A stretch of DNA of 64,000 nucleotides from Salinicoccus sp. Bachu38 (GTDB lineage Bacteria; Bacillota; Bacilli; Staphylococcales; Salinicoccaceae), in NCBI RefSeq assembly GCF_038561955.2, contig NZ_CP138333.2, forward strand, positions 1,922,001 to 1,986,000, read 5' to 3'. Positions within the stretch are counted from its first letter, which is position 1; each line of letters begins with the position of its first letter. Shown piece after piece: positions 1 through 64,000 of this stretch. Below the pieces are notes generated by a model. It did no database searches, was not told the origin of the DNA, and was given only the letters and a program-made list of their open reading frames with translations. The translations under genes were made by a program, and so were the position numbers.

Positions 1-2
1 AT

Positions 3-836
3 GTACCGGGCGGGATGGACAACCTGACCAAGGGGCTTGTACAGCTTGCTGAAGAGATCGGCGTGACGATCCATACCGGGCAGCATATTTCTGAACTCCG
101 AAATGCGGAAGGCAGGATCACCGGTGCCGTGCTGGATGATGGCACACAATTGAATGCAGACTATTATGTTTCCAATATGGAGGTCATTCCGACCTACGAA
201 CAGCTGATTGGCGGACAGGAGGCCTATGTCAGGAAAATCAAAAAGAAATTCGAGCCTGCCAGTTCCGGACTGGTCATGCATCTGGGGGTCAAGAAGACCT
301 ATCCCCAGCTTGCCCACCACAACTTCTTCTTTGCAGAAGATATGAAGAAGCAGATGCATAAAATATTCCATAAGCATGAACTGCCGGATGATCCAGTCAT
401 TTACCTGGTGAACGTCAACAAGACAGATCCGGACCAGGCGCCGCCAGGGCATGAGAACCTGAAGGTGCTCCCCCACATCCCATATATCCAGGACGAGCCT
501 TTTACGGCTGAAGCCTATGAGCGGTTTGCAGAACAGACACTGATCAAACTCGAGCGTATGGGCCTGAAAGACCTGCGGCAAAACATCGTAACAAAGGATG
601 TATGGACGCCGGAGGACATCCAGCGGGTGTACGGCTCCGACCGGGGTGCAATCTACGGCACCCTGTCCGACCGCAAGAAGAACAAGGGGTTCAAGCATCC
701 AAAGCAGAGTGAGCACTATGACAACCTCTACTTCGTCGGGGGCACAGTGAATCCCGGAGGCGGGATGCCGATGGTTACATTGAGCGGCCAGCATGTCAGC
801 GACCAGATTGTCCAGAGGGATTCGGACGAAGGTTGA
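3..836 (+). CDS. crtN: 4,4'-diapophytoene desaturase, C-terminal part (window edge)
   Basis: The reading frame is open from the window edge (VPGGMDN...), so the true start lies upstream and only about 277 C-terminal residues are present. The product belongs to the CrtI/CrtN phytoene-desaturase family of FAD enzymes, which in this pathway introduces double bonds into 4,4'-diapophytoene to give diaponeurosporene. The C-terminal FAD-binding signature typical of the family is visible near the end (FVGGTVNPGGGMPMV, roughly 30 residues before the stop). It is followed by crtO, crtP and crtQ on the same strand, which fixes the pathway. crtM is not in the window and probably lies upstream. The assignment to CrtN rather than CrtP rests on the second, distinct desaturase-like gene at 1439 having the CrtP-like position between crtO and crtQ. 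Confidence 0.9.
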   Translation, partial: VPGGMDNLTKGLVQLAEEIGVTIHTGQHISELRNAEGRITGAVLDDGTQLNADYYVSNMEVIPTYEQLIGGQEAYVRKIKKKFEPASSGLVMHLGVKKTYPQLAHHNFFFAEDMKKQMHKIFHKHELPDDPVIYLVNVNKTDPDQAPPGHENLKVLPHIPYIQDEPFTAEAYERFAEQTLIKLERMGLKDLRQNIVTKDVWTPEDIQRVYGSDRGAIYGTLSDRKKNKGFKHPKQSEHYDNLYFVGGTVNPGGGMPMVTLSGQHVSDQIVQRDSDEG

Positions 837-924
837 TGCTCCACTCTTTTGAAGCTTATGCGTGTTTAAAAACCGTGCCGCAAAAGACTGCTGCGAATAA
901 TGAAGGATTTTAGGAGGCTCGGCC

Positions 925-1398
925 ATGCAAGTGATCTCATTATCCCTATTCTGGACCATCGTCATAGACATAGGTGCCTGGCTCTTTTTTCATTTGGCCA
1001 TTGCAGCCATCTGTTTGAAACTCCCACCTGCAACCTTCCAGAATAATGCTTTCTGGTCCCGAATCTACTCATGGGAAAAATCAGGGGTTCTCTGGCAGCA
1101 GTTGTTTCGGGTAAAGGAATGGAAAGGGAGATTGATTGACGGCGCCTCCCTATTCAAAAGAGGGTATCAGAAAAAATCACTGCATGGCACGAGTAGAGAA
1201 GATCTGCGGACATTTGCCATGGAGACGGAACGGGCTGAACTGACACACTGGCTGTCGATACTGCCCGCCCCGCTGTTCTTCCTATGGAACCCACCGTTGG
1301 TGGGCTGGCTAATGATTGTATATGCGGTCGTCTTCAACTTGCCCTTCATCATCACCCAAAGATACAACCGCGGACGCATCAAAAGAATGCTGTCGTGA
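925..1398 (+). CDS. crtO: Glycosyl-4,4'-diaponeurosporenoate acyltransferase
   Basis: This 157-residue membrane protein has the size and features of CrtO, which acylates the glucose of glycosyl-diaponeurosporenoate in the last step of staphyloxanthin-type carotenoid synthesis. Hydrophobic segments lie at about 6-30 and 112-142. A conserved-looking cytoplasmic stretch (FWSRIYSWEKSG, then ETERAELTHW) sits between them. The ATG is preceded by TTTTAGGAGGC with good spacing. It lies 88 bp after crtN and 40 bp before crtP, consistent with one operon. Confidence 0.88.
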   Translation: MQVISLSLFWTIVIDIGAWLFFHLAIAAICLKLPPATFQNNAFWSRIYSWEKSGVLWQQLFRVKEWKGRLIDGASLFKRGYQKKSLHGTSREDLRTFAMETERAELTHWLSILPAPLFFLWNPPLVGWLMIVYAVVFNLPFIITQRYNRGRIKRMLS

Positions 1399-1438
1399 CC
1401 CGGCAGCTTTCATTTTAAAAAGGGAAAGAGGTGTATGC

Positions 1439-2959
1439 ATGACAAAGAAAGTGATCGTCATTGGTGCAGGTGTGGCAGGGCTGGCAAGTGCCATCAGACT
1501 GCAGCATGCCGGCTATCAGGTGGAGATCCATGAAAAGGATTCTACTCCGGGCGGAAAAATGAACCGGCTTGAAAAAGAGGGGTATCAATTCGACCTGGGA
1601 CCGAGCATCGTCATGATGCCGGAACTGTACCGTGAAATATTCGAGCTTTGTGGACGCGATCCAGACGATTACATTCCAATGGAGAAATTGGACCCCATGT
1701 ACCGGGTGTACTTCAGTGATACTCCGGATGCACCCATCGACATTTCCTCTGACCTGCCCGAGTTGACCAGAATGATCGAGTCCATCAGCCCTGGAGATAC
1801 AGAGGGTTTTCTCCACTACCTGCATGATATCTATAAAGGGTTCATCTTCGCCCAGGACAATATTCTTGGACGACCCTTCCATAAAAGAAGTGACTTCTAT
1901 AATATTTCGATGTTCAGGAAAGCACCGAAAGTGAAATTGGTGGGTACGGCGGATAATTTCATCGGAAGGTATATAAAGAGCGAACGCCTGAAGCAGATCA
2001 TGGGCTTCCAGACATTGTACATAGGCATCTCCCCCTTCAACGGACCTTCCTTCTATTCGATGATTCCGATGATCCAGTTTCTATATGGGATATGGTTCAT
2101 CAAAGGCGGGATGTATACCATGGCATCGTCCATGGAAAGACTTTTCAGGGAACTTGGCGGAGAAGTTGTCTATGGAAGCCAGGTGCAGGAAATCTCCATC
2201 GATGACCGGAAAGCGACCGGCATCAAGATGGACGACAGGAAAATTGATGCCGATTTTGTAGTCTGCAACGCCGATTTTCCATATGCGATGAAAAACCTGG
2301 TGAAAAGTCCTGCAACCAAAGGGAAATTCACCGACAGGAAGATTGAGGGGATGAAGTATTCCTGTTCCGGCTTCCTTCTATACTTGGGGATGGACCGGAA
2401 ATATGAAGATGTCGAGCATGTCCATAATTTCATTTTCAATGAATCACTCGAGAAGAACATGCAGGATATCTTTGATGGTAAAAGATTGGAGCACGCCTCC
2501 TTCTATGTCTATATCGCATCGAAACTCGATCCAACGCTCGCGCCGGAAGGAAAGGATGGACTGTATATCCTGATGCCCGTATCCGACCTCGGTACGGCTG
2601 ATTACGAATGGAATGATGAGACGGTCCAATACTACCGTACATACATTTTGGAAACCCTGAAGAAAATACGCGGATTTGAAAACGTTGAACAGGAGATCGT
2701 TACAGAAACCTGCTTCACGCCAGTTGATTTCGAGTCCAGATTCAATGCATATAATGGTGCTGCATTCGGTCTCCAGCCCACCCTTTCCCAAAGCATCCAC
2801 AGGCGTCCGCAGAGCAAATCACCAAGCTGTTCCAACTTGTATTTCACAGGCAGCAGCACACATCCGGGTGCAGGTGTCCCGATTGTACTTCTGTCAGCCG
2901 GAATCGCTGCCCGGGAACTCATCCAAGATGATAAAGGCAGCCATCCAGACACTGAATGA
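1439..2959 (+). CDS. crtP: 4,4'-diaponeurosporene oxygenase (CrtP)
   Basis: This 506-residue FAD enzyme oxidises the terminal methyl group of diaponeurosporene on the way to diaponeurosporenoate. The N-terminal dinucleotide-binding motif VIVIGAGVAGLASA begins at residue 5, and the C-terminal family signature FTGSSTHPGAGVPIV is near residue 470. The frame is open upstream to 1316, but I place the start at 1439 because AAAGAGGTG lies just upstream and the FAD motif then begins at the usual distance from the N-terminus. Its position between crtO and crtQ matches the S. aureus crtOPQMN order and favours CrtP over a second CrtN. The aldehyde dehydrogenase expected for the acid step is not adjacent. 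Confidence 0.88.
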   Translation: MTKKVIVIGAGVAGLASAIRLQHAGYQVEIHEKDSTPGGKMNRLEKEGYQFDLGPSIVMMPELYREIFELCGRDPDDYIPMEKLDPMYRVYFSDTPDAPIDISSDLPELTRMIESISPGDTEGFLHYLHDIYKGFIFAQDNILGRPFHKRSDFYNISMFRKAPKVKLVGTADNFIGRYIKSERLKQIMGFQTLYIGISPFNGPSFYSMIPMIQFLYGIWFIKGGMYTMASSMERLFRELGGEVVYGSQVQEISIDDRKATGIKMDDRKIDADFVVCNADFPYAMKNLVKSPATKGKFTDRKIEGMKYSCSGFLLYLGMDRKYEDVEHVHNFIFNESLEKNMQDIFDGKRLEHASFYVYIASKLDPTLAPEGKDGLYILMPVSDLGTADYEWNDETVQYYRTYILETLKKIRGFENVEQEIVTETCFTPVDFESRFNAYNGAAFGLQPTLSQSIHRRPQSKSPSCSNLYFTGSSTHPGAGVPIVLLSAGIAARELIQDDKGSHPDTE

Positions 2960-2979
2960 ATTAAAAGGGGGAGAAGCTT

Positions 2980-4086
2980 ATGATGGTCAATCTTATAGTG
3001 GGCCTTCTGACAATTGTCGCCGGAATGCTCATGTTCTGGTCCCTGCCCCGCCCTCTCAGCCGGGAGAAAGATGCCGGATATCCCTTTGTATCCATCATCA
3101 TTCCGGCCAGAAATGAAGCAGAAAGGATCTCCGCCCTGCTCGAGTCCCTGCAGGAACAGAGCTTCAGATCATTTGAAGTTCTGGTCGTCGACGATGACTC
3201 CACGGATGATACCGTTTCTGTCGCATCGGCTTTTGATGCAACAGTACTGCATAATGAATCCAAGGAGGCCGGCGCAGGCAAATCGTCAGCCTGCTGGCAT
3301 GGTGTACAGCAGTCGAAAGGAGAATGGCTGCTTTTTCTGGATGCCGATACACGCTTCAGCACCCCTGACAGCCTTCAGGATCTGTTGACGCTGTATCGAC
3401 GGAAAGGGGCACGGGGCATATTATCCCTGCAGCCGTTTCACCACATCGAAGCCATGTACGAAAATCTTTCAGCCATCTTCAACGTGATTGTTGTTGTGGG
3501 GATGAATGTATTCACCGTCTGGGGAAAGCGGTTTGAACCTGCAGGCTCGTTTGGCCCCTGCATCCTGTCCAACAGGGACGATTACCTTTCAACAGGCGGA
3601 CATAAGGGCATCCAGGAAGCCATCATGGATGATTTGGCACTGGGACAGGCTTATCTCAATCAGGATCTGCCTGTCCATTGTCTGGGCGGCAAAGGGGGCA
3701 TATCTTTCCGCATGTATCCGGAAGGGTTCAAAAGTCTTGTGGAGGGCTGGTGCAAAAGTTTTGCGCTCGGTTCAAAAGCGACACATCCTGCAGTCATGCT
3801 GATGACCATCATTTGGATTTCCGGCAGTTTCATAAGCACCGGGGCATTGGTTTCTTCACTTATCGCAATGGACCCCGTGCTGATTGCGCTCACCGGAGTG
3901 CTGTATCTCCTCTATGCGCTTCAAACAATGATATTCGCCCGAAGATGCGGGAATTTCAAAAGAAGTATTTTCATCTTCCACCCCATCCTGTTCTCATTTT
4001 TTGCAGGGGTATTCGTATATTCCATCTTCCGTGTCCATATACTGCGTTCCGTGAACTGGAAAGGAAGGAAGATAAACGTTAAATAG
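2980..4086 (+). CDS. crtQ: 4,4'-diaponeurosporenoate glycosyltransferase (CrtQ)
   Basis: This is a 368-residue family-2 glycosyltransferase. After an N-terminal hydrophobic segment it shows the GT-A start VSIIIPARNEAERI (about 38), the nucleotide-binding VVDDDSTDDT (about 68) and the DxD-type LDADTRF. Two or three membrane segments follow at the C-terminus (about 270-310 and 328-350). CrtQ glucosylates the carboxyl end of diaponeurosporenoate. The start is MM at 2980/2983 behind AAAGGGGGAGAAGC. It is the last crt gene in the window and is 20 bp from crtP. Confidence 0.88.
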   Translation: MMVNLIVGLLTIVAGMLMFWSLPRPLSREKDAGYPFVSIIIPARNEAERISALLESLQEQSFRSFEVLVVDDDSTDDTVSVASAFDATVLHNESKEAGAGKSSACWHGVQQSKGEWLLFLDADTRFSTPDSLQDLLTLYRRKGARGILSLQPFHHIEAMYENLSAIFNVIVVVGMNVFTVWGKRFEPAGSFGPCILSNRDDYLSTGGHKGIQEAIMDDLALGQAYLNQDLPVHCLGGKGGISFRMYPEGFKSLVEGWCKSFALGSKATHPAVMLMTIIWISGSFISTGALVSSLIAMDPVLIALTGVLYLLYALQTMIFARRCGNFKRSIFIFHPILFSFFAGVFVYSIFRVHILRSVNWKGRKINVK

Positions 4087-4175
4087 GATCGCCTTTATCA
4101 AGCCGGTCTTCCACCCGTTCATCCTCTGCTCCACCGCCATATAATGCTAGAAAAGAAAAGCGAGGTCCGTCAGTC

Positions 4176-5069
4176 ATGCTCAAAACCATCATTGCAAAAT
4201 TACTGCGACTCTTTCCAAATAATTCAGCAAAAACACCAATGGTCGATCAGCTGCCTGTAAAAAGCAAAAAGGACCTCCTTGTTGAAACATCCATTGGCCC
4301 TACCGCAATATCCCTCTATTATCCATTGGAAGCAGAACAAAAAAAGCACCCCCTCTACATCAATATCCATGGAGGTGCCTTCATAATGAATGATAAGGAG
4401 ATGGATGATCCATATTGCCGATACCTGGCCAATCAGACGGGATGTGTCGTCCTCAACATCGATTATGTGAAAGCACCGGAATATCCTTTCCCGAAAGCAA
4501 TCGAACAAAGCTATGACGTGTTCCAATGGATGAAGGGAAAAGCCGATGAGCTGGACATCGATACTGAGAAATTGATGGTGGGCGGCCAAAGCTCAGGCGG
4601 CAACATTGCAGCTGCATTCTGCCTCCACCTTGAAAATATAATGGAAAAACAGCCACTCCTGCAGGTTTTGTCCTGCCCAATGCTGGATTTCGTCACACCA
4701 TATGCAGAGAAACCCGAACCAAATAAGTGGCGCGCGCAATTCCCACAGGCCGCACACTTTTTAAACATATGCTATGTGCCTGAAAAGGAAATGGCCAGGA
4801 ATCCCCTCGCCTCCCCTGTTTATGCCGATATAAATGATCAATTGGCCCCTGCCCTTATCCTCATTGCTGAGCATGATGCTTTCAGACCAGAAGCTGAAGT
4901 TTACGCCGAGAAATTAAAAACAGCAGGCGTAAGCATTCAAGATGTCCTTTTCACAGGCTGTGGCCATGCTTTTACGCATCTGGGCCCAAAAGAAAAAGCA
5001 CAGGAAGCTTGGCAGTTGATAGCACAGAAAATCAAAGAAGCCGTCGATCGGCAAGAAGTTTGGAAATAG
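4176..5069 (+). CDS. Alpha/beta hydrolase, HSL-family esterase
   Basis: This 297-residue protein is an esterase of the hormone-sensitive lipase family. The oxyanion-hole motif HGG is at about residues 65-67. The nucleophile elbow reads GGQSSGG (Ser about 139), where the family usually has GDSAGG. A candidate acid is in EHDAFRPE and the catalytic His in GCGHAF near the C-terminus. No signal peptide is seen, so it is probably cytoplasmic. The substrate is unknown. It follows crtQ by 89 bp on the same strand with a TATAATG promoter-like sequence near 4140, so it is probably its own unit. Confidence 0.8.
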   Translation: MLKTIIAKLLRLFPNNSAKTPMVDQLPVKSKKDLLVETSIGPTAISLYYPLEAEQKKHPLYINIHGGAFIMNDKEMDDPYCRYLANQTGCVVLNIDYVKAPEYPFPKAIEQSYDVFQWMKGKADELDIDTEKLMVGGQSSGGNIAAAFCLHLENIMEKQPLLQVLSCPMLDFVTPYAEKPEPNKWRAQFPQAAHFLNICYVPEKEMARNPLASPVYADINDQLAPALILIAEHDAFRPEAEVYAEKLKTAGVSIQDVLFTGCGHAFTHLGPKEKAQEAWQLIAQKIKEAVDRQEVWK

Positions 5070-5182
5070 GGACTTTTCAACTTCTTCCTCTTCCCGTTAT
5101 TGAAAAATTCGGATCATCGAGTAAGGGAACAAACCCGTCACCTCTGTTGGTCTTTTATGAATGCCCCCATTTCATAATCAAA

Positions 5183-5223
5183 ACACCCTTAAAGTTGAAT
5201 TTGGAGTTCAACTTTAGGGGTGT
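5183..5223. terminator. Hairpin between convergent genes
   Basis: Two 17-base arms (5183-5199 and 5207-5223, ACACCCTTAAAGTTGAA and its near-complement) enclose a 7-base loop. It lies between the esterase and the convergent lipoprotein gene and could end transcription from both sides. Confidence 0.6.
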
Positions 5224-5355
5224 ACATCAAATCCGGGAGTATGGCTTTCAAGAGGTTGTGATAGGCAAAACTGCTACCGCCTAGATTGACCCACATGTCT
5301 ATAATTTAATTCTTAACTGTTTCAAATTATTCCTTAAATTCACCCGTTTTTTGTC

Positions 5356-6819
5356 TTATTCTTCAAAAGGTTCATCCGACAACTCTTCGAAACTGAAAAT
5401 CTGAATGCCTGAAACTTCATCCAGTTCAAGTGTATAGAGCACCCTGTTCTTTCGTTTTCCTTCAGAAGTTGCATGGGAATACACACGCTCCAGGATCATT
5501 TCCTGAGGTGGCGGACTCATATAGCTGAAGCGATTATCATCAATATTGACAAGATAATTCTCATGTTCGCTGAAATCTCCATTTTCCTTATTGGCAACAA
5601 TGGCATCATAGGCTGCACTATCCGGTTCTAAATAGTGGAGCACATCATCACTTTCATCATTATAATACTGCATTAAATCATAGGCATAATGCTGGAAGTA
5701 GTTCTCGTAGTTTTTCGTAGAAATTGAGCCGATCACCCTCATTTGATAGTCGATTGCCCTGCGCGATTCATCGATTCTTGCAGGATAGCTTTCTGCTTCA
5801 GTCTCTTCCGGCAGTGTACCATTGGCGACATACTGGTCATAGGCATCCCTGACTTCTTCAACGGAGTCCAGTTCACAACGTATATTGAATTTTATAATAC
5901 ATTCCCTGGCATGTGGAGAAGCATCAGAGGCAGGTCCGTAAGCTTCATTGACATCCACTTCGTATTCGATATCTGTTTCAATCAATTCATGACTTTCAAT
6001 ACCGGTCAACTGGAGTTTGGTGGGTCCAACCGGACCATCTCCCTTACTGCTCTCGTACGTTACACGGTCACGTTCAATCCCATCGGACGAGGCGTGGGAG
6101 TATACCCTCTCAATCTGTCTCGTTCTAGGTTCACCACGCTCCGATTCTACCACTTCGGCACTGTACAGCTTATAGTCACTGAAATCACCCGATTCCTTAT
6201 TCGCTACGGTGGCTTCATACAGAGTACTGCCTTCTTCCAAATACCCGAGTGCCGCATCACTTTCACTGTTGTAGTAATTCTCAAGCTCCATCGTAAAATA
6301 ATGCGCTGTAATATCTATAGTGGACAGTGGATACTGATCGTCTGAAGGTGAAGGGCCTGTATTTTGATTATGCATTGTCATGTGAGAACCAAGTACATCT
6401 TCAAGAAATGTATCCGTTACTTCTCTTTTACCAAGCACCCCTTCATCCAATAAGCGCTGATATGCCTTCTTCTGATCATCAAGCGGTACTCCGTCACACG
6501 CCTCTCCCAGATTACTGATGATGCAACGTGTCGCCAGTACGTTTACCTGTTCTGGCTCAGATGCTTGCTCTGATGATGTATCGGACTCCGACGATTCTTC
6601 GCTGCTGGATTCTTCATCATCCGCCGACTCTTCTGTGTCTGCATTTTCTTCCGTCGTTTCCTCAGATGCTTTCTCGGTACTTTCCTCCGTTGTTTCCGCT
6701 TCAGTCGTCTCCTCTGAAACAGTTTCGCTCTCAGTCGAAGCGCTCCCTGTTTCTTCTTCTCCATTCTGGCAGCCAATCAGCATCATTAAACTGAATAAAG
6801 CAAGTAAGTATTTAAGCAT
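5356..6819 (-). CDS. Internally duplicated lipoprotein with acidic linker
   Basis: This 487-residue protein is predicted to be a lipoprotein: MLKYLLALFSLMMLIGC is a signal peptide ending in a lipobox. Residues about 20-90 are a low-complexity Glu/Ser/Thr/Asp linker. The rest consists of two similar units, each with a short CII-containing segment followed by a domain that holds YYNxESD, a leucine/tyrosine-rich helix, IVANKE(S/N)GDFS and RVYSHA(S/T)S(D/E)G. The same domain ends the lipoprotein at 53.1-54.3 kb. The ATG has AAGGGGATATT upstream. I do not recognise the function. The small alpha+beta domain could be NTF2/TcaA-C-like, but this is a guess. Confidence 0.75.
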   Translation of the reverse strand: MLKYLLALFSLMMLIGCQNGEEETGSASTESETVSEETTEAETTEESTEKASEETTEENADTEESADDEESSSEESSESDTSSEQASEPEQVNVLATRCIISNLGEACDGVPLDDQKKAYQRLLDEGVLGKREVTDTFLEDVLGSHMTMHNQNTGPSPSDDQYPLSTIDITAHYFTMELENYYNSESDAALGYLEEGSTLYEATVANKESGDFSDYKLYSAEVVESERGEPRTRQIERVYSHASSDGIERDRVTYESSKGDGPVGPTKLQLTGIESHELIETDIEYEVDVNEAYGPASDASPHARECIIKFNIRCELDSVEEVRDAYDQYVANGTLPEETEAESYPARIDESRRAIDYQMRVIGSISTKNYENYFQHYAYDLMQYYNDESDDVLHYLEPDSAAYDAIVANKENGDFSEHENYLVNIDDNRFSYMSPPPQEMILERVYSHATSEGKRKNRVLYTLELDEVSGIQIFSFEELSDEPFEE

Positions 6820-6910
6820 AATATCCCCTTCTATGAACTAGATTCACAACAGATGCCACTACTGTTATCTGTTTATTGTGATAGTGAAATACGAGCCCGG
6901 TCAAATCACT

Positions 6911-7480
6911 TCATACGCTATGTGTATGAAGAAAAACCATGATTTCTTCCAAAGACTGTCTACTCGCTTTGGCATTCGCTTGTTTGGAGCCGCTCAATAT
7001 GATGACCGATGGATATTTTCCTTCGGCAACTGGCACATATAAATTTCCAATAATTCCCTCCCTATGATATCTACCCTTTTTACGTCATCATTTATGACTT
7101 TTATTAAGATTTCTTTGCGATCCATAATCTTTTCCTGATGTCTCAATTGAAATTTCACAGAAAGATTACCGTCTGCCTTCTTTACAAAAAAAGTCCTCCT
7201 TATTTGTTTCCTTGAAAATCATCGACCACAGTAAATCTGCAGCATCCGCTGATGAATACGTACCTTCCACCGGAATCTCTAATCAGGGATGATTTGAAAG
7301 AATGAAACTCCCAGCCTGTGAAGCACGGGGCAATTTTTCATATTCGAAATGGCAGTCTCTGCTCCAGTATATGTTCCGTGTCATCTTCAGAAGACTCGAA
7401 AGAAACATGCAACTCCCCGATATCTCATGTGAATCCAATACTTTCAGGTATCTCGTATACCATTATCAGTTCTCCTTGTT
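6911..7480 (-). pseudogene. Remnant of an acyl-CoA thioesterase/BAAT-type gene
   Basis: No intact reading frame exists here, but pieces in different minus-strand frames read like the N-terminal region of the acyl-CoA thioester hydrolase/BAAT family. They are PVEGTYSSADAADLLWSM (about 7250-7200), a middle piece ending VKRVDIIGRE (about 7075), and GNLYVPVAEGKYPSVIIL (about 7055-7000), which runs to a stop at 6911. Family members carry G-S/T-Y-S-x-x-D-x-x-x-L-W-S-M at this place. In-frame stops and at least two frameshifts separate the pieces, and the hydrolase C-terminus is missing. The upstream limit is approximate. Confidence 0.55.
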
Positions 7481-7544
7481 TATATGTTTCATCTATCGTA
7501 TTGGGTGCACTTTTTCCCGAGATCTATCATTTGATTTCCAGGCA

Positions 7545-7832
7545 TCATTTTTCAGGCATCAATATCGTTCTCTGAATTATACCTCCACCCATGGAATCGT
7601 TCCGTTCGACTAGAATATAAGTCTTGCCGTCGATCAAAAATTTCCCATTCCCCTTATAATCTACGCTTCTCCCCTCTTCAACCAGTTCACGCTTTACTGC
7701 TTCAACATACTTCGATTGGTCGGTATACCGTTCTTCCAGATCCAGAACGATCTGCCCCTTTTTGTACCCCATCAGCCGATTATAGCCAAAGAGGGCAAGG
7801 CCAAAAATAAGCAGAAAAATTATTAATTCCAT
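7545..7832 (-). CDS. Small membrane-anchored protein, unknown
   Basis: This 95-residue protein has one N-terminal membrane segment (about 2-20), a charged helix (about 29-55) and a compact C-terminal region. GGAGG lies 7 bases before the ATG, which supports a real gene. No family is recognised. It lies between two gene remnants, and its Shine-Dalgarno sequence abuts the stop of the truncated hydrolase frame at 7848. Confidence 0.6.
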   Translation of the reverse strand: MELIIFLLIFGLALFGYNRLMGYKKGQIVLDLEERYTDQSKYVEAVKRELVEEGRSVDYKGNGKFLIDGKTYILVERNDSMGGGIIQRTILMPEK

Positions 7833-7847
7833 TTGAATGCCTCCTAT

Positions 7848-7970
7848 TTAACAGTCACTGAAAGGAACAACCTCCACTTGTATTTCAAGTTCGGTTTCTC
7901 CTGTCTGCAGACCAGTATGCAGAAAAACGACAGCGTCCCCTTCTCCTGAAACATCTGTATGCAGAATCAT
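7848..7970 (-). pseudogene. Truncated N-terminus of an alpha/beta hydrolase
   Basis: A 40-codon frame starts at an ATG with GAGAGGAG upstream and reads like the first strand and oxyanion region of an alpha/beta hydrolase: MILHTDVSGEGDAVVFLHTG, then LQTGETELEIQ. It then ends after PFSDC. Intact relatives continue for another 200 residues or more, so this is a start-proximal fragment cut off by a deletion. It could still be translated. Confidence 0.5.
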
Positions 7971-8026
7971 GGATGCTACTCCTCTCCTCTTTTTTATTGA
8001 CCTGGGCACCGTCTATAAGATGATTG

Positions 8027-8215
8027 TTAATTTATCATTACGAGAAATGCGATAAGAAAGATGACATAGATGCCCATAAAAGCCAATGATAGTTGAGCCA
8101 GCCGTGTCTTAATCGAAAGTGCTGGCATGAATCCTAGCCTTATAATATTCACTCCCAGGAGTATGATTGCAAGTAAGAAAGATGCCAGGGCTATAAGGAA
8201 TATCACTTGTTCCAA
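8027..8215 (-). CDS. Small two-helix membrane protein
   Basis: The protein is 62 residues and consists almost entirely of two membrane segments (about 3-25 and 38-60). I chose the TTG at 8215 because it is preceded by AAGGGGGGCAT. The longer frame to an ATG at 8278 has no such site and would add a charged stretch upstream. No family is recognised. Confidence 0.5.
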   Translation of the reverse strand: MEQVIFLIALASFLLAIILLGVNIIRLGFMPALSIKTRLAQLSLAFMGIYVIFLIAFLVMIN

Positions 8216-8296
8216 CAGAATGCCCCCCTTGTTTTGTATTAAGAATATTTTTTTGCTTGCAAGGTTCTCTCTATTCATGGATATTACTAAATGTAA

Positions 8297-8327
8297 TTAT
8301 TTGGTATGATATCAGTATAACAAATAA
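8297..8327. promoter_or_regulatory. Operator-like palindrome over a promoter
   Basis: A 31-bp imperfect palindrome has 11-base arms with one mismatch (TTATTTGGTAT and ATAACAAATAA). It overlaps a TATGAT -10-like element at 8305-8310. It lies between the divergent genes at 8215 and 8366. A diverged copy is present at about 10132-10160. Confidence 0.45.
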
Positions 8328-8365
8328 TCTTAATTTTTAAATATTTTGACGGATGGGGGCACCTA

Positions 8366-9217
8366 ATGTTTGAACGTGAAGTATTGGAAACTGAACGCGG
8401 TGCATTCGAGGTATTCAAGAAGGGGAATGGAAAGCCTTTGGCATTCACCCATCTCTATAGTGAATTCAACACACTTGGAAATACAATGTCGCAAATGCTG
8501 GCTGAACATTATACAGTCCATATCATCAATTTGCGTGGTGCAGGAAGATCGGATGGAGCCACTGAAGAGTATACATACAGCATGGATGATGCCATTCATG
8601 ATATGGAAGCGATAAGGAGAGCGCTCAAAATTGATTCGTGGACTTTTTCAGGACATTCCACGGGTGGGTTTCTGGCCCTGAAGTATGCTGTCATGTATCC
8701 GGAGAGTCTTGACAAGATAATTGCAGGTGGCCTATGTGCATCCTACGCGTATATGAAGCATCCCGACAGCATCTACTATCCAGAGAATCCAAACAACCCG
8801 AGGATGAAGGAGATATTTTCGGACCTTCGCAATCCTGACACATCAAGGGAAGAAAGGATCAAACTGTCTAAAGAATGGCTGATGATGTCCCTTTATAAGG
8901 AAGAGTCATATTATAAAGTAATCGATAAAAAAGAGAGTGGCAGGACACTGATGGACAAGCTGGATTACTTCACTTCCGAACTCAAAGATTACGATGTAAG
9001 GGAGCAGTTGAAATCGACACCTGTCAAAGCCTTCATATACTGTGGTTGGTATGATGCACAGTGTCCCCATATATTCAGCGAAGAAGCCGCTGAACTGATG
9101 CCAAATGCTTCGCTCACGACATTTGAATACAGCAACCACAATCCTGATGTAGAGGAAGAAGAGAAGTTCGAAGCATTTTTGAAATCGACAGTGAAACCAT
9201 CTGGGAAGGAGATATAA
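8366..9217 (+). CDS. Alpha/beta fold hydrolase
   Basis: This 283-residue protein has the canonical alpha/beta hydrolase layout: NLRGAGRSDG (about 55-64), the nucleophile elbow GHSTGG (Ser about 98), an acid in the YCGWYDAQCP region and a His in YSNHNPD near 260. It resembles proline-iminopeptidase-type members, but the substrate cannot be told. The next gene starts 3 bases after its stop, so the two are co-transcribed. The promoter and first codons are duplicated in decayed form at 10.13-10.28 kb. Confidence 0.8.
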   Translation: MFEREVLETERGAFEVFKKGNGKPLAFTHLYSEFNTLGNTMSQMLAEHYTVHIINLRGAGRSDGATEEYTYSMDDAIHDMEAIRRALKIDSWTFSGHSTGGFLALKYAVMYPESLDKIIAGGLCASYAYMKHPDSIYYPENPNNPRMKEIFSDLRNPDTSREERIKLSKEWLMMSLYKEESYYKVIDKKESGRTLMDKLDYFTSELKDYDVREQLKSTPVKAFIYCGWYDAQCPHIFSEEAAELMPNASLTTFEYSNHNPDVEEEEKFEAFLKSTVKPSGKEI

Positions 9218-9219
9218 TA

Positions 9220-9654
9220 TTGCAAAACACTATGATAAAAGAGTTGCGAACAGAAGAAGAAATCCGAAGTGCCTTTTCCGTAATGCGACAATTAAGAACA
9301 CACTTGAACGAGGCGCAATACATGGACCTTGTGATTGAGGCCAGAGAGAAGGACCACTATCTCATGTATGCCCTGTTTGAAGAGGATAGTATCGTGGCGG
9401 TATGTGGGTTCAAACCCATGATTACATTGTACTATGGCAGATTTATTTGGGTGTGCGACCTTGTTACAGACCAAAAGATCAGGTCTAAAGGGTATGGGAA
9501 TGAACTTTTAAGTTTCATACATGGCTGGGCAGAGGATAAAGGCTATGAGAGTGTCGCCCTTTCATCTGGATTACAGCGCAAAGAAGCCCATAAATTCTAT
9601 GAAGAGAAAATGATGTACGATAAGGCCAGCTATGTTTTTAAGAAAGTTTTGTGA
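9220..9654 (+). CDS. GNAT family N-acetyltransferase
   Basis: The 144-residue protein has the GNAT acetyl-CoA-binding pattern: DLVTDQKIRSKGYGNELL, with the R/Q-x-x-G-x-G/A loop at about 87-93, followed by ALSSGLQRKEAHKFYEE typical of motif B. I use the TTG at 9220 because AAGGAG is 8 bases upstream; the ATG at 9232 is too far from that site. It is translationally adjacent to the upstream hydrolase. Confidence 0.8.
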   Translation: MQNTMIKELRTEEEIRSAFSVMRQLRTHLNEAQYMDLVIEAREKDHYLMYALFEEDSIVAVCGFKPMITLYYGRFIWVCDLVTDQKIRSKGYGNELLSFIHGWAEDKGYESVALSSGLQRKEAHKFYEEKMMYDKASYVFKKVL

Positions 9655-9686
9655 TAAAGCGTAATGTTATACTTTTACGAACGCCT

Positions 9687-10103
9687 TTAAATCATCTCTA
9701 ATTGTTTCATAAAATCCACCCCATCAGAAGAGACCCAATAATCTTTAACTTTATCATTCTCTATATAAAAAATATCAGTTCCATCAAATGAAATCTCTTT
9801 ACCTTTATCAACATTGACTCCATCCATTTTGCCATTGTATTTTCCTGTGAAATTCCAACGGGCAGAAACATATCCCCCTTCTTCTATGGGATTGACAACC
9901 AGGGACATTTTGTAATCGTCAAAAAAATATGTTCCTGAAGAAATAATCTCTTTCAATGCTTCTGGACCAATATAACTTTTGGAATCTTTATCATCCGTCC
10001 TTGCCTGATGTACTATACATTCGTTATGAGCTATTTCATTAATTAATGAAATGTCAGTATTCCAAGCTTCCAACCATTTATAGTATAAATTTTTGTTGCT
10101 CAT
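9687..10103 (-). CDS. SnoaL/NTF2-like protein
   Basis: This 138-residue protein has a SnoaL-like (NTF2 fold) pattern. It begins with a helix containing YYKWLEAWNTD, has a GPEALKEII segment, central strands with ARWNFTGKYNG and FDGTDIFYIENDKV, and ends in a short helix. Such proteins are ligand-binding or ester-cyclase-like enzymes, and no reaction can be assigned. The start has AAAGGAGC upstream. It is transcribed away from the decayed hydrolase copy at 10.13 kb. Confidence 0.65.
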   Translation of the reverse strand: MSNKNLYYKWLEAWNTDISLINEIAHNECIVHQARTDDKDSKSYIGPEALKEIISSGTYFFDDYKMSLVVNPIEEGGYVSARWNFTGKYNGKMDGVNVDKGKEISFDGTDIFYIENDKVKDYWVSSDGVDFMKQLEMI

Positions 10104-10124
10104 AGAAACCGCTCCTTTATTGCT

Positions 10125-10275
10125 GAATGTAATTATTTAGATGACACCAGTATAGCAAACCACCTAAATATTTAAATAATTCATTGTTAGAAGCATCCAA
10201 TGTTTGAGTGTGATGTACCGGAAACTAAACACTACCCATCAAGAAATGTCGATTCATGGACCTTACAGAAATCAT
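10125..10275 (+). pseudogene. Decayed duplicate of the 8366 hydrolase promoter and start
   Basis: The sequence repeats, with substitutions and small indels, the block upstream of the hydrolase at 8366: AATGTAATTATTT, then CAGTATA-CAAA, then CCAATGTTTGAGTGTGA against CTAATGTTTGAACGTGA. The frame gives MFECDVPETK against MFEREVLETE. It then jumps to VDSWTLQKS, which matches KIDSWTFSGHS, the nucleophile region of the intact gene. About 210 bp between these two parts has been lost, as has everything downstream. Confidence 0.6.
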
Positions 10276-10288
10276 ACCTGTATCAACA

Positions 10289-10321
10289 CCAAAAGCACCG
10301 ACAAAATGTCGATGCTTTTGG
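10289..10321. terminator. Inverted repeat, possible terminator
   Basis: The arms CCAAAAGCACCGACA and TGTCGATGCTTTTGG form a 15-bp stem with one mismatch and a 3-base loop, downstream of the PLP enzyme gene on the minus strand. No strong T-run follows in either direction. Confidence 0.45.
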
Positions 10322-10363
10322 TCATTCAATGCTATATAAGGGCAGCCCCATTTCCCTAATAAT

Positions 10364-11467
10364 TTATTTTGATTTGATGCCGGCACCACAGAGCGGTATG
10401 ATTATTTTTTCCTCCGTGTCTTTTCTATACTTGAGGTAGCCGGCATAGTTTACTGCGGAAGTCACTTCGACATAGAATCCTTTCCCACTCAGTTCCGCCC
10501 GTGCGTCGAGGATTTCATCTTCTTCAATTTCAATGAAAGTACCATTGGTATTCCGTACAGCTTCCAGAATCTGTTTGGAGCGCGCTGGTGCGGCAATAGC
10601 TATCCCTTCTGCGAGTGTCCCTTCATTGACGACAGGCTGTGCTGTTTCCTCTCCGTTCTGGTAGGCCTCTGCCAGAGGCGCACAGTGCTTCGCCTGGATG
10701 GCGACGATCTTCGGCATCTTATCAATCAAATCATTTTCAAACAACTCTTTAAAACCGTAATAGACACCGAGGAGCAGCGTCCCGTTCCCCACCGGAACAA
10801 TGACTGAATCGGGGACGCCGTTCATCTGTTCATAGATTTCATACGCATATGTTTTCGTTCCTTCATAGAAATATGGGTTGTACACATGACTGGCGTAAAA
10901 GACCTTCTCTTCCTCTACAGCCCGTTGTGCTGCAGCGGCAATGTCCTCCCTTGTGCCATGGACCGCCTTGATCGTGGCGCCATGGGCTTTTACCTGATCG
11001 ATCTTCTTCGGTGATGTTGCATCACTCAAGTAGATGTCACAGCCGATATTGCAGCGTGCTGCATAGGCTGCGATGGCTGTGCCTGCATTCCCACTGCTGT
11101 CGGCAATCACTTTTGTTACCCCCAACTCTTTTGCCAGTGTCATCAGAACAGCTGCTCCTCGATCCTTAAAGGATAATGTCGGCATCATGTAATCCACTTT
11201 CACATAAGTATTGGGATTCTCAGAATCCAAAACAATCAAAGGCGATTGACCTTCACCCATTGTGACGGCTTCCCATGTCTCAGAACCTTTTTTGAACGGC
11301 ATGGTTTCAAAATAACGCCATAATGAATTTGGATAGGCATCCCAGGCTGAAACATCAATTTCCGGTGTGTCTTTTGCTATGTCCAGTACACCGCCACATT
11401 CACATTTCCATAACGCCGGGGTGATATCATGCTTTTTACCGCAGCGATTACAAATGAATTGTTCCAC
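10364..11467 (-). CDS. Threonine synthase-like PLP-dependent enzyme
   Basis: This is a fold-type II PLP enzyme of about 367 residues. An N-terminal zinc-ribbon-like segment (CNRCG ... CECGG) precedes the catalytic domain. The PLP lysine is in SFKDRGA (about Lys101) and the phosphate loop is SSGNAGTA. Related proteins are annotated as threonine synthase or as diaminopropionate/threonine ammonia-lyase-like enzymes. Because RidA and a DauR-like regulator follow in the same cluster, I favour an eliminating or deaminating enzyme that makes a reactive enamine, not the biosynthetic ThrC. I chose GTG at 11467 (GAGG close upstream) over TTG at 11485. Both are in frame. Confidence 0.75.
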   Translation of the reverse strand: MEQFICNRCGKKHDITPALWKCECGGVLDIAKDTPEIDVSAWDAYPNSLWRYFETMPFKKGSETWEAVTMGEGQSPLIVLDSENPNTYVKVDYMMPTLSFKDRGAAVLMTLAKELGVTKVIADSSGNAGTAIAAYAARCNIGCDIYLSDATSPKKIDQVKAHGATIKAVHGTREDIAAAAQRAVEEEKVFYASHVYNPYFYEGTKTYAYEIYEQMNGVPDSVIVPVGNGTLLLGVYYGFKELFENDLIDKMPKIVAIQAKHCAPLAEAYQNGEETAQPVVNEGTLAEGIAIAAPARSKQILEAVRNTNGTFIEIEEDEILDARAELSGKGFYVEVTSAVNYAGYLKYRKDTEEKIIIPLCGAGIKSK

Positions 11468-11497
11468 ATACCTCAACCCTTTCAAATAATCTTTTAT

Positions 11498-11517
11498 ATA
11501 AATTAGATTTTTTTATA
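11498..11517. promoter_or_regulatory. Candidate operator, copy 1
   Basis: The 20-mer ATAAATTAGATTTTTTTATA lies just upstream of the PLP enzyme gene. It matches 17 of 20 positions of the sequence at 12636-12655 upstream of the regulator gene. Confidence 0.4.
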
Positions 11518-11539
11518 TGCATCAGGCAAAAAAATATAC

Positions 11540-11914
11540 TTAGATATATGCGATGGCATCCACTTCGATTTTGAAGCCAAAATGCAGTTCGTTCGTCGGT
11601 ATCACGGTACGGGCAGGTTTGTGCTCGCCGAAGAATTCCTTGTAGACCGCGTCCACCTTATCCCATAGTTTCACATCCGGGATATACAGGTTCATGCGCA
11701 CAACCTGTTCTTTCGTACTGCCGGCCGCTTCCAAAATGGCTTCTACGTTTTTAAGTGCCTGCAGTGTCTCCTCTTCAATCGGCCCGAACTTCTTTTCCCG
11801 GCTTTCTGGATCAATCGCGAATTGTCCGGAGACATATACGGTATCTCCATGTACGGTTGCCAAAGCATAATGTCCATTCGATTTTAAATTTCCCACTTCA
11901 AAAATCTTCTTCAT
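11540..11914 (-). CDS. RidA family protein (enamine/imine deaminase)
   Basis: This 124-residue protein belongs to the YjgF/YER057c/UK114 (RidA) family, which hydrolyses reactive enamine/imine intermediates released by PLP enzymes. The family signature region RTVIPTNELHFGFKIEVDAIA is at the C-terminus, with the conserved Arg in PARTVIP. GGAG precedes the ATG. It lies between the regulator and the PLP enzyme on the same strand, and this three-gene arrangement supports a role in amino-acid deamination. Confidence 0.88.
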   Translation of the reverse strand: MKKIFEVGNLKSNGHYALATVHGDTVYVSGQFAIDPESREKKFGPIEEETLQALKNVEAILEAAGSTKEQVVRMNLYIPDVKLWDKVDAVYKEFFGEHKPARTVIPTNELHFGFKIEVDAIAYI

Positions 11915-11931
11915 GATGATGCTCCTTAGTT

Positions 11932-12576
11932 TTATTTATTTTTGATTTCATCCAAATAACTGTAGACGGTCACCTTGGAAATCCCCAGCAAAGAAGCGAT
12001 CTTCTCAACCGAGCCTTTCATTAAAAAGATGCCTTTTTCGTCCATGAACCGTATCAGTTCAACCTTCTCATGACGCTTCATGGCCGGATGCACACTGTTT
12101 TTGATGATCTGCTGGATCAACTGGTCCACTATTTCTTCGACATTCTCAACATCATCATCCGTTTTCGCTTCTTCCACCCGGGGTTCAGCCTGTGCAGGCA
12201 GAAAATTATCCATAAACTTCTGCATCTGGCTGAGTGCTTCGACATCAAAGTTTACACAATAGGCACCAATGACCTTTTTCCCGGAATCACGTATTAAAGA
12301 AGTCGAGGAACAGATGGTCCGCCCATCTTCGGTTGTGGATGTATAGCTTGCCAGATAATCCTCCTTGAAGTCTTCAGCCTGTAGTACCGTCTTGACCAAG
12401 TGATCAAAAGATTGACCGACCTCCCTTCCTGTCACATGATTATTGACTGTGAACATTACTGAATTTTGAGGATGCGTCAAATCATGAATGACGACCTCAC
12501 AGTTTGGCCCGAACATTTTTGCGTTGGATTTCGCAACCGGAATGAAGCCCTCTAAAATTTTCTTGGATTCTTCCAT
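11932..12576 (-). CDS. YheO-type PAS/HTH regulator (DauR-like)
   Basis: The protein is 214 residues. Its N-terminal half is a YheO-like PAS domain (NCEVVIHDLTHP at about 28-39). The C-terminus carries a short HTH in which SVEKIASLLGISKVTVYSYL is visible. This architecture matches DauR, the regulator of D-arginine catabolism, and its relatives. I use the ATG at 12576, preceded by GAGGGAG; the upstream ATG at 12609 lacks a ribosome site. It is the first gene of the regulator-ridA-PLP enzyme cluster. The related AT-rich motif 60 bp upstream suggests autoregulation. Confidence 0.82.
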   Translation of the reverse strand: MEESKKILEGFIPVAKSNAKMFGPNCEVVIHDLTHPQNSVMFTVNNHVTGREVGQSFDHLVKTVLQAEDFKEDYLASYTSTTEDGRTICSSTSLIRDSGKKVIGAYCVNFDVEALSQMQKFMDNFLPAQAEPRVEEAKTDDDVENVEEIVDQLIQQIIKNSVHPAMKRHEKVELIRFMDEKGIFLMKGSVEKIASLLGISKVTVYSYLDEIKNK

Positions 12577-12635
12577 ATATAACTCCCTCGCCTTTGAATT
12601 CAAATTCATTATATAATTTTTTATATGATTATATC

Positions 12636-12655
12636 AATAAATAGATTTTTTTATA
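12636..12655. promoter_or_regulatory. Candidate operator, copy 2
   Basis: AATAAATAGATTTTTTTATA lies upstream of the regulator gene and is nearly identical to the motif at 11498-11517. A TATAAT-like -10 for the regulator follows at about 12627 on the minus strand. Confidence 0.4.
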
Positions 12656-12766
12656 CTTCACAGGAGGATCTAGCCAGACCTCAAAGGATGCACTCCTGCA
12701 ATCAAACAGGGAACAGCCATGATGGAGGGGTTGCATCAGCAGAAAGGCCCGCATATATATACAAAA

Positions 12767-12802
12767 GGAGAGAAGATGGGCTGCGGTAAGCCGTCTCTCT
12801 CC
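12767..12802 (-). terminator. Terminator of the glutamate synthase-like gene
   Basis: On the minus strand a stem of GGAGAGA with TCTCTCC, with an inner GGCT/AGCC pairing, is followed by TTTTG, 20 bp after the stop at 12822. Confidence 0.55.
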
Positions 12803-12821
12803 AGTGCCTTTTAATGTACGC

Positions 12822-14402
12822 TTATCCTTGAATCTGCTGCAGCATGTTGTCCACTGAGGAAATACGGCCCTGGTTGTCTTTATAAACGAGGTGTCTCCGT
12901 TCGAGTTTCACCGGTGAATCCACACCGGCAGCTGCCGCCACATTGAACAGCCCGGCACGCAGTGATGTGACATAGTTGGTGACCCGGTAGAGTTTTTCGT
13001 CCACGATGAGACCTGTCTGCAGTTTTTCGTCCGTCGTCGCCACACCGACCGGACATGTATTCGTATGGCATACCTCGGCCATGATGCAGCCCACACTGAT
13101 CATGAAGCCGCGTGCAATATTGATGAGGTCCGCCCCCATCGCAAGCGCAATGGCCGCTTTGTCCGGAGTGATCAGTTTGCCGGAGGCGATCAGTTTGACG
13201 CGGTCCCTGATTTCGTACTCACGGAGCAGTTCATCAACAATTGGCAGAGCGGTCATGATCGGCAGCCCGACGGAATCGGCAAGCTCCTGATACGTCGCAC
13301 CTGTTCCGCCCTCACCTCCATCGATTGTGATGAAGTCCGGCCCTTTGCCCGACTCCTTCATGATCTGCACCATCTCTGCAAGACTTTCAATATCGCCGAC
13401 CACAATCTTCATCCCCACCGGTTTCCCACCGACTTCACGGAGTTCTTCGATGAAGTCGAATAGCGCCGGGAAGGAATCGTAGTCGACGAAACGGTTCGGG
13501 CTGTTGACTGTCTTGCCCAGCTCAATCAACCGAATTCTGGCAATCTCTTCGGTGACCTTTTTTCCTTCAAGGTGGCCGCCCCGGGTCTTGGCACCCTGGG
13601 CAAGTTTGACTTCAAAGGCCTTCACCTGCTCCATTTCGGCTTTTTCCCTGAACGCTTCCCAGGAAAATTCACCGGCTGGTGTCCGGACACCAAAAAGTCC
13701 CGGTCCGATCTGCATCATCAGGTCGGCATTGCCGGCCAGGTGATGGTCGGATATCCCGCCTTCTCCGGTATTCATCCAAGTGCCGCCGGCAATCGCCAAC
13801 CCTTTTGACAGTGCCGTAATCGCCCGTTCCCCGAGCGCACCATAGCTCATCGCAGACATGCCCACCTGCCCTTTGACATGGAACGGCTGTCTACACCTGC
13901 CTTCTCCAAGAACGATTGCATCTTCATCCCGCAGGAAGTATGGATCCACCTGCGCTTCCTCACGGTGCTCCTTCCGGGAGAACAGCCCTTCATTGTCGAT
14001 GATGTATTTATACGTATTTGTCTTCTCTGTATTATCGACCCGCATTTCAGTCGAAAGTTTGGGGAATAGACTGTTCCGGATGAAATAGCCCTCTTCCTCA
14101 AAGTCTTTATCAGAACCAAAGCCGAGCAGCCGTTCATTGTATTTTCCCGCTTTGACCACGTTCTGGAACTGCAGCCTTGAAAACGGCTCCCCTTCATTGT
14201 CCTCTGCGAAAAGGTATTGCCTCAGTTCCGGACCGACGTGTTCCGAAACATACCTTACACGTCCAAGCAGCGGAAAGTTACGCAGAATCGCATGCTGTTT
14301 CTGGCGATCGTCTTTTTGATACATATATGCCATGTAGGCAAGCGGCGCCGCTACCGAAGTGCTCATGATAGCGGACGGCAGGTATTTCGATATTTTTCCC
14401 AT
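12822..14402 (-). CDS. FMN-binding glutamate synthase-family protein
   Basis: About 526 residues; it corresponds to the FMN/Fe-S central domain of the glutamate synthase large subunit as a stand-alone protein (B. subtilis YerD/GltB2-like). An N-terminal membrane-like segment (about 8-27) precedes the domain. The FMN-barrel motifs ITIDGGEGGTGA and IASGKLITPDKAA and the Cys cluster around CIMAEVCHTNTCPVGVAT are present. The amidotransferase domain is absent, so glutamine hydrolysis is not expected, and the physiological role of such proteins is uncertain. The start at 14402 has AAGGGTGG upstream; a GTG lies 9 bases earlier. Confidence 0.85.
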   Translation of the reverse strand: MGKISKYLPSAIMSTSVAAPLAYMAYMYQKDDRQKQHAILRNFPLLGRVRYVSEHVGPELRQYLFAEDNEGEPFSRLQFQNVVKAGKYNERLLGFGSDKDFEEEGYFIRNSLFPKLSTEMRVDNTEKTNTYKYIIDNEGLFSRKEHREEAQVDPYFLRDEDAIVLGEGRCRQPFHVKGQVGMSAMSYGALGERAITALSKGLAIAGGTWMNTGEGGISDHHLAGNADLMMQIGPGLFGVRTPAGEFSWEAFREKAEMEQVKAFEVKLAQGAKTRGGHLEGKKVTEEIARIRLIELGKTVNSPNRFVDYDSFPALFDFIEELREVGGKPVGMKIVVGDIESLAEMVQIMKESGKGPDFITIDGGEGGTGATYQELADSVGLPIMTALPIVDELLREYEIRDRVKLIASGKLITPDKAAIALAMGADLINIARGFMISVGCIMAEVCHTNTCPVGVATTDEKLQTGLIVDEKLYRVTNYVTSLRAGLFNVAAAAGVDSPVKLERRHLVYKDNQGRISSVDNMLQQIQG

Positions 14403-14439
14403 AAGGACCACCCTTCCGTTTTCATCCGTTATTGATTTT

Positions 14440-15063
14440 TCACAAAGCGTCCAAGGCGTCTTTTATCGCGGTCTCCCCTGCAGTCATTTCGAATGCCCTG
14501 TTGAATGTATTCTCATTGCCGAGTGCTTCCACAAGGACGGCAGCCACATCCTCATAAGGCACCTCACCACTGTCTGCATCAACTGTTTCTCCTGCCTTAA
14601 TGCTGCCATTCCCCGGCTTGCTGACCGTCTTTGTCGTCCGGACGATTGTGTAGGTGAACCGGCTCTTCGTGATCCATTCTTCCGGCTTATGTTTTCCTCC
14701 CGTCTTTTTCGATTCCTGGGACTCGTCCATGCGCACGGGGCTCAAGTAGACGATGCGTTCGACCTTCTGCTGCTGTGCCTCTTCAAGTGCATCGATCACG
14801 GCATCGTGGTCCACCAGTGTCGCCTGGTTTTCACCTGCACCGGGACTGGCACCTGCGATATAGATGACTGCACTGGCACCTGTAATTGCTCTCTCAAACC
14901 CCTCATCTTTGGAAATGACTACTTCAACCGCCCCCAGCATCTTCAGCTCTTCCGCCCTGTTTTCAGCCTCCGCCATCGTCACCGCTTCATGCCCTTTCGC
15001 ATCAAGCGCCTTCAAAACATGCTCGCCAACCGCTTCACTGCCACCAAACACGAATACCTTCAT
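14440..15063 (-). CDS. NAD(P)-binding atypical SDR (YwnB-like)
   Basis: The 207-residue protein begins with the nucleotide-binding strand MKVFVFGGSEAVGEHV and has AVIYIAGASPG and RIVYLSP, typical of the NmrA/SDR_a5 group of NAD(P)-binding proteins. The start at 15063 is supported by AGGAGGGAGGC; the frame is open 30 bases further. Its function in the family is poorly defined. It lies 38 bp upstream of the glutamate synthase-like gene on the same strand. Confidence 0.75.
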   Translation of the reverse strand: MKVFVFGGSEAVGEHVLKALDAKGHEAVTMAEAENRAEELKMLGAVEVVISKDEGFERAITGASAVIYIAGASPGAGENQATLVDHDAVIDALEEAQQQKVERIVYLSPVRMDESQESKKTGGKHKPEEWITKSRFTYTIVRTTKTVSKPGNGSIKAGETVDADSGEVPYEDVAAVLVEALGNENTFNRAFEMTAGETAIKDALDAL

Positions 15064-15418
15064 CCAATGCCTCCCTCCTGCTGATATGTTCATTTTCTAA
15101 CTTCCCTATTCAAAATTGCCGAAACACCCGATGACACGACCAGGAGTGCCAGTCAGGCCGGCCTTGTGCATTATCATTTTCTGATGGATTCCGCGAAATT
15201 GAAGTTCTGAGCGGTGTTGCTTATGCATGGTTTTTTCCAGCCCTGCTTATAGCGGTTTTCAACTGTACCCCTTTCGATATAGTCCCACGCTATATCCAAC
15301 CATGAATAATCAGTATTATTTTACACCATGCATATCATGGTAGACTTGCCTTACTCAAAATAAGATCAGGTGGATTTAAAGTTTCAGACCTTTTCTTTAA
15401 ATTTAAGGGGGAATTCAT
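15064..15418. other. Intergenic region, no gene seen
   Basis: This 355-bp divergent region must hold the promoters of the genes at 15063 and 15419. TATAGT and TATATC elements occur near 15278-15296, but no convincing -35/-10 pair, riboswitch or tRNA-like fold was recognised. Confidence 0.5.
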
Positions 15419-16468
15419 ATGAAGCGCAGTTTGGAAGAAAGACTGAAGGACGGTCCGGTCATCGCAGGGGAAGGCTATTTATTTGAATTGGAACGCAGGG
15501 GATATCTGCAGGCGGGGTCATTTGTACCGGAGGTCGCACTGGATAATCCGGACGCACTTAAACAGACGTACCGTGACTACATGAATGCAGGCTCCGATGT
15601 GGTCCTGGCCTTCACCTATAACGCCCACAGGGAAAAGATGAGAATCATCGGCAAGGAAGAGCTGCTGGAACCTTTGAATAGAAATGCAATCCGGCTGGCA
15701 AAAGAAGTGGCGAAGGAACATCCAATAGAAGAGGCGTTGGTCGCCGGCAACATCTCCAATACGAATATCTTTGATCCGGATAACCCTGAATCAAAGGAAC
15801 AGGTCAGAGGGATGTTCAGGGAGATGGTCAAGTGGTGCAGGGAAGAAGAAGTGGATTATATCAACGGGGAAACGTTCTATTATCATGAAGAGGCAGTGAT
15901 TGCTCTGGAAGAAATCCAAAGGCAGGATATACCCGCCGTCATCACGATGGGACTGATGGGAGAAAACATATTGAGGGACGGCTTTACAGTAGAGGAATCA
16001 TGCGAAATACTGGCTGAAAAAGGCGCATTGGTGGTCGGGATGAACTGTTTCCGTGGACCGGATACCATGCAGCCATATCTCATCAAGATACGTGAAAAGG
16101 TGGATGGCTACGTGGGCGGTCTGCCGATCCCCTACCGGACTACTGAAGAACATCCGACCTTCTTTAATCTGCCTGACGGCGGATGCAGCTGCCACTTGCC
16201 GCTCGAGACAACCTTTCCAACTTCACTGGACCCCCTCTATCATAATCGTTATGAACTCGCTGAGTGGGCAAAGAAAGCCAATGATATAGGCGTCAACTAT
16301 ATTGGATTGTGCTGCGGTGCATCACCGGCAATGCTCCGTGCGGTTGCGGAAGCTGTTGGTGTGGAGACGGTCAATTCGAAGTATTCACCCGACATGGAAA
16401 AACACTTTCTTTTCGGCAAGGACGAAACATTACAGGAACATAATCTAAATTATCGCTCGAAAGCATAA
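15419..16468 (+). CDS. Homocysteine S-methyltransferase (betaine-homocysteine type)
   Basis: This 349-residue protein belongs to the zinc-dependent homocysteine methyltransferase family (Pfam S-methyl_trans). It shows ALVAGNIS, the first zinc ligand in VGMNCF (about 219) and the paired Cys in GLCCGASP (about 300). Length and lack of cobalamin domains fit a betaine or S-methylmethionine-dependent enzyme. GEGYLFELERRGY at the N-terminus resembles betaine-homocysteine methyltransferases. That would suit a halophile that accumulates betaine. The start has TTAAGGGGG upstream. It is monocistronic. Confidence 0.8.
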   Translation: MKRSLEERLKDGPVIAGEGYLFELERRGYLQAGSFVPEVALDNPDALKQTYRDYMNAGSDVVLAFTYNAHREKMRIIGKEELLEPLNRNAIRLAKEVAKEHPIEEALVAGNISNTNIFDPDNPESKEQVRGMFREMVKWCREEEVDYINGETFYYHEEAVIALEEIQRQDIPAVITMGLMGENILRDGFTVEESCEILAEKGALVVGMNCFRGPDTMQPYLIKIREKVDGYVGGLPIPYRTTEEHPTFFNLPDGGCSCHLPLETTFPTSLDPLYHNRYELAEWAKKANDIGVNYIGLCCGASPAMLRAVAEAVGVETVNSKYSPDMEKHFLFGKDETLQEHNLNYRSKA

Positions 16469-16509
16469 GCAGCAGTAGGATTCTTCCTGGAATCAGGAAG
16501 GACGATTCG

Positions 16510-16540
16510 GAACCCCTGACCTGTCACAGGTCGGGGGTTC
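16510..16540 (+). terminator. Hairpin after the methyltransferase gene
   Basis: GAACCCCTGACCTG and CAGGTCGGGGGTTC form a 14-bp stem with one mismatch and a 3-base loop. The following sequence is only weakly T-rich. Confidence 0.5.
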
Positions 16541-16600
16541 GTTCATGCATTTAAGGTTATACTGGAAATCACAGCCTTTGACATGAAGCGCCTCATCTCC

Positions 16601-16738
16601 CCAGCTTCTATCCCAAACGCCCTTTTCAATTTCATCCATCACTTTCTCTTCATAGGCTGAGGTATGCTGTGCTCTCTCCAAAATTTCTTCAGCATCCTTC
16701 AGAGGGAGGACGACAATGCCGTCGCCGTCATCGATACC
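16601..16738 (-). pseudogene. C-terminal remnant of an RraA-like gene
   Basis: In the minus-strand frame the sequence reads GIDDGDGIVVLPLKDAEEI, then LERAQ and a helical tail. This closely resembles the end of RraA/4-hydroxy-4-methyl-2-oxoglutarate aldolase-like proteins (GDxDGVVVVPxxxAEEVLExA). Nothing upstream (16740-16954) encodes the rest, and the frame runs through the hairpin at 16510, so the original gene is broken. Confidence 0.5.
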
Positions 16739-16954
16739 TTTTCAAATGAACGCTGAAAATTTATATGTCAGACGACAACTGTCTCAAAAGTCCAAATTAA
16801 TAAGCGAGAAACGCATTCTTATTATAATCTTTTGCGATTATGAATTTAGAACGTAAGTTAATGCAATGATAGTGATGGTAAATGTACTAATTACTATCGA
16901 TGTGTTAATGTCTCAAGTTAGAAGGTATAAAAGATAACAAAAAGGAGTGTGTGT

Positions 16955-17701
16955 ATGCCTGATTTAAGTAATCATGTCCTTCTTGTCACCGGAGCTAACC
17001 GCGGACAGGGAAAAGCCATCGCACAGCATCTGGCCTTATCGGGAGCTATAGTCGGTATTGGAGCTCGGAATTATGATGAAGCAAAAGAAGTGGCTGAGTT
17101 TATTGGAGAAAAGAATGCTTTTCCTGTTCAATTGGATGTCACAAAAGAAATGGAATGGAAATCGGCAGTCGATGAGATCATAGATCAGTTCGGCAGGATT
17201 GATGCATTGGTGAATAATGCAGGGCTCTTTAAACGAAAAACGTTCAGGGAGACTACACTGGAGGATTATCAGCAGCTGATCAACGTGAACCAGCTCGGTG
17301 TCTTCATGGGAATGCAGGCGGTCATCCCGCATATGGAAAGACAGCAAAAGGGATCCATCATAAATAATGTATCCATTTCTTCATTTGCTCCCATCAGCAG
17401 ATCCTCTGTCTATGCCGCAACAAAATCGTCTGTAGTTGCAATGTCCAAAGCTGCAGCGGTTGAATTGGGACCGCAAGGAATTCGAGTGAATATGATCCAT
17501 CCTGGTGGCGTTGAAACAGAAATGGTCACGCAGGATGGAGGGGCCCCTTCCTACTATGCTTCAATACCTTTGGGACGTATTGGGCAACCGGTTGAAATCG
17601 CCAGAGCGGTGGCATTCCTGGCTTCTGATGAAAGCTCCTATTGTACGGGTACGGAGATTGTGGTTGATGGGGGTATGACACTGGGGACACCTGACGAATA
17701 A
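16955..17701 (+). CDS. SDR family oxidoreductase
   Basis: This classical short-chain dehydrogenase is 248 residues long. It has a cofactor loop [16 protein letters not shown] (about 85), a catalytic Ser in [17 protein letters not shown] (Tyr-x-x-x-Lys at about 152-156) and the C-terminal [13 protein letters not shown]. Substrate unknown. I use the ATG at 16955 because AAGGAG lies 7 bases upstream, while the GTG 6 bases earlier is too close. Confidence 0.85.
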
Positions 17702-17729
17702 TACATTTCCTATCCATTTGGCCAAAAAT

Positions 17730-17778
17730 AAAAGACGTCTCAAAACAAGATGATATCGTTGTTCTGAAGGCGTCTTTT
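17730..17778. terminator. Bidirectional terminator
   Basis: AAAAGACG pairs with CGTCTTTT, with inner AACAA/TTGTT pairing, between the SDR gene and the convergent EamA gene. A/T runs lie on both sides of the stem. Confidence 0.6.
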
Positions 17779-17844
17779 CCATATAAATATTGTTTAATTT
17801 TAAAAGCAGAAAGAAATTTCCCTCTCATTAGTTATTGTTATAGA

Positions 17845-18741
17845 TTATGAGGGTACATTTGCCTCTGCCTTACTTACAATTGTCGATGACCATAGCACTA
17901 TAAAAATACCTGCCACTTGCCAGAAGTTCAAATACTCTCCAAGGAACAGCACACCAGTCAAAACTGCCACAACAGGTTCCACAGTTGTTAAAATTGATGC
18001 CTTGCTTGCTTCCAGGCTTTTTAAACCTAATGTATAGAGCAAGAAACCGCCTATCGTTCCAACAATGGCCAAAAGGAACGAATAGATCCATACATCCGGT
18101 GACTGGAACATCTCAGCTTTACTCGTTATGTTACTCGTCAAAAGCATGAAGACACTGGTATATAAAAGATTATAGGTCGTTACTGTCAGTGCAGAATACC
18201 TTCCTGAAACAGGCTTGCTGAATATGCTGAATAACGCATAGCAGAACCCTGACATTATACCTAAAAATAATATTTGATAACTCATGCTCCCCTCACCGAA
18301 TGGTAAAAGTCCTACTACAAGCGCGCATCCGAGCAAGGACAAAACGACGCCGATTGCTTTCTTGCCTGTGAAATACTCTTTAAAAAACACCCTGGAAAGT
18401 ACAGTCACGAACAGTGGGCCGGTATACAACAAGGTCACCGCCAGTGATAAATTCGATTTTGAAAATACGTCAAAGTAAAAGTAGTTGTATAATGCAATTC
18501 CGAGTATTCCGGCACTTGCGAAAAAAACATGATCTCTAAGATGTGTTTTCAATTGATCCCGCTTAAAAACCAGCATGAATAGGATGAGAAAAGCGAAAGA
18601 GAGGACTCCTCTTATTGCAACCACATCCCAGGGAGTGAACCCCTTGTTATACAAAGGAGTTATAAAAAGACCGATCAGCCCCCAACAAGCCGCTCCTGCC
18701 AAAGTAGAAACATATACTCTCAGATCTCTTGCATCATACAT
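17845..18741 (-). CDS. EamA/DMT-family transporter
   Basis: The 298-residue protein has ten hydrophobic segments and the two-fold repeat of the drug/metabolite transporter superfamily; ILTTVEPVVAVLTGVLFLGE in the second half is a typical EamA signature. Direction and substrate are unknown. GGAGG precedes the ATG at 18741, while an upstream ATG at 18783 lacks a ribosome site. It lies 83 bp downstream of the amine oxidase and may be part of the same catabolic operon. Confidence 0.82.
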   Translation of the reverse strand: MYDARDLRVYVSTLAGAACWGLIGLFITPLYNKGFTPWDVVAIRGVLSFAFLILFMLVFKRDQLKTHLRDHVFFASAGILGIALYNYFYFDVFSKSNLSLAVTLLYTGPLFVTVLSRVFFKEYFTGKKAIGVVLSLLGCALVVGLLPFGEGSMSYQILFLGIMSGFCYALFSIFSKPVSGRYSALTVTTYNLLYTSVFMLLTSNITSKAEMFQSPDVWIYSFLLAIVGTIGGFLLYTLGLKSLEASKASILTTVEPVVAVLTGVLFLGEYLNFWQVAGIFIVLWSSTIVSKAEANVPS

Positions 18742-18824
18742 TTTGGCCTCCTTCGAAGAGTAAGACACCATTATATGGAACACTCATCCAATGATAGTCA
18801 AATAATTGATAACGCTTTCAAAAA

Positions 18825-20171
18825 TCAGTTTTGATAATTTAATAAATCGTTGATGTTCTGTGCCGCTGTAAAACCAGTCTGTATAGCAGTTTCCGTGTAC
18901 AGGGTGCCCAAATAATCACCTGCCAAATATAGACGTCTGTCCGGTTTTGTCAATAGAGGCTGTATCTTGCCACGTCCAGGGAACACATATGCAGACCCCA
19001 GAGGAAACTTTTTAACGTGTGCCTCCACCACATGCTCACTGAAACCTGGAAAGATTTCATTCAGGTCATCCAGATAGATCTTTATGATTTCTTCTTCGGA
19101 TTTATCCAAAAGCTTCTTCCCTCTTCCCGCCGGGGAGAAAGTCATGAACGAGCTTCCTGGCTTTCTTTCTTCTGACTGTGAATGGACTACGTTTGAATTA
19201 TGAATCAATATATCAAAGGATCTTTTAGGGGTTGCAAAAGAATACACGTCATCCCATATTTGTGGGCCTGTTTCACCAGTCAGGAACGAAGCGCTGACGT
19301 GGGGGCCATAAGTGACCTGGTCGAGGGCATTACCCATTTCAGGATCAATATTTTTTACAACCTTCCTGGTGATGGGGGCAGGCGTTGCCATAATAATATA
19401 TCTTGCATCAACCCTATGCGTCTCACCATTCTGGGTATATTGTACTGTTACATGGTCTTCATGCTGGATGACTTCTGAAACCGCACTATTCAACTTGACA
19501 CGTTCGCCTAAAGTACAGGCGATATCCTCTGTCAATGTAGAAGGTCCCCCCATTATTATCCTGGACAATCCTGTGCTCTTGTTCCAAATCATATCAAAAT
19601 ATCCGATGCCTGCACCTGCTGAGATTTGTTCTGGATCTCCTGTTGAACGACTTACGGTCGGTCTGAATATCGCATCTGCATCTTCCGGCAACTCTCCAGT
19701 AAACTCGGAAAATGTTTTGTCATTCATAAAATCAAAAACACGCTGTTGCCGGACACTGTAATCTTCAGATGTTTTCCTTTTTGCCACCCTGCCATACTTG
19801 ATTACTCCTGCTCTTACTTTTGCTCCAGTGCAGAGCAATGCAAGCCTTGACTTCCATGACATTGGGACACGAAATGGATATAATTCCACCCTACCGTTTA
19901 AAAGCAGTTTTCCATTTAAGGACATGGCAGTCAACTTACCCGGGACTGACTGTGAGTGAACGCCTACAGATTTGAATAATTCATCTGTAGCCGATCCCTC
20001 ACCAGCATATACATGCCCGCCCCAATTAAGCCAGTAATCCCCGCGTTTCTCAGACACCACTCTTCCGCCTACACGGTCATCTGATTCAAGCAGCAATATA
20101 TCATGAGACTTCAGTCTCCAAGCTGCTGACAGTCCAGCCAAACCGCCTCCAACAATTATTACATCCTTCAT
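18825..20171 (-). CDS. FAD-dependent amine oxidase-family protein
   Basis: The 448-residue flavoprotein begins with the FAD-binding motif DVIIVGGGLAGLSAAWRL, followed by LLESDDRVGGRV, and ends with YLAGDYLGTLYTETAIQTG, the second FAD contact region of monoamine oxidase/protoporphyrinogen oxidase-like enzymes. Its start lies a single base after the stop of the DapA-family gene, so the two are certainly co-transcribed. In this setting an amine or amino-acid oxidase that generates an imine or aldehyde is more likely than a haem-pathway enzyme. Confidence 0.78.
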   Translation of the reverse strand: MKDVIIVGGGLAGLSAAWRLKSHDILLLESDDRVGGRVVSEKRGDYWLNWGGHVYAGEGSATDELFKSVGVHSQSVPGKLTAMSLNGKLLLNGRVELYPFRVPMSWKSRLALLCTGAKVRAGVIKYGRVAKRKTSEDYSVRQQRVFDFMNDKTFSEFTGELPEDADAIFRPTVSRSTGDPEQISAGAGIGYFDMIWNKSTGLSRIIMGGPSTLTEDIACTLGERVKLNSAVSEVIQHEDHVTVQYTQNGETHRVDARYIIMATPAPITRKVVKNIDPEMGNALDQVTYGPHVSASFLTGETGPQIWDDVYSFATPKRSFDILIHNSNVVHSQSEERKPGSSFMTFSPAGRGKKLLDKSEEEIIKIYLDDLNEIFPGFSEHVVEAHVKKFPLGSAYVFPGRGKIQPLLTKPDRRLYLAGDYLGTLYTETAIQTGFTAAQNINDLLNYQN

Positions 20172-20172
20172 A

Positions 20173-21075
20173 TTAACTCCTCACATTCACGTTATTTTTC
20201 AGCTCCTGAAGATATGATTTGATTTTCTCTTTAAACTCGTCTGATGCAGGAGGCAGTGGTGATCTGCTGCTGCCACCCGGTAAACCTAAAGCTTCCAGTC
20301 CAGCTTTTACAGTGCCTGGAATCACTTCCTCCTCGACCATGCTGTATAGCGGCAATAGTTCATTGTTCAGTCTGATTGCTTCATGAACATTATTTTCTTT
20401 CACAACCAGATCATATAGTTTCACGATTTTTTCCGGCACCAGGTTATGGACCACACCGATTGCACCAACTCCTCCAATGGATAACGTAGGTACAATAAGA
20501 TCTTCAAACCCTGTCAATACTGAAAAATCCGGATTATCCTGCGTTAATGCGATAACTTTGGATGTATGGATACCGTCGTCTGTATTTTTTATCCCTGTCA
20601 CACCGTCAATTCTGCTTATCTTATCAATCAATTCAGGTTCAAGCTGTATACCTGTGGCATCCGGGTAGTTATAGATGATAATTCCAATATCAGAACTTTC
20701 CGCAACTTTCTTGTAATAGTCGTAGATGGCCTGTTCACCGGTTGCCATGTAATATGGATTGATTACAAGTGCACTCTTCACCCCAACATCTGCAGCAAAT
20801 TTTGTTAAAGCGATTGTGTCCTCGGTTCTATGGCATCCTGTACCTGCCATTACAGGCACACGCTCATTCGTTTTTTCAGTTACAAATTTTATTACTTCTT
20901 TTCGCTCTTCAAGGGTCATCAATGAATATTCACTATTGCTGCCCCCTACCAAAACTCCATGGACTCCATTGTCGATTACATGATCCACCAATTTCTCCAA
21001 GCCCTGATAATCAATTACACCTTCTTCTTTCATTGGTGTAGGCAATGCTGGAATCACTCCATAAGGTTTAAACAT
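20173..21075 (-). CDS. DapA-family lyase/deaminase (not DapA itself)
   Basis: The 300-residue protein is a class I aldolase-type member of the dihydrodipicolinate synthase family. The Schiff-base lysine is in GVTGIKNTD (about 163) and the catalytic Tyr in IIYNYPDATG (about 136). The substrate loop reads VGGSNSEYSLMT, where true DapA has GTTGE, so the substrate differs. Family members with other loops are pyrroline-hydroxycarboxylate deaminases, ketodeoxy-sugar-acid dehydratases and sialic acid lyases. It is sandwiched between an aldehyde dehydrogenase and an amine oxidase. Confidence 0.8.
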   Translation of the reverse strand: MFKPYGVIPALPTPMKEEGVIDYQGLEKLVDHVIDNGVHGVLVGGSNSEYSLMTLEERKEVIKFVTEKTNERVPVMAGTGCHRTEDTIALTKFAADVGVKSALVINPYYMATGEQAIYDYYKKVAESSDIGIIIYNYPDATGIQLEPELIDKISRIDGVTGIKNTDDGIHTSKVIALTQDNPDFSVLTGFEDLIVPTLSIGGVGAIGVVHNLVPEKIVKLYDLVVKENNVHEAIRLNNELLPLYSMVEEEVIPGTVKAGLEALGLPGGSSRSPLPPASDEFKEKIKSYLQELKNNVNVRS

Positions 21076-21108
21076 AATAATCCTCCTCTATATCTTTTAA
21101 AATATCTC

Positions 21109-22599
21109 TTATTTTTTAATATTTACGTAGACACTTTTCACTTCTGTATAGTTTTCCAATCCATATTCTCCACCCATCTCACGACCGATGCCGGATTGTT
21201 TATAGCCGCCAAACGGCATTGTTTCCAATTCAAGTCCAACGTCATTAATCCAGACAGTCCCTGCCTGCAATTTTCTAGTGATATAATGTCCGCTTTTTAT
21301 ATTTTCAGTCCATACACTGGCTGCAAGACCATATTGGCTATCATTTGCCCTTCTTATCGCTTCTTCTATTGTGTCAAAGACCATCACTGCCATTACGGGG
21401 CCAAAAATTTCTTCCTTGGCAATCGTCATATCATCTTCAACGTCCGCAAAAATTGTCGGTTCAACATAATATCCTTCATCAAATGGAGCCGATCCACCGG
21501 TAATCAGACGGGCACCCTCTTCTTTTCCTTTTTCAATGTATTCCAGCACCGTTTCCTGCTGTTTTTTTGAAACAAGCGGCCCCATGTCCGTATCATCATT
21601 CATTCCCGGTCCTACTTTGATTTTTTCAGCTCGTTCTTTAAGTCCTTGGATTACCTTTTCGTAGTTCTCCTTCTGTACATAGATTCTTGTACACGCACTG
21701 CAGTTTTGACCATGGTTGTACATCGTCCCATTAAAAGCGCCCTCGATTGCTTCTTCAAGGTTCGCATCATCCAAAATGATGGTGGGTGATTTGCCACCGA
21801 GTTCGAGCGTGACCCCTTTCACCAGGTCGGCAGCTTTTTTCATTACATTCTTGCCTACCTCAGTGGATCCTGTGAAAGAGACTTTGTCGACCTTCGGATG
21901 GGTAATGATTGCCTCCCCTGCCTCTTTGCCTGAACCAGGCACGATGTTTACAACACCATCAGGGAAACCGGCTTCTTTAAATAGTTTTCCAATATACAAT
22001 AAGGATAATGGTGTTTCACTGGCGGGTTTTATCACAACAGTGCAGCCTACTGCCAAGGCTGACCCCAATTTCCATGCCGCCATCAGCAACGGGAAGTTCC
22101 ATGGAATGATCTGTCCAACAACGCCTACTGGTTCATGCAGTGTGTAGTTCAAATAATCCGGTGAAACTTCAGTTGTTTTACCAGAGATTTTTGTAGCAAA
22201 TCCCGCATAATATTCGAATTGTTGAATGGAGCCATCGACATCGTCAGTCAATGCAGTTGCATACGGTTTCCCATTATCCAGAGCTTCCAATTGTGCGAGC
22301 TCTTCACGGTTTTCTTCCAACAATGATGCAAACTTATAAATCAGCTTCATTCTGGAATGTGCTTCCATTTCGGCCCATTCTCCTTCATCAAACGCTTTAC
22401 GGGCGGATTCAACCGCCATGTCTATGTCATCTGCTTTCGCTTTATATACTTTCGCAAATTTTTCTTCAGTAGCTGGATTGATGACATCGAACATTTCACC
22501 ATCGATCGACTCTTTGTATTCTCCGTTGACATATATTCCAATTGGATCCTGTAAAAACGCTTTCAAATTTGGTTTTAAATCAAGAATTTCTGTACTCAT
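21109..22599 (-). CDS. NAD(P)-dependent aldehyde dehydrogenase
   Basis: This 496-residue enzyme belongs to the ALDH superfamily. It has the oxyanion Asn in IPWNFPLLMA, the cofactor loop FTGSTEVG, the catalytic Glu in LELGGKSP (about 264) and the catalytic Cys in GQNCSACTR (about 298). Length and sequence resemble betaine/phenylacetaldehyde-type ALDHs. The start at 22599 has AGGGGG upstream. It is the first gene of the operon ALDH-DapA-like-amine oxidase, and the divergent RpiR gene probably controls it. Confidence 0.88.
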   Translation of the reverse strand: MSTEILDLKPNLKAFLQDPIGIYVNGEYKESIDGEMFDVINPATEEKFAKVYKAKADDIDMAVESARKAFDEGEWAEMEAHSRMKLIYKFASLLEENREELAQLEALDNGKPYATALTDDVDGSIQQFEYYAGFATKISGKTTEVSPDYLNYTLHEPVGVVGQIIPWNFPLLMAAWKLGSALAVGCTVVIKPASETPLSLLYIGKLFKEAGFPDGVVNIVPGSGKEAGEAIITHPKVDKVSFTGSTEVGKNVMKKAADLVKGVTLELGGKSPTIILDDANLEEAIEGAFNGTMYNHGQNCSACTRIYVQKENYEKVIQGLKERAEKIKVGPGMNDDTDMGPLVSKKQQETVLEYIEKGKEEGARLITGGSAPFDEGYYVEPTIFADVEDDMTIAKEEIFGPVMAVMVFDTIEEAIRRANDSQYGLAASVWTENIKSGHYITRKLQAGTVWINDVGLELETMPFGGYKQSGIGREMGGEYGLENYTEVKSVYVNIKK

Positions 22600-22680
22600 T
22601 TCCAATCCCCCTATAAAGAATATTCAGATTTATATGAAAAGAGTATCACCTATTTGATTAAATGTAAACTCTTTTTATAA

Positions 22681-22703
22681 AAAGGGATTATAATATTTCA
22701 AAT
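22681..22703. promoter_or_regulatory. Motif shared with the ykvI-like promoter
   Basis: The sequence from 22681 (AAAGGGATTATAATATTT, then CAAAT) lies in the divergent region between the ALDH operon and the RpiR gene. Apart from one indel and one substitution it equals the sequence at 24955-24976. Confidence 0.45.
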
Positions 22704-22780
22704 GGTATCAGGAGGAATTTGAATTAATACTATCGATGTAAGATAATATATAGTAAGTAAAAATTGAAATGAGGCTTTTT

Positions 22781-23641
22781 ATGGATGCTGAGAATCAAAA
22801 AAATATAAAACAAAGGATTATTCATTTAAAAGACGATCTTCCCCGGAAGCAAAAGCATTTATGTGATTATATTCTAAAGAATTTCCACTCACTCGGTCTC
22901 GTGACAATAAAGGAACTGTCTACAGACGCCAATGTTGGAGTATCTACAGTGATGCGTACAATGGATGCATTGGGATACGATAATTTTAATGACTTCCGAA
23001 AAGATATATACGATGAATCGCTGACGCAGGATTCCAAATGGACGTTGAAAAAATCCTTGGATGAAACCGACAAGGAGGTGCAGACACTTTTAAGCGTGTG
23101 GGATGAGAGTGTTCATCTGCTGAATCAATCGTTGGATGATGAATTGACATATAAATTCCAATCTGCAATTGACCATATTCTAAAAGCCGGTAATATTAAC
23201 ATCATTGGGACCCGCCCCTACAGATCAGCTGCATTATATTTTGAGCAGCTGCTTGGAGAATTTTATCCACATGTCAGACAGTTGAGCAACGATACTGAAA
23301 CACTTTTTGATAAGGTCCTCCAGTTTGAAGAGAAGGATATTCTCATTGTCTTTGCTTTTGAACCCTATACAAATATTGTGATAAATGCAGTAAAAGAAAC
23401 ATATAACCAAAACAACAAAATAATCCTCATTACGGATTATGATTCAAGTCCAGTAATTTCATATGCAACCGTAGTATTGAAAGTTGCTGTCAGCAGAAAT
23501 CAGTTTTCCATCATTCCAGTCATTGCGCTGATTGATGCAATGATTATTGAGATCGGTAAAAAATCTTCACCAGAGTCTTTGGATAAATTAAGAAAACTGG
23601 AACAAAAGCTGCTGGAAAACAACATTACCTATGATTCTTGA
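22781..23641 (+). CDS. RpiR/MurR-family regulator (HTH-SIS)
   Basis: The 286-residue regulator has an N-terminal RpiR helix-turn-helix (TIKELSTDANVGVSTVMRTM, about 42-61) and a C-terminal SIS domain (about 130-260, IIGTRPYRSAALYF). SIS domains usually bind sugar phosphates, but some RpiR proteins control amino-acid catabolism. It is divergent from the ALDH operon and is a close paralogue of the regulator at 60565, especially around TRPYR and the RQLSND-type segment. ATG at 22781 follows GAGG; an in-frame ATG lies 12 bases earlier. Confidence 0.85.
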   Translation: MDAENQKNIKQRIIHLKDDLPRKQKHLCDYILKNFHSLGLVTIKELSTDANVGVSTVMRTMDALGYDNFNDFRKDIYDESLTQDSKWTLKKSLDETDKEVQTLLSVWDESVHLLNQSLDDELTYKFQSAIDHILKAGNINIIGTRPYRSAALYFEQLLGEFYPHVRQLSNDTETLFDKVLQFEEKDILIVFAFEPYTNIVINAVKETYNQNNKIILITDYDSSPVISYATVVLKVAVSRNQFSIIPVIALIDAMIIEIGKKSSPESLDKLRKLEQKLLENNITYDS

Positions 23642-23652
23642 TCAGCAAAAAA

Positions 23653-23686
23653 AACTGCCTTTTATCTCATTCGATAAAAGGCAGTT
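23653..23686. terminator. Strong terminator hairpin
   Basis: Perfect 14-bp arms (AACTGCCTTTTATC and its complement) with a 6-base loop. An A-run precedes it on the plus strand, so on the minus strand the stem is followed by eight T residues and ends the transporter transcript. It may also serve the regulator gene. Confidence 0.75.
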
Positions 23687-23782
23687 CGCTATTCAGCGGG
23701 TCAATCATGAATTTCTTCGCGATTCAGATTGTATTATTCTAATCACTGTTTCAGGGAGAGACTCTATAATTAACAATAGGAT

Positions 23783-24859
23783 TTAGGATGATGCCTTTTT
23801 ATCCGAAGACTTGGCATTCAACCATAGTACAAAGAACGAAAGCGCAATGATTATGCCGATATATCCGAATATCGGATAAAAGAAATTAACGAGATCTACA
23901 AATCCAATGAAACTTAAAATGTATGCAGCAACTAATGATATTCCCAGCATTAAGCGATATTTACTGGAGTATGCCTTGGTGAACCGTGTAAGGAATGGAT
24001 ATAAAACGCCAATTACACTGTTGAACATGACGCCAACCATTATTAAGGTCATCAGAATCCTGAGTCCTGGATGTATTTCATTAGCCATAAGTAAAGTTGG
24101 CAAGGCTGCTTCGTTGGCGATTTCCAGATTTGCAATTATTCCTGCTGTCATCAGCACGAGCAGAACTGTAAAAATTAATCCTCCAAAAAGTATACCTCTT
24201 TTGGATATTAATTGGCTTCGGCTCCCCGCTCCCATAATGACCAGGAAGCCAAAACTGTTGGCGATTACAAGTCCGCCGTAAGTAATTGCATCCCAAATCC
24301 ATATACCACTCGGTGTCCTGTCTATGTCTGTATACTGGTCTACTTCACTCACCGGTACGTTAGGATCAATTATGTTGTAACCTGCGATTATAAACACCGC
24401 AACAATCAAAAATGGTGTGATTATCCCCAATATTTTCGCCACAATTGTAAAATCAAATTGCAGAACTATGAACAGCGTAATGACAGTAAATAGTGTACCA
24501 ATCCAAGCCGGCAGGCCAAAACCGTCATAAAAGGCCGATCCTGTCCCGGCAATCATAATCACTGACAGCCCATAGAAAAAGAAGACAAGCAAATAATCGA
24601 AGACCCTTCCTATTCTTGTGCCAAAAAGATGATTTAAAGATAAAGCGTAATCTTCTGAGTCCAGAATGTAGCCCAATTTAGAAATCTGCATTCCTACAAA
24701 CGTAATGGTTAGACCCGCGGTAGCAGCAGCAGCATATCCCCATACCCCATGGTTGGCAAAAAATTGCAGGATTTCCTGTCCGGTTGAAAAGCCGGCCCCC
24801 ACTATAAAGCTAATATACGCAAATGCTAAAGTAATAGATACTCTATTTACTTTACTCAC
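23783..24859 (-). CDS. YkvI-like membrane transporter
   Basis: The 358-residue protein has about ten membrane segments and begins with ITLAFAYISFIVGAGFSTGQE. The GAGFSTGQE helix break is typical of the B. subtilis YkvI family, distant relatives of APC/NSS transporters. Its position in a catabolic island next to the RpiR regulator suggests uptake of the island's substrate. I use GTG at 24859 because AGGGGTGG lies about 8 bases upstream; the earlier GTG overlaps that site. Confidence 0.8.
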   Translation of the reverse strand: MSKVNRVSITLAFAYISFIVGAGFSTGQEILQFFANHGVWGYAAAATAGLTITFVGMQISKLGYILDSEDYALSLNHLFGTRIGRVFDYLLVFFFYGLSVIMIAGTGSAFYDGFGLPAWIGTLFTVITLFIVLQFDFTIVAKILGIITPFLIVAVFIIAGYNIIDPNVPVSEVDQYTDIDRTPSGIWIWDAITYGGLVIANSFGFLVIMGAGSRSQLISKRGILFGGLIFTVLLVLMTAGIIANLEIANEAALPTLLMANEIHPGLRILMTLIMVGVMFNSVIGVLYPFLTRFTKAYSSKYRLMLGISLVAAYILSFIGFVDLVNFFYPIFGYIGIIIALSFFVLWLNAKSSDKKASS

Positions 24860-24905
24860 TTTAACTACCACCCCTAATTTTCAAACAATTTTGTATTCGC
24901 TTTCA

Positions 24906-25046
24906 TTTTTAAAGATTATCATCAAAAGGGAATTTTGTAAATCACTTAATTTTTAAAGGATTATAAAATTTCAAATTATTACTATATTATTAACGCTATT
25001 TATTATCGGCAAGTATAAAAGTGCATAGATGGATAATCTTTAAAAA
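24906..25046. promoter_or_regulatory. Inverted and direct repeats upstream of the ykvI-like gene
   Basis: TTTTTAAAGATTATC at 24906-24920 and its exact complement at 25032-25046 form a 15-bp inverted repeat. Between them a variant TTTTTAAAGGATTAT occurs at 24950-24964, which runs into the motif shared with the ALDH promoter. The rest of the 540-bp gap to 25399 is AT-rich with no gene. Confidence 0.45.
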
Positions 25047-25300
25047 TCAAAAATTACTGAATCTGTTTATCCAGAAAGTAAAATAAAAGAAGATAATTTG
25101 ATACTTCCCCCAGGCAGTTTTAATGCGGTCTTATCACAAAAAGAAACAGAGAATATGTGATAATTTAACAAGAGAAAATATAGACTTTTGAGGAATATAA
25201 AGAACGACCACCACTCTTTCACCTGTGCTTGAAAAATTGGCGACACCTGAAAGAATCAGACTATCAGATAGGGATTGCAATGCATCATCATTAAAATTCT

Positions 25301-25317
25301 GTGCAGTTTCTATGGAG
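25301..25317. promoter_or_regulatory. Candidate response-regulator site upstream of csp
   Basis: GTGCAGTTTCTATGGAG consists of two half-sites 11 bases apart. It resembles the sites at 28296-28312 and 30608-30624 and lies about 80 bp before the copper protein gene. Confidence 0.35.
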
Positions 25318-25398
25318 TTTGCCGATATCGGTTTATATGCAAAATGAGTGGGAATCCAACTAATGCAAGCGCATTTAATTCTATAGGAGGGATTTGCA

Positions 25399-25725
25399 AT
25401 GGCGCATGAAAAGCACCAGCAATTGATTCAGACGTTACATGAATGTTTGGAAGCCTGTAACCACTGCTACGATGCCTGTCTGAGGGAAGAAGATGTGAAA
25501 ATGATGGCGGAGTGCATCCGATTGGACCGTGAGTGTGCGGATATCTGTGCATTCCTGGAACAGTCACTGACAAGGAACTCGCCATTCTCTTCAGATCTTG
25601 CCTCCGTATGTGCGAAAGTCTGCGAAGCATGCGGTAATGAATGTCAGAAACACGACCACGACCATTGCCAGAAATGTGCAGATGCATGCTTCAAATGTGC
25701 AGAAGCGTGTAAACAAATTGCTTAG
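25399..25725 (+). CDS. Four-helix bundle copper-binding protein (Csp-like)
   Basis: This 108-residue cytoplasmic protein contains 16 cysteines, mostly spaced CxxxC or CxxC along helices, plus an HDHDHC segment. It matches the four-helix bundle copper-storage proteins (DUF326/Csp family), in which thiols line the bundle core and hold Cu(I). AGGAGG precedes the ATG. It is followed by a terminator and then by a convergent DUF1541 gene, supporting a copper function for the locus. Confidence 0.85.
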   Translation: MAHEKHQQLIQTLHECLEACNHCYDACLREEDVKMMAECIRLDRECADICAFLEQSLTRNSPFSSDLASVCAKVCEACGNECQKHDHDHCQKCADACFKCAEACKQIA

Positions 25726-25770
25726 TGCATAACACTTGGATAGAAGTCATATGCCGGAATTTCTGTCATG

Positions 25771-25801
25771 CTCCCCCTAAAGCGTACAGCTTTAGGGGGA
25801 G
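25771..25801 (+). terminator. Terminator of the copper protein gene
   Basis: A perfect 13-bp stem CTCCCCCTAAAGC with a 5-base loop is followed by TTTCATTTATT. Confidence 0.7.
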
Positions 25802-25823
25802 TTTCATTTATTCATATTATAAA

Positions 25824-25872
25824 AAAGAGCTTATCCTTGCAGACTATTCATCCTGCAAAGATAAGCTCTTTA
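25824..25872 (-). terminator. Terminator of the DUF1541 gene
   Basis: Long arms (AAAGAGCTTATC with GATAAGCTCTTT, plus inner TTGCAG/CTGCAA) are followed on the minus strand by a T-run, just after the stop at 25886. Confidence 0.7.
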
Positions 25873-25885
25873 ATGTCATCAGCGG

Positions 25886-26755
25886 TTATTCGACAGGTGA
25901 CAATTCATTTTCCGTCACCCATTTATGGTTCTGGACTTCTTCTCCAGTTGTTGTTGTGAAGTCAATCATGTATACGGTAGTATCTGCCGCAGATTCGATC
26001 ACAGCGGTTGCACCCTCCATGCCTTCCATGTGGTCAGCATCCAGCGTCACTTCAGTACCGGGCTCAAGTGGGGCTTCACCTGGGTCTGCAAGTTCCTCAT
26101 GGATGACCCATTTGTGATTCTCCACCGGGTCTCCGCCAGTTGTAGGATAATAGGTGACACTATAGGCGACAGTATCAAACGCGCCTGCGATGGTTGCTTC
26201 AGCCCCGTACATGCCCGGCATGTGATTGGCTTCGATGATTGCCTGGCTGCCTACCTCATAGGCTGGGGCTTCTGCTTCCTCCAGGTTGTCAGGCACTTCA
26301 CCAGAGCTGGACATCTGTTCGGCGAAAATGGCTTGAATCGTTTCCTGCACCGCTACAATACTGGAGCGGATATCATTAATTTCTGCTTCAGTCTCTTCAA
26401 TGAATGTATCCTGGTTTTCCAATTTCTTAGTGACAGCATCCAAATGGTTTTCAGCAGCATTTAAGCGATTCAACAGAGATTCCAGCTTGTCCAGATACTC
26501 TTTATAGAGCTGTACTTCATCAACCGTTATAGGGGCACCTTCGATTGATCCTTCGATTGATTCCAGTTCAGATTGGATAGCGTCGGCTTTCTCTTCAACC
26601 TTACCCAGCCTTTTCTCAACTTTTGCTTCTGCCTGTGCTTGTCCATTGGCTTGGGGAGCTGAGTTGATGGAATCTGACGAAACTTGCCCTGCTGAGAAAC
26701 TGATTCCAGTGACGGTCGCAAGTGTAACGGCTATTTTTGTAAATCTGCTGTTCAT
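25886..26755 (-). CDS. Secreted coiled-coil protein with two DUF1541 domains
   Basis: The 289-residue protein has a signal peptide (about 1-22) without a lipobox and a Glu/Lys/Ala-rich coiled-coil region (about 40-145). Two tandem DUF1541 (YdhK-type) domains follow (about 165-220 and 225-285), with EANHMPGM and DADHMEGM and each ending in NHKWV. In S. aureus the related surface lipoprotein CopL binds copper; the His/Met-rich start of each domain fits that. The last 145 residues closely match the protein at 30673, but the N-terminal half does not. AGGAGG precedes the ATG. Confidence 0.78.
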   Translation of the reverse strand: MNSRFTKIAVTLATVTGISFSAGQVSSDSINSAPQANGQAQAEAKVEKRLGKVEEKADAIQSELESIEGSIEGAPITVDEVQLYKEYLDKLESLLNRLNAAENHLDAVTKKLENQDTFIEETEAEINDIRSSIVAVQETIQAIFAEQMSSSGEVPDNLEEAEAPAYEVGSQAIIEANHMPGMYGAEATIAGAFDTVAYSVTYYPTTGGDPVENHKWVIHEELADPGEAPLEPGTEVTLDADHMEGMEGATAVIESAADTTVYMIDFTTTTGEEVQNHKWVTENELSPVE

Positions 26756-26930
26756 TTTACATTCCTCCTGAAACTTTCCAAAAGATATTTTCCTTGAACG
26801 GAATAAGTGGTTCGGCGTCTTCTGTTCATTTTCAATTTCTATTGGTCATACTCCCTGGAACAGCCTCACCCCCTTTGCGAACATGACACTTCGCTCTTTG
26901 AGGTTACTGTTCACAAAATCCTTGCATGTT

Positions 26931-28247
26931 CTAATGGGCATGCTCTTCATCCCCATCATCCCGGTTTTTAAGAAATACATATTCCCCGACGAAGATGACG
27001 ATGATGAAAATGAGCGAGACGGCAACAATCAGCCAGTCATTCATCAGCTTGACCCATATAAAGGCAGCGAGTACGACACCATCAAGGATGAAGGCTGTCA
27101 TGAGAATCCAGGGGTTGGCATCGACCTTGTTCCTCAAATGTCTGAACACGCCCCAGTGCACGATCATATCCATCACGAGATAGAGTATCGCACCAACCGA
27201 AGCGATGCGGCTGAGGTCGAAAATGACAGCCAGTATCATCGCAAGCACAATCGTGTAGACCAGTGTGTGCTTCTGGATGCGTCCTGGCATGCCGAAGTGC
27301 TTGTGTGGAATCAGTTTCATGTCCGTCAACATGGCAAGCATGCGGGAGACGGCAAATACGCTGGCAATGATGCCAGAGACTGTCGCGATGATGGCGATGG
27401 CGACGGTGAACCATACACCGTAGTCGCCGAATGCCGGCCTTGCGGCTTCAGCAAGCGAGTAGTCCCTTGCATCAATGATCTGGTCGAGTGGCAGGTTGCT
27501 GGATACTGCCCATGCGACCAGCAGATAGACGAAAAGGCTGATGGAGATTGATATGACGATCGCCCGGCCGATATTCCTGTTTGGATTGACGATTTCAGAA
27601 CCGCTGTTTGTGATCGTCGTAAATCCTTTGAATGAAAGGATGGTGAGTGCCACAGCTGCGATAATACTTGCAATTGTAGCGTCTTCAGTGCCCCCACTGC
27701 TCTCAGCCGGTGTGATGGAAAAGCCGGCGACCCATAGCCCACCCATCGCGAATGTGACAAGTCCGAGGATTTTAAGCAGGGAGACGATTGAGGTGAATGT
27801 CTGTATGAAACTGTTGCCGGAAATGTTGACCACAAACGCAAAGAGCAGGAGGCCCACAGCAAGCAAGGGCACCAGGTAGCTGGTCGCATCCATGTCGAAG
27901 ATCTGTAATGTATAGGTGCCGAAGGTACGCGCCACGAGACTCTGGTTGATGACCATGGAGACTGCCATCAGCATCGCTGCAGAAGCAGTGATGGTCCCCT
28001 GGCCATATGCTTTTGCCAGGAACATGCCGATGCCCCCTGCCGACGGATACTCATTACTCATCTTGACGTAGGAATAGGCACTGAAGCCCGTCACGATACC
28101 GCCTACGATGAACATGATAGGAAACCATGTTCCGGCAAGAGCCGCAACCTGCCCCAGCAGTGCAAATATGCCGGCACTGATCATCACGCCTGTACCGAGA
28201 CCGACTGCACCCGTCAGGGACAGGCTGTTCTTTTTATATTCACTCAT
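26931..28247 (-). CDS. APC-family amino-acid permease
   Basis: The 438-residue membrane protein has about 12 hydrophobic segments. The N-terminal GLGTGVMISAGIFALLGQVAA is the unwound first helix typical of the amino acid-polyamine-organocation superfamily. The C-terminus ends in an acidic/His tail (DDGDEEHAH). Substrate unknown. The ATG at 28247 has GAGGTGAAG upstream. A direct repeat resembling the sites at 25301 and 30608 lies about 50 bp upstream, which suggests control by the adjacent two-component system. Confidence 0.82.
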   Translation of the reverse strand: MSEYKKNSLSLTGAVGLGTGVMISAGIFALLGQVAALAGTWFPIMFIVGGIVTGFSAYSYVKMSNEYPSAGGIGMFLAKAYGQGTITASAAMLMAVSMVINQSLVARTFGTYTLQIFDMDATSYLVPLLAVGLLLFAFVVNISGNSFIQTFTSIVSLLKILGLVTFAMGGLWVAGFSITPAESSGGTEDATIASIIAAVALTILSFKGFTTITNSGSEIVNPNRNIGRAIVISISISLFVYLLVAWAVSSNLPLDQIIDARDYSLAEAARPAFGDYGVWFTVAIAIIATVSGIIASVFAVSRMLAMLTDMKLIPHKHFGMPGRIQKHTLVYTIVLAMILAVIFDLSRIASVGAILYLVMDMIVHWGVFRHLRNKVDANPWILMTAFILDGVVLAAFIWVKLMNDWLIVAVSLIFIIVIFVGEYVFLKNRDDGDEEHAH

Positions 28248-28295
28248 TATCTTCACCTCAGAAATATTGTTCTCTGGAGTATATGCCCATGTTTT

Positions 28296-28312
28296 ATGCA
28301 GATATTGTGCAG
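28296..28312. promoter_or_regulatory. Candidate response-regulator site upstream of the permease
   Basis: ATGCAGATATTGTGCAG contains two TGCAG half-sites exactly 11 bases apart, a spacing typical of OmpR-family binding sites. Confidence 0.4.
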
Positions 28313-28378
28313 TTTTTAAATTATTTCATATTACTTTTTATAATTGGTTCAGCATAATCAATGGATGACGTGTAGAAT

Positions 28379-29050
28379 CTACTGCTTAACCCACTTGTAG
28401 CCGACGCCCCATACTGTGTGGAAATAATCATCGATGGGGAAGCCCGCTTCCCTGGTCTTCTCCCGGATGTTCCTGACATGGGAGTCGACTGTCCGTCCTT
28501 CGGTCTCCGAATACATCCCCCACACCAGGTCAATCAGATGCTCCCTAGAATATACGCGCCCCGGGTGCTTCATGAGCAGTCCAATCAATGAAAATTCCTT
28601 GGGGGTCAGCTTGATATACTGGTCCCTGTAGGACAGTTCGAAGCGTTCCCTGTCCCAAAGTAGCCCGTCCATCTCGACATGGCTGGCCGGTTCCATCCGT
28701 CTTAATAAAGCTTCCATCCGTGCAATGAGCTCTTCCTCATCGAAGGGCTTTGTTATATAGTCGTCTGCCCCAAGCTTCAGACCTTTGACGATATCCGTCT
28801 TCTGTTCCCGTGCCGTCACCATGATGATGGGCACATCGGAATGATCGCGGATTTCGCGGCATACCTGCCATCCATCGATGTCAGGCATCATGATATCGAG
28901 CAGTACAATATCAAATCGCTCCTGTCCGATATATTCAAGCCCTTCTTTTGCCCCCAATGCCTTCTTGCAGTCGTAGCCATAGGGGCTCAGATACAATGTC
29001 AGTAATTCCAGCATCCGCTCTTCATCATCAATCAATAGCACTTTTTTCAT
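28379..29050 (-). CDS. OmpR-family response regulator
   Basis: The 223-residue regulator has an N-terminal receiver with the acidic pair DD at 8-9, the phosphoacceptor Asp52 in VLLDIMMPD and Lys in ITKPFDEEE. A winged-helix DNA-binding domain follows, with VDSHVRNIREKT in its recognition helix. The start at 29050 has AGGAGG six bases upstream. It overlaps the kinase gene by 23 bases, so the two are translationally coupled. Confidence 0.9.
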   Translation of the reverse strand: MKKVLLIDDEERMLELLTLYLSPYGYDCKKALGAKEGLEYIGQERFDIVLLDIMMPDIDGWQVCREIRDHSDVPIIMVTAREQKTDIVKGLKLGADDYITKPFDEEELIARMEALLRRMEPASHVEMDGLLWDRERFELSYRDQYIKLTPKEFSLIGLLMKHPGRVYSREHLIDLVWGMYSETEGRTVDSHVRNIREKTREAGFPIDDYFHTVWGVGYKWVKQ

Positions 29051-30431
29051 GATCATCCTCCTTCGGTAAAGTTATTTTGAAGACAGTTCCCTCGCCTACC
29101 TTGCTTTCAACTGCCATCCTGCCGTTGTGCAAAGCGACGATCTCTTTGGCGATGGTGAGCCCAAGACCGGATCCCCCCTTTGTACGGGATCTGGATTTTT
29201 CTGCACGATAGAGCCGCTCAAATATATATGGGAGATCTTCCTCGGCAATGCCCTCCCCTGTATCCGAAATGAGCGTCAGCACTTCATTTTCCCCCGGTAT
29301 CACTTCCAGCCTGACATGGTTTCCGCGGGGCGTGTATTTGATGGCATTATCCAATATATTGAGCAGCACCTGCTGGATCCTTTCCGGGTCGGCCTCGATG
29401 ACTACCTTGTCTGGGCAGTCATATGAAAAGTTTATATTCCGCTCTTCAATTGCCGGATAGACCCGCTCCACAACCTTTTGAATCAACACATCAAAGGCCA
29501 CTTCTTCTTTTTTTATAGCGAATGCATTCTGGTCTATTTTGGCCAGTTCGAACAAGGTTTTGACCAGTCCGGCCAGGTGATCCACCTCTTCCTGAATCAC
29601 CCGTATATACTTCCTACGGTCCGCTTCTGACAGGGAATCCCTGCTGATGATGTCGGCATACCCCTTCAGATAGGTCAACGGGGTGCGGAGTTCGTGGGCC
29701 ACACTTGCCAGAAATTCATTCCTTTCACTCTTCACGCGCTTCAAGTCCTTGGACAGCCGTGTGATGGCAGTCGCCAGTTCCCCGAGTTCATCATTCCGCT
29801 CTGTGGAGAGTGCCACATCATGATCGCCGCCATTCATTGCTTCAGTAGCCTGCTTCATTCTGACCAGCGGCTGGGTGATCACCTTGGACAGCACCATCAC
29901 CGTAATGATCGTCAGGATGACGGTCACCAATCCGATGAAGAGGAACTGACGACTGAGATTGCTGATGATCTCTTTGATGTGGTTGCTGTCGGCAAACATG
30001 AATACGTGTCCACTATGCGTCCCGTCCATAATGATCGGGCTGTCTGTCGCCACATACTTCTCATCCGACCAGTCCGATTCCAATATGACGCCCTCATCCG
30101 GCACCTGACCCTCATCCGTATGTTCGATGACCGCCTCGACCTCCGGCCCGATGGCGTCGGAACTCCTGATGACCTCCCCGCCGCGGTCCGTGATGGCCAC
30201 GATCAAATCAGATTCGGATTCCATGATGACGACATGGTCCAAAGTGGTCGATGTATAGTTCTCTTCCAATACATCCCGATGGGTATTTCCTCGCGCCAGC
30301 AAATCCCCCATCACTTCGTCGACGCGGTCATTGACCAGATTTGTATATAGTATGGAGAAGAGGATGAGTTCGACGGCGACGATGACCAGAAAGAACAGCA
30401 GTCCTATCTTCAAAGATAATTGATTCCGCAT
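29028..30431 (-). CDS. Sensor histidine kinase
   Basis: The 467-residue kinase has two membrane segments (about 8-28 and 163-183) flanking an extracytoplasmic domain of about 130 residues. A HAMP domain, a HisKA domain with His246 in SVAHELRTPLTY, and an ATPase domain (NILDNAIKYTP, DTGEGIAEED, GSGLGLTIAKE) follow. I chose the ATG at 30431 because AAGGAGGGG precedes it and the first membrane helix then starts at the usual place. Divergent from a DUF1541 gene. The signal is unknown, with copper or envelope stress a reasonable inference from the neighbours. Confidence 0.9.
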   Translation of the reverse strand: MRNQLSLKIGLLFFLVIVAVELILFSILYTNLVNDRVDEVMGDLLARGNTHRDVLEENYTSTTLDHVVIMESESDLIVAITDRGGEVIRSSDAIGPEVEAVIEHTDEGQVPDEGVILESDWSDEKYVATDSPIIMDGTHSGHVFMFADSNHIKEIISNLSRQFLFIGLVTVILTIITVMVLSKVITQPLVRMKQATEAMNGGDHDVALSTERNDELGELATAITRLSKDLKRVKSERNEFLASVAHELRTPLTYLKGYADIISRDSLSEADRRKYIRVIQEEVDHLAGLVKTLFELAKIDQNAFAIKKEEVAFDVLIQKVVERVYPAIEERNINFSYDCPDKVVIEADPERIQQVLLNILDNAIKYTPRGNHVRLEVIPGENEVLTLISDTGEGIAEEDLPYIFERLYRAEKSRSRTKGGSGLGLTIAKEIVALHNGRMAVESKVGEGTVFKITLPKEDDHEKSAID

Positions 30432-30607
30432 CACATTCCCCTCCTTCAATGACCCTTCATGTCCCTCGACAGGAATATACCGTAACTGCTCCACTTGCCC
30501 GTCATTGCAAGCATACCTCATTTCCTTGTACATCTTCCATTTCAGAAACCATATGGACGGTAAAATCTTCTACGGAACAGATTGATTTCATCCAAATTTC
30601 ACCATAT

Positions 30608-30624
30608 CTGCACATAAACTGCAC
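30608..30624. promoter_or_regulatory. Candidate response-regulator site between kinase and DUF1541 genes
   Basis: CTGCACATAAACTGCAC is two CTGCAC half-sites 11 bases apart. Read on the minus strand it is GTGCAGTTTATGTGCAG, matching the sites at 25301 and 28296. Confidence 0.45.
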
Positions 30625-30672
30625 ATTCCAGGGGTAACTTTCCAGTATCACAAAAAATGGAGGTAAGAGAGA

Positions 30673-31518
30673 TTGAGACAATTTCAAAGAATTTCTTTAT
30701 CAGGTGCTATGATCTTCACGTTAGCCTTGGGGGTCAGCCCAGGAGCAGTAAATGCAGGTGGGACAGACGCTACCCCACATGCAGATGGAAGCTATTACTA
30801 CTATGAAGTGGATGAGCATGGAAATAAGACGAAGTACATTGATGGTTTGACTGAAAAGGAATTGGAAGACGAATTGGGTTACCCTTATAACGAAGGTGGC
30901 AGCCATTACTACTACGAAGTCAATGAAGATGGAGATCAGACGAAGTACATCAACGGTCTGACCAAGGAAGAGTTGAAAGAAAGACTACATCACTATAATA
31001 TGCAATCCGAGTCCTATCCTGTTGGACACATGAATATGCAATCCGTCCCTCATTCAGGTGGACATATGAATCATTCCGCTGCAGCAATGTCGAGTTCTGG
31101 TGAAGTGCCTGAGGAATTGGAAGAAGCAGAAAATCCTGCATTTGATGTAGGAAGCACAGCAATCATCAAAGCCGATCATATGCAAGGTATGGATGGCGCT
31201 GAAGCAACCATCTCCGGCGCATTCGATACAACCGTGTATACCGTTTCCTATACGCCTACAACTGGTGGGGAACCGGTGGAAGACCATAAATGGGTCATCC
31301 ATGAGGAACTGGCAGATCCAGGCGAAGCACCATTGGAACCGGGTGACGAAGCAATCATGGATGCCACGCATATGGAAGGTATGGAAGGTGCTGTTGCTAC
31401 CATAGATTCAGCTGAACAGACCACCGTCTATATGGTGAACTTTGTAACCACAGACACTGGCGAAGAAGTACAGAATCATAAATGGGTGACGGAAAGCGAA
31501 TTGTCACCTGTCGAATAG
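30673..31518 (+). CDS. Secreted DUF1541 protein with YYYYEV repeats
   Basis: The 281-residue protein starts at a TTG preceded by GGAGG. An internal ATG would remove most of the signal peptide (about 1-28). Residues about 39-110 hold two copies of a ~35-residue repeat: YYYEV(D/N)E-G--TKYI-GLT-(K/E)EL. A His/Met-rich linker (GHMNMQS, GGHMNHS) follows, then two DUF1541 domains with ADHMQGM and ATHMEGM. From MSSSGEVP onward it is nearly the same as the protein at 25886. A copper-binding surface role like CopL is inferred from the domain and the His/Met residues. Divergent from the two-component system. Confidence 0.75.
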   Translation: MRQFQRISLSGAMIFTLALGVSPGAVNAGGTDATPHADGSYYYYEVDEHGNKTKYIDGLTEKELEDELGYPYNEGGSHYYYEVNEDGDQTKYINGLTKEELKERLHHYNMQSESYPVGHMNMQSVPHSGGHMNHSAAAMSSSGEVPEELEEAENPAFDVGSTAIIKADHMQGMDGAEATISGAFDTTVYTVSYTPTTGGEPVEDHKWVIHEELADPGEAPLEPGDEAIMDATHMEGMEGAVATIDSAEQTTVYMVNFVTTDTGEEVQNHKWVTESELSPVE

Positions 31519-31547
31519 CTTTAAATGCTCCCAAGAACCAACCAAAA

Positions 31548-31571
31548 CGTCCATTCATCTCTGAATGGACG
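31548..31571 (+). terminator. Hairpin after the DUF1541 gene
   Basis: A perfect 10-bp stem CGTCCATTCA with a 4-base loop lies 30 bp after the stop. No T-run follows. Confidence 0.45.
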
Positions 31572-31616
31572 CCTATATCGTGCATATACGAAGCAGTTTC
31601 AATTTATTCTGAACAC

Positions 31617-31654
31617 TACTCCCCCAAGTCCGCAGCAACGGGCCAGGGGGAGTT
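31617..31654. terminator. Second hairpin between convergent genes
   Basis: ACTCCCCC and GGGGGAGT arms enclose a GC-rich loop, followed by TATTTTG on the plus strand. Confidence 0.5.
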
Positions 31655-31686
31655 ATTTTGATTCCACCCACCAAAAACATTCATCA

Positions 31687-32409
31687 TTACAGCAAGCCTG
31701 CGCTGTCCATAAGCAGATAGATGCCCGTAACCACCAGAATGACATATGTAAAGATGCGGAATCCTTTCTGGTTGATGTATCTGAACAGCATCTGTCCCAC
31801 GAATAGTCCCATGAAAACCAGAGGCAGTCCCCACAGACTGGCTATCCAGACAGTCTGACCAGTGCCAGCAAAGACAATCTGGATAATCAGGCTCACAGTA
31901 TAGATGAACAGATAAAATGCAAGCGTTGTCCCCCTCACTTTCTCCTTCAGACTGTCTGTGCCTGAAAAGTAAAGAAGCAGCGGTGGACCGGGCATGCCGA
32001 TGCTCGTGGTAAGCGACCCTGCAATGCCGCCTGCAAAAAAGTCCCTGCCCCTGTTTCTGTCAATCCGGAACTTGAAGATCAGCAACAGCGTCAATGCGAG
32101 TATGACTATCCCGATGACGCGCTTCAATCCATCGATATCGACCATCAGAAAGATGATGATCCCGACGAACATCCCCACACTGCTTCCTATGATGAAACGC
32201 TTGAGCACCCCATAATCAATATCTTTCCTGATCCTTCGAATCAAAGCTGTTGAAATGACAAGGGATAGGACCAAATTGATCTGGATTGCTTCAGCCGGTT
32301 CGAATATCAGCAGCAGGAAAGGTGTCGCCAGGATTGAAAAGCCGAATCCCGTACTTGTCTGCAGTGTAGAAGCGACCAATATGATTATGATGAATACTGC
32401 AACTTCCAT
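31687..32409 (-). CDS. TauE/SafE (TSUP) family permease
   Basis: The 240-residue protein has seven to eight membrane segments and the two half-repeats of the sulfite exporter TauE/SafE family (STGFGFSILATP near the N-terminus, TSIGMPGPPLLLYF in the second half). Family members export sulfonates or sulfite, or import related anions. I use the ATG at 32409, preceded by GGGGAGAGG; the longer frame to 32547 adds a non-membrane segment with no ribosome site. Confidence 0.82.
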   Translation of the reverse strand: MEVAVFIIIILVASTLQTSTGFGFSILATPFLLLIFEPAEAIQINLVLSLVISTALIRRIRKDIDYGVLKRFIIGSSVGMFVGIIIFLMVDIDGLKRVIGIVILALTLLLIFKFRIDRNRGRDFFAGGIAGSLTTSIGMPGPPLLLYFSGTDSLKEKVRGTTLAFYLFIYTVSLIIQIVFAGTGQTVWIASLWGLPLVFMGLFVGQMLFRYINQKGFRIFTYVILVVTGIYLLMDSAGLL

Positions 32410-32795
32410 GAGTTCCTCTCCCCAATAAAAAGATAATGCTGACATACTACCATTTCTTCGCTTCTTTGGCACCCTGAAGCAAAACCTTCCCCTCTTGGAA
32501 ACCGCTGGCCTCCCTTGGAATTCTACATGCCCCCTCATCCACTCCATAATTTTGGACTTAGATCCTCATCCAATCATTTCTAGATTGGAAATTTCATCCT
32601 GTCACATTTCTGCCATTTCTAATTTCAGAGCTTGGAAACCGCTTACCCCCAGGTGTATCAGAACCCTTGGATGCCAAGGGATTCGGGCTTAGTATTCTGT
32701 AAATTAGGACTATAAATAAAACTATTGTAATTTGCCATCATTTTCTAGTATTATGAATCGGTGCTACTCAAGCGCATATAAGGAGGTTGATTGTG
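32410..32795. repeat. Noncoding region with a 13-bp direct repeat
   Basis: This divergent gap has no gene. CTTGGAAACCGCT occurs at 32494-32506 and again at 32631-32643, with shorter TTGGAA copies between. CCCTTGG/CCAAGGG can pair near 32665-32685. No known riboswitch was recognised. Confidence 0.4.
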
Positions 32796-33686
32796 ATGAT
32801 CAGAAAAGGACTCGGTAAAATTAATTTTGAAAAAGTAAAAATATCTGTGGCGCCAATAATTACACTTCAGACATTGATGAATATAGCTGCTGTCATATTG
32901 GGAGCTTTCCTCTTTTCCATTGGTGTGAATCTATTCATGATTCCTGGAAATCTGGGGGACGGTGGCGTATCAGGACTGGCAATCATAATCCTATATGCGT
33001 TTGATATCTCCCCGGCAATTTCCACACTCGTACTCAACGGCATCCTGCTCATTATTGGATTCAGATTCCTATCAAGACGTGGAATGTACTATACAATATT
33101 TGCAGTAATCATGATGTCAGTGTTCCTGGGAATTACGGAACCATGGGTCGTGCAGACAAACGAAGTGATGCTCAATGTCATATTCGGTGGTCTATTCCTT
33201 GGACTGGGCAATGGACTTGTCATCCGAATCGGGGCAACAACAGCAGGGTCGGCGATACTTGGCAGGATTGCCAATAAATATCTCGATGTAAAAATATCGA
33301 ATGCCGTATTGGTATTCGACCTCATGGTCATTACACTCGGTCTGACGGTACTGACAATTGAACAGGTGCTGCTCACCGTTGTAGCCATGTATATCAATGT
33401 GAAAGTCATGGACTTTATGATAGAAGGTATGAATCCGAAGAAGGCGATCACGATTATTTCACAGCACCCGGAAGTGCTGGGCAAACTGATCAACAGTGAA
33501 ATCGGACGCGGTGTAACCATGATGAACGGTAAAGGATTCTATTCCAGGGAAGAGAATGATATTCTCTATGTCGTCATCAATAAATCCAAATTGACCAGGC
33601 TTAAACGCCTGATCCAAAAGTACGATGAAGATGCCTTTGTCGTCGTCAACGATGTGAACAGCGTACTTGGCAGTTCATTTGTATAG
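32796..33686 (+). CDS. YitT-family membrane protein
   Basis: The 296-residue protein has about six N-terminal membrane segments (GVNLFMIPGNLGDGGVSG is a family hallmark) and a C-terminal soluble DUF2179 domain (about 215-290: RGVTMMNGKGFYS, then VVNKSKL-type strands). Function unknown for the family. AAGGAGG is 9 bases before the ATG at 32796; GTG and TTG codons just upstream are alternatives. Confidence 0.85.
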   Translation: MIRKGLGKINFEKVKISVAPIITLQTLMNIAAVILGAFLFSIGVNLFMIPGNLGDGGVSGLAIIILYAFDISPAISTLVLNGILLIIGFRFLSRRGMYYTIFAVIMMSVFLGITEPWVVQTNEVMLNVIFGGLFLGLGNGLVIRIGATTAGSAILGRIANKYLDVKISNAVLVFDLMVITLGLTVLTIEQVLLTVVAMYINVKVMDFMIEGMNPKKAITIISQHPEVLGKLINSEIGRGVTMMNGKGFYSREENDILYVVINKSKLTRLKRLIQKYDEDAFVVVNDVNSVLGSSFV

Positions 33687-33699
33687 AATATAGATGAAA

Positions 33700-33746
33700 A
33701 CAGGGTGCAGAATCTCGGAGAAGAGAAGCTGCACCCTGTTTTTTTA
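33700..33746 (+). terminator. Rho-independent terminator
   Basis: ACAGGGTGCAG and CTGCACCCTGT arms are followed by TTTTTTT, between the YitT gene and the convergent YfcC gene. Confidence 0.8.
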
Positions 33747-33761
33747 TTTTTCATATGCTTT

Positions 33762-35174
33762 CTAGAACGGCCCCCACTGCATCAGATGGGCGATTACAAG
33801 GGCGACTGCCCCGATGCCGTATGCGATGAGAAGGAACGGCCAGATAAATTTGAGCCAGTCCGTATATTGAACTTTGGCGATGACGAGTGCTGCCATGAAA
33901 TACCCTGAAGTCGGATAGAATATGTTCGAGAACCCATCACCCAGCTGAAAGGCAAGCACCGCATTCTGTCTGGTCATTTCCGTGATGTCCACCACCCCGA
34001 CCATGATCGGCATGGTGGCCGCTGCCTGTCCGCTTCCCGAAGGGATGACGAAGTTGAGCAGGCCCTGGGTGATCATCATCATCACCGGCACAAGGTTCTC
34101 AGGGATCGCGGTGATGAGGAGGCTGATTCCATAGACGACCGTATCGAGGATCTGCCCATCCTCAAGCACGATGGAGATTGCCCGGGCGACACCGACGATG
34201 AGCGAGCCGAGCAGGATATTCCTGATGCCGTCATTGATGGACTCGGCAATCCTCGATGGTCCCATGCCGGCAATCAGACCGCTGATGATGCCTGCGAACA
34301 GGTAGAATCCGGCAAGCTCCGTGAAATACCACCCGTGCACGAGAACGCCGTAGAACATGCCGCCGAATGATAATATGAAGGCCGCTGTAGCGATTTTCGT
34401 ACGCGTACTGATCTCTTCCTGCGGATCATCATCCGTATCCGTAATGAACTCGGAAGCCGGCACATCGTTCGTCTGGAGCGTCTTCGATGGATCATTCTTC
34501 ACCTTATTGGCATAGCGCAGCACGAACAGTATGCCGAGGATCAATATCACACTCAGGAGGATCGCCCTGTATCCCATACCGGAATATAAAGGCAGTTCGG
34601 CGATCGCCTGTGCCGTCCCCAGGTTTGCCGGGGCCGTCAGTGCGACTGCGAATCCGGTGACGGTTGCTACGAGCGTCGTTGCAGCTGCAGTAATCCTGTC
34701 GAAGCCGAGTCTGAGAAACAGCGGCAGCAATGCCGGCAGGAATATCAGCGAAGATTCGATATTCCCCGTGACCGCTACAAAGATGGCAAGCGGCACCATC
34801 ACTGTCGGGATGATCAGCAGGCCTTTGTTTGAAAATGACTTCGAAAGATAGTTGATGATCAGCCTGATGATGCCGGCATCCTCCACTATCTTGAACAGGG
34901 CACCGATTGCCATGATGCCGAAAATGATCTCTATTGTCGCGATGACACCGCGCGGCACGGCTGTCATATATTCCATGAAGCCGACAGGTGTCTGCTCCAC
35001 ACCGCTGTATGTACCCTGTACAATCATGTCCACGCCATCGACCGTTTCACGTTCATAGCTCCCCGCCGGAACAATGTATGTAGCAATCACACCGATGGTG
35101 ATCAGGGTGAATAGGATGACGTAGATATGCGGCATGACAAACCTATTCTGCTTTGATGACTTCTTCTTTGTCAT
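33762..35174 (-). CDS. YfcC-family transporter
   Basis: The 470-residue protein has about 12 membrane segments and belongs to the YfcC/DcuC-related ion transporter group. It starts FVMPHIYVILFTLI with an extracytoplasmic IVPAGSYER, has a conserved GNIESSLIFLPALLPL and ends in an NFVIPSGSGQAAATMPIM region. Members are proposed to move basic amino acids or short carboxylates; the substrate is not evident here. AAAGGAG lies about 15 bases before the ATG. Confidence 0.85.
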   Translation of the reverse strand: MTKKKSSKQNRFVMPHIYVILFTLITIGVIATYIVPAGSYERETVDGVDMIVQGTYSGVEQTPVGFMEYMTAVPRGVIATIEIIFGIMAIGALFKIVEDAGIIRLIINYLSKSFSNKGLLIIPTVMVPLAIFVAVTGNIESSLIFLPALLPLFLRLGFDRITAAATTLVATVTGFAVALTAPANLGTAQAIAELPLYSGMGYRAILLSVILILGILFVLRYANKVKNDPSKTLQTNDVPASEFITDTDDDPQEEISTRTKIATAAFILSFGGMFYGVLVHGWYFTELAGFYLFAGIISGLIAGMGPSRIAESINDGIRNILLGSLIVGVARAISIVLEDGQILDTVVYGISLLITAIPENLVPVMMMITQGLLNFVIPSGSGQAAATMPIMVGVVDITEMTRQNAVLAFQLGDGFSNIFYPTSGYFMAALVIAKVQYTDWLKFIWPFLLIAYGIGAVALVIAHLMQWGPF

Positions 35175-35433
35175 TGAAATTTTTTCTCCTTTCCCTCAAT
35201 TGGACTGATGAAAATCATAATTCCCGATAATTTTCATAATATTCTATACATAACAAGCTACTACAGCTCCGGGATAATGTAAATGTGCGTTCCATAAGTA
35301 ATCGTGTCTTTTGTAACCATTCATCATTTTTTCAAGACCCCAACATGAAACATCCCCCTGCCGATCGACAGAGGGAAGCTCAGCATCTCTATTCAGTTTT
35401 ATCGTAGATTTGCTGTTCATGGACTGGGAAACC

Positions 35434-36219
35434 CTATATCTCGATGTCCCAGTTCTCCTGTTCTTCCTTACGCATATTTTCTGCAGTGTCCTCAGGATAT
35501 GCGGTACGGAACTTGTGGTGGTCCTTCGGAATGACTTCGACCATCTTATCGATCATCATCTGGGGATCATTCTGCTGGTCGAGTCCCTGTTCACTTTCTT
35601 TGAGGTTTTCGACGGAAGTATGATGCTTGTCCGGATCGAACCATTCCCACTTCTCTTCCACGGCGCGATCATTGAATCCGGTATCGAATGGCCCCGGGTT
35701 GATTGTCGCAACCTGCACATTGAATTCCTCCAGCTCCTGCCTCAGCGACTTGGCGATGGCTTCGATGGCATGCTTGGAGGATGCATAGAGCCCCTTATAG
35801 GCGGAAGCCATCGTTCCGGCCATGGATGACATGAAGACGATCTTGCCCTGCCGCTTTTCGACGAAGTGCTCTGCTGCGATGCGCGCAGTCTCGAGTGTGC
35901 TGAACACGTTGACTTCGAACAGCTGTCTCAATGCCGACATCGGCACTTCCCAAATCGGGCCGCCTTCATTGACCGCAGCATTGGCGACGAATACATCATA
36001 GTCATAGTGTTTCATACGCTCCCGGTCATCCGCATTCGTGATGTCCATCTTCAGAATCTCAAGATCCACACCTGCCTTTTCTGCCGCTTCCTTCAGTCCA
36101 GTAATCTGAGGGTGGTTCTCTACAGCGGCAATGACCTTATGCCCTTCTTTTGCGAGCCCGAGTGCCGCTCCCTTGCCGAGTCCGGAACCGGCGCCTGTAA
36201 TCATGATGGTTTTAGCCAT
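35434..36219 (-). CDS. SDR family oxidoreductase
   Basis: This classical SDR is 261 residues long: cofactor loop TGAGSGLGKGAA, VANAA in place of NNAG, catalytic Ser in FMSSMAGTM and Tyr-x-x-x-Lys in YASSKHA, with a PGPFDTGF motif after it. The C-terminus differs from the GG-ending SDRs in the window and is rich in Asp/His. The upstream sequence contains a good sigma-B-type promoter, so it is probably a stress gene. Confidence 0.83.
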   Translation of the reverse strand: MAKTIMITGAGSGLGKGAALGLAKEGHKVIAAVENHPQITGLKEAAEKAGVDLEILKMDITNADDRERMKHYDYDVFVANAAVNEGGPIWEVPMSALRQLFEVNVFSTLETARIAAEHFVEKRQGKIVFMSSMAGTMASAYKGLYASSKHAIEAIAKSLRQELEEFNVQVATINPGPFDTGFNDRAVEEKWEWFDPDKHHTSVENLKESEQGLDQQNDPQMMIDKMVEVIPKDHHKFRTAYPEDTAENMRKEEQENWDIEI

Positions 36220-36262
36220 TTGTAATTGCCTCCTTGAATGCTTTGTTAATGATGGTTTTGTT

Positions 36263-36287
36263 TTTCCCTCTTCGCATCATCTTAAAC
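36263..36287 (-). promoter_or_regulatory. Sigma-B-type promoter for the SDR at 36219
   Basis: On the minus strand GTTTAA (36287-36282), a 13-base spacer and GGGAAA (36268-36263) match the sigma-B consensus GTTTAA-N12-15-GGGWAW, about 45 bp before the start codon. Confidence 0.6.
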
Positions 36288-36323
36288 GCGTCCTGTGGTA
36301 CAGGAGAAATTTCAGAACCTCCT

Positions 36324-36352
36324 TTGACAATCCTTCACACCAGTAATATCCT
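36324..36352 (+). promoter_or_regulatory. Sigma-A promoter of the DUF554 gene
   Basis: TTGACA, a 17-base spacer and TATCCT, about 70 bp before the start codon at 36424. Confidence 0.5.
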
Positions 36353-36423
36353 TATACTAATCAAAATTCATCAGCATATTTTACACAATCTGATGGTATA
36401 CATCACAGAAATGAGGGAAAGCA

Positions 36424-37137
36424 ATGCTGTCACTTCTCGGTACTGCCGTGAATGCGCTGGCGATTATTGTCGGCAGTTTCATCGGCCTGTTCTGGCGCAA
36501 CATCAATGAGGACATGAAGACCACCATCATTCAGGGGCTCTCGATTACAGTCATCGTCCTCGGCATCGACATGGCTCTGGAAAGCAACCAGATCATCATC
36601 GTCGTGGTCAGCATCGCGCTCGGTGCAATGCTCGGAGAGAGATGGCGCATCGAGGAGCGGATGAACCGCTTCGGCATATGGCTCGAGACGAAGACGGGTG
36701 CGCAGGAAGGCGGTGTGGCGGCTGCCTTTGTCACGGCAACGCTCGTCTATGTGGTCGGTGCCGTCGGCATCGTCGGCGCACTGGACAGCGGCCTTCGGGG
36801 CGATCACACGGTGCTCTTCACAAAGTCACTGATCGATGGCATCATGTCCATCTTCCTGACTTCGGCACTCGGCATCGGCATCATCTTCTCCGCCGTCCCG
36901 GTCTTCCTGTTCCAGGGGTCCATCACACTCTTCGCCGCCCAGATCGACCGCTTCATCCCGCCGGAGCTGATGGATCAGTTCATCATCGAAATAACCGGGG
37001 CAGGCGGTGTCATGATCATCGCAATCGGCCTCAGGCTCCTCGGCATCCTGAACATCCGGGTTGCGAACCTGCTTCCGGCGATACCGATCATCATGCTGAT
37101 TGTAGCCGTCGTGTACTACTGGACACCCGCCATCTGA
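36424..37137 (+). CDS. DUF554 family membrane protein
   Basis: The 237-residue protein has seven hydrophobic segments and matches the DUF554 (YdfK/YqgA) family: GTAVNALAIIVGSFIG at the N-terminus and GAGGVMIIAIGLRLLGI near residue 205. No biochemical function is known. It is convergent with the DNA repair gene, with only three bases between the stops. Confidence 0.82.
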   Translation: MLSLLGTAVNALAIIVGSFIGLFWRNINEDMKTTIIQGLSITVIVLGIDMALESNQIIIVVVSIALGAMLGERWRIEERMNRFGIWLETKTGAQEGGVAAAFVTATLVYVVGAVGIVGALDSGLRGDHTVLFTKSLIDGIMSIFLTSALGIGIIFSAVPVFLFQGSITLFAAQIDRFIPPELMDQFIIEITGAGGVMIIAIGLRLLGILNIRVANLLPAIPIIMLIVAVVYYWTPAI

Positions 37138-37140
37138 TCA

Positions 37141-37848
37141 TCAGCACCTTACATACTTTCTTTTGAAGCCGATCCGATCCTTCTCGACCTGCTTCTGGAT
37201 GTTCCCGTAGGCATCCAGTATGGCGGGTTTTTTATTTTCCCTTTTGGCTTCCACCGTCCCTACTCTTCTGGCGGTTTCAACCGCTTTGTCATGCAGTGGC
37301 ACAAATGACGTCGCGACGGTATAGATGAAGTTATTCATGGAAGCTTTCGCCCGTTCGGTTACATCATGGATTTCCTCCTCCACCCTATCGAGCATCCCGG
37401 ATATCTTGTCGATTTCGAACGTCTCGTCCTTCCGGCTGCCGAGCAGCCAGCAGTAGCAGCTCCATCCGGCAGACATCTTCATCTCCTCCCCACTGTCGAT
37501 CCATTTATCGGCCACTTCCTGGGCGATATCCGACTCCGACAGGGTGACGGAGACGATATTGTCGGAGATCATATAGAAGTAGGCACCATCGATCCACCGC
37601 TCGTAGTCCGCTTCCGTCATGGCTTTCGGATCCGCGATGATGCCCGCGAAATACATGGCATCATAGTTGCCTGTCGCATACAACGCCTCAGCAAGCGCCT
37701 GATCGATTTTTATTTTCTTCGACATCGGTTTCATGGCCCCTGTCGCGACACCGAAAACCGGCTCTTTGGCACCGCTCGACATATACCTCGTTTTCATCCG
37801 TTCCTTCCCCAGACCTTCAAGCTCCTGCATGACTGTATCGAAATCCAT
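37141..37848 (-). CDS. DNA alkylation repair protein (AlkD-like)
   Basis: The 235-residue protein resembles the DNA alkylation repair family built of HEAT-like helical repeats. It has VFGVATGAMKPMSKKI near the N-terminus (about 30-45), ALYATGNYDAMYFAGIIADP and CYCWLLGSRKDE. Such proteins remove bulky or positively charged alkyl lesions from DNA. I use the ATG at 37848, preceded by AAGGGAG. A LexA-type box lies 67 bp upstream in the shared divergent region, so SOS induction of this gene is possible too. Confidence 0.75.
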   Translation of the reverse strand: MDFDTVMQELEGLGKERMKTRYMSSGAKEPVFGVATGAMKPMSKKIKIDQALAEALYATGNYDAMYFAGIIADPKAMTEADYERWIDGAYFYMISDNIVSVTLSESDIAQEVADKWIDSGEEMKMSAGWSCYCWLLGSRKDETFEIDKISGMLDRVEEEIHDVTERAKASMNNFIYTVATSFVPLHDKAVETARRVGTVEAKRENKKPAILDAYGNIQKQVEKDRIGFKRKYVRC

Positions 37849-37908
37849 GTTCACACTCCCTTTCTTATATGTATCAATTGTACCATCATCCAATTTAAAA
37901 TATTACCA

Positions 37909-37937
37909 TTTAAACGAACATATGTTCGTGTTATAAT
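37909..37937 (+). promoter_or_regulatory. Promoter with embedded LexA (SOS) box
   Basis: The perfect palindrome CGAACATATGTTCG (37915-37928) agrees with the Gram-positive LexA/DinR consensus CGAAC-N4-GTTCG. It fills the 17-base spacer between TTTAAA (37909-37914) and TATAAT (37932-37937), the classic place for repression. Confidence 0.75.
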
Positions 37938-37943
37938 AGGAAT

Positions 37944-38028
37944 ACGTTCAGGTGACATGAAAAATATAGGGATGCAAAGACGGACAGCCTCCCAAGTCCG
38001 TGCACCCTACACCATTGGAGGTTAGGCC
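37944..38028 (+). other. Structured leader of the LexA-box gene
   Basis: The 85-base leader can fold with ACGGAC pairing to GTCCGT and an outer AGGG/CCCT pairing (about 37971-38008), leaving GATGCAAAG unpaired on one side. TTGGAGG follows as ribosome site. No known riboswitch class is matched with confidence. Confidence 0.3.
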
Positions 38029-38784
38029 ATGTTTTATAATCTGATATATTTTAACGAAAACCTCTATGACACATACTATACATTCGCCACTGCCGGCCAG
38101 GCGGTGCAGTTCAATGAAATCGAATCCCAGACGGACAAGGGGGGCCAATTGGGATTCAATGATACGCATGTCGGTCTTGGAAAATCTTCTGTCATAAAGG
38201 GGGAAATCATCAATAACGCCGCATCTAAGCTCATCAGTCTGGAACGGAGCCTCGTGGACAACGACTTTTTTGTGGATTTCGAGGAGGAGGCACCTTTCAG
38301 GCACATCGAAGACTTGAGCCGCCGGATGATCTTCAGAGCCACTGTCCCGCTTAGGATCCATGAATCTTTTGACATGTATGAAATGACCAAGCTGATGAAG
38401 GTCGAGCTGGAAGAGGCTGGATTCATGGGCAAGAAGTCGGATCAGGTCGAGCTGTTCAACATGGTATTCGATTTCGATAAGATCAAACTGCCCGTCTATA
38501 ATGATGACATGGACACGGTCATCTTCAGTAAACTCCATAAGGACTGCCTGTTGATCGAGGAAAACGAGCTCGAGGAGCTGGAGGAGGACAACATCATCCT
38601 CGCCAAGGTGAAGAGAACGCATGAAAAGCAGTTCACACTATTCGATCCACTGAAGGACTTCATCACAATCAACGCGAGCACGCGGAAAGAAATGGAGAAA
38701 AAACTCTCTTCACATGGGATGCTGGCACCAATCGAGATGCACACGGATGGGATAGAGGTGGAAATCATCGCCATCTACAGCTAG
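38029..38784 (+). CDS. Unknown protein, likely SOS-regulated
   Basis: The 251-residue soluble protein is not recognised. It starts MFYNLIYFNENLYDTYY, has a Gly/Asp-rich segment, a central FRATVPLRIHESF, a strongly acidic helix (EENELEELEEDN, about 177-189) and ends in a strand-like EVEIIAIYS. No membrane segment, signal peptide or catalytic motif is apparent. The ATG is preceded by TTGGAGG. The only upstream promoter has a LexA box between its -35 and -10, so expression should follow DNA damage. A strong terminator follows, so it is monocistronic. Confidence 0.7.
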   Translation: MFYNLIYFNENLYDTYYTFATAGQAVQFNEIESQTDKGGQLGFNDTHVGLGKSSVIKGEIINNAASKLISLERSLVDNDFFVDFEEEAPFRHIEDLSRRMIFRATVPLRIHESFDMYEMTKLMKVELEEAGFMGKKSDQVELFNMVFDFDKIKLPVYNDDMDTVIFSKLHKDCLLIEENELEELEEDNIILAKVKRTHEKQFTLFDPLKDFITINASTRKEMEKKLSSHGMLAPIEMHTDGIEVEIIAIYS

Positions 38785-38794
38785 CACAAAAAAT

Positions 38795-38819
38795 ACCGGC
38801 TCAGAATTTCTGAGCCGGT
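38795..38819. terminator. Bidirectional terminator
   Basis: A perfect 12-bp stem ACCGGCTCAGAA with a one-to-two-base loop. TTCTTTAAT follows on the plus strand and TATTTTTTG on the minus strand, so it serves both convergent genes. Confidence 0.75.
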
Positions 38820-38840
38820 TCTTTAATAAGTCACTCTATA

Positions 38841-39752
38841 TTATATTCTGTCATCTCTTCTTGGATCGTCTGTCAATCCGTCCTTCAGTGTCTCATCTTC
38901 ATCTCTCAGGCCATCTCTTCCAGCACGACCTGTCGTACGGCCTGCAGTTTCTTCGTCGATGTCCACATCTTCACGGCGGACATCTTCTGAAACATGTTCA
39001 GTGTCTCTTACTTTGTCCTTCTTGACGACGACTTCTTCGGAAACGACGTCTTCTTTGTCTACATTGACGCGTTCTTCATTGACAGGCACTCTGATGGATT
39101 CATTATCATCAGTAAGATCCCTGTCGCCTGCCGGCCTATTGTCATCAACCGGGCGCCGTTCAACTGTGACTTCCTCACGTTCTACCGGGACATCGAATTC
39201 CTGACGCTCTGTTTCTGTATGCTTGTCGATGTTGACTTCGCCGGTCTTGACGTTTTCCTTGTCGACGTTCACCCGCTCTTCATGAAGTTTGAGTGACTCT
39301 TCGTCGGAAGTGACATCTCTGTCAGCAAGGTTCCTGTCAGTGAGGTCCCTCTCATCACGTTCCGCATATGCACCTGCGGTACCAGTTGCTGCAGGACCGC
39401 CTGCAACACCTGTGCCCTGTCCTTCTACTGTTGCTGTGCCGTCAACATAAAGAAGAATCTTGTCTGCATCAAGTGCTTCCCTGTATTCCTGCTCTTCTGC
39501 AGCTGTCAGATTCATGTCGTTGACTGCCTGTTCCTCAGGTGCATCACCTGTGAAGAATGAAACGACTTTGTCCCAGGCACTGCCTTCGGAACTTTTCACT
39601 TTGACGCCGGAATAGTCGCCAAACGCGCCACCGGCTTCAAGGTCACGATTGGATACGATTGTTATCTGATTTTCTTCTACGCCTTCGGTCTTCAGCTGAT
39701 CGATTCTGCTAATGGCTTCCTGTTCAGTGTTAAATGTTTCGATCTTACGCAT
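38841..39752 (-). CDS. YsnF/AvaK-type stress protein (DUF2382)
   Basis: The 303-residue hydrophilic protein has an N-terminal general-stress-protein-17M-like domain (about 1-100, starting MRKIETFNTEQEAI) and a short Gly/Ala linker. Two DUF2382-type segments rich in EERVNVDKE follow (about 155-195 and 220-270), then a charged tail. Such proteins accumulate under general stress, with unknown mechanism. The ATG at 39752 has GGAGGG upstream. A near-perfect sigma-B promoter lies about 100 bp upstream. Confidence 0.82.
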   Translation of the reverse strand: MRKIETFNTEQEAISRIDQLKTEGVEENQITIVSNRDLEAGGAFGDYSGVKVKSSEGSAWDKVVSFFTGDAPEEQAVNDMNLTAAEEQEYREALDADKILLYVDGTATVEGQGTGVAGGPAATGTAGAYAERDERDLTDRNLADRDVTSDEESLKLHEERVNVDKENVKTGEVNIDKHTETERQEFDVPVEREEVTVERRPVDDNRPAGDRDLTDDNESIRVPVNEERVNVDKEDVVSEEVVVKKDKVRDTEHVSEDVRREDVDIDEETAGRTTGRAGRDGLRDEDETLKDGLTDDPRRDDRI

Positions 39753-39850
39753 GATTATCCCTCCGTAGTTCATTTGTTTTATTTTAGTAATTACCGTTTC
39801 GATTGATTGACCATGTCAGTAACATGCCTCAAATCACGGTCAATAATTGG

Positions 39851-39875
39851 ATACCCGTCCATGGTTTTATTAAAC
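39851..39875 (-). promoter_or_regulatory. Sigma-B promoter of the DUF2382 gene
   Basis: On the minus strand GTTTAA (39875-39870), 13 bases and GGGTAT (39856-39851) equal the sigma-B consensus at every position. Confidence 0.75.
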
Positions 39876-39984
39876 ATGACAGCAATTATGGAAAGTTTGT
39901 GTCGGCGAGTGTAATCGCTTGCACATCGAAGGATAAGGAATAAAATGGAAGTATGTAATCCAATTATTTTAAGGGGAGATATGA

Positions 39985-40752
39985 ATGGCAAAACTGGAAG
40001 GTAAGGTTGCGATTGTTACAGGGGCAGCATCAGGAATGGGCAGATCGATCGCGAAACTCTATGCACAGGAAGGCGCGAAAGTGATTGTCGCCGACTACAA
40101 TGCAGACGGGGCGGAAGCGGTCACGAAGGAAATTGCTGATGATGGCGGTACTGCAAAGTCGGTCAGTGTCAATGTATCGGATAAGGATCAGGTAGAGAAT
40201 ATGATTGAAACGTCAATCAGTGAATACGGAGAGCTGGATATCCTCGTCAACAATGCAGGCATCATGGACGGCTTCGAGCCGGTCGGGGAAATCACTGACG
40301 AGAAGTGGGATCAGATTTTCGACGTCAACACGAAAGGTGTCATGCGTGCAATGCGCAAGGCGGTGAACTATTGGATGGAGAACGAGAAGGAAGGCGTCAT
40401 CGTCAATACCATCTCCACAGGTGGACTGAATGGTGCACATGCGGGTGTGGCATATGGTGCATCCAAGCATGCGGTTGTTGCACTCACGAAAAACACCGGC
40501 TTCATGTATGCGAAGAACGGCATCCGCGTCAACGGCATTGCACCAGGTGCAATCGAGACGAATATCGGCTCCAGCATGAATGACGTCAGCGACTTCGGCA
40601 TGCAGCGTGCGGGCATGACACACGGCCTCTCACCACGCACTGGTCAGCCGGATGAAGTCGCAGAAGCGGCACTGTTCCTCGGGTCAGAAGCTTCAAGTTT
40701 CGTGAACGGCACCGTGCTTACAGTCGATGGCGGCTGGACAGCCGGATTCTAA
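39985..40752 (+). CDS. SDR family oxidoreductase
   Basis: This classical SDR is 255 residues long: TGAASGMGRSIA cofactor loop, NNAGIMDG, catalytic Ser in ISTGGLNG, Tyr-x-x-x-Lys in YGASKHA and the C-terminal VLTVDGGWTAGF. It resembles glucose-1-dehydrogenase/3-oxoacyl-reductase-like enzymes; substrate unknown. AAGGGGAG precedes the ATG. It is divergent from the stress protein gene. Confidence 0.85.
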   Translation: MAKLEGKVAIVTGAASGMGRSIAKLYAQEGAKVIVADYNADGAEAVTKEIADDGGTAKSVSVNVSDKDQVENMIETSISEYGELDILVNNAGIMDGFEPVGEITDEKWDQIFDVNTKGVMRAMRKAVNYWMENEKEGVIVNTISTGGLNGAHAGVAYGASKHAVVALTKNTGFMYAKNGIRVNGIAPGAIETNIGSSMNDVSDFGMQRAGMTHGLSPRTGQPDEVAEAALFLGSEASSFVNGTVLTVDGGWTAGF

Positions 40753-40796
40753 TAATATATAGGAAGCTTCCACCTTATTTTTAATATTTATATCAC

Positions 40797-40820
40797 TCCC
40801 CGCCTGGTTCCAGGCGGGGA
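40797..40820 (+). terminator. Terminator of the SDR gene
   Basis: An 11-bp stem TCCCCGCCTGG with a 2-base loop, followed by TCATCTATTT. Confidence 0.6.
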
Positions 40821-40835
40821 TCATCTATTTACTGA

Positions 40836-40862
40836 GTTTAGCCTGACAACCCCCGAGGTAGA
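40836..40862 (+). promoter_or_regulatory. Possible sigma-B promoter of the DUF2188 gene
   Basis: GTTTAG, a 15-base spacer and GGTAGA approximate the sigma-B consensus, about 40 bp before the start codon. Confidence 0.4.
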
Positions 40863-40901
40863 ATATAAACATATGGCATATAATTCATAGGAGGGATTGA
40901 A

Positions 40902-41150
40902 ATGGCAGATAACCGCGGAAACTATTTCGAGGAAAGAGAAGGCACAGATGATGCCCGTTTCCATGTAGTCCCGGGCGATGACAAGAAGTGGGCCGTGAAG
41001 GAAGAAGGAAAGGACGACCCGGTCTTTACGTCAGATGATAAGAATGAGGCTGTGAACGAAGCCAAGAAGCAGGCAGAAGAGGCCAAAACCAAAGCCATCA
41101 TCCATGATGATGATGGAAAGATCGAAGACCAGATCGAATATGACCAATAG
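40902..41150 (+). CDS. DUF2188 domain small protein
   Basis: The 82-residue acidic, hydrophilic protein has the DUF2188 pattern: FHVVPGDDKKWAVKEEGKDD, followed by an alanine/lysine helix (NEAVNEAKKQAEEAK) and a terminal GKIEDQIEYD. Proteins of this type are often general-stress genes, and the sigma-B-like promoter agrees. AGGAGG precedes the ATG. Confidence 0.75.
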   Translation: MADNRGNYFEEREGTDDARFHVVPGDDKKWAVKEEGKDDPVFTSDDKNEAVNEAKKQAEEAKTKAIIHDDDGKIEDQIEYDQ

Positions 41151-41161
41151 GCAAGCGATAA

Positions 41162-41192
41162 AGACTCCCCATCTGAATCAGGTGGGGAGTCT
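41162..41192. terminator. Hairpin between convergent genes
   Basis: AGACTCCCC and GGGGAGTCT arms with an inner A/T pair lie between the DUF2188 gene and the small membrane protein gene at 41220. Confidence 0.6.
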
Positions 41193-41219
41193 CCTGTGTG
41201 TCATGCGATATTTATGTTC

Positions 41220-41438
41220 TCACTTCTTGCCCTTTTTATAGTCTTTGTTGAAAAAATCGTACTTGAGTATGTCATTGAATACTGCTCTGATCAGAAATAC
41301 CGGTCCCAGAATGATAATTGCAACAGCGACTACCGGCATTGTCTGAAACCATTCCATAAAGAAGGTTCTCACAGCGATAAATGACAGAACCACCCATATA
41401 AGCCCGAGAAGCAAAGAGGTCTTATTCATTTCAGGCAT
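41220..41438 (-). CDS. Small two-helix membrane protein, tandem copy B
   Basis: The protein is 72 residues, with two membrane segments (about 6-24 and 34-54) and the C-terminal tail YDFFNKDYKKGKK. It is a paralogue of the next gene upstream (41457-41675): both read MN-TS-L-G--W--VS near the start and end in YD(F/Y)FNKDYKK. The ATG at 41438 has AGGAGAGGA just upstream. Family unknown. Confidence 0.65.
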   Translation of the reverse strand: MPEMNKTSLLLGLIWVVLSFIAVRTFFMEWFQTMPVVAVAIIILGPVFLIRAVFNDILKYDFFNKDYKKGKK

Positions 41439-41456
41439 GTCCTCTCCTCCTGACAA

Positions 41457-41675
41457 TTACTTTTCATCTTTCTTATAGTCCTTATTGAAATAGTCGTACT
41501 TCATAATACAATCAAAAATCAATTTAATGGCCACTGTACCTCCGGCTATGAGGATTACAGGTAGGACAGTTGGCATTGATTGCGTCCAGTCCAGAAAAAT
41601 CGTATGCAGCAGAATGTACGATACGATAATCCAGACGAAACCGACCAGTATTGAAGTCGCATTCATTTCATTCAT
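41457..41675 (-). CDS. Small two-helix membrane protein, tandem copy A
   Basis: The protein is 72 residues with the same plan as its downstream neighbour: two membrane segments and a YDYFNKDYKKDEK tail. The ATG at 41675 has GGGAGGAGC upstream; the longer frame to 41732 lacks a ribosome site. The two genes are 18 bp apart and evidently arose by tandem duplication. A weak sigma-B-like promoter (GTTTCA, 13 bases, GGTTAA) lies at 41723-41699. Confidence 0.65.
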   Translation of the reverse strand: MNEMNATSILVGFVWIIVSYILLHTIFLDWTQSMPTVLPVILIAGGTVAIKLIFDCIMKYDYFNKDYKKDEK

Positions 41676-41820
41676 GCTCCTCCCCTCCCCTAAGTCCCTT
41701 AACCAAAGTCTAACATATGAAACATTCGTCATAATCCGCTATCCTTACCTGCCGTCTCAAATTCTGTTAGAATGGATTATTATATGATATCTACATTGAA
41801 AAGGACTGAAGGTGTACATT

Positions 41821-42702
41821 ATGACAGACACAGGACTGGTGCTTGAAGGCGGCGGCATGCGAGGCCTCTATACCGCCGGTGTGCTGGAATACTTCATGAG
41901 CCAGGAACTTTATTTCCCATATGTCATCGGTGTTTCTGCAGGTGCCTGCATGGGTGCTTCATACCTTGCAAGACAACGTGACCGCAACCGGCGGGTCAAT
42001 CTGGACTTTGTTGAAGACAAGCGCTACATCTCCCTCTCCAACTACATCCGGAAACGTGAACTTTTTGGCATGGATTTCATTTTCGATGAGATTCCGAACA
42101 GTCTCGTCCCATTCGATACCGATACACTGCTTGAAAATCCAGAGGAGTTCGTCATCGTCACAACCGACTGTGACACAGGCAAACCGGTCTATTTCAAGAA
42201 ACAGGACTACGATGCGGAGTCCCTTCCGACACTGCTGAGGGCCTCAAGTTCACTTCCATTTGTGGCTTCCAGTGTCCGGCACAACGATCGACACTTGCTC
42301 GATGGGGGCATCTCCGACCCTATTCCGATCAGAAAAGCGGAGAGCGACGGCTTCCGAAAAAACGTCGTCATCCTCACCAAGCCCCGCGGCTACTTCAAGA
42401 AACCGAGCCGGATGCCGAAGATCATCAAATACAGGGACCACCCCATCATCAATGACAAGCTCGGTGTCCGCTACAGGCACTACAATGAAACACTCTATGA
42501 CATCTCCAAGCGGGAGCATGACGGCAATGCATTCGTCATCAGCCCGAGCAGGCGCCTCAAGGTCGGCCGGACCGAACGCAAGAGGGAACGGCTCGAGACA
42601 CTTTATGAACTCGGCTGGAATGATGCCAAGGCACAGTTTGAAGCGTTGCAGGAATTTCTCGGACAGACGGCTGAGCAGCCGATGACAGGTTCACGAGGAT
42701 AA
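41821..42702 (+). CDS. Patatin-like phospholipase
   Basis: The 293-residue protein has all patatin landmarks: oxyanion loop LEGGGMRGLY (about 8-17), the nucleophile elbow GVSAGAC with Ser39 and the catalytic Asp in LLDGGISDP (about 167). Such proteins are acyl hydrolases of lipids. No signal peptide. The ATG at 41821 follows GAAGGTG; a GTG 9 bases earlier is in frame. Confidence 0.85.
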   Translation: MTDTGLVLEGGGMRGLYTAGVLEYFMSQELYFPYVIGVSAGACMGASYLARQRDRNRRVNLDFVEDKRYISLSNYIRKRELFGMDFIFDEIPNSLVPFDTDTLLENPEEFVIVTTDCDTGKPVYFKKQDYDAESLPTLLRASSSLPFVASSVRHNDRHLLDGGISDPIPIRKAESDGFRKNVVILTKPRGYFKKPSRMPKIIKYRDHPIINDKLGVRYRHYNETLYDISKREHDGNAFVISPSRRLKVGRTERKRERLETLYELGWNDAKAQFEALQEFLGQTAEQPMTGSRG

Positions 42703-42710
42703 ATAGTACA

Positions 42711-42736
42711 GGGAGCTGGAAATCCAGCTCCCTTTC
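42711..42736. terminator. Terminator between patatin and M20 genes
   Basis: A perfect 10-bp stem GGGAGCTGGA with a 2-base loop, followed by TTTCTT on the plus strand. Confidence 0.7.
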
Positions 42737-42737
42737 T

Positions 42738-44087
42738 TCATAGTTTGATATTCTTCATTTCAGCAATCACCCGGCATGTCGTCTCAATGCCGCTGTAGAA
42801 ATGCTCCACCACCAGGTTCTCATTCGGCGAATGGTTGGCCTCGTCTACATTGGCATATGGGACGATGACCGATGGTGTGCCGAGCACTTTCGTCCATACG
42901 GCGTCCGGCAGGCTGCCGCCGAGACTCGGTTGGATGAACGCTTCCTTCCCGAATGACGCTTCGGCAGCTTTCCGGATGGGTTCGATGAACGGCAGATCGG
43001 CGGATGATCTGGAAGGAGACATCTGGCCGAGCTTCTTCACTATGATATCCGGTGCATGTTTGGCCACATGATCTCGGATAAGTTCAAAAATGATATCCGG
43101 ATCCTGGTCCATGACGAGACGCATATCAATTTTCACTTTGGCATCCTGGGGAATGATCGTCTTCGCCCCTTCCCCGCCGTAGCCGCTGGTAAAACCCGAG
43201 ATGTTGAAGGTCGGCTCGAAGCATAACTTCCTATAGTACTCCGCTTTCGTCAGTTCGATGCCCTCGTGGCCGACATTCCTCCTTACTTCATCCAGATCGA
43301 ACGGCAGACTTTCAATCAGCTCCAATTCCCGTGCAGTCGGTGCTTTCACAGTGTCATAGAATCCTTCGATCAGCACCTGCCCATCCGCATCACGCATCGT
43401 ACGGAGGAGGTCCATCAGTTTCCAGGCCGGATTCGGCACAATGTTCCCTTTATTCCCGGAATGGTTGTCGAAGGCCGCTTCACGCGCTTCCAGCTCCACA
43501 TACAGCATCCCCCGGACACCGAGGAGTACGTACGGATGGCCTTCCGGCAGCATCGGACCGTCGGAAGTGTAGACAAGATCCGCTTCGAACTTTCCTCTGT
43601 TTTGTGCCACGAATGTATCGAGGTTCACACTGCCGATCTCCTCCTCGCCTTCGATCAGGAACTTCACATTCACCGGCAGCTCACCTTCCGCTTCAAGGTA
43701 GGTCCGGATGGCCAGAATCTGGGCCATGATCTGACCCTTGTTGTCCCCGGCACCGCGGGCATATATCTTGCCGTCACGAATCGTCGGCTCAAAAGGTGGA
43801 CTGTGCCATTCCTCGAGCGGATCCGGCGGCTGGACGTCATAGTGTCCATAGATCAGTATCGTCGGCGCATCATCCGACACAAAATATTCCCCATAGACGA
43901 CCGGATGGATTTCCGTCTCCATCAGCTCCACATGCTGCATGCCGGCATCTTTTAGCTTCTCCATCATCAGTTCCGCACACTCCCTGATGCCTACGTTCTG
44001 TGCACTGATGCTCTTCTGCTTCAACACCTCGAACAGTTCATCCAGATAACTTTCCTTGTTTGCATTGATGACATTTCTGAAATCCAT
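42738..44087 (-). CDS. M20-family dipeptidase/peptidase
   Basis: The 449-residue metallopeptidase has the M20 zinc-site motifs: YGHYDVQPPDP (first His), GAGDNKGQIMA (bridging Asp), LIEGEEEIGS (catalytic Glu and ligand) and YTSDGPM. NHSPNENL near the C-terminus supplies the last His. It is closest to the CNDP-like dipeptidases of Bacilli. ATG at 44087 follows GAGGGGGAGAGAC. Cytoplasmic. Confidence 0.88.
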   Translation of the reverse strand: MDFRNVINANKESYLDELFEVLKQKSISAQNVGIRECAELMMEKLKDAGMQHVELMETEIHPVVYGEYFVSDDAPTILIYGHYDVQPPDPLEEWHSPPFEPTIRDGKIYARGAGDNKGQIMAQILAIRTYLEAEGELPVNVKFLIEGEEEIGSVNLDTFVAQNRGKFEADLVYTSDGPMLPEGHPYVLLGVRGMLYVELEAREAAFDNHSGNKGNIVPNPAWKLMDLLRTMRDADGQVLIEGFYDTVKAPTARELELIESLPFDLDEVRRNVGHEGIELTKAEYYRKLCFEPTFNISGFTSGYGGEGAKTIIPQDAKVKIDMRLVMDQDPDIIFELIRDHVAKHAPDIIVKKLGQMSPSRSSADLPFIEPIRKAAEASFGKEAFIQPSLGGSLPDAVWTKVLGTPSVIVPYANVDEANHSPNENLVVEHFYSGIETTCRVIAEMKNIKL

Positions 44088-44149
44088 GTCTCTCCCCCTC
44101 ATTTATGATATGTAACACCCCAAAACAGCCTGTACTGGCAGAAGAAAAA

Positions 44150-44206
44150 GGAGCCATTATTTTCTTTATGCATTGTAAAAAATACCGTTCAAGAAAATAC
44201 GGCTCC
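44150..44206 (-). terminator. Terminator of the small gene at 44215
   Basis: On the minus strand GGAGCCGTATTTTCTT pairs with AAGAAAATAATGGCTCC and is followed by TTTTTCTTCT. Confidence 0.7.
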
Positions 44207-44214
44207 TCTCCATT

Positions 44215-44397
44215 CTACATCGCCATCCCGAATATTGTAAGAATCAGGGCAATCCACAGCACAGCCGCCAGCACCAGGAAAAAGATGCTCCACTTCGACA
44301 CCCTGCCCTGCTCTTTTGATTCCCTGCTCAACTTCTTCATGAAAAGAACGGTGAACAGAAGCAGTACGACTGCACTGAATATCATTCTGATAATCAT
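44215..44397 (-). CDS. Small two-helix membrane protein
   Basis: The 60-residue protein has two membrane segments (about 2-20 and 37-58) linked by a charged loop KKLSRESKEQGRVSKW. AGGTGATACC lies just before the ATG, and a strong terminator follows the stop, so it is probably a genuine small gene. No family recognised. Confidence 0.6.
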   Translation of the reverse strand: MIIRMIFSAVVLLLFTVLFMKKLSRESKEQGRVSKWSIFFLVLAAVLWIALILTIFGMAM

Positions 44398-44781
44398 GGT
44401 ATCACCTGCCTGCTTTTATTAATCACTCTGGAATCATCTGATTCACTATACTTATTGGGATACCCTCATCAGCAGTAGAATATGTATCCCTGCCCCTCTC
44501 CAAATGATGGAATTTTGAGGGGGCATACTTCCATGCACTTTTACATTTGCCAACAGAAAAGGCATGCCCTGTTCAATCCCTGCATCCTCAGCAGGAGAAG
44601 CCGTCACTGATGAGGTCATAAGCATAATCAACCATTTCGGACGCTTCGCAAGAAAGCTCGCCTCGATGAAGACAGCTTCGAACCCGAAACGAGCCCTGAT
44701 GACCACCAGTTGACAACCATACACGAGATATTATACATGGAACGCCTGAGAACCAAATAAAGCAGCAGCCAGCAACTGCGC
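44398..44781. other. Intergenic region, no supported gene
   Basis: Frames of 65-90 codons run through this stretch on the minus strand, but none has a ribosome site, recognisable domain or sensible composition. It may be a decayed gene, but nothing can be named. Confidence 0.4.
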
Positions 44782-45198
44782 TCAATCCTCTATCAGATCC
44801 TTTCCCGCTTCACGCAGTTTCTGCAGACTCTCGCGCATGTGGTTGAGCATCTCTTCCGAATGGCGCTCCCAAGTCGCCAGTTCCGCCACAACCCTGAGTG
44901 GTGCACTGGATCTGTATGAACGGGTCGGATTGCCGGGAAAACGCTTATCCGTAACATTCGGGTCATTTTCAAATGTGTCTGTGGGCTCTACTATATATAT
45001 TCTTTCCCTGCCCTCACCCTGCGCCAGTTCAGCACCCCACTTTGCAGCATCGAGTGTCGCTGTAAAATAGATATAGTTCGACTTCCTGTCCTGATAGTTG
45101 GACTGGAATTGGGGTGCCAGCATTTCACCAAGGGACAATCCTGCTTTTGTACCATGGAAGAACGGGCCTTCGTCCAATACTTTTTCCTTCTCCAACAT
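44782..45198 (-). CDS. arr: Arr-type rifampin ADP-ribosyltransferase
   Basis: The 138-residue protein matches Arr along its full length: FFHGTKAGLSLGEML at the start, SNYQDRKSNYIYFTATLDAAKWGAELA in the middle (two adjacent parts), RIYIVEPTDTFENDPN, and KRFPGNPTRSYRS followed by PLRVVAEL. Arr enzymes transfer ADP-ribose from NAD to the C23 hydroxyl of rifamycins and inactivate them. Family length is about 140 residues, so it looks complete. The ATG at 45198 follows GGGAGTG; the longer frame to 45228 has a less likely start. Whether this chromosomal copy gives resistance cannot be told. Confidence 0.9.
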   Translation of the reverse strand: MLEKEKVLDEGPFFHGTKAGLSLGEMLAPQFQSNYQDRKSNYIYFTATLDAAKWGAELAQGEGRERIYIVEPTDTFENDPNVTDKRFPGNPTRSYRSSAPLRVVAELATWERHSEEMLNHMRESLQKLREAGKDLIED

Positions 45199-45303
45199 CG
45201 ACAACACTCCCAAGAATAGTATTTTCAAGCTGAAGCCAGTATATACCGTTTATCATAGTATGTGCAGTCTATAATTCACTTTTTACATGGTGTATAATAA
45301 AGG

Positions 45304-45404
45304 TGGAAGCGCAGACAGTAAAAGCGAATTAAATATCCACTCGAATAAAAATATTTATATGTCCCATATAAAAAGCACCTGGTCTCGACCTGGTGCTTTT
45401 GCAC
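45304..45404 (+). ncRNA. Candidate small RNA with its own promoter and terminator
   Basis: A TATAAT at 45293-45298 precedes a region without a reading frame that ends in a hairpin (45371-45400, AAAAGCACC with GGTGCTTTT). No gene on either strand explains that hairpin. A good -35 is not evident, so this is a weak call. Confidence 0.3.
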
Positions 45405-45507
45405 TTAAGCCATGAATATCCAAAACTCCATATCTGCATCGCTCCCCTGGTACAGCCTTTCATTGGTCCTCCTCGAGTCAAGGACTGCAAGAATATATGG
45501 AACAGAA

Positions 45508-45550
45508 AATGCTATCACATAAACTCCATGTGATAGCATTTCATTTTTTT
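45508..45550 (+). terminator. Orphan rho-independent terminator
   Basis: A perfect 13-bp stem AATGCTATCACAT with a 7-base loop is followed by TCATTTTTTT. The nearest upstream plus-strand gene is more than 2.7 kb away, so it points to an unannotated transcript in 45400-45508. Confidence 0.65.
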
Positions 45551-45614
45551 AGCATAAAGTGGAATAATGATAACAAGGATATTAATCACGTTTTAATGAT
45601 GAGAGGGGTAAAAC

Positions 45615-47354
45615 ATGAAATATATTATGGGAGTGATGGTCGCTTTCGCAGCCGTCCTGATGCTCAGTGGAGCCGCTCAAGCCAATGAAATCACCAATAT
45701 GCACATGGATGTGGAGATCAATTCGGACGGTTCGGTGACGGTGACGGAGACGCGACAGGCCGATATGACTGAAGGAACGGAAAATTATATGGTATTCGAC
45801 GATGACGATATGGGCGAAGTCGAAGTCACCGATTTCTCGGTCGAAGGTTTTACGGAAGAAGAGAACTGGGATATGGACGCGGATCTGGAAGAGAAGGCGG
45901 GCCGGTACGGTATGATCGATACTGATGACGGGACCGAGCTCGTCTGGGGGATCGGCGACTACGGCGAACAGACGTATGTCGTGAACTACACGCTGGAGAA
46001 TGCGGTGCGCAATCTGGAGGACGGCCAGTCATTGTATTGGAACTTCGATACATTCACCGAACTGCCGACGGATAATTTCATAATGGATGTGACGTCCGAT
46101 GTCCCGCTCAATGATGAAGATATCCGCTTCTGGGGATTCGGCTTTGAAGGGGACATCGTTGCGGTGGATGACGGCATCCGCTGGACCGCCGGGGAGACGT
46201 TGACGAGCAGCAATGATGTCGTGCTGCTGATGCACTTCCCTGAAGGGACCTTCAATACGGACGTAACCGATGACGGGACGCTCGAAGAGGAAGCGGCGGC
46301 GGCCATGGACGGCTCGATCTACGATGACGGCAGTCTCAGCGGCGGGACCATCGCCGCGATCGTCGGTGCCTTCGGTGCTGGACTCGCAGCAATCGTCACC
46401 TTCTTCATAAAGTATTCCAGGAGACAGAATAAGGGCGGACATGTGGATTCAGCACACTATATCAAACGGAGGAATAAAGGGCGTGAAGCCGAAAGACCGC
46501 CTGAAATCGATGATTACGCAGGGCTCTCCTATGTTTTCAACCATCTGCAAATGAGCTACTTTGAAGATATATTCCAGGCATATTTGATGAAATGGATGGA
46601 CGAAGGGAGAATCACGATTGAAATCGATCGGAAGGACGGCCAGAAGCTTGATGAAGGAACGCCAAAAATCATCATCCATGACTATCAGAAACTGATGGAA
46701 GGGTATTCCTACTCCTTCAAGGAAGTGAGTGAACAACTGGAGGACAATGATCTGGAAGGCAGCTACGAACCGTTGTTATGGAGAATGATGCTCGATACTG
46801 CGGACGCTGAAGGTTTCATCGAGGAAAAGGCATTGAGGAAATGGTCGAAGAAGCATGCAAAGGCAGTCGGCACAGTCGCTGATGAAATCGTGGAGTATTC
46901 AAAGCGCTGGCTCGAGGAGAATGGCTATTTCAAATTTGGAAAAGATAAGGTCTGGGGAATTACGGTGCCGATAGAGTCACCGACTGAAAAAGGCGAGCGG
47001 CTGCTCGACCAGCTCTCCCAGTATAAAAATTATCTGAAAGAGGATTACCGCCGGATTTATGAAGAGGATGACGCCTACAGGACCCATATCATCTGGAGCA
47101 TGCTCGTCGGCGAAGGCGATGACGTCAGGAAGCACCTGTCCAAACTGACCCCGAATGAGGAGAATCAGACAGCATATCCAGTATTGATACATTACTACTA
47201 CGGCTCGTATCTTACATCACAAAGCTGGTCGAAAGGCCTCGGCCAGGGCGGATTCAGTTCCGTCAACTCTTCAGCCGCTTCAGGCGGCGGAGGATCGACG
47301 GGCATGGGTGGCGGCGCTGGTGCCGGAGGCGGAGGCGGTGGCGGCGCCCGCTAG
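45615..47354 (+). CDS. DUF2207 membrane protein with Gly-rich tail
   Basis: The 579-residue protein has a signal peptide (about 1-23) and an extracytoplasmic beta-rich DUF2207 region (about 25-225, beginning EITNMHMDVEINSDGSVTVTET). A membrane helix follows (about 245-268), then a long cytoplasmic part with DYAGLSYVFNHLQMSYFEDIF-like helical regions, and a terminal run of glycines interrupted by Ser/Ala (about 555-579). Architecture and glycine tail are usual for this family; function unknown. GAGAGG precedes the ATG. Confidence 0.82.
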   Translation: MKYIMGVMVAFAAVLMLSGAAQANEITNMHMDVEINSDGSVTVTETRQADMTEGTENYMVFDDDDMGEVEVTDFSVEGFTEEENWDMDADLEEKAGRYGMIDTDDGTELVWGIGDYGEQTYVVNYTLENAVRNLEDGQSLYWNFDTFTELPTDNFIMDVTSDVPLNDEDIRFWGFGFEGDIVAVDDGIRWTAGETLTSSNDVVLLMHFPEGTFNTDVTDDGTLEEEAAAAMDGSIYDDGSLSGGTIAAIVGAFGAGLAAIVTFFIKYSRRQNKGGHVDSAHYIKRRNKGREAERPPEIDDYAGLSYVFNHLQMSYFEDIFQAYLMKWMDEGRITIEIDRKDGQKLDEGTPKIIIHDYQKLMEGYSYSFKEVSEQLEDNDLEGSYEPLLWRMMLDTADAEGFIEEKALRKWSKKHAKAVGTVADEIVEYSKRWLEENGYFKFGKDKVWGITVPIESPTEKGERLLDQLSQYKNYLKEDYRRIYEEDDAYRTHIIWSMLVGEGDDVRKHLSKLTPNEENQTAYPVLIHYYYGSYLTSQSWSKGLGQGGFSSVNSSAASGGGGSTGMGGGAGAGGGGGGGAR

Positions 47355-47472
47355 AAATGACGAAAATAAAAAGCGGCTGGACAGTGTGAAGTAATGTAGG
47401 ACCGGTGTCAAAGGCGCCCTACTCTGAGAGATTTTGTAAGAGTGATGGGCTGCATCCTGCAGTATGGACGAA

Positions 47473-47748
47473 TCACCTTTTCAGCTTGTCCACATACTGC
47501 TTGCCCTCGACGAGCGAGAGGCCGAGGGCTTCCCTGGCCCGCTTGACCGCCTGGATTTCCTTGCCGTCATTAATGAGATGACGCAGTTCATCATTGATCG
47601 GATTTTCAGGCATGTCGTACTGCGCTGCAATCTGCTCCAGAATCTGCTGTGTATTCTTCATGCGGCCTTCCAGCCTGTCTATTTTGCTCATCAGTATGAA
47701 CACCATAAATACCAGAATGGCTAATATGCTCAAAAGCATGGTTTCCAT
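47473..47748 (-). CDS. Membrane-anchored ribosomal L12 C-terminal-like protein
   Basis: The 91-residue protein joins one membrane helix (about 3-20) and a short coiled region to a C-terminal domain resembling that of ribosomal protein bL12: INDGKEIQAVKRAREALGLS, then LVEGKQYVDKLKR. That domain in bL12 contacts translation factors, but its role in such small membrane proteins is not known. GGAGG is 9 bases before the ATG. Confidence 0.75.
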   Translation of the reverse strand: METMLLSILAILVFMVFILMSKIDRLEGRMKNTQQILEQIAAQYDMPENPINDELRHLINDGKEIQAVKRAREALGLSLVEGKQYVDKLKR

Positions 47749-47821
47749 ATACTTTCCTCCATTTCCCTGCTTTTTCTTAAAAGTGGAATTGTTGTAACCA
47801 GTCTTGACTCCAGTCTATCAC

Positions 47822-49306
47822 TTAACATCCATCATCTTGAAGCAGTTTCCTCTTTTCTTCCAGAAGACGACTGAATTCCATATCCAGTTCTTCTACGGAA
47901 CCATCAGCCATATCACTCAAGACTTGTGATATTTTATTTTCAATGACCATCAGGTCTTCCTCTTTCCTGTCTTTCTGCCGCACTTCCACATTCTCTTTCA
48001 ACATTCCATCATTGATGATGTATTCCCGATCCGTCACATTTTCTTTGAATCGTCTGTCATGACTGACGATGATGACCGTATTGGGATAGCTTTCAATCAT
48101 GGATTCCAATGCTTCGATTGAATGCACATCCAGATAGTTGGTCGGTTCATCCAAAATCAGGATAGCGATATCCATCATCAGTATTTTCACCAGTTGGACT
48201 TTTATGCGTTCTCCCCCGCTGATTAGCTTCACAGGCTTATACACCGCATCACGCCGGATATTCAGCCGTCCGAGGACTGTTCTTGCGGTAGTTTCGTCAT
48301 ATATTGCATCAGCCATCACATTTTCCAATATACTCATATTTTCATCCAAGCCTTCCAGGTTCTGATGAAAATATCCGATTTCAAGCTGTCCCTTATACTC
48401 GGAAACGACCTGGTTGATGAGCGTTGTCTTACCGCTGCCGTTCGGGCCACTGACTGCCACTTTCTCGCCGTTGCGGATATATAATTTCGGACGCTTTATT
48501 AAGGTCCGCTCCCCAATCTTCACATCCTTGTCATATCGTATGATCATCTTATTGCCGTACTTGCGCTTTACACTATTGTGGAAGACGATCTCTTTATCCT
48601 CCACTGGTTTCTCCTTTTTTTCCAGATGATCGAGCCGCGATTCCATCGCCTTCGAAGTACTGTGCAATTTCTTCTGCAGCTTATTGAAATAGGGGCTTGA
48701 GCCACTGTCCCCATGATCCACTCCGCCAGCTACATTCGACCTCGATGCCTGGTCTTTTTTGCGCGCAATCTTATTCTCCAGCGCTTTCTTTTCATTCAGA
48801 TACTGACGGTATTCTTCCTGCTGGCGTTTCACTTTCTCCTCTTCGATTTCCTTGAATTTTGTATAGTTGCCCGGATATTTGTAAAGTGCCTTCTGCTCGA
48901 TGGACCATATTTCCTGAGCGACCTGGTCCAGAAAATGCCGGTCATGCGAAATGATGACCACAATCCCATCATATCTTTTCAGCTTGCCTGTCAGCCGTTT
49001 TATATTATTTTCATCCAGGTGTGTGGTGGGTTCATCCAACAGGAATATCCGACTGCGCTGTGCAAAGCCTTCCAGCAAATAGGTCTTTGTCGTTTCTCCA
49101 CCGCTCTTCGTCTCATCCGTTTCCTTGATTTGTGGAATATAATTCACATCATCATGAGTTTCCAAAATATAATGGAACAATGTCGTCTTTCCAGATCCGT
49201 TGCGTCCGACCAGTCCGATTATTTTCCGTCTTGCCACCCTGATCCGGTCCACGTGCAGTAATTCCTCTCCATTAACTTCCAATGTCAGATCATTGATTTC
49301 CAACAT
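47822..49306 (-). CDS. ABC-F protein, antibiotic target-protection type
   Basis: The 494-residue protein has two ABC domains and no membrane segments, as in ABC-F proteins that act on the ribosome. Walker A motifs are GRNGSGKTT (about 34) and GPNGSGKTT (about 290); signature motifs are SGGETTKTY and ISGGERIKV; Walker B motifs are FLLDEPT and LILDEPT. The first domain is unusually short between Walker A and signature, as in the Vga/Msr/Vml group that protects ribosomes from macrolide-, lincosamide- or pleuromutilin-type drugs. A charged linker (about 150-240) would reach the peptidyl-transferase region. GAGGTG precedes the ATG. The long leader suggests attenuation control. Confidence 0.83.
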   Translation of the reverse strand: MLEINDLTLEVNGEELLHVDRIRVARRKIIGLVGRNGSGKTTLFHYILETHDDVNYIPQIKETDETKSGGETTKTYLLEGFAQRSRIFLLDEPTTHLDENNIKRLTGKLKRYDGIVVIISHDRHFLDQVAQEIWSIEQKALYKYPGNYTKFKEIEEEKVKRQQEEYRQYLNEKKALENKIARKKDQASRSNVAGGVDHGDSGSSPYFNKLQKKLHSTSKAMESRLDHLEKKEKPVEDKEIVFHNSVKRKYGNKMIIRYDKDVKIGERTLIKRPKLYIRNGEKVAVSGPNGSGKTTLINQVVSEYKGQLEIGYFHQNLEGLDENMSILENVMADAIYDETTARTVLGRLNIRRDAVYKPVKLISGGERIKVQLVKILMMDIAILILDEPTNYLDVHSIEALESMIESYPNTVIIVSHDRRFKENVTDREYIINDGMLKENVEVRQKDRKEEDLMVIENKISQVLSDMADGSVEELDMEFSRLLEEKRKLLQDDGC

Positions 49307-49520
49307 AAAAAAACACCTCTATTCCTGTCGGAATAAGGTGATATACCAAAAGATGGGTGTACTAAATAGACATACCTGTCCACTTCATCCGATATAATCC
49401 TTATCCCAACATAAATTTGCCATCACTGAATAAGCCATGATGCATTATGCTGTCGGTTAGAATAAGAATTATTTTTTCATCGGCCTAAAGTTCACCCCTT
49501 AGAATTGTTACCATAATTCT
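49307..49520 (-). promoter_or_regulatory. Possible attenuator leader of the ABC-F gene
   Basis: On the minus strand a short frame behind AAGGGGTG (about 49495-49465, reading MNFRPMKK from a GTG) precedes stretches that can pair in alternative ways: GGATAAGG near 49400 with CCTTATTCC near 49330, and TATTCC with AGGAATA at 49318-49337, right before the ribosome site. ABC-F and erm genes often use such leaders. This is inferred, not shown. Confidence 0.35.
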
Positions 49521-49732
49521 ATCATTACAGCCGATTATAAACAACCGACCCCATTCTGCCGAACATAGTTTGAGTGCGTTCCAATCCAATGTCACGTCAT
49601 CGATTTATTGATGGGCACTTCCTGGATGAACCAATACTTTTCCCACTGTTCGCTTCTCGTACCATCATTTGAGATTACTTGAAAAAATTTTGGGGAAGAT
49701 ACTACATGAACGAAAAAAATTTGGAAGGTGAC

Positions 49733-51412
49733 ATGATGAGACATAGAAAATGGTGGGAAGACGCAATCATCTACCAGATCTATCCAAGAAGTTTCAAGGA
49801 TACGGATGGAGACGGGATTGGAGACATCAACGGCATATTGGAAAAATTGGACTATATTGAATCACTGGGTGTGAATACGGTCTGGATCAATCCGATGATC
49901 CTGTCCAACCAGGAAGACAATGGGTATGATGTCATCAGCTACACGAAAGTTGATCCCCTCTTCGGCTCTGAAGCGGATGGAGAACGGCTGATCAGGGCAC
50001 TGAAGGACAGAGGCATGAGAATCATATTCGATTTCCCCCTGAACCACACATCCGACCAGCACCCCTGGTTCCAGGAAGCGCTGAAAGGTCCGGAGAACCC
50101 CTACCGCGACTATTATATATGGGCAAATGGCAAGGACAACCGTCCATATCCGAATAATTGGACAGCGGCTTTCGGTGGTTCCGCCTGGAGCAAGGAGCTC
50201 AATGGAGATCAGTACTACCTGCATCTCTTTAAGCAGTCCATGCCGGATGTGAACTGGGATCATCCGCCTTTGAGGGAAGAGATGGCAGAAGTATTGAAAT
50301 ATTGGATTGGAAAAGGAATCGATGGCTTCCGGCTGGACGCGTTCATCTATATCGATGTCGACAAGGATTTTCCGGAACATCCTGATGGAACAGGTCCGGG
50401 ACAGGACCTCAATGAGAATGGCGAAAAGATTCCGGATCATTTGAGTGAAATGAACCGTTCAATTAAAGATGCCGGAGAAGATGTCTTTCTTGTCGGAGAG
50501 GCTACGAGTGCAGATGCCGAACTGACACAGTGGTACACAGACCCGGAAAACAACATGGTGGATAAAATCATCACGATGCAGTACTTTCCGGAGAAGGAGG
50601 ATGAGAAGGACGATGCTGTACCGGGAGGAAAACAGCACGCACCGTTGGATCTGAAGGCATTCAAGGAAGTGCAGAAGACATTCCAGGAGCAGGAAGGCGA
50701 GGCCGGCGGACCGGTCCTTTTCTGGACGAACCATGATATGCCGCGCTCACCTCATAAATATGGTAGCGCATCTCCGGAACACCGTGATAATACGGCCAAG
50801 ATGATGGCTGTGCTGCTGTATCTGCAGAAAGGGATACCCATCATCTATAACGGAGAAGAGATCGGCATGAAAAACACCGCCTTTGATGACCCGGGCAACA
50901 TACCGGATGCCGGGGTGATGGATTTCTACCAGGAAGCGGAAAAAGTCGGATGGGACCACAATAAGATCATGGGTCATCTGAATCTTACCGCCCGGGATGT
51001 CGGCCGGGGCATCATGCAGTGGGAAGATAGTGAAAAAGTCGGATTCACAGACGGGCGCCCGTGGGCACTGTATAACCGTGAAACCAAATATAATGTGGAA
51101 GACCAGGAGAAGGATGAAAACAGCATCCTCCACTTCTATAGGAAACTGATCGAATTGAAGAAAACGCAACTGTTCCAGGAAGGCGCCTATGAAATGCTGG
51201 AGACGAAGGACACACTCTATGCCTACAGAAGGACTTTGGACGATAAAGAGGCACTGGTCTGCTGCAACTTTTCAGAAGAAGAGGATACGATCGAAATCGC
51301 AGAGGAATGGACATCGGATCACATTGTCCTTGAAAATGACGGCAACAGCCTGGAAGGCGGAAGGCTGCACCTCTCTCCATATGGAGCCGCCGTATTTGTT
51401 AAAGATGAATAA
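49733..51412 (+). CDS. GH13 alpha-glucosidase (oligo-1,6-glucosidase type)
   Basis: The 559-residue enzyme has the GH13 landmarks: WWEDAIIYQIYPRSFKD at the start, DFPLNHTSDQH, nucleophile Asp in GFRLDAF (about 200), acid/base Glu in FLVGEAT (about 257) and the third Asp in WTNHDMPR (about 334), with a C-terminal beta domain. It groups with oligo-1,6-glucosidase/trehalose-6-phosphate hydrolase-like enzymes. WTNHDMPRSPHKYG departs from the common NNHDQPR-x-x-SRFG. I start at 49733 (GGAAGGTG upstream, family-typical N-terminus). An ATG at 49706 with GGGGAAG is an alternative. No neighbouring sugar transporter. Confidence 0.83.
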   Translation: MMRHRKWWEDAIIYQIYPRSFKDTDGDGIGDINGILEKLDYIESLGVNTVWINPMILSNQEDNGYDVISYTKVDPLFGSEADGERLIRALKDRGMRIIFDFPLNHTSDQHPWFQEALKGPENPYRDYYIWANGKDNRPYPNNWTAAFGGSAWSKELNGDQYYLHLFKQSMPDVNWDHPPLREEMAEVLKYWIGKGIDGFRLDAFIYIDVDKDFPEHPDGTGPGQDLNENGEKIPDHLSEMNRSIKDAGEDVFLVGEATSADAELTQWYTDPENNMVDKIITMQYFPEKEDEKDDAVPGGKQHAPLDLKAFKEVQKTFQEQEGEAGGPVLFWTNHDMPRSPHKYGSASPEHRDNTAKMMAVLLYLQKGIPIIYNGEEIGMKNTAFDDPGNIPDAGVMDFYQEAEKVGWDHNKIMGHLNLTARDVGRGIMQWEDSEKVGFTDGRPWALYNRETKYNVEDQEKDENSILHFYRKLIELKKTQLFQEGAYEMLETKDTLYAYRRTLDDKEALVCCNFSEEEDTIEIAEEWTSDHIVLENDGNSLEGGRLHLSPYGAAVFVKDE

Positions 51413-51420
51413 ATCAAACG

Positions 51421-51456
51421 AGACAGTTCTCCTTTTATAGGGGGACTGTCTTTTCA
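51421..51456 (+). terminator. Terminator of the GH13 gene
   Basis: AGACAGT and ACTGTCT arms with inner CC/GG pairing are followed by TTTTCATTT. Confidence 0.65.
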
Positions 51457-51671
51457 TTTACGCATTTCAGTATATGCCATTCAAGAATTTTATCATTAAG
51501 CTGGCAGTAGGATTGCACTTCCATCAACCTTATCCTAGCTAATTTGATGCAGGATCCTTCTGTGATAACTTATATGGTATACGAATATGTGAAGGTTGAT
51601 CTCTTCCTATAGTGGCTATCAGAATAAGAAGAAAAGATCTATATTCTATATTGTGAAGGAGACAGGACATT

Positions 51672-52085
51672 ATGGAGATTACTATAAAACGGTGCACTGG
51701 ACTACTTGATGCCCTTACACCCATCAGTCTGGAATTCAATGGTGAGATGGTAGCCTCCCTTTCAGGCTTCCAGGAAAAAATTGTACCAATCCCTGGAGAA
51801 GAAGGACAATTGAAATATGTCCAATTCATGAATCGGAGTGACCAGGTTCATGTAAAACATGGGGATGTCATTACACTCAGAAGGACCACTTTGAGCAAGA
51901 TATCAAACATGCTTTTTGTCATCACGCTTCTTTATTTCCTTTCAGCCAATATTTATATCATGTTTACTGGTACGCCTTATGATAATGAGTGGTCAGGGAT
52001 ACTGGGGTTACTGCTATTTATTGCTGTCATTATCTTAGGAGCAACTTCCCTATTCTTCAATACCTATAGACTGGTTGTAGAATAA
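51672..52085 (+). CDS. Membrane protein of unknown function
   Basis: The 137-residue protein has an N-terminal beta-rich soluble part (about 1-75, MEITIKRCTGLLDALTPISL) and two membrane segments (about 76-97 and 108-130). GAAGGAGA precedes the ATG. No family recognised. The composition is more AT-rich than in the genes to the left. Confidence 0.6.
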   Translation: MEITIKRCTGLLDALTPISLEFNGEMVASLSGFQEKIVPIPGEEGQLKYVQFMNRSDQVHVKHGDVITLRRTTLSKISNMLFVITLLYFLSANIYIMFTGTPYDNEWSGILGLLLFIAVIILGATSLFFNTYRLVVE

Positions 52086-52232
52086 ACTATAGCCGGCGGA
52101 AACAGGGAAAGGCACTGTCTCATCATTAAGGGAAGTAAAATCATGAACAAAAACTGTTTTAGCTAATGTTGGCGAAGGAAACTATATTAAGATAAACCGT
52201 ATCATTTATGATAAATTTCATTCCTGATGATC

Positions 52233-52340
52233 TTATTCACGCTTGTACTTGAATAATTGTCCTGTACTTAAATCCCCAACAAAGGCAACATCAACTTCTT
52301 CATATACTTCATCTATTTCGCCATAATTGATGTGCGTCAA
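52233..52340 (-). CDS. Possible 35-residue protein divergent from copZ
   Basis: A short frame begins at TTG (52340) ten bases after GGAGG and reads MTHINYGEIDEVYEEVDVAF, then VGDLSTGQLFKYKRE. The composition is protein-like and a TATTAT -10-like element lies about 20 bp upstream of the ribosome site. It could be a small gene or the remnant of a longer one. No family recognised. Confidence 0.35.
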   Translation of the reverse strand: MTHINYGEIDEVYEEVDVAFVGDLSTGQLFKYKRE

Positions 52341-52412
52341 TTTTTATTTTCCTCCTCTGCCCTATAATAGTAATTGAGATAAGGAAACACTATTAAGGAG
52401 AGGAAGAATATC

Positions 52413-52631
52413 ATGAAAACGAATCTTAAGACAGAAACATTCACCTGCCCAAGCTGCATCAAGAAGATCGAGGGGACGTTGAATAAAAGTGAAGGCGTAG
52501 ACACAGCGAAGGTACTGTTCAACTCCAGCAAGGTCAAAGTAGAACACGACGAGAACAAGATCAGCCCTGATGAAATCAAAGGACTCATCGAAAAACTCGG
52601 CTATGAAGTCGAAAGTGTCAAATCCAGCTAG
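52413..52631 (+). CDS. copZ: CopZ-like metallochaperone (HMA domain)
   Basis: The 72-residue protein is a single heavy-metal-associated domain with the metal-binding TCPSCIKKIEG (Cys about 12 and 15) near the N-terminus and GLIEKLGYEVESV at the end. CopZ-type chaperones pass Cu(I) to a P1B ATPase; a convergent P1B ATPase lies at 54.5 kb. AGGAGAGGA precedes the ATG. Its last 26 codons and terminators are repeated at 54.33 kb. The metal is inferred from the family, not proven. Confidence 0.8.
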   Translation: MKTNLKTETFTCPSCIKKIEGTLNKSEGVDTAKVLFNSSKVKVEHDENKISPDEIKGLIEKLGYEVESVKSS

Positions 52632-52644
52632 GAACGAACGTCAG

Positions 52645-52671
52645 AAACCGGACTCATGTCCGGTTTTTTTG
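52645..52671 (+). terminator. copZ terminator
   Basis: A 9-bp stem AAACCGGAC with a TCAT loop is followed by seven T residues. Confidence 0.8.
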
Positions 52672-52709
52672 TTTCCCTATGTTTATTCCATCTGTCTAGA
52701 ACACGCAGA

Positions 52710-52747
52710 AGAGTGCTGTCTGCCGGGATCCCGGCAGACAGCACTCT
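52710..52747. terminator. Perfect 38-bp palindrome
   Basis: AGAGTGCTGTCTGCCGGGA is followed immediately by its exact complement, giving a 19-bp stem without a loop. The right-hand copy at 54495-54530 has changed bases but keeps much of the pairing. Confidence 0.7.
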
Positions 52748-53086
52748 GATATATATCTTTTAAACAAAATCAAACACTCTCTTGAAAAAGCAAAATAACT
52801 GTTTCCTACTTACCTAAGGCCATTTTTTGGTTCATATATATAGGAGAGACTCTATCGCAAATATGTACATGAAACAGCCCTAGACATCTATTATGCATAA
52901 TTCATAGACTTTCATAATTATAATTTCGATTTCACTTCGGCCTAGAGACTCTATAGCTTGGAAGAGCAAGGGAAGTCTTGACCACTCCTCTATTAAGCTA
53001 GTTATAATTATATGAAAATTAATCCCAATATTTTCTAAAATTAGAGTATACTATATGTAACTATATACACAATATGAAAGTAGGTT
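52748..53086. other. AT-rich region without a gene
   Basis: No frame with a ribosome site was found. The region is clearly more AT-rich than the neighbouring copZ and ATPase genes and holds the promoter of the lipoprotein gene. Confidence 0.5.
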
Positions 53087-54322
53087 ATGGTATTGAAGAG
53101 ACTCTTGATGTTATTGATGATGTCCCTGTTCCTTGTTGCGTGTGGAAATGAAGAATCAACCTCGGAAGATGTGAGCGATGCCAGTGCCAGTGAGACTGCT
53201 GAAGAAACAGCTAAACTTGAAGAGGAAAACGAAGAACTCAAGCGCAAAAAATTGGAAAAAGAGAATGAAGAGTTGCGTAAAGATCTTGAAGAACAGAAAG
53301 AAGCGGAGGATGAAGAAAACGATAAGGAAGATGAATCAGACTCCTCCAAAGATGCACAAGAATCTGCAACAGCTTCAAAAGATTCAGATGACAATGCTTC
53401 GTTAAGTGAAAATAGAACAGCCCTTGATTTCGATATCAATTCCTCCGAGGTAAAATCCCAACTACTCGGAACCACTACTGGTAATGCAGATGGTACTTTT
53501 GCACAAGATGCAATTACTCCAGGAATGTCACAAACAGAAGTGGAAGAAAAATATGGCCCTTACGATTTTACACTCTATACTAGCGGTGCTTCTCCTGCAT
53601 TCTATGGAAACCTGGCAGTAGTATATGAGCACCGTGTCCCATTCGGCCCAGGGAATGACGGTTCTGATAATACAATTGATCCAGATTATAACTACGTAGA
53701 TTCTGTTTACTATTATGCAGGCGTTCCAGAAAGTGATTTGTATAAAGCATTAGGGGAACCAGAAAGTTATGATGATGGGTCTAAAACACATAACGGACTT
53801 CCATACTATAATTATGAAGGAGAGGGCGATGATGGCCGATATTATATTACAGGAGCTACCACTATTGGTACGCCCAACGGTCAAGTAATAGGTACAATTA
53901 AACGCAGTCTATTTGAAGAAAATCCTAATATCGAGGCTGAAGAATCTGAAGAGATCAGTGCTGATGATTTCAAGATGTATGAAGGCCTCATCAACGAGTA
54001 CCTATATCGGTTAGCTGCCTACTACAATTACACTTTAAACGATGATGAAGATGATATTTTTTATTATCTCAAAGAAGGAACTCCAGCTTACGATAAAATC
54101 ATCTCAAATAAATCCAGTGGGGATTATAAAAATCATACGACCTATGAGGTCACTTTAAATGATGTCACTGATCTAGGTAATGGGACAGTAGAGTTAGACG
54201 CCTCTAGAGTTTACTCACATGCCAGTTCAAACGGCAAAAGAGTTTCAAACGTAAATTACATTATGAGCAAAGAAACCTTTGCAATTATTGACTACACACA
54301 AGTAAGTGATACTAGCTATTAA
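53087..54322 (+). CDS. Lipoprotein with coiled coil and SHASS-type domain
   Basis: The 411-residue protein has a lipoprotein signal (MVLKRLLMLLMMSLFLVACG). A highly charged Glu/Lys heptad-like region (about 40-80) and an acidic Ser-rich linker (to about 115) follow. Then comes a middle domain with TPGMSQTEVEEKYGPYD (resembling small outer-wall SmpA/BLIP-like repeats only superficially). The C-terminal domain (about 290-405) contains LAAYYNYTLNDDEDD, IISNKSSGDY and RVYSHASSNGKR. That last domain occurs twice in the lipoprotein at 5356-6819. A TTG two codons downstream is an alternative start. It lies inside a segment bounded by direct repeats. Confidence 0.75.
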   Translation: MVLKRLLMLLMMSLFLVACGNEESTSEDVSDASASETAEETAKLEEENEELKRKKLEKENEELRKDLEEQKEAEDEENDKEDESDSSKDAQESATASKDSDDNASLSENRTALDFDINSSEVKSQLLGTTTGNADGTFAQDAITPGMSQTEVEEKYGPYDFTLYTSGASPAFYGNLAVVYEHRVPFGPGNDGSDNTIDPDYNYVDSVYYYAGVPESDLYKALGEPESYDDGSKTHNGLPYYNYEGEGDDGRYYITGATTIGTPNGQVIGTIKRSLFEENPNIEAEESEEISADDFKMYEGLINEYLYRLAAYYNYTLNDDEDDIFYYLKEGTPAYDKIISNKSSGDYKNHTTYEVTLNDVTDLGNGTVELDASRVYSHASSNGKRVSNVNYIMSKETFAIIDYTQVSDTSY

Positions 54323-54333
54323 GCGTACGGGTC

Positions 54334-54413
54334 AGAGCAAGATCAGCCCTGATGAAATCAGAGAACTTATCGAAAAACTTGGCTACGAAGTCGAGAGCGT
54401 CAAATCCAGCTAG
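54334..54413 (+). pseudogene. copZ 3'-end remnant
   Basis: Twenty-six codons read SKISPDEIRELIEKLGYEVE, then SVKSS and stop, against NKISPDEIKGLIEKLGYEVE SVKSS in intact copZ. Most base differences are synonymous, so this copy was probably part of a functional gene until recently. There is no start codon or N-terminal metal site. Confidence 0.75.
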
Positions 54414-54530
54414 GAATGAACGCCAGAAACCGGACCTCCCGCCCGGTTTCTTTTTGTTTCCATGATTTTATTTTGACTACCCAGAGAATGCAGAAGAGCG
54501 CTGTCTCCCGAAATTCCGGAGCAGCACTCT
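54414..54530 (+). repeat. Direct repeat, right copy (terminator part)
   Basis: It continues the copZ remnant: GCCAGAAACCGGAC with its complementary GCCCGGTTTC and T-run, then a degenerate version of the 38-bp palindrome (54495-54530). It ends 14 bp before the stop of the convergent ATPase gene. Confidence 0.7.
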
Positions 54531-54543
54531 TAATTTTTCTATT

Positions 54544-56439
54544 TTAACTGTAGCGTTCCTGCAGTTTCTTTTCCTTCGGTGCATGTTCCCTGATCCTCCT
54601 GAGCCGCATTGCGTTCAGGATGACGAGCAGGATGCTCACTTCGTGGATCAGCATGCCGCTGGCGAGGTGGATGTAGCCGTAAAGTACACCACCGAGCAGC
54701 AGGGCGACGGTGAGCAGTGCAATGGCTGTGTTCTGCAGTATGACCTTATAAGTCATCCTGGATATCGTGAACCCGTGTGCCAGCTGTTCCATCCTCGAGC
54801 CCATGAGCACCACGTCTGCCGTCTCCATTGCGATGTCCGTTCCGCCATGTCCCATGGCGATGCCGACGTCTGCGAATGCGAGTGCGGGTGCATCGTTGAT
54901 GCCGTCGCCGACCATCATCACCTTGCGGCCGCGCTCCTTCTCATCTTCGATATACTTCATTTTGTCGTCAGGCATGAGTTCGGCGCGGAAGCCGTCCAGT
55001 CCGAGGATGTCGCTGACCTTCTTCGCCGAGTGGTAGTTGTCCCCCGTCAGCATGACAAGCGAACCGACACCTTTATCCCGCAGTGTCTGGATGGCAGTGA
55101 AGGCATCCTGTCTGATCTTGTCCATGATGGAGACGATGCCGACGATCCGGTCGTCCCGTGCGACGAATATTGCGGTGTTGCCTGCCTTCTGCTGCTCGAT
55201 ATACTTTGCTTCAGTATCCGTATCAAGCTCAATATTGTAGTCCTCCATCAGTTTTTTGTTGCCGATGATATACTTCGCGCCTTCGAATATGCCGCTGACG
55301 CCTTTGCCTTTGATGACTTCCGCGTCTTCGACTGTATCCTTGGCCACAACAATGGATTTCGATTTCGCTTCCTTGACGATGGTCTGTCCAAGGTGATGCT
55401 CACTGACCATCTCGACATTTGCGACCTGTTTCAGGAAGTTCTCTTCATCTGTACTATCGAATATCGTGATGTCTGTTACAGTCGGGCTGCCTTCCGTCAA
55501 TGTTCCCGTCTTGTCAAAGATGACCGTGTCGACCTTCGCAAAGTTGTCGATGACCTCTCCACCCTTGATGAGAGCACCGTTTTTCGCGCCATTGCCGATG
55601 CCTGCCACATATGCGACCGGTGCACCGATGATCAGTGCGCCCGGGCATGCGATGACGAGGAACGTGATGGCGAGATGCAGGTTCCGTGTAAGGAAATAGA
55701 CGATGATTGCGAGTGCGACGATCGATGGTGTGTAGTACTGTGCGAACGTGTTGAGGAACTTCTCTGTGCCGCTCTTCCGTTCCTGCGCATCCTCCACCAG
55801 TTCGATGATCTTGGAGAAGGTCGTATCCTCCCCGACTTTCGTTGCTGTCAGTTCAATATAGCCGCTGTCCAGCACGCTGCCGCTGAAGACGTCCGCTTCC
55901 TCAGTCTTGAACCGCAGGTTGGATTCCCCTGTGATGGCGGCTTCGTTGATGTGGGCCTGGCCGCTCAGGATCGTGCCATCGACCGGCACTTTGCCGCCCG
56001 GCCTCACGATGACATGGTCGCCCGCTTCCACTTCGTCCACATCCAGTTCCATCTCTTCGTCATCCCGTATGACCGTTGCCGTTGCCGGTGCCATATCCAC
56101 GAGGGACTGGATGGAACTCCGCGTCTTATTCAGTGTCCGCTTCTCGAGGTATGCCCCGAACAGGAACAGGAATGTGACAATGGCTGCTTCCGTGTATTCC
56201 TGGATGAACATCGCCCCGATGACTGCGATGGTGATGAGGAGTTCGATGCTGAAGCTCTTCATTGTCAGTGCCATCCATGCCTTGTTGATGATTGGACCGA
56301 TTGCGGTGATTGTTGCAACGATGAAAGTGATGTTTGTGACTTCACTGTAGCCAAGTATTCTGGCCAGTATGCCGATTGAGATCAATGCGCCTGAAATGTA
56401 CATCAATTGATTTAGATGCCTATTGAACCACTTGCTCAT
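54544..56439 (-). CDS. P1B-type heavy-metal ATPase with CPG motif
   Basis: The 631-residue ATPase lacks an N-terminal HMA domain. It has about eight membrane helices, the actuator TGES (about 175), the membrane metal-site motif FLVIACPGALIIGAP (CPG instead of the usual CPC, CPH or SPC), the phosphorylated Asp in FDKTGTLT, the P1B signature EHHLGQ and the hinge GDGINDAPALAFADVG. Substrate therefore uncertain: Zn/Cd, Co, Fe or Cu are possible. The copZ-like chaperone nearby argues weakly for copper. ATG at 56439 follows GAGGTGG; a GTG lies 9 bases earlier. Confidence 0.87.
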   Translation of the reverse strand: MSKWFNRHLNQLMYISGALISIGILARILGYSEVTNITFIVATITAIGPIINKAWMALTMKSFSIELLITIAVIGAMFIQEYTEAAIVTFLFLFGAYLEKRTLNKTRSSIQSLVDMAPATATVIRDDEEMELDVDEVEAGDHVIVRPGGKVPVDGTILSGQAHINEAAITGESNLRFKTEEADVFSGSVLDSGYIELTATKVGEDTTFSKIIELVEDAQERKSGTEKFLNTFAQYYTPSIVALAIIVYFLTRNLHLAITFLVIACPGALIIGAPVAYVAGIGNGAKNGALIKGGEVIDNFAKVDTVIFDKTGTLTEGSPTVTDITIFDSTDEENFLKQVANVEMVSEHHLGQTIVKEAKSKSIVVAKDTVEDAEVIKGKGVSGIFEGAKYIIGNKKLMEDYNIELDTDTEAKYIEQQKAGNTAIFVARDDRIVGIVSIMDKIRQDAFTAIQTLRDKGVGSLVMLTGDNYHSAKKVSDILGLDGFRAELMPDDKMKYIEDEKERGRKVMMVGDGINDAPALAFADVGIAMGHGGTDIAMETADVVLMGSRMEQLAHGFTISRMTYKVILQNTAIALLTVALLLGGVLYGYIHLASGMLIHEVSILLVILNAMRLRRIREHAPKEKKLQERYS

Positions 56440-56638
56440 AAGTGCCACCTCTTCCTTTATTTTTAAATCCGTGCTTCTTGTTACTTATAATTATAGAGTC
56501 AGCACGCGATTTAAAAATTGACGCCGGTCAAGTATTGGAAGCAAGTGAAAGATTATTCGCTCAGACGGGTTACAGCATACATATGAATGAAAAAAAACAG
56601 CCATTATATATAATGGCTGACCCTTGAGGTGGAAGCTT

Positions 56639-57151
56639 CTAATCAGAAGTTCCCTCATTCCCCTCTTCTCCGTTTCCTGCCTGTTCCAGCGCTTCTGCGA
56701 CCTTATCCTCCTCCACCTTGAAGTCATGATCTTCCGGTGGTCTCGGTTCCCCAGTTTCGGCAATATGCTTGATATTTTCGACCTGGAACTGCCATCCTGT
56801 GAAATCCTGGGTCACGGGCCCGAACGCATAAGGCAACCTCTCTTCGAATATGAGCTCTGTATAATAGCCGGAAGACTTCAGCCGCATGTCCACTTCTCCG
56901 ATATCCCACGTGAATCTGATGTGCTCCGGTTCTTCATGGACCAGCACATCCATCTCCTCATACTTTTCGTCTCCCAGATCGAACAGCAGCTGGTGTTCAT
57001 CTCCAGTCTTTCTGAAGGACAGCTGTGGGAACCATTGCCTGATGCCTTCTGTCGTCCCGATGTAGTTGAAAATCCGCTCTTTCGTCGCATCGATTTCCGT
57101 CCGGATCGTCTGGTAAGCGTTGTTCTCATCTTTTTGATAGAAGATTTCCAT
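56639..57151 (-). CDS. SRPBCC/AHSA1-like protein
   Basis: The 170-residue protein has the START/Bet v1-like AHSA1 pattern: IRTEIDATKERIFNYIGTTE at about 16-35, GIRQWFPQ, then FTWDIGEVD and LIFEERLPYAF strands, and ending in a long helix with a charged tail. Such proteins bind hydrophobic ligands or act as Hsp90-activator-like domains; no specific role can be given. AGTGGG lies upstream of the ATG. Confidence 0.7.
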   Translation of the reverse strand: MEIFYQKDENNAYQTIRTEIDATKERIFNYIGTTEGIRQWFPQLSFRKTGDEHQLLFDLGDEKYEEMDVLVHEEPEHIRFTWDIGEVDMRLKSSGYYTELIFEERLPYAFGPVTQDFTGWQFQVENIKHIAETGEPRPPEDHDFKVEEDKVAEALEQAGNGEEGNEGTSD

Positions 57152-57239
57152 ATTTCAACCCACTTTCAAATGGTATACTTACACCTTCACCTATACCCTA
57201 TCAAAAGGATATTAAAGAACTCCATATCACCTTGTTGCC

Positions 57240-57974
57240 CTACCGTCTGAAGCCGCCTTCACTGTTGATCACCTGTCCTGTAATCCATGCCCCTTCCCTA
57301 CTGTGGAGGAACAGGAGAAGGTTGGCGACATCGGATGGTGTGCCCCACCGTTTTGCATTGAAGCGGTTTTCAATCTCCCGGTAGAGTTCCGGATCTTCAA
57401 TGTAGCCCGTATCCGTTGGACCCGGATTCACAGCGTTGACACGGACATCCATCCTGCCCAGAATGTGGGCGGCCTGCACCGCCAGATTGGCAACTGCCGC
57501 CTTCGATACTGCATAGGGAATTTCATTTGTCATCGGGCCCATTCCCTGACCGGAGGTGAACAGGGTGATGCACCCTGCAGTGTCTTCGAAGTGCTTCCGG
57601 AACGCCTGGATCAGCAGCATGCTCGCAGTGACATTCGTCAGCAGATGGCTGTTGATCTCTTCGAATGTCCAATCTTCCATTTCGCACTCTGTACTGTATG
57701 CATGACAGAGGATCATATGGCTGACCGGTTCATACTTCGAGAGTTCAGCAAGCAGCTTTTCCACCCCTTCTTTTGTAGAGAGGTCCGAATCCCTAAGCCT
57801 TATGACCTTTTCCATGGGGTTCTTTTCGCCTGCATCCCCATAGCCGATGGCTTCATCATATTTTCCGGATCCATGCGCGTAGACCGCGTATCCCGACTCT
57901 GAAAACCTCCGTGCCAATTCGCTTCCGATGCCGCCCGGCCTGCTGACGCCGGTGATCAATATTCTCTTATACAT
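57240..57974 (-). CDS. SDR family oxidoreductase
   Basis: The 244-residue protein is an SDR with a GVSRPGGIGSELA cofactor loop, CHAYS in place of NNAG, Ser in LFTSGQGMG, Tyr-x-x-x-Lys in YAVSKAA, PGPTDTGY and C-terminal GQVINSEGGFRR. The start at 57974 follows AGGAGGAAA; the frame is open to 58097 but without a ribosome site. It is 88 bp upstream of the SRPBCC gene on the same strand. Confidence 0.82.
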   Translation of the reverse strand: MYKRILITGVSRPGGIGSELARRFSESGYAVYAHGSGKYDEAIGYGDAGEKNPMEKVIRLRDSDLSTKEGVEKLLAELSKYEPVSHMILCHAYSTECEMEDWTFEEINSHLLTNVTASMLLIQAFRKHFEDTAGCITLFTSGQGMGPMTNEIPYAVSKAAVANLAVQAAHILGRMDVRVNAVNPGPTDTGYIEDPELYREIENRFNAKRWGTPSDVANLLLFLHSREGAWITGQVINSEGGFRR

Positions 57975-58110
57975 GGACGTTTCCTCCTGTCTGCTAGACT
58001 CATCACCATTTATAATTATTAAATCAGCAACAGTTACAGTAGAGCTTATAGAGCCACTATAAGTTATCTCAGGCAGAATATAAATCGTTTTCCTCAACTG
58101 TCTAAAAAAG

Positions 58111-58145
58111 AAAGCCTGACTAATCTCTTCAGATAGTCAGGCTTT
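58111..58145 (-). terminator. Terminator of the TM2 gene
   Basis: AAAGCCTGACTA and TAGTCAGGCTTT arms; on the minus strand CTTTTTTAG follows. Confidence 0.75.
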
Positions 58146-58147
58146 AC

Positions 58148-58486
58148 TCATTCTCTTGCCAACCCCAAATTGGCAATGATTTCCCTTTCTTGCATCTCAT
58201 TTATAGTATCTACTCGCCCGCTGATGAAGAAAGCATCAACCAATACCCAAATCCCTGTTACAAATAAAGATAAACCAAGTGTTAATAGTCCGCCGATTAT
58301 AGTTGCTGCCGCCAGAGCTATGCCATAACCAATATCTCCCATGTAAAATCTATGACCTCCAAAACCGCCCAAGAAGAACCATAAAATAAATGCTATACCC
58401 TTACTTTTCTGTGATTTATCCATCTCACTACTAAGTATAGTTAGATCTTTTGTACTCATTTCCCTCTTTATATGTAAATTTGACAT
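58148..58486 (-). CDS. TM2 domain protein
   Basis: The 112-residue protein has a charged N-terminus and a TM2 domain: AFILWFFLGGFGGHRFYMGD (about 32-51), then a second helix pair and VDAFFISGRV. TM2 proteins are widespread small membrane proteins without known function. AAGGGGG lies upstream of the ATG. Confidence 0.82.
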   Translation of the reverse strand: MSNLHIKREMSTKDLTILSSEMDKSQKSKGIAFILWFFLGGFGGHRFYMGDIGYGIALAAATIIGGLLTLGLSLFVTGIWVLVDAFFISGRVDTINEMQEREIIANLGLARE

Positions 58487-58651
58487 ACCGTTTACCCCCT
58501 TCTAATAAATTAGTAACTTTTACAAAGTATACCATAAATGTATATTGTAAAATATAACTATTTATGTGGGTATTATAGAATTTAGTTTGAGCTTTACTCA
58601 TGAGCAGTTCAAGTTATAGCACCTCTTTATAAATTATCAATTCATGAAAAA

Positions 58652-58698
58652 CTCCCTTTGAAAGTTAAGACTTATAAAAGTGCAGACTTTCAAGGGAG
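58652..58698 (-). terminator. Terminator of the symporter operon
   Basis: CTCCCTTTGAAAGT and ACTTTCAAGGGAG arms with one bulge; on the minus strand TTTTTCATG follows. Confidence 0.65.
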
Positions 58699-58726
58699 CT
58701 TACAATTTCCATTTACTTGTTATTGA

Positions 58727-60196
58727 TCAGCCTCTTTTGGCCATTTCGAATTCGCGTCTCATGTCCGCAGTCGGTGCTGAACCGACTTTGGAGAACATTA
58801 CGATTGCGAGAGATGAGAATAGGAATCCTGGTATCAGTTCATACAGTTCGAAAGGAATGATGCCACCATCTGTCAGCATGCTCCAAAGTATGACAGTGAT
58901 GCCTCCTGTGAGGATTCCGGCAAGCACGCCGTTCTTCGTCGTATCTTTCCAGAACAGCGAGAACAGCAATGCCGGACCGAATGCGGCGCCGAAGCCTGCC
59001 CATGCATATCCGACCAGACCGAGTACTGAAGAGTTGGGATCCAGCCCTACAAGGGTCGCAAAAGTGATGACAAGCAGGATGGACCCGCGGATGATCCAGA
59101 ACAGTTCCTTTTCGTTGGCATTCTTCCTGAACAGTCCTTTGTATAGGTCCTCGGTCAGGCTTGTGGCTGAAACGAGCAGCTGGGTGCTGACTGTGCTCAT
59201 TACAGCAGCAAGCAGCGCTACCAGCAGGATGCTGGCGATGATCGGATGGAAGAGCGTATGGGTCAACTGGATGAAGACCGACTCGGGGTTGTCCAGGCGG
59301 TTGGAGCCGAAGTACGCGGTACCGACGACGCCGATCAGAACGGCTCCATACATCGCAATGACATTCCAGCTCGTATAGACGGCTCTGCCGAGCGTGATAT
59401 CTCTGGAAGAGTTGAAAGCCATGAATCTGAGTATGACATGGGGCTGGCCGAAGTACCCCAGTATGCCCCAGAAGAGTGCCGAGATGATGCCTAGCTGGGT
59501 AATGCCCGAGAAGGCATTCAGCCGGTCAGGTGAAACCTGGTCCACCCCGCTGATGACATTATCCCAGCCACCCAGTGCGAAAAATGTCACGGCAGGTACC
59601 AGGACGACGGCAACGAGCATGATGATCCCCTGCACGAAGTCCGTCCATGTGACGGCAAAGAACCCGCCTGTTGATGTATATATAAGGACGACTGCCGCAA
59701 TCAGCAGCACCCCGATTGTATAGGAAACGCCGAATGTCTGCTCGAATAGAAGACCGCCGGCGACAAGTCCGGAAGATACATAGAATGTGAAAAATCCGAT
59801 GATGAAAATTGCAGATACGACCTTGATGATTTTGGAAGTATCCCGTGTCCGGTTGGCCAGAAATTCCGGCAGTGTCTGTGCGTCACCGGATACGATCGTG
59901 TATTTTCTGACCTTGTTCCCGACATACTTCCAGTTCAGATAGAACCCGATGGTAAGTCCGATCGCCATCCAGAGGCCCCCGGAGAGTCCTGTGGCATATA
60001 CTGCGCCGGGAAATGCCAGGAGCAGCCATCCGCTCATGTCCGAAGCGCCGGTGCTGATGCCCCCAACAACAGGGCCGAGCTCACGCCCGCCCAGTACATA
60101 ATCGGAAAAATCATTACTTTTCTTATAGGCCAGATAACCGACCATCAGCATAAATATGAAATACAGCGAAAATGCTGTGAGTGAAATATAATCCAT
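58727..60196 (-). CDS. Sodium/proline-type symporter (PutP family)
   Basis: The 489-residue protein has about 13 membrane segments and matches PutP/OpuE of the SSS family. GGISTGASDMSGWLLLAFPG and GRELG near the N-terminus form the Na+ and substrate regions, followed by VTWTDFVQG and GYFGQPHVILRFMA. Proline is the expected substrate for nutrition or osmoprotection, but related amino acids are possible. A 45-residue membrane protein is encoded 30 bp upstream, and an RpiR-family regulator is divergent. Confidence 0.87.
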   Translation of the reverse strand: MDYISLTAFSLYFIFMLMVGYLAYKKSNDFSDYVLGGRELGPVVGGISTGASDMSGWLLLAFPGAVYATGLSGGLWMAIGLTIGFYLNWKYVGNKVRKYTIVSGDAQTLPEFLANRTRDTSKIIKVVSAIFIIGFFTFYVSSGLVAGGLLFEQTFGVSYTIGVLLIAAVVLIYTSTGGFFAVTWTDFVQGIIMLVAVVLVPAVTFFALGGWDNVISGVDQVSPDRLNAFSGITQLGIISALFWGILGYFGQPHVILRFMAFNSSRDITLGRAVYTSWNVIAMYGAVLIGVVGTAYFGSNRLDNPESVFIQLTHTLFHPIIASILLVALLAAVMSTVSTQLLVSATSLTEDLYKGLFRKNANEKELFWIIRGSILLVITFATLVGLDPNSSVLGLVGYAWAGFGAAFGPALLFSLFWKDTTKNGVLAGILTGGITVILWSMLTDGGIIPFELYELIPGFLFSSLAIVMFSKVGSAPTADMRREFEMAKRG

Positions 60197-60226
60197 GTTT
60201 CAGTGCATGCTCCTTACCCTATTGAT

Positions 60227-60364
60227 TTAGTTCAGCGAATGCTTCATACCCTTTTCGTGTCTCCGGGTCTCGCCCGACGATTGTTTCACAACGTCTAGTA
60301 TTGATAGCAGCAGAAGCATGGGCATTGGAATAAGCACAAGTAAAATAGTAAGTGTCTCTGTCAT
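60227..60364 (-). CDS. Symporter small accessory protein (45 residues)
   Basis: A short frame behind GAAGGAGGGTGATT encodes one membrane helix followed by a charged tail: MTETLTILLVLIPMPMLLLL, then SILDVVKQSSGETRRHEKGM and KHSLN. It ends 30 bp before putP and would be co-transcribed with it. Single-helix proteins of this size next to sodium:solute symporters are known as small accessory proteins. The assignment rests on position, size and topology. Confidence 0.7.
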   Translation of the reverse strand: MTETLTILLVLIPMPMLLLLSILDVVKQSSGETRRHEKGMKHSLN

Positions 60365-60439
60365 CTAATCACCCTCCTTCAAATTATCATTCAGCCTCAC
60401 TGGGCTGGTTTTTTACTCTACAGTAAAACAATCTAACAC

Positions 60440-60497
60440 TAAAATGGACCGTTGTAAACCTTATTTTATGAAAAAACGGACCACATGGACCATTTTA
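60440..60497. promoter_or_regulatory. Candidate RpiR operator repeats
   Basis: TAAAATGGACC (60440-60450) and GGACCATTTTA (60487-60497) form an inverted TAAAATGG/CCATTTTA pair, with a third GGACC at 60478-60482. They lie in the divergent region between putP's operon and the RpiR gene. A TTAACA-16-TATAGT promoter for the regulator follows at 60501-60528. Confidence 0.45.
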
Positions 60498-60564
60498 TGT
60501 TTAACAATCATCCATCCTCTGTTATAGTAGTCATGAAGTATTATATACATTTCGGGGTGAACTT

Positions 60565-61413
60565 ATGGGCAACGACAACATATTGAACTATCTGATTGAA
60601 AACAAGGACAGGATGACGAAGAAGCACCGGTATCTGGTCGACTATATACTTAAAAACCATCAGGACGTCACTCTGATGAGTGCAGCCGAGCTATCGAAAC
60701 AGGTAGGGGTCGGCAAGACGACCGTCCTCAGGTTCATCCATGAACTGGGGTTCGATTCCTTCTATGCTTTAAAAAAGGAACTGCTGAAACTTCAAAAGAA
60801 CTACTCCAACAAATGGGAAAACCTGCAGTCTTCCTACGATAGGGACGATGATGGACGGGTGGTCAATGTTGTCTGGAAGGAACAGCTGCGCCTCCTCGAC
60901 GATATGATGACACCGCATCTTCTGGAAAACTATGATGCAGCAATTGACCTGATGGCAAAAAGCCGTACCATCAACCTCCTCGGAATGCGTCCATACCGGG
61001 CAGCAGCAATTTATATGGAAGCCCTGGTACGGGAGTTCAGTCCGGGTATTCGCCAGCTCAGCCAGGATTCCGAAAGCATCATGGATCAGGTGCTCCATCT
61101 CGATTCCGAAGACGTCATCGTCATCTTCGAATATTCCCCCCACCTTGCAAAAAGTGTGGATGTCGCTGAAATTGCCCAGCAAAGGGGGATTCCGGTCATT
61201 TTCATTACCGATAACATACTCAGCCCCATCATCAAGTTTTCGGATATCGTCCTCGAGCTCAATTCGAGCCAGCAGTACTTTACACTCATCCCGATGATGG
61301 CACTGATTGAAATCATGGTGGTCGAGCTCGGACAGCGGAAGTCTTCCGATTCCGTCGACAACATCAAACAGCTCTCCACCCTCCTCAAGGAAAAGGGGTA
61401 TATGGTGGAGTGA
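60565..61413 (+). CDS. RpiR/MurR-family regulator (HTH-SIS)
   Basis: The 282-residue regulator has an RpiR HTH (AAELSKQVGVGKTTVLRFI, about 40-58) and a SIS domain (LLGMRPYRAAAIYMEALVRE, about 138-157). It is a paralogue of the regulator at 22781; the two share RPYR-AA-Y-E-L--EF-P--RQLS-D. It probably controls the divergent small protein-putP operon. CGGGGTGAAC lies before the ATG. Confidence 0.87.
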   Translation: MGNDNILNYLIENKDRMTKKHRYLVDYILKNHQDVTLMSAAELSKQVGVGKTTVLRFIHELGFDSFYALKKELLKLQKNYSNKWENLQSSYDRDDDGRVVNVVWKEQLRLLDDMMTPHLLENYDAAIDLMAKSRTINLLGMRPYRAAAIYMEALVREFSPGIRQLSQDSESIMDQVLHLDSEDVIVIFEYSPHLAKSVDVAEIAQQRGIPVIFITDNILSPIIKFSDIVLELNSSQQYFTLIPMMALIEIMVVELGQRKSSDSVDNIKQLSTLLKEKGYMVE

Positions 61414-61422
61414 CAGCAATAT

Positions 61423-61453
61423 AAAAAGGCACAGCCTGAAGCTGTGCCTTTTT
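61423..61453 (+). terminator. Terminator of the RpiR gene
   Basis: A perfect 13-bp stem AAAAAGGCACAGC with a 5-base loop and trailing T residues. Confidence 0.8.
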
Positions 61454-61650
61454 ATGATCCATCCGGAAAATGAACCCTGTTATACTCCCACCCACTCATT
61501 ATAGAATGGGGAAACTTGGGATGATGCTTTTCTCATAAAATTTTACAAGCAGTGTCTCCTGGCTTAATATTATAGTGCAGGTATACACTGGATTACAGCC
61601 GCTTCATGACAGCCGGCATATTATACTGAGGATCGGAAAGGAGGGCCTTT

Positions 61651-62529
61651 ATGAAGACAAGACGCGTTCATACTTATGGCTCCGGTGGCCATTCCATTGA
61701 ATATTCAATTGCAGGTTCGGGTCAGGAGAGTGTACTTCTGCTCCACGGCGGACATTCCAACTGCTACGAAACCTTCTCCTTCGGTACCCTCGTGGAAAAA
61801 GGGTTCACTGTGGTCCTTCCATCTAGGCCGGGATATGGAAAGACCTCCAAAGAGATCGGCGGCTCTTTGGCTGAAGCAGGCGCGCATTATATCGACCTTC
61901 TGAATCATCTCGGTATTGAAAAAGTACATGTCCTCGCCGTGTCTGCCGGTGGGCCATCCGGCATCCACCTCGCAGCGAAATATCCCGACAGAGTAGAAAC
62001 GCTCGTCCTCCAGAGTGCTGTTACCAAAGAGTGGCTGGGGCCAGAGGATGCTCTATACAGGATATCCAGAATAATATTCCATCCCCGTGTTGAAAAGGTC
62101 ACCTGGAAGTTGCTGTCAACATTCAATAATATCTTTCCCAACTTCGTCTATAGACGGATGCTCCCCTCCTTCAGCACGCTCTCCTATGAAGAGGCAGCCG
62201 GCAAAATGTCTGAGGGAGATGTTGAAGCCGTCCGGAAGATGAATGCCAGGCAGTCTTCCGGAGAAGGATTCCTGATCGACCTGTCACAGACGGGACAGAT
62301 TACCGAGCAGTACTTGCAGGATATCTCCTGCCCTACACTCATCATCCATAGCAGGAATGATGCTTCTGTACCAACTGATCATCCGCTTCATGCACATGAA
62401 AATATACCGGACAGCCGTCTGATCATGACAGATTCATGGGGGCATCTGATTTGGCTCGGCAAGCATGCAGAAGAGATCGATGAAGCTGTTGTGAAGTTCC
62501 TGAAGCATCCGTCGGAAAGACGGGTATGA
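61651..62529 (+). CDS. Alpha/beta fold hydrolase
   Basis: The 292-residue protein has the oxyanion region LLLHGGHSNCYE, SRPGYGKTS, the nucleophile elbow AVSAGG (Ser98), a probable acid in SRNDASVPTD and His in SWGHLIWLG near 270. No lid domain identifies a substrate. AAAGGAGGGC precedes the ATG. It stands alone. Confidence 0.83.
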   Translation: MKTRRVHTYGSGGHSIEYSIAGSGQESVLLLHGGHSNCYETFSFGTLVEKGFTVVLPSRPGYGKTSKEIGGSLAEAGAHYIDLLNHLGIEKVHVLAVSAGGPSGIHLAAKYPDRVETLVLQSAVTKEWLGPEDALYRISRIIFHPRVEKVTWKLLSTFNNIFPNFVYRRMLPSFSTLSYEEAAGKMSEGDVEAVRKMNARQSSGEGFLIDLSQTGQITEQYLQDISCPTLIIHSRNDASVPTDHPLHAHENIPDSRLIMTDSWGHLIWLGKHAEEIDEAVVKFLKHPSERRV

Positions 62530-62594
62530 CCGTCATCGCCGATGCACATCATTTGTTTTCAATAATATGAATTTCATCACTTGGTTTTCACTAC

Positions 62595-63374
62595 CTAAGG
62601 CTGTCTCGTCTGCTCTTCAATCCGGCTCATATACTGGAAGGTCATCTTCAAATCCTCATCCTCCACTCTTTCTGCCAGCTGATCAAGCAAATGCTGGTTG
62701 ATCCGGGCATCGGTCACTTCTCCGAATTCGTCCTGGATTTTTTTGGCCTGTTTCATAATCTTCTTGTGCTTCTTCGAAGTCAGTCCACCGAAGTAGCGGG
62801 CGGCATATCTGAGCTTCTTCGCTCGCTTACGGATATCATGCACCGCTTCATAGTCGGCCATGTCGACATTTTCATAATCCTCAGCAAGCTTGCGGCCACG
62901 CTTCTTCAGCCGCTTGCCGATATAGGCATCCCAGTCGCCGTCGATTTCAAAGGACAACTCGTGGATGGCGGAATCGACGCTTTCAATCGCCGTCTCCGCA
63001 GCACGGATGTTCGTCTTGTTGAAGGTCCGGCGCATCTCCCTGGCGCGTTCCTGATGGAGGTATTTGAACATCTCCGTGTAATGGTCGCTCAAGTCAGGCT
63101 GCCGCAGTGCAATGTCACTGCACAGTCCAATCAATACATCCAATTCCCTTAAAGGCCCATATATTTGTGCGAGGCCCTTCAATTCGCGATTGAGCCTGTC
63201 ATACTCCTCCTCATCGAAAGTATGCTTCAGGAAGTTCAGCAGACTCCGCATTTTTCTCGAACTCACACGCAGGGAATGCGCCGTCTTCGGGTTATATGGG
63301 TTGTTCCCGTAATCTGTATGGGATTTATTCAGCTTTTCTGTACGCTTATGCAGTACATTTTGCAGCTCTTTCAT
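62595..63374 (-). CDS. CHAD domain protein
   Basis: The 259-residue helical protein is rich in Lys/Arg/His and carries the CHAD pattern: VHxxRVxxRKxR-like segments appear as HSLRVSSRKMRSLLNF (about 33-48), LRELDVLIG and VHDIRKRAKKLRYAARYF (about 180-197). CHAD domains bind inorganic polyphosphate. The start at 63374 follows GGGAGTG; the frame is open to 63485 without a good site. Confidence 0.82.
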   Translation of the reverse strand: MKELQNVLHKRTEKLNKSHTDYGNNPYNPKTAHSLRVSSRKMRSLLNFLKHTFDEEEYDRLNRELKGLAQIYGPLRELDVLIGLCSDIALRQPDLSDHYTEMFKYLHQERAREMRRTFNKTNIRAAETAIESVDSAIHELSFEIDGDWDAYIGKRLKKRGRKLAEDYENVDMADYEAVHDIRKRAKKLRYAARYFGGLTSKKHKKIMKQAKKIQDEFGEVTDARINQHLLDQLAERVEDEDLKMTFQYMSRIEEQTRQP

Positions 63375-63476
63375 TTTTCTCACTCCCTTTCTTTTTCTAT
63401 ACCCCCATCTCCATAGAAATACCTTCATTCGTATGATCTGCATACCACCCCCTCGTCCGGCTGCCGTAATACACCG

Positions 63477-63505
63477 TTGACGCACATGGAAAATATTGCT
63501 ACGAT
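63477..63505 (+). promoter_or_regulatory. Possible promoter of the ggt gene
   Basis: TTGACG, a 17-base spacer and TACGAT, about 160 bp upstream of the start codon. The leader contains a possible hairpin (AATATGG ... CCATATT, 63604-63645). Confidence 0.4.
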
Positions 63506-63667
63506 TAACTTAATAGTTGTAATATTACAAATTTAAAGGCTGCGTGTTGCACACCCCCTCCACACATAGCAAGGCTCGTGCCTTCGGCAATCCCGATTAC
63601 ATAATATGGACTGCATATCGATCCACGGATATCCGGACCATATTAATAAATTTAAAGGGGTGTAGTG

Positions 63668-64000
63668 ATGAAGCAGTTTCTTGTACGTTCCAGTTTGGTT
63701 TCCGGCGTATTTCTGATGATTATCGCCACATTGTCCCAAGGTGTTCTGGCAGCAGACTATGAAGCGGATTATGGTACCGAAAACGACGTTGCAGAAGCGA
63801 ATGGCGGAATGGTGGTTTCAGCCCATCCGCTTGCTTCCGAAGTGGGTCTGGATATTCTCGAGTCGGATGGCAATGCCATCGATGCAGCAATCGCGATGCA
63901 GTTTACATTGAATGTCGTGGAGCCGATGATGTCCGGCATGGGCGGCGGTGGCTTCATGGTCGTCCATGATGGCGCCACAGGGGAAACGACCATCGTCAAC
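63668..64000 (+). CDS. ggt: Gamma-glutamyltransferase, N-terminal part (window edge)
   Basis: The first 111 codons are present and the gene runs off the window. A signal peptide (about 1-30, ending VLA-AD) precedes the start of the gamma-glutamyltranspeptidase family domain: NGGMVVSAHPLASEVGLDIL, then GNAIDAAIAMQFTLNVVEPM and SGMGGGGF. The enzyme cleaves or transfers gamma-glutamyl groups from glutathione, polyglutamate or similar compounds outside the cell. AAAGGGGTG precedes the ATG. Confidence 0.88.
   Translation, partial: MKQFLVRSSLVSGVFLMIIATLSQGVLAADYEADYGTENDVAEANGGMVVSAHPLASEVGLDILESDGNAIDAAIAMQFTLNVVEPMMSGMGGGGFMVVHDGATGETTIVN

Follow-up and report, generated by a model that had tools for sequence, protein, structure and literature searches.

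How did a copZ 3' end come to stand twice in the same interval, on either side of a lipoprotein gene, and what is the source of the DNA between the two copies? The question arises in the genome of Salinicoccus sp. Bachu38 (G000, genus Salinicoccus, a single contig of 2.6 Mb), within the window, a stretch of 64,000 nucleotides along which plain coordinates are counted below. On the plus strand an uncharacterised gene (orf137) and an intact copZ are followed by a terminator, a palindrome, a gene remnant, the lipoprotein gene, a second copZ end, a second terminator and a second palindrome, after which a heavy-metal ATPase gene converges on them:

51672..52085, plus strand: orf137, an uncharacterised small protein with hydrophobic stretches (recognised by eye)
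52413..52631, plus strand: copZ, intact gene for an HMA-domain metallochaperone of 72 aa (PF00403, CopZ_Bs); its 3' end forms the left copy of the repeat
52643..52668, plus strand: terminator-like hairpin, left copy
52710..52747, no strand: palindrome, left copy, perfect over 38 bp; homology to the SCC copy begins right after its foot
52757..52939, plus strand: gene remnant, residues 58-118 of a 120-codon gene (phrog_7971 match), with three in-frame stops
53087..54322, plus strand: lipoprotein gene, 411 aa, with a lipobox-type LVAC (by eye), dN/dS 0.13
54339..54413, plus strand: orphan copZ 3' tail, codons 49-72 and stop, starting 16 nt past the lipoprotein stop codon
54425..54452, plus strand: terminator-like hairpin, right copy, absent from the list of a consensus terminator scan
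54493..54531, no strand: palindrome, right copy, on the ATPase side; also in G006, G007 and G009
54544..56448, minus strand: heavy-metal P-type ATPase (P1B), convergent with copZ (TIGR01525 and Pfam domains; no HMA match)

The copZ repeat and its setting

The end of copZ, its terminator and its palindrome form a direct repeat of 196 bp, 81% identical, around the AT-rich lipoprotein segment, much as the first-pass annotation of the window had described it (about 200 bp). The two copies, 52552-52747 and 54334-54530 (E 7e-46 in a whole-genome search), contain ungapped blocks of 102 nt at 90% and 69 nt at 72% identity, and copZ homology in the right copy is clear from codon 49 (54339) to a TAG stop at 54413. 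The right palindrome is imperfect and corresponds to the ATPase-side palindrome common to G006, G007 and G009. A perfect palindrome beside a terminator might look mobile, but apart from the two copies the genome-wide search returned only a self-match of the palindrome and 64 nt from the coding region of a second copZ (C1:73810), which refutes the reading of the repeat as a dispersed repetitive or transposable element and leaves it with practically no credibility. The segment is indeed AT-rich, with a GC content of 0.375 over 52748-54338 (lipoprotein gene 0.392) compared to 0.464 in the window and 0.538 in the ATPase gene, although low GC is not peculiar to it, as the intergenic DNA before copZ (0.346) and orf137 (0.399) have low values as well.

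The intact copZ shows the features of its family, an HMA domain (PF00403, E 9e-13, above the cut-off; NCBIfam CopZ_Bs, E 5e-15, below its cut-off) and a CxxC motif that reads CPSC in the translation. The ATPase matches TIGR01525 with E 4e-172 and scores 481 bits with the Cd/Zn-type model and 410 bits with the Cu-type model, both above the cut-off. The second copZ of this genome (C1:73811-74026; L108 3811-4026, minus strand), 81% identical in protein, stands before an oxidoreductase-like gene, as does the closest copZ of G010, and small serine resolvase genes are found upstream of both.

Across 24 codons the left and right copZ tails of the window differ at 7 of 72 sites, and five of the seven differences are synonymous. 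This excess is unlikely by site counts alone (P 0.004) and less so if one third of changes are taken to be synonymous (P 0.045), and some of it is owed to changes in the functional left copy. The right-tail changes, polarised by eye on the codon table, comprise three synonymous and one other with one codon undecided (P 0.11, not significant). The earlier statement that the right copy differs mainly at synonymous positions thus stands for these 24 codons, whereas the polarised counts lend little to the conclusion that it derives from a once-functional gene. In G006 and G007 the right tail has five amino acids changed, as would a dead fragment.

Content and source of the segment

The remnant belongs to a gene whose intact 120-aa product matches phrog_7971, a family of unknown function (E 1.6e-10). 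In G010 (Salinicoccus) and G017 (another genus) a phrog_7971-type gene is followed by the lipoprotein gene in the same order as in the window, and CcrA and CcrB homologs are encoded 1.5-2.1 kb upstream of the pair (CcrA, E 3e-83 and 9e-73; CcrB, E 9e-151 and 2e-100; all below the equivalog cut-offs and hence of divergent types). RadC and DUF1643 genes lie between ccrAB and the pair in both genomes, together with a DUF960 gene in G010, where Cch1 was also detected (E 1e-109, below the cut-off). Downstream of the pair both have hsdM, hsdS and hsdR genes, and rlmH is located about 8 kb from the lipoprotein gene; these islands are recognised by the linkage of ccrAB and rlmH. G027 encodes two PF07508 recombinases, RadC, DUF960, DUF1643 and a phrog_7971-type protein, and the lipoprotein gene is absent there. 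DUF960 and DUF1643 proteins are assigned to the ccr complex in the available part of PMC10581047. Because the pair stands beside ccrAB and rlmH in G010 and G017, and because of this assignment, we read 52748-54338 as a 1.6-kb fragment of an SCC-type element, comprising the lipoprotein gene and, before it, the decayed last half of the 120-codon gene that lies close to ccr. The genes of the fragment are those found just downstream of ccrAB in the cassette-type islands of G010 and G017, with the phrog_7971-type gene shortened in the window. The claim that the segment is foreign is thereby supported.

The restriction genes, and a strong hairpin that follows the lipoprotein gene in one of the G010 copies (z -8.7), support this reading, while protein scores weaken it slightly. 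At the DNA level the remnant matches G010 at 74% over 330 nt, a match that extends across the intergenic DNA as far as the lipoprotein gene (E 6e-53), and G027 with E 2e-27, compared to at best 1e-11 for a core copy (69% over 160 nt). Protein identity to the G010 copy is 54% (E 1e-13); the SCC copies of G010 and G027 score 64.7 and 66.2 bits (54%) and that of G017 49.7 bits (38%), and core chromosomal relatives, at 43-52% identity, reach 70.5 bits. It is the DNA match, then, that favours an SCC source for the remnant; on protein scores the SCC copies have no advantage. Homologs of the 120-aa protein were found in 27 of 33 family genomes, and all 27 have a copy with a RadC match nearby; the chromosomal copy adjoins that match (L151 806-1863). 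SCC-type elements also carry RadC together with a phrog_7971-type gene, which would fit a capture of this pair from the core genome.

The lipoprotein gene is under purifying selection (dN/dS 0.13), and its lipobox cysteine is invariant in all 16 aligned sequences; the product may have a role at the cell surface. Nothing was found that would point to a role of the lipoprotein in copper handling. A Pfam search of the 16 aligned homologs gave a match to TcaA_5th, an NTF2-like domain, in two of them, and a rescan of ten gave a single one (L127 residues 299-404, 19.2 bits against a cut-off of 23.6), so that an NTF2-like C-terminal part, as in TcaA, is no more than a hint from a single homolog scoring under the cut-off. 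Profile searching against solved structures yielded six weak matches (best E 0.015), which were dismissed as chance matches to the signal peptide or to coiled coils, and an AlphaFold2 model built from two sequences was set aside (pLDDT 37.7). Since no hairpin follows the gene in the window, its transcript probably ends at the copZ/ATPase-type terminators downstream. Against an SCC source, homologs without a ccr gene nearby are present in G024, which has no PF07508 match anywhere, and in G015, G018 and G019, where the 1.5-kb flanks were covered. Elsewhere in the window (5356-6819, minus strand) a 487-aa protein has two stretches related to the C-terminal part of the lipoprotein (35-36% identity) and is probably a paralogous surface protein. 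In G010 a second lipoprotein gene (78% identical) and a gene for a 610-aa heavy-metal ATPase share one 33-kb stretch before rlmH (L100 3386-9532), where metal cargo and lipoprotein do meet.

The hallmarks of an SCC element were sought at the window locus itself. Searches with ten SCC-element proteins matched only the lipoprotein in the window and only RlmH in 19 kb around the rlmH of G000, and no PF07508 recombinase was found in any of the four genomes of the Salinicoccus clade (G000, G006, G007 and G009). The segment does not adjoin rlmH (segment at C1:1974748, rlmH at C1:28351; 1.95 Mb apart along the contig, or about 0.67 Mb should that contig be circular). A sequence common to the rlmH 3' ends of G010 and G017, GAAGCRTATCATCGTTARTGCG, is missing from the rlmH 3' ends of all four clade genomes (L180-L184, L177), and the segment junctions share words of at most 8 nt with the rlmH ends of G000, G010 and G017. 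No transposase or integrase gene was seen in the segment, in agreement with the proposal that it arrived without one; its source, however, would be a ccr-bearing element, so that a recombinase is likely to figure in its history although not at this locus.

These results bear on a site-specific origin, in which an SCC-like element with its own copZ end would have used an attachment site at the copZ 3' end and later lost its recombinase and most of its cargo. A precedent is the SbCI ccrDE island in rimL, which, as far as the available text of PMC10581047 goes, lies outside rlmH and is accompanied by a second, partial homolog of its target gene, and the left and right copies of our repeat are identical across the first 22 nt of the right copy. 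At the divergence observed, however, an identical run of that length is expected about once in ten (0.9 to the 22nd), the segment breaks off inside a gene on its left, where no natural element would end, and neither the shared words nor the clade-wide lack of PF07508 recombinases speaks for such an event, which we regard as improbable. Unlike SCC elements and the ccrDE island, the window has no ccr genes, a fragment of only about 1.6 kb and copZ as the target, and no SCC-type boundary repeat was found there.

The copZ-ATPase interval in relatives

The locus was compared across 12 genomes of the genus, four of which form the clade of the window genome. The lipoprotein gene stands in the copZ-ATPase interval in three of the 12 (G000, G006 and G007), that is, in three of the four clade members, and a fourth carrier in the genus, G010, has it in its SCC-type island; relatives free of the segment at this place therefore exist. 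As the repeat is not dispersed either, neither of the two findings that the first-pass annotation had named as refuting its account came true. In G006 and G007 the order is copZ, ADH, orf137, AraC, a copZ tail from codon 59 on, terminator, remnant and lipoprotein gene, and then a copZ tail from codon 49 on, terminator, palindrome and ATPase, while G009 has copZ, ADH, orf137, Fic, palindrome and ATPase (ADH being named by eye in the clade genomes). Thus the left copZ is cut in G006 and G007, which possess two orphan tails each in addition to an intact copZ further upstream, compared to one tail in the window; a search of the G009 interval at low stringency found none. A homolog of orf137 follows copZ in these three relatives, while orf137 precedes copZ in the window, and the window genome has no close homolog of ADH (best 30%).

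The right junction, 16 nt past the lipoprotein stop and into codon 49 of copZ, is identical in the window, G006 and G007. On the left, G006 and G007 lack about 130 bp bounded by short TGTTTCC-like repeats, among it the palindrome and the start of the remnant, and as the missing stretch includes DNA homologous to the SCC copy, the left junction of the window represents the older state. The terminators of both tails in G006 and G007 are of the window's type, left resembling left and right resembling right by eye, whereas their intact copZ, like that of G009, has a terminator that differs from this type. Both tails therefore predate the split of the window from the G006/G007 lineage, or reached one of the two lineages later.

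Synonymous divergence separates two time scales. Between the window and G006/G007, dS of the lipoprotein gene (0.42) is similar to that of the ATPase gene (0.36-0.38), indicating that the separation is old. Between G006 and G007, dS is 0.012 for the lipoprotein and 0.28 for the ATPase, and a block of about 2,956 nt that begins ahead of AraC and reaches the end of the ATPase (L096 3981-6936) differs at just 15 positions (99.5% identity; bounds chosen from the data, gaps uncounted), while the 2-kb flanks on each side differ by about 7% (~93% identical). With a binomial P of 1e-70 for 15 differences at the 7% rate, such near-identity amid diverged flanks points to a recent exchange between the two species, and it is best read as a swap of the block by homologous recombination in the flanks. 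Recombination at the copZ-ATPase locus, which the first-pass annotation had invoked, is to this extent real. The AraC gene is split in G006 and a single open frame in G007, and in the ADH gene of G007 gaps of about 440 bp interrupt the reading frame, so the inserted genes are decaying (L095 6288-7171; L096 2560-3076).

The copZ of the window diverges from the intact copZ of its relatives with a dS of 0.66-0.73 (19-20 of 43 synonymous sites), compared to 0.36-0.40 for the ATPase (about 30% of synonymous sites); with only 19-20 changes, three non-independent comparisons gave Fisher P values of 0.026, 0.054 and 0.087. The excess hints that these are different copies of copZ, and it counts against the less likely reading that the window copZ is the plain ortholog of the relatives' gene, displaced by rearrangement. 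Taken together, the analysis needs a second copZ behind the arrangement, as had been proposed.

The convergent order of copZ and ATPase, suggested before as ancestral, holds within the four-genome clade but not across the genus. The two genes are linked in ten of the 12 genomes, in convergent order in four, co-directional in four (G002, G004, G008 and G011, where copZ immediately precedes the ATPase gene in the same orientation) and divergent in two (G003 and G005); in G010 they are unlinked, and G001 has neither a close copZ nor a close homolog of the window ATPase. The linkage is thus like that of other loci for CopZ and P1B ATPases, and the window differs in being convergent with a module inserted between the genes.

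How the segment may have arrived

Neither end of the SCC fragment shows homology to the copZ locus, and an anchored recombination would therefore require two illegitimate joints no matter which end held the anchor, a point against it. We lean, if only by a little, towards a recombination anchored in copZ as the event that brought the fragment there, with non-homologous joints, an orphan tail left behind and no recombinase acting at copZ. Incoming DNA and resident chromosome would each have carried a copZ, or a copZ-ATPase end, and homology would have anchored one end, while the other end would have joined without homology inside the resident copZ at codon 49. The 3' tail and terminator of the resident gene would then survive as an orphan beyond the new module. 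A repeat of the event in the lineage of G006 and G007 would have introduced the block of copZ, ADH, orf137 and AraC, cutting the left copZ at codon 59 and leaving a second orphan tail, and homologous recombination in the flanks could then pass the finished block on as an allele. The repeat, the identity of the fragment, its linkage to ccrAB and rlmH elsewhere, the tails and the near-identity of the block in two species are observed; that the joining was anchored, which way it ran and in what order the events took place we infer from the arrangements now present. We prefer this account because a single process leaves the gene intact, adds a module and strands a tail, and its repetition accounts for the two tails of G006 and G007. 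No genome intermediate between these states was found, and the position of orf137, ahead of copZ in the window, is something that the anchored model does not itself explain.

The earlier proposal of recombination between copZ loci or of duplication and loss keeps both of its branches, as a tandem duplication that was later disrupted is a serious rival and nearly as good as anchored recombination. Here copZ, terminator and palindrome would have been doubled before the ATPase, and codons 1-48 of the second copy would later have given way to the SCC fragment. This requires no special donor, agrees with the several copZ copies that exist (C1:73811; an intact gene and two tails in G006 and G007), would let both copies be functional for a time, as argued previously, and fits a left-right divergence about equal to that between species. 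It needs, on the other hand, a duplication as well as an insertion-deletion, and among the matches listed for the 12 genomes of the genus there is no tandem pair of the window copZ type; on balance we hold it less likely, though a serious possibility.

Single-crossover integration of a circle yields direct repeats on both flanks in one step, and a small circle with the SCC fragment and a copZ end would in this manner produce the observed flanks by a Campbell-type event. Such a circle must already contain both odd joints, and no record of the plasmid collection encodes a match to the lipoprotein at E 1e-5, which makes this origin most improbable. The lipoprotein likewise had no match in the phage collection.

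The anchored recombination that we prefer has its closest parallel at Rhs and type VI secretion (T6SS) effector loci, where, according to the available parts of PMC5361080 and PMC3240628, homology-facilitated illegitimate recombination leaves orphaned 3' ends. There as here, a new module stands between an intact gene and a displaced older 3' end (PMC5361080, available part), in a displacement process that the same part of that source calls rare, and the two tails of G006 and G007 may be likened to successive events of this type. In contrast to those loci, the anchor is a copper-chaperone gene instead of a toxin gene, and the mechanism proposed here is read from the anatomy of the locus. The available text of PMC10581047 does not mention the lipoprotein and has copZ only in a plasmid gene table, and in the open-access literature searched we found no account of an SCC fragment at copZ in Salinicoccus.

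More tentatively, copZ may act as a standing anchor for the capture of genes with no recombinase at the locus, making the copZ-ATPase interval a hot spot of the clade. Each module would bring a fresh copZ, cut the resident one and leave its tail, the tails would record the captures, and SCC cargo could by this route enter genomes whose rlmH end cannot accept SCC. The locus as read here would be a legible case of SCC cargo that leaves its cassette and spreads between species through homologous recombination at a metal-homeostasis locus. Orphan gene tails, it suggests, can serve as marks of capture beyond toxin loci as well. For annotators, the right-hand piece of copZ is a relic and no gene.
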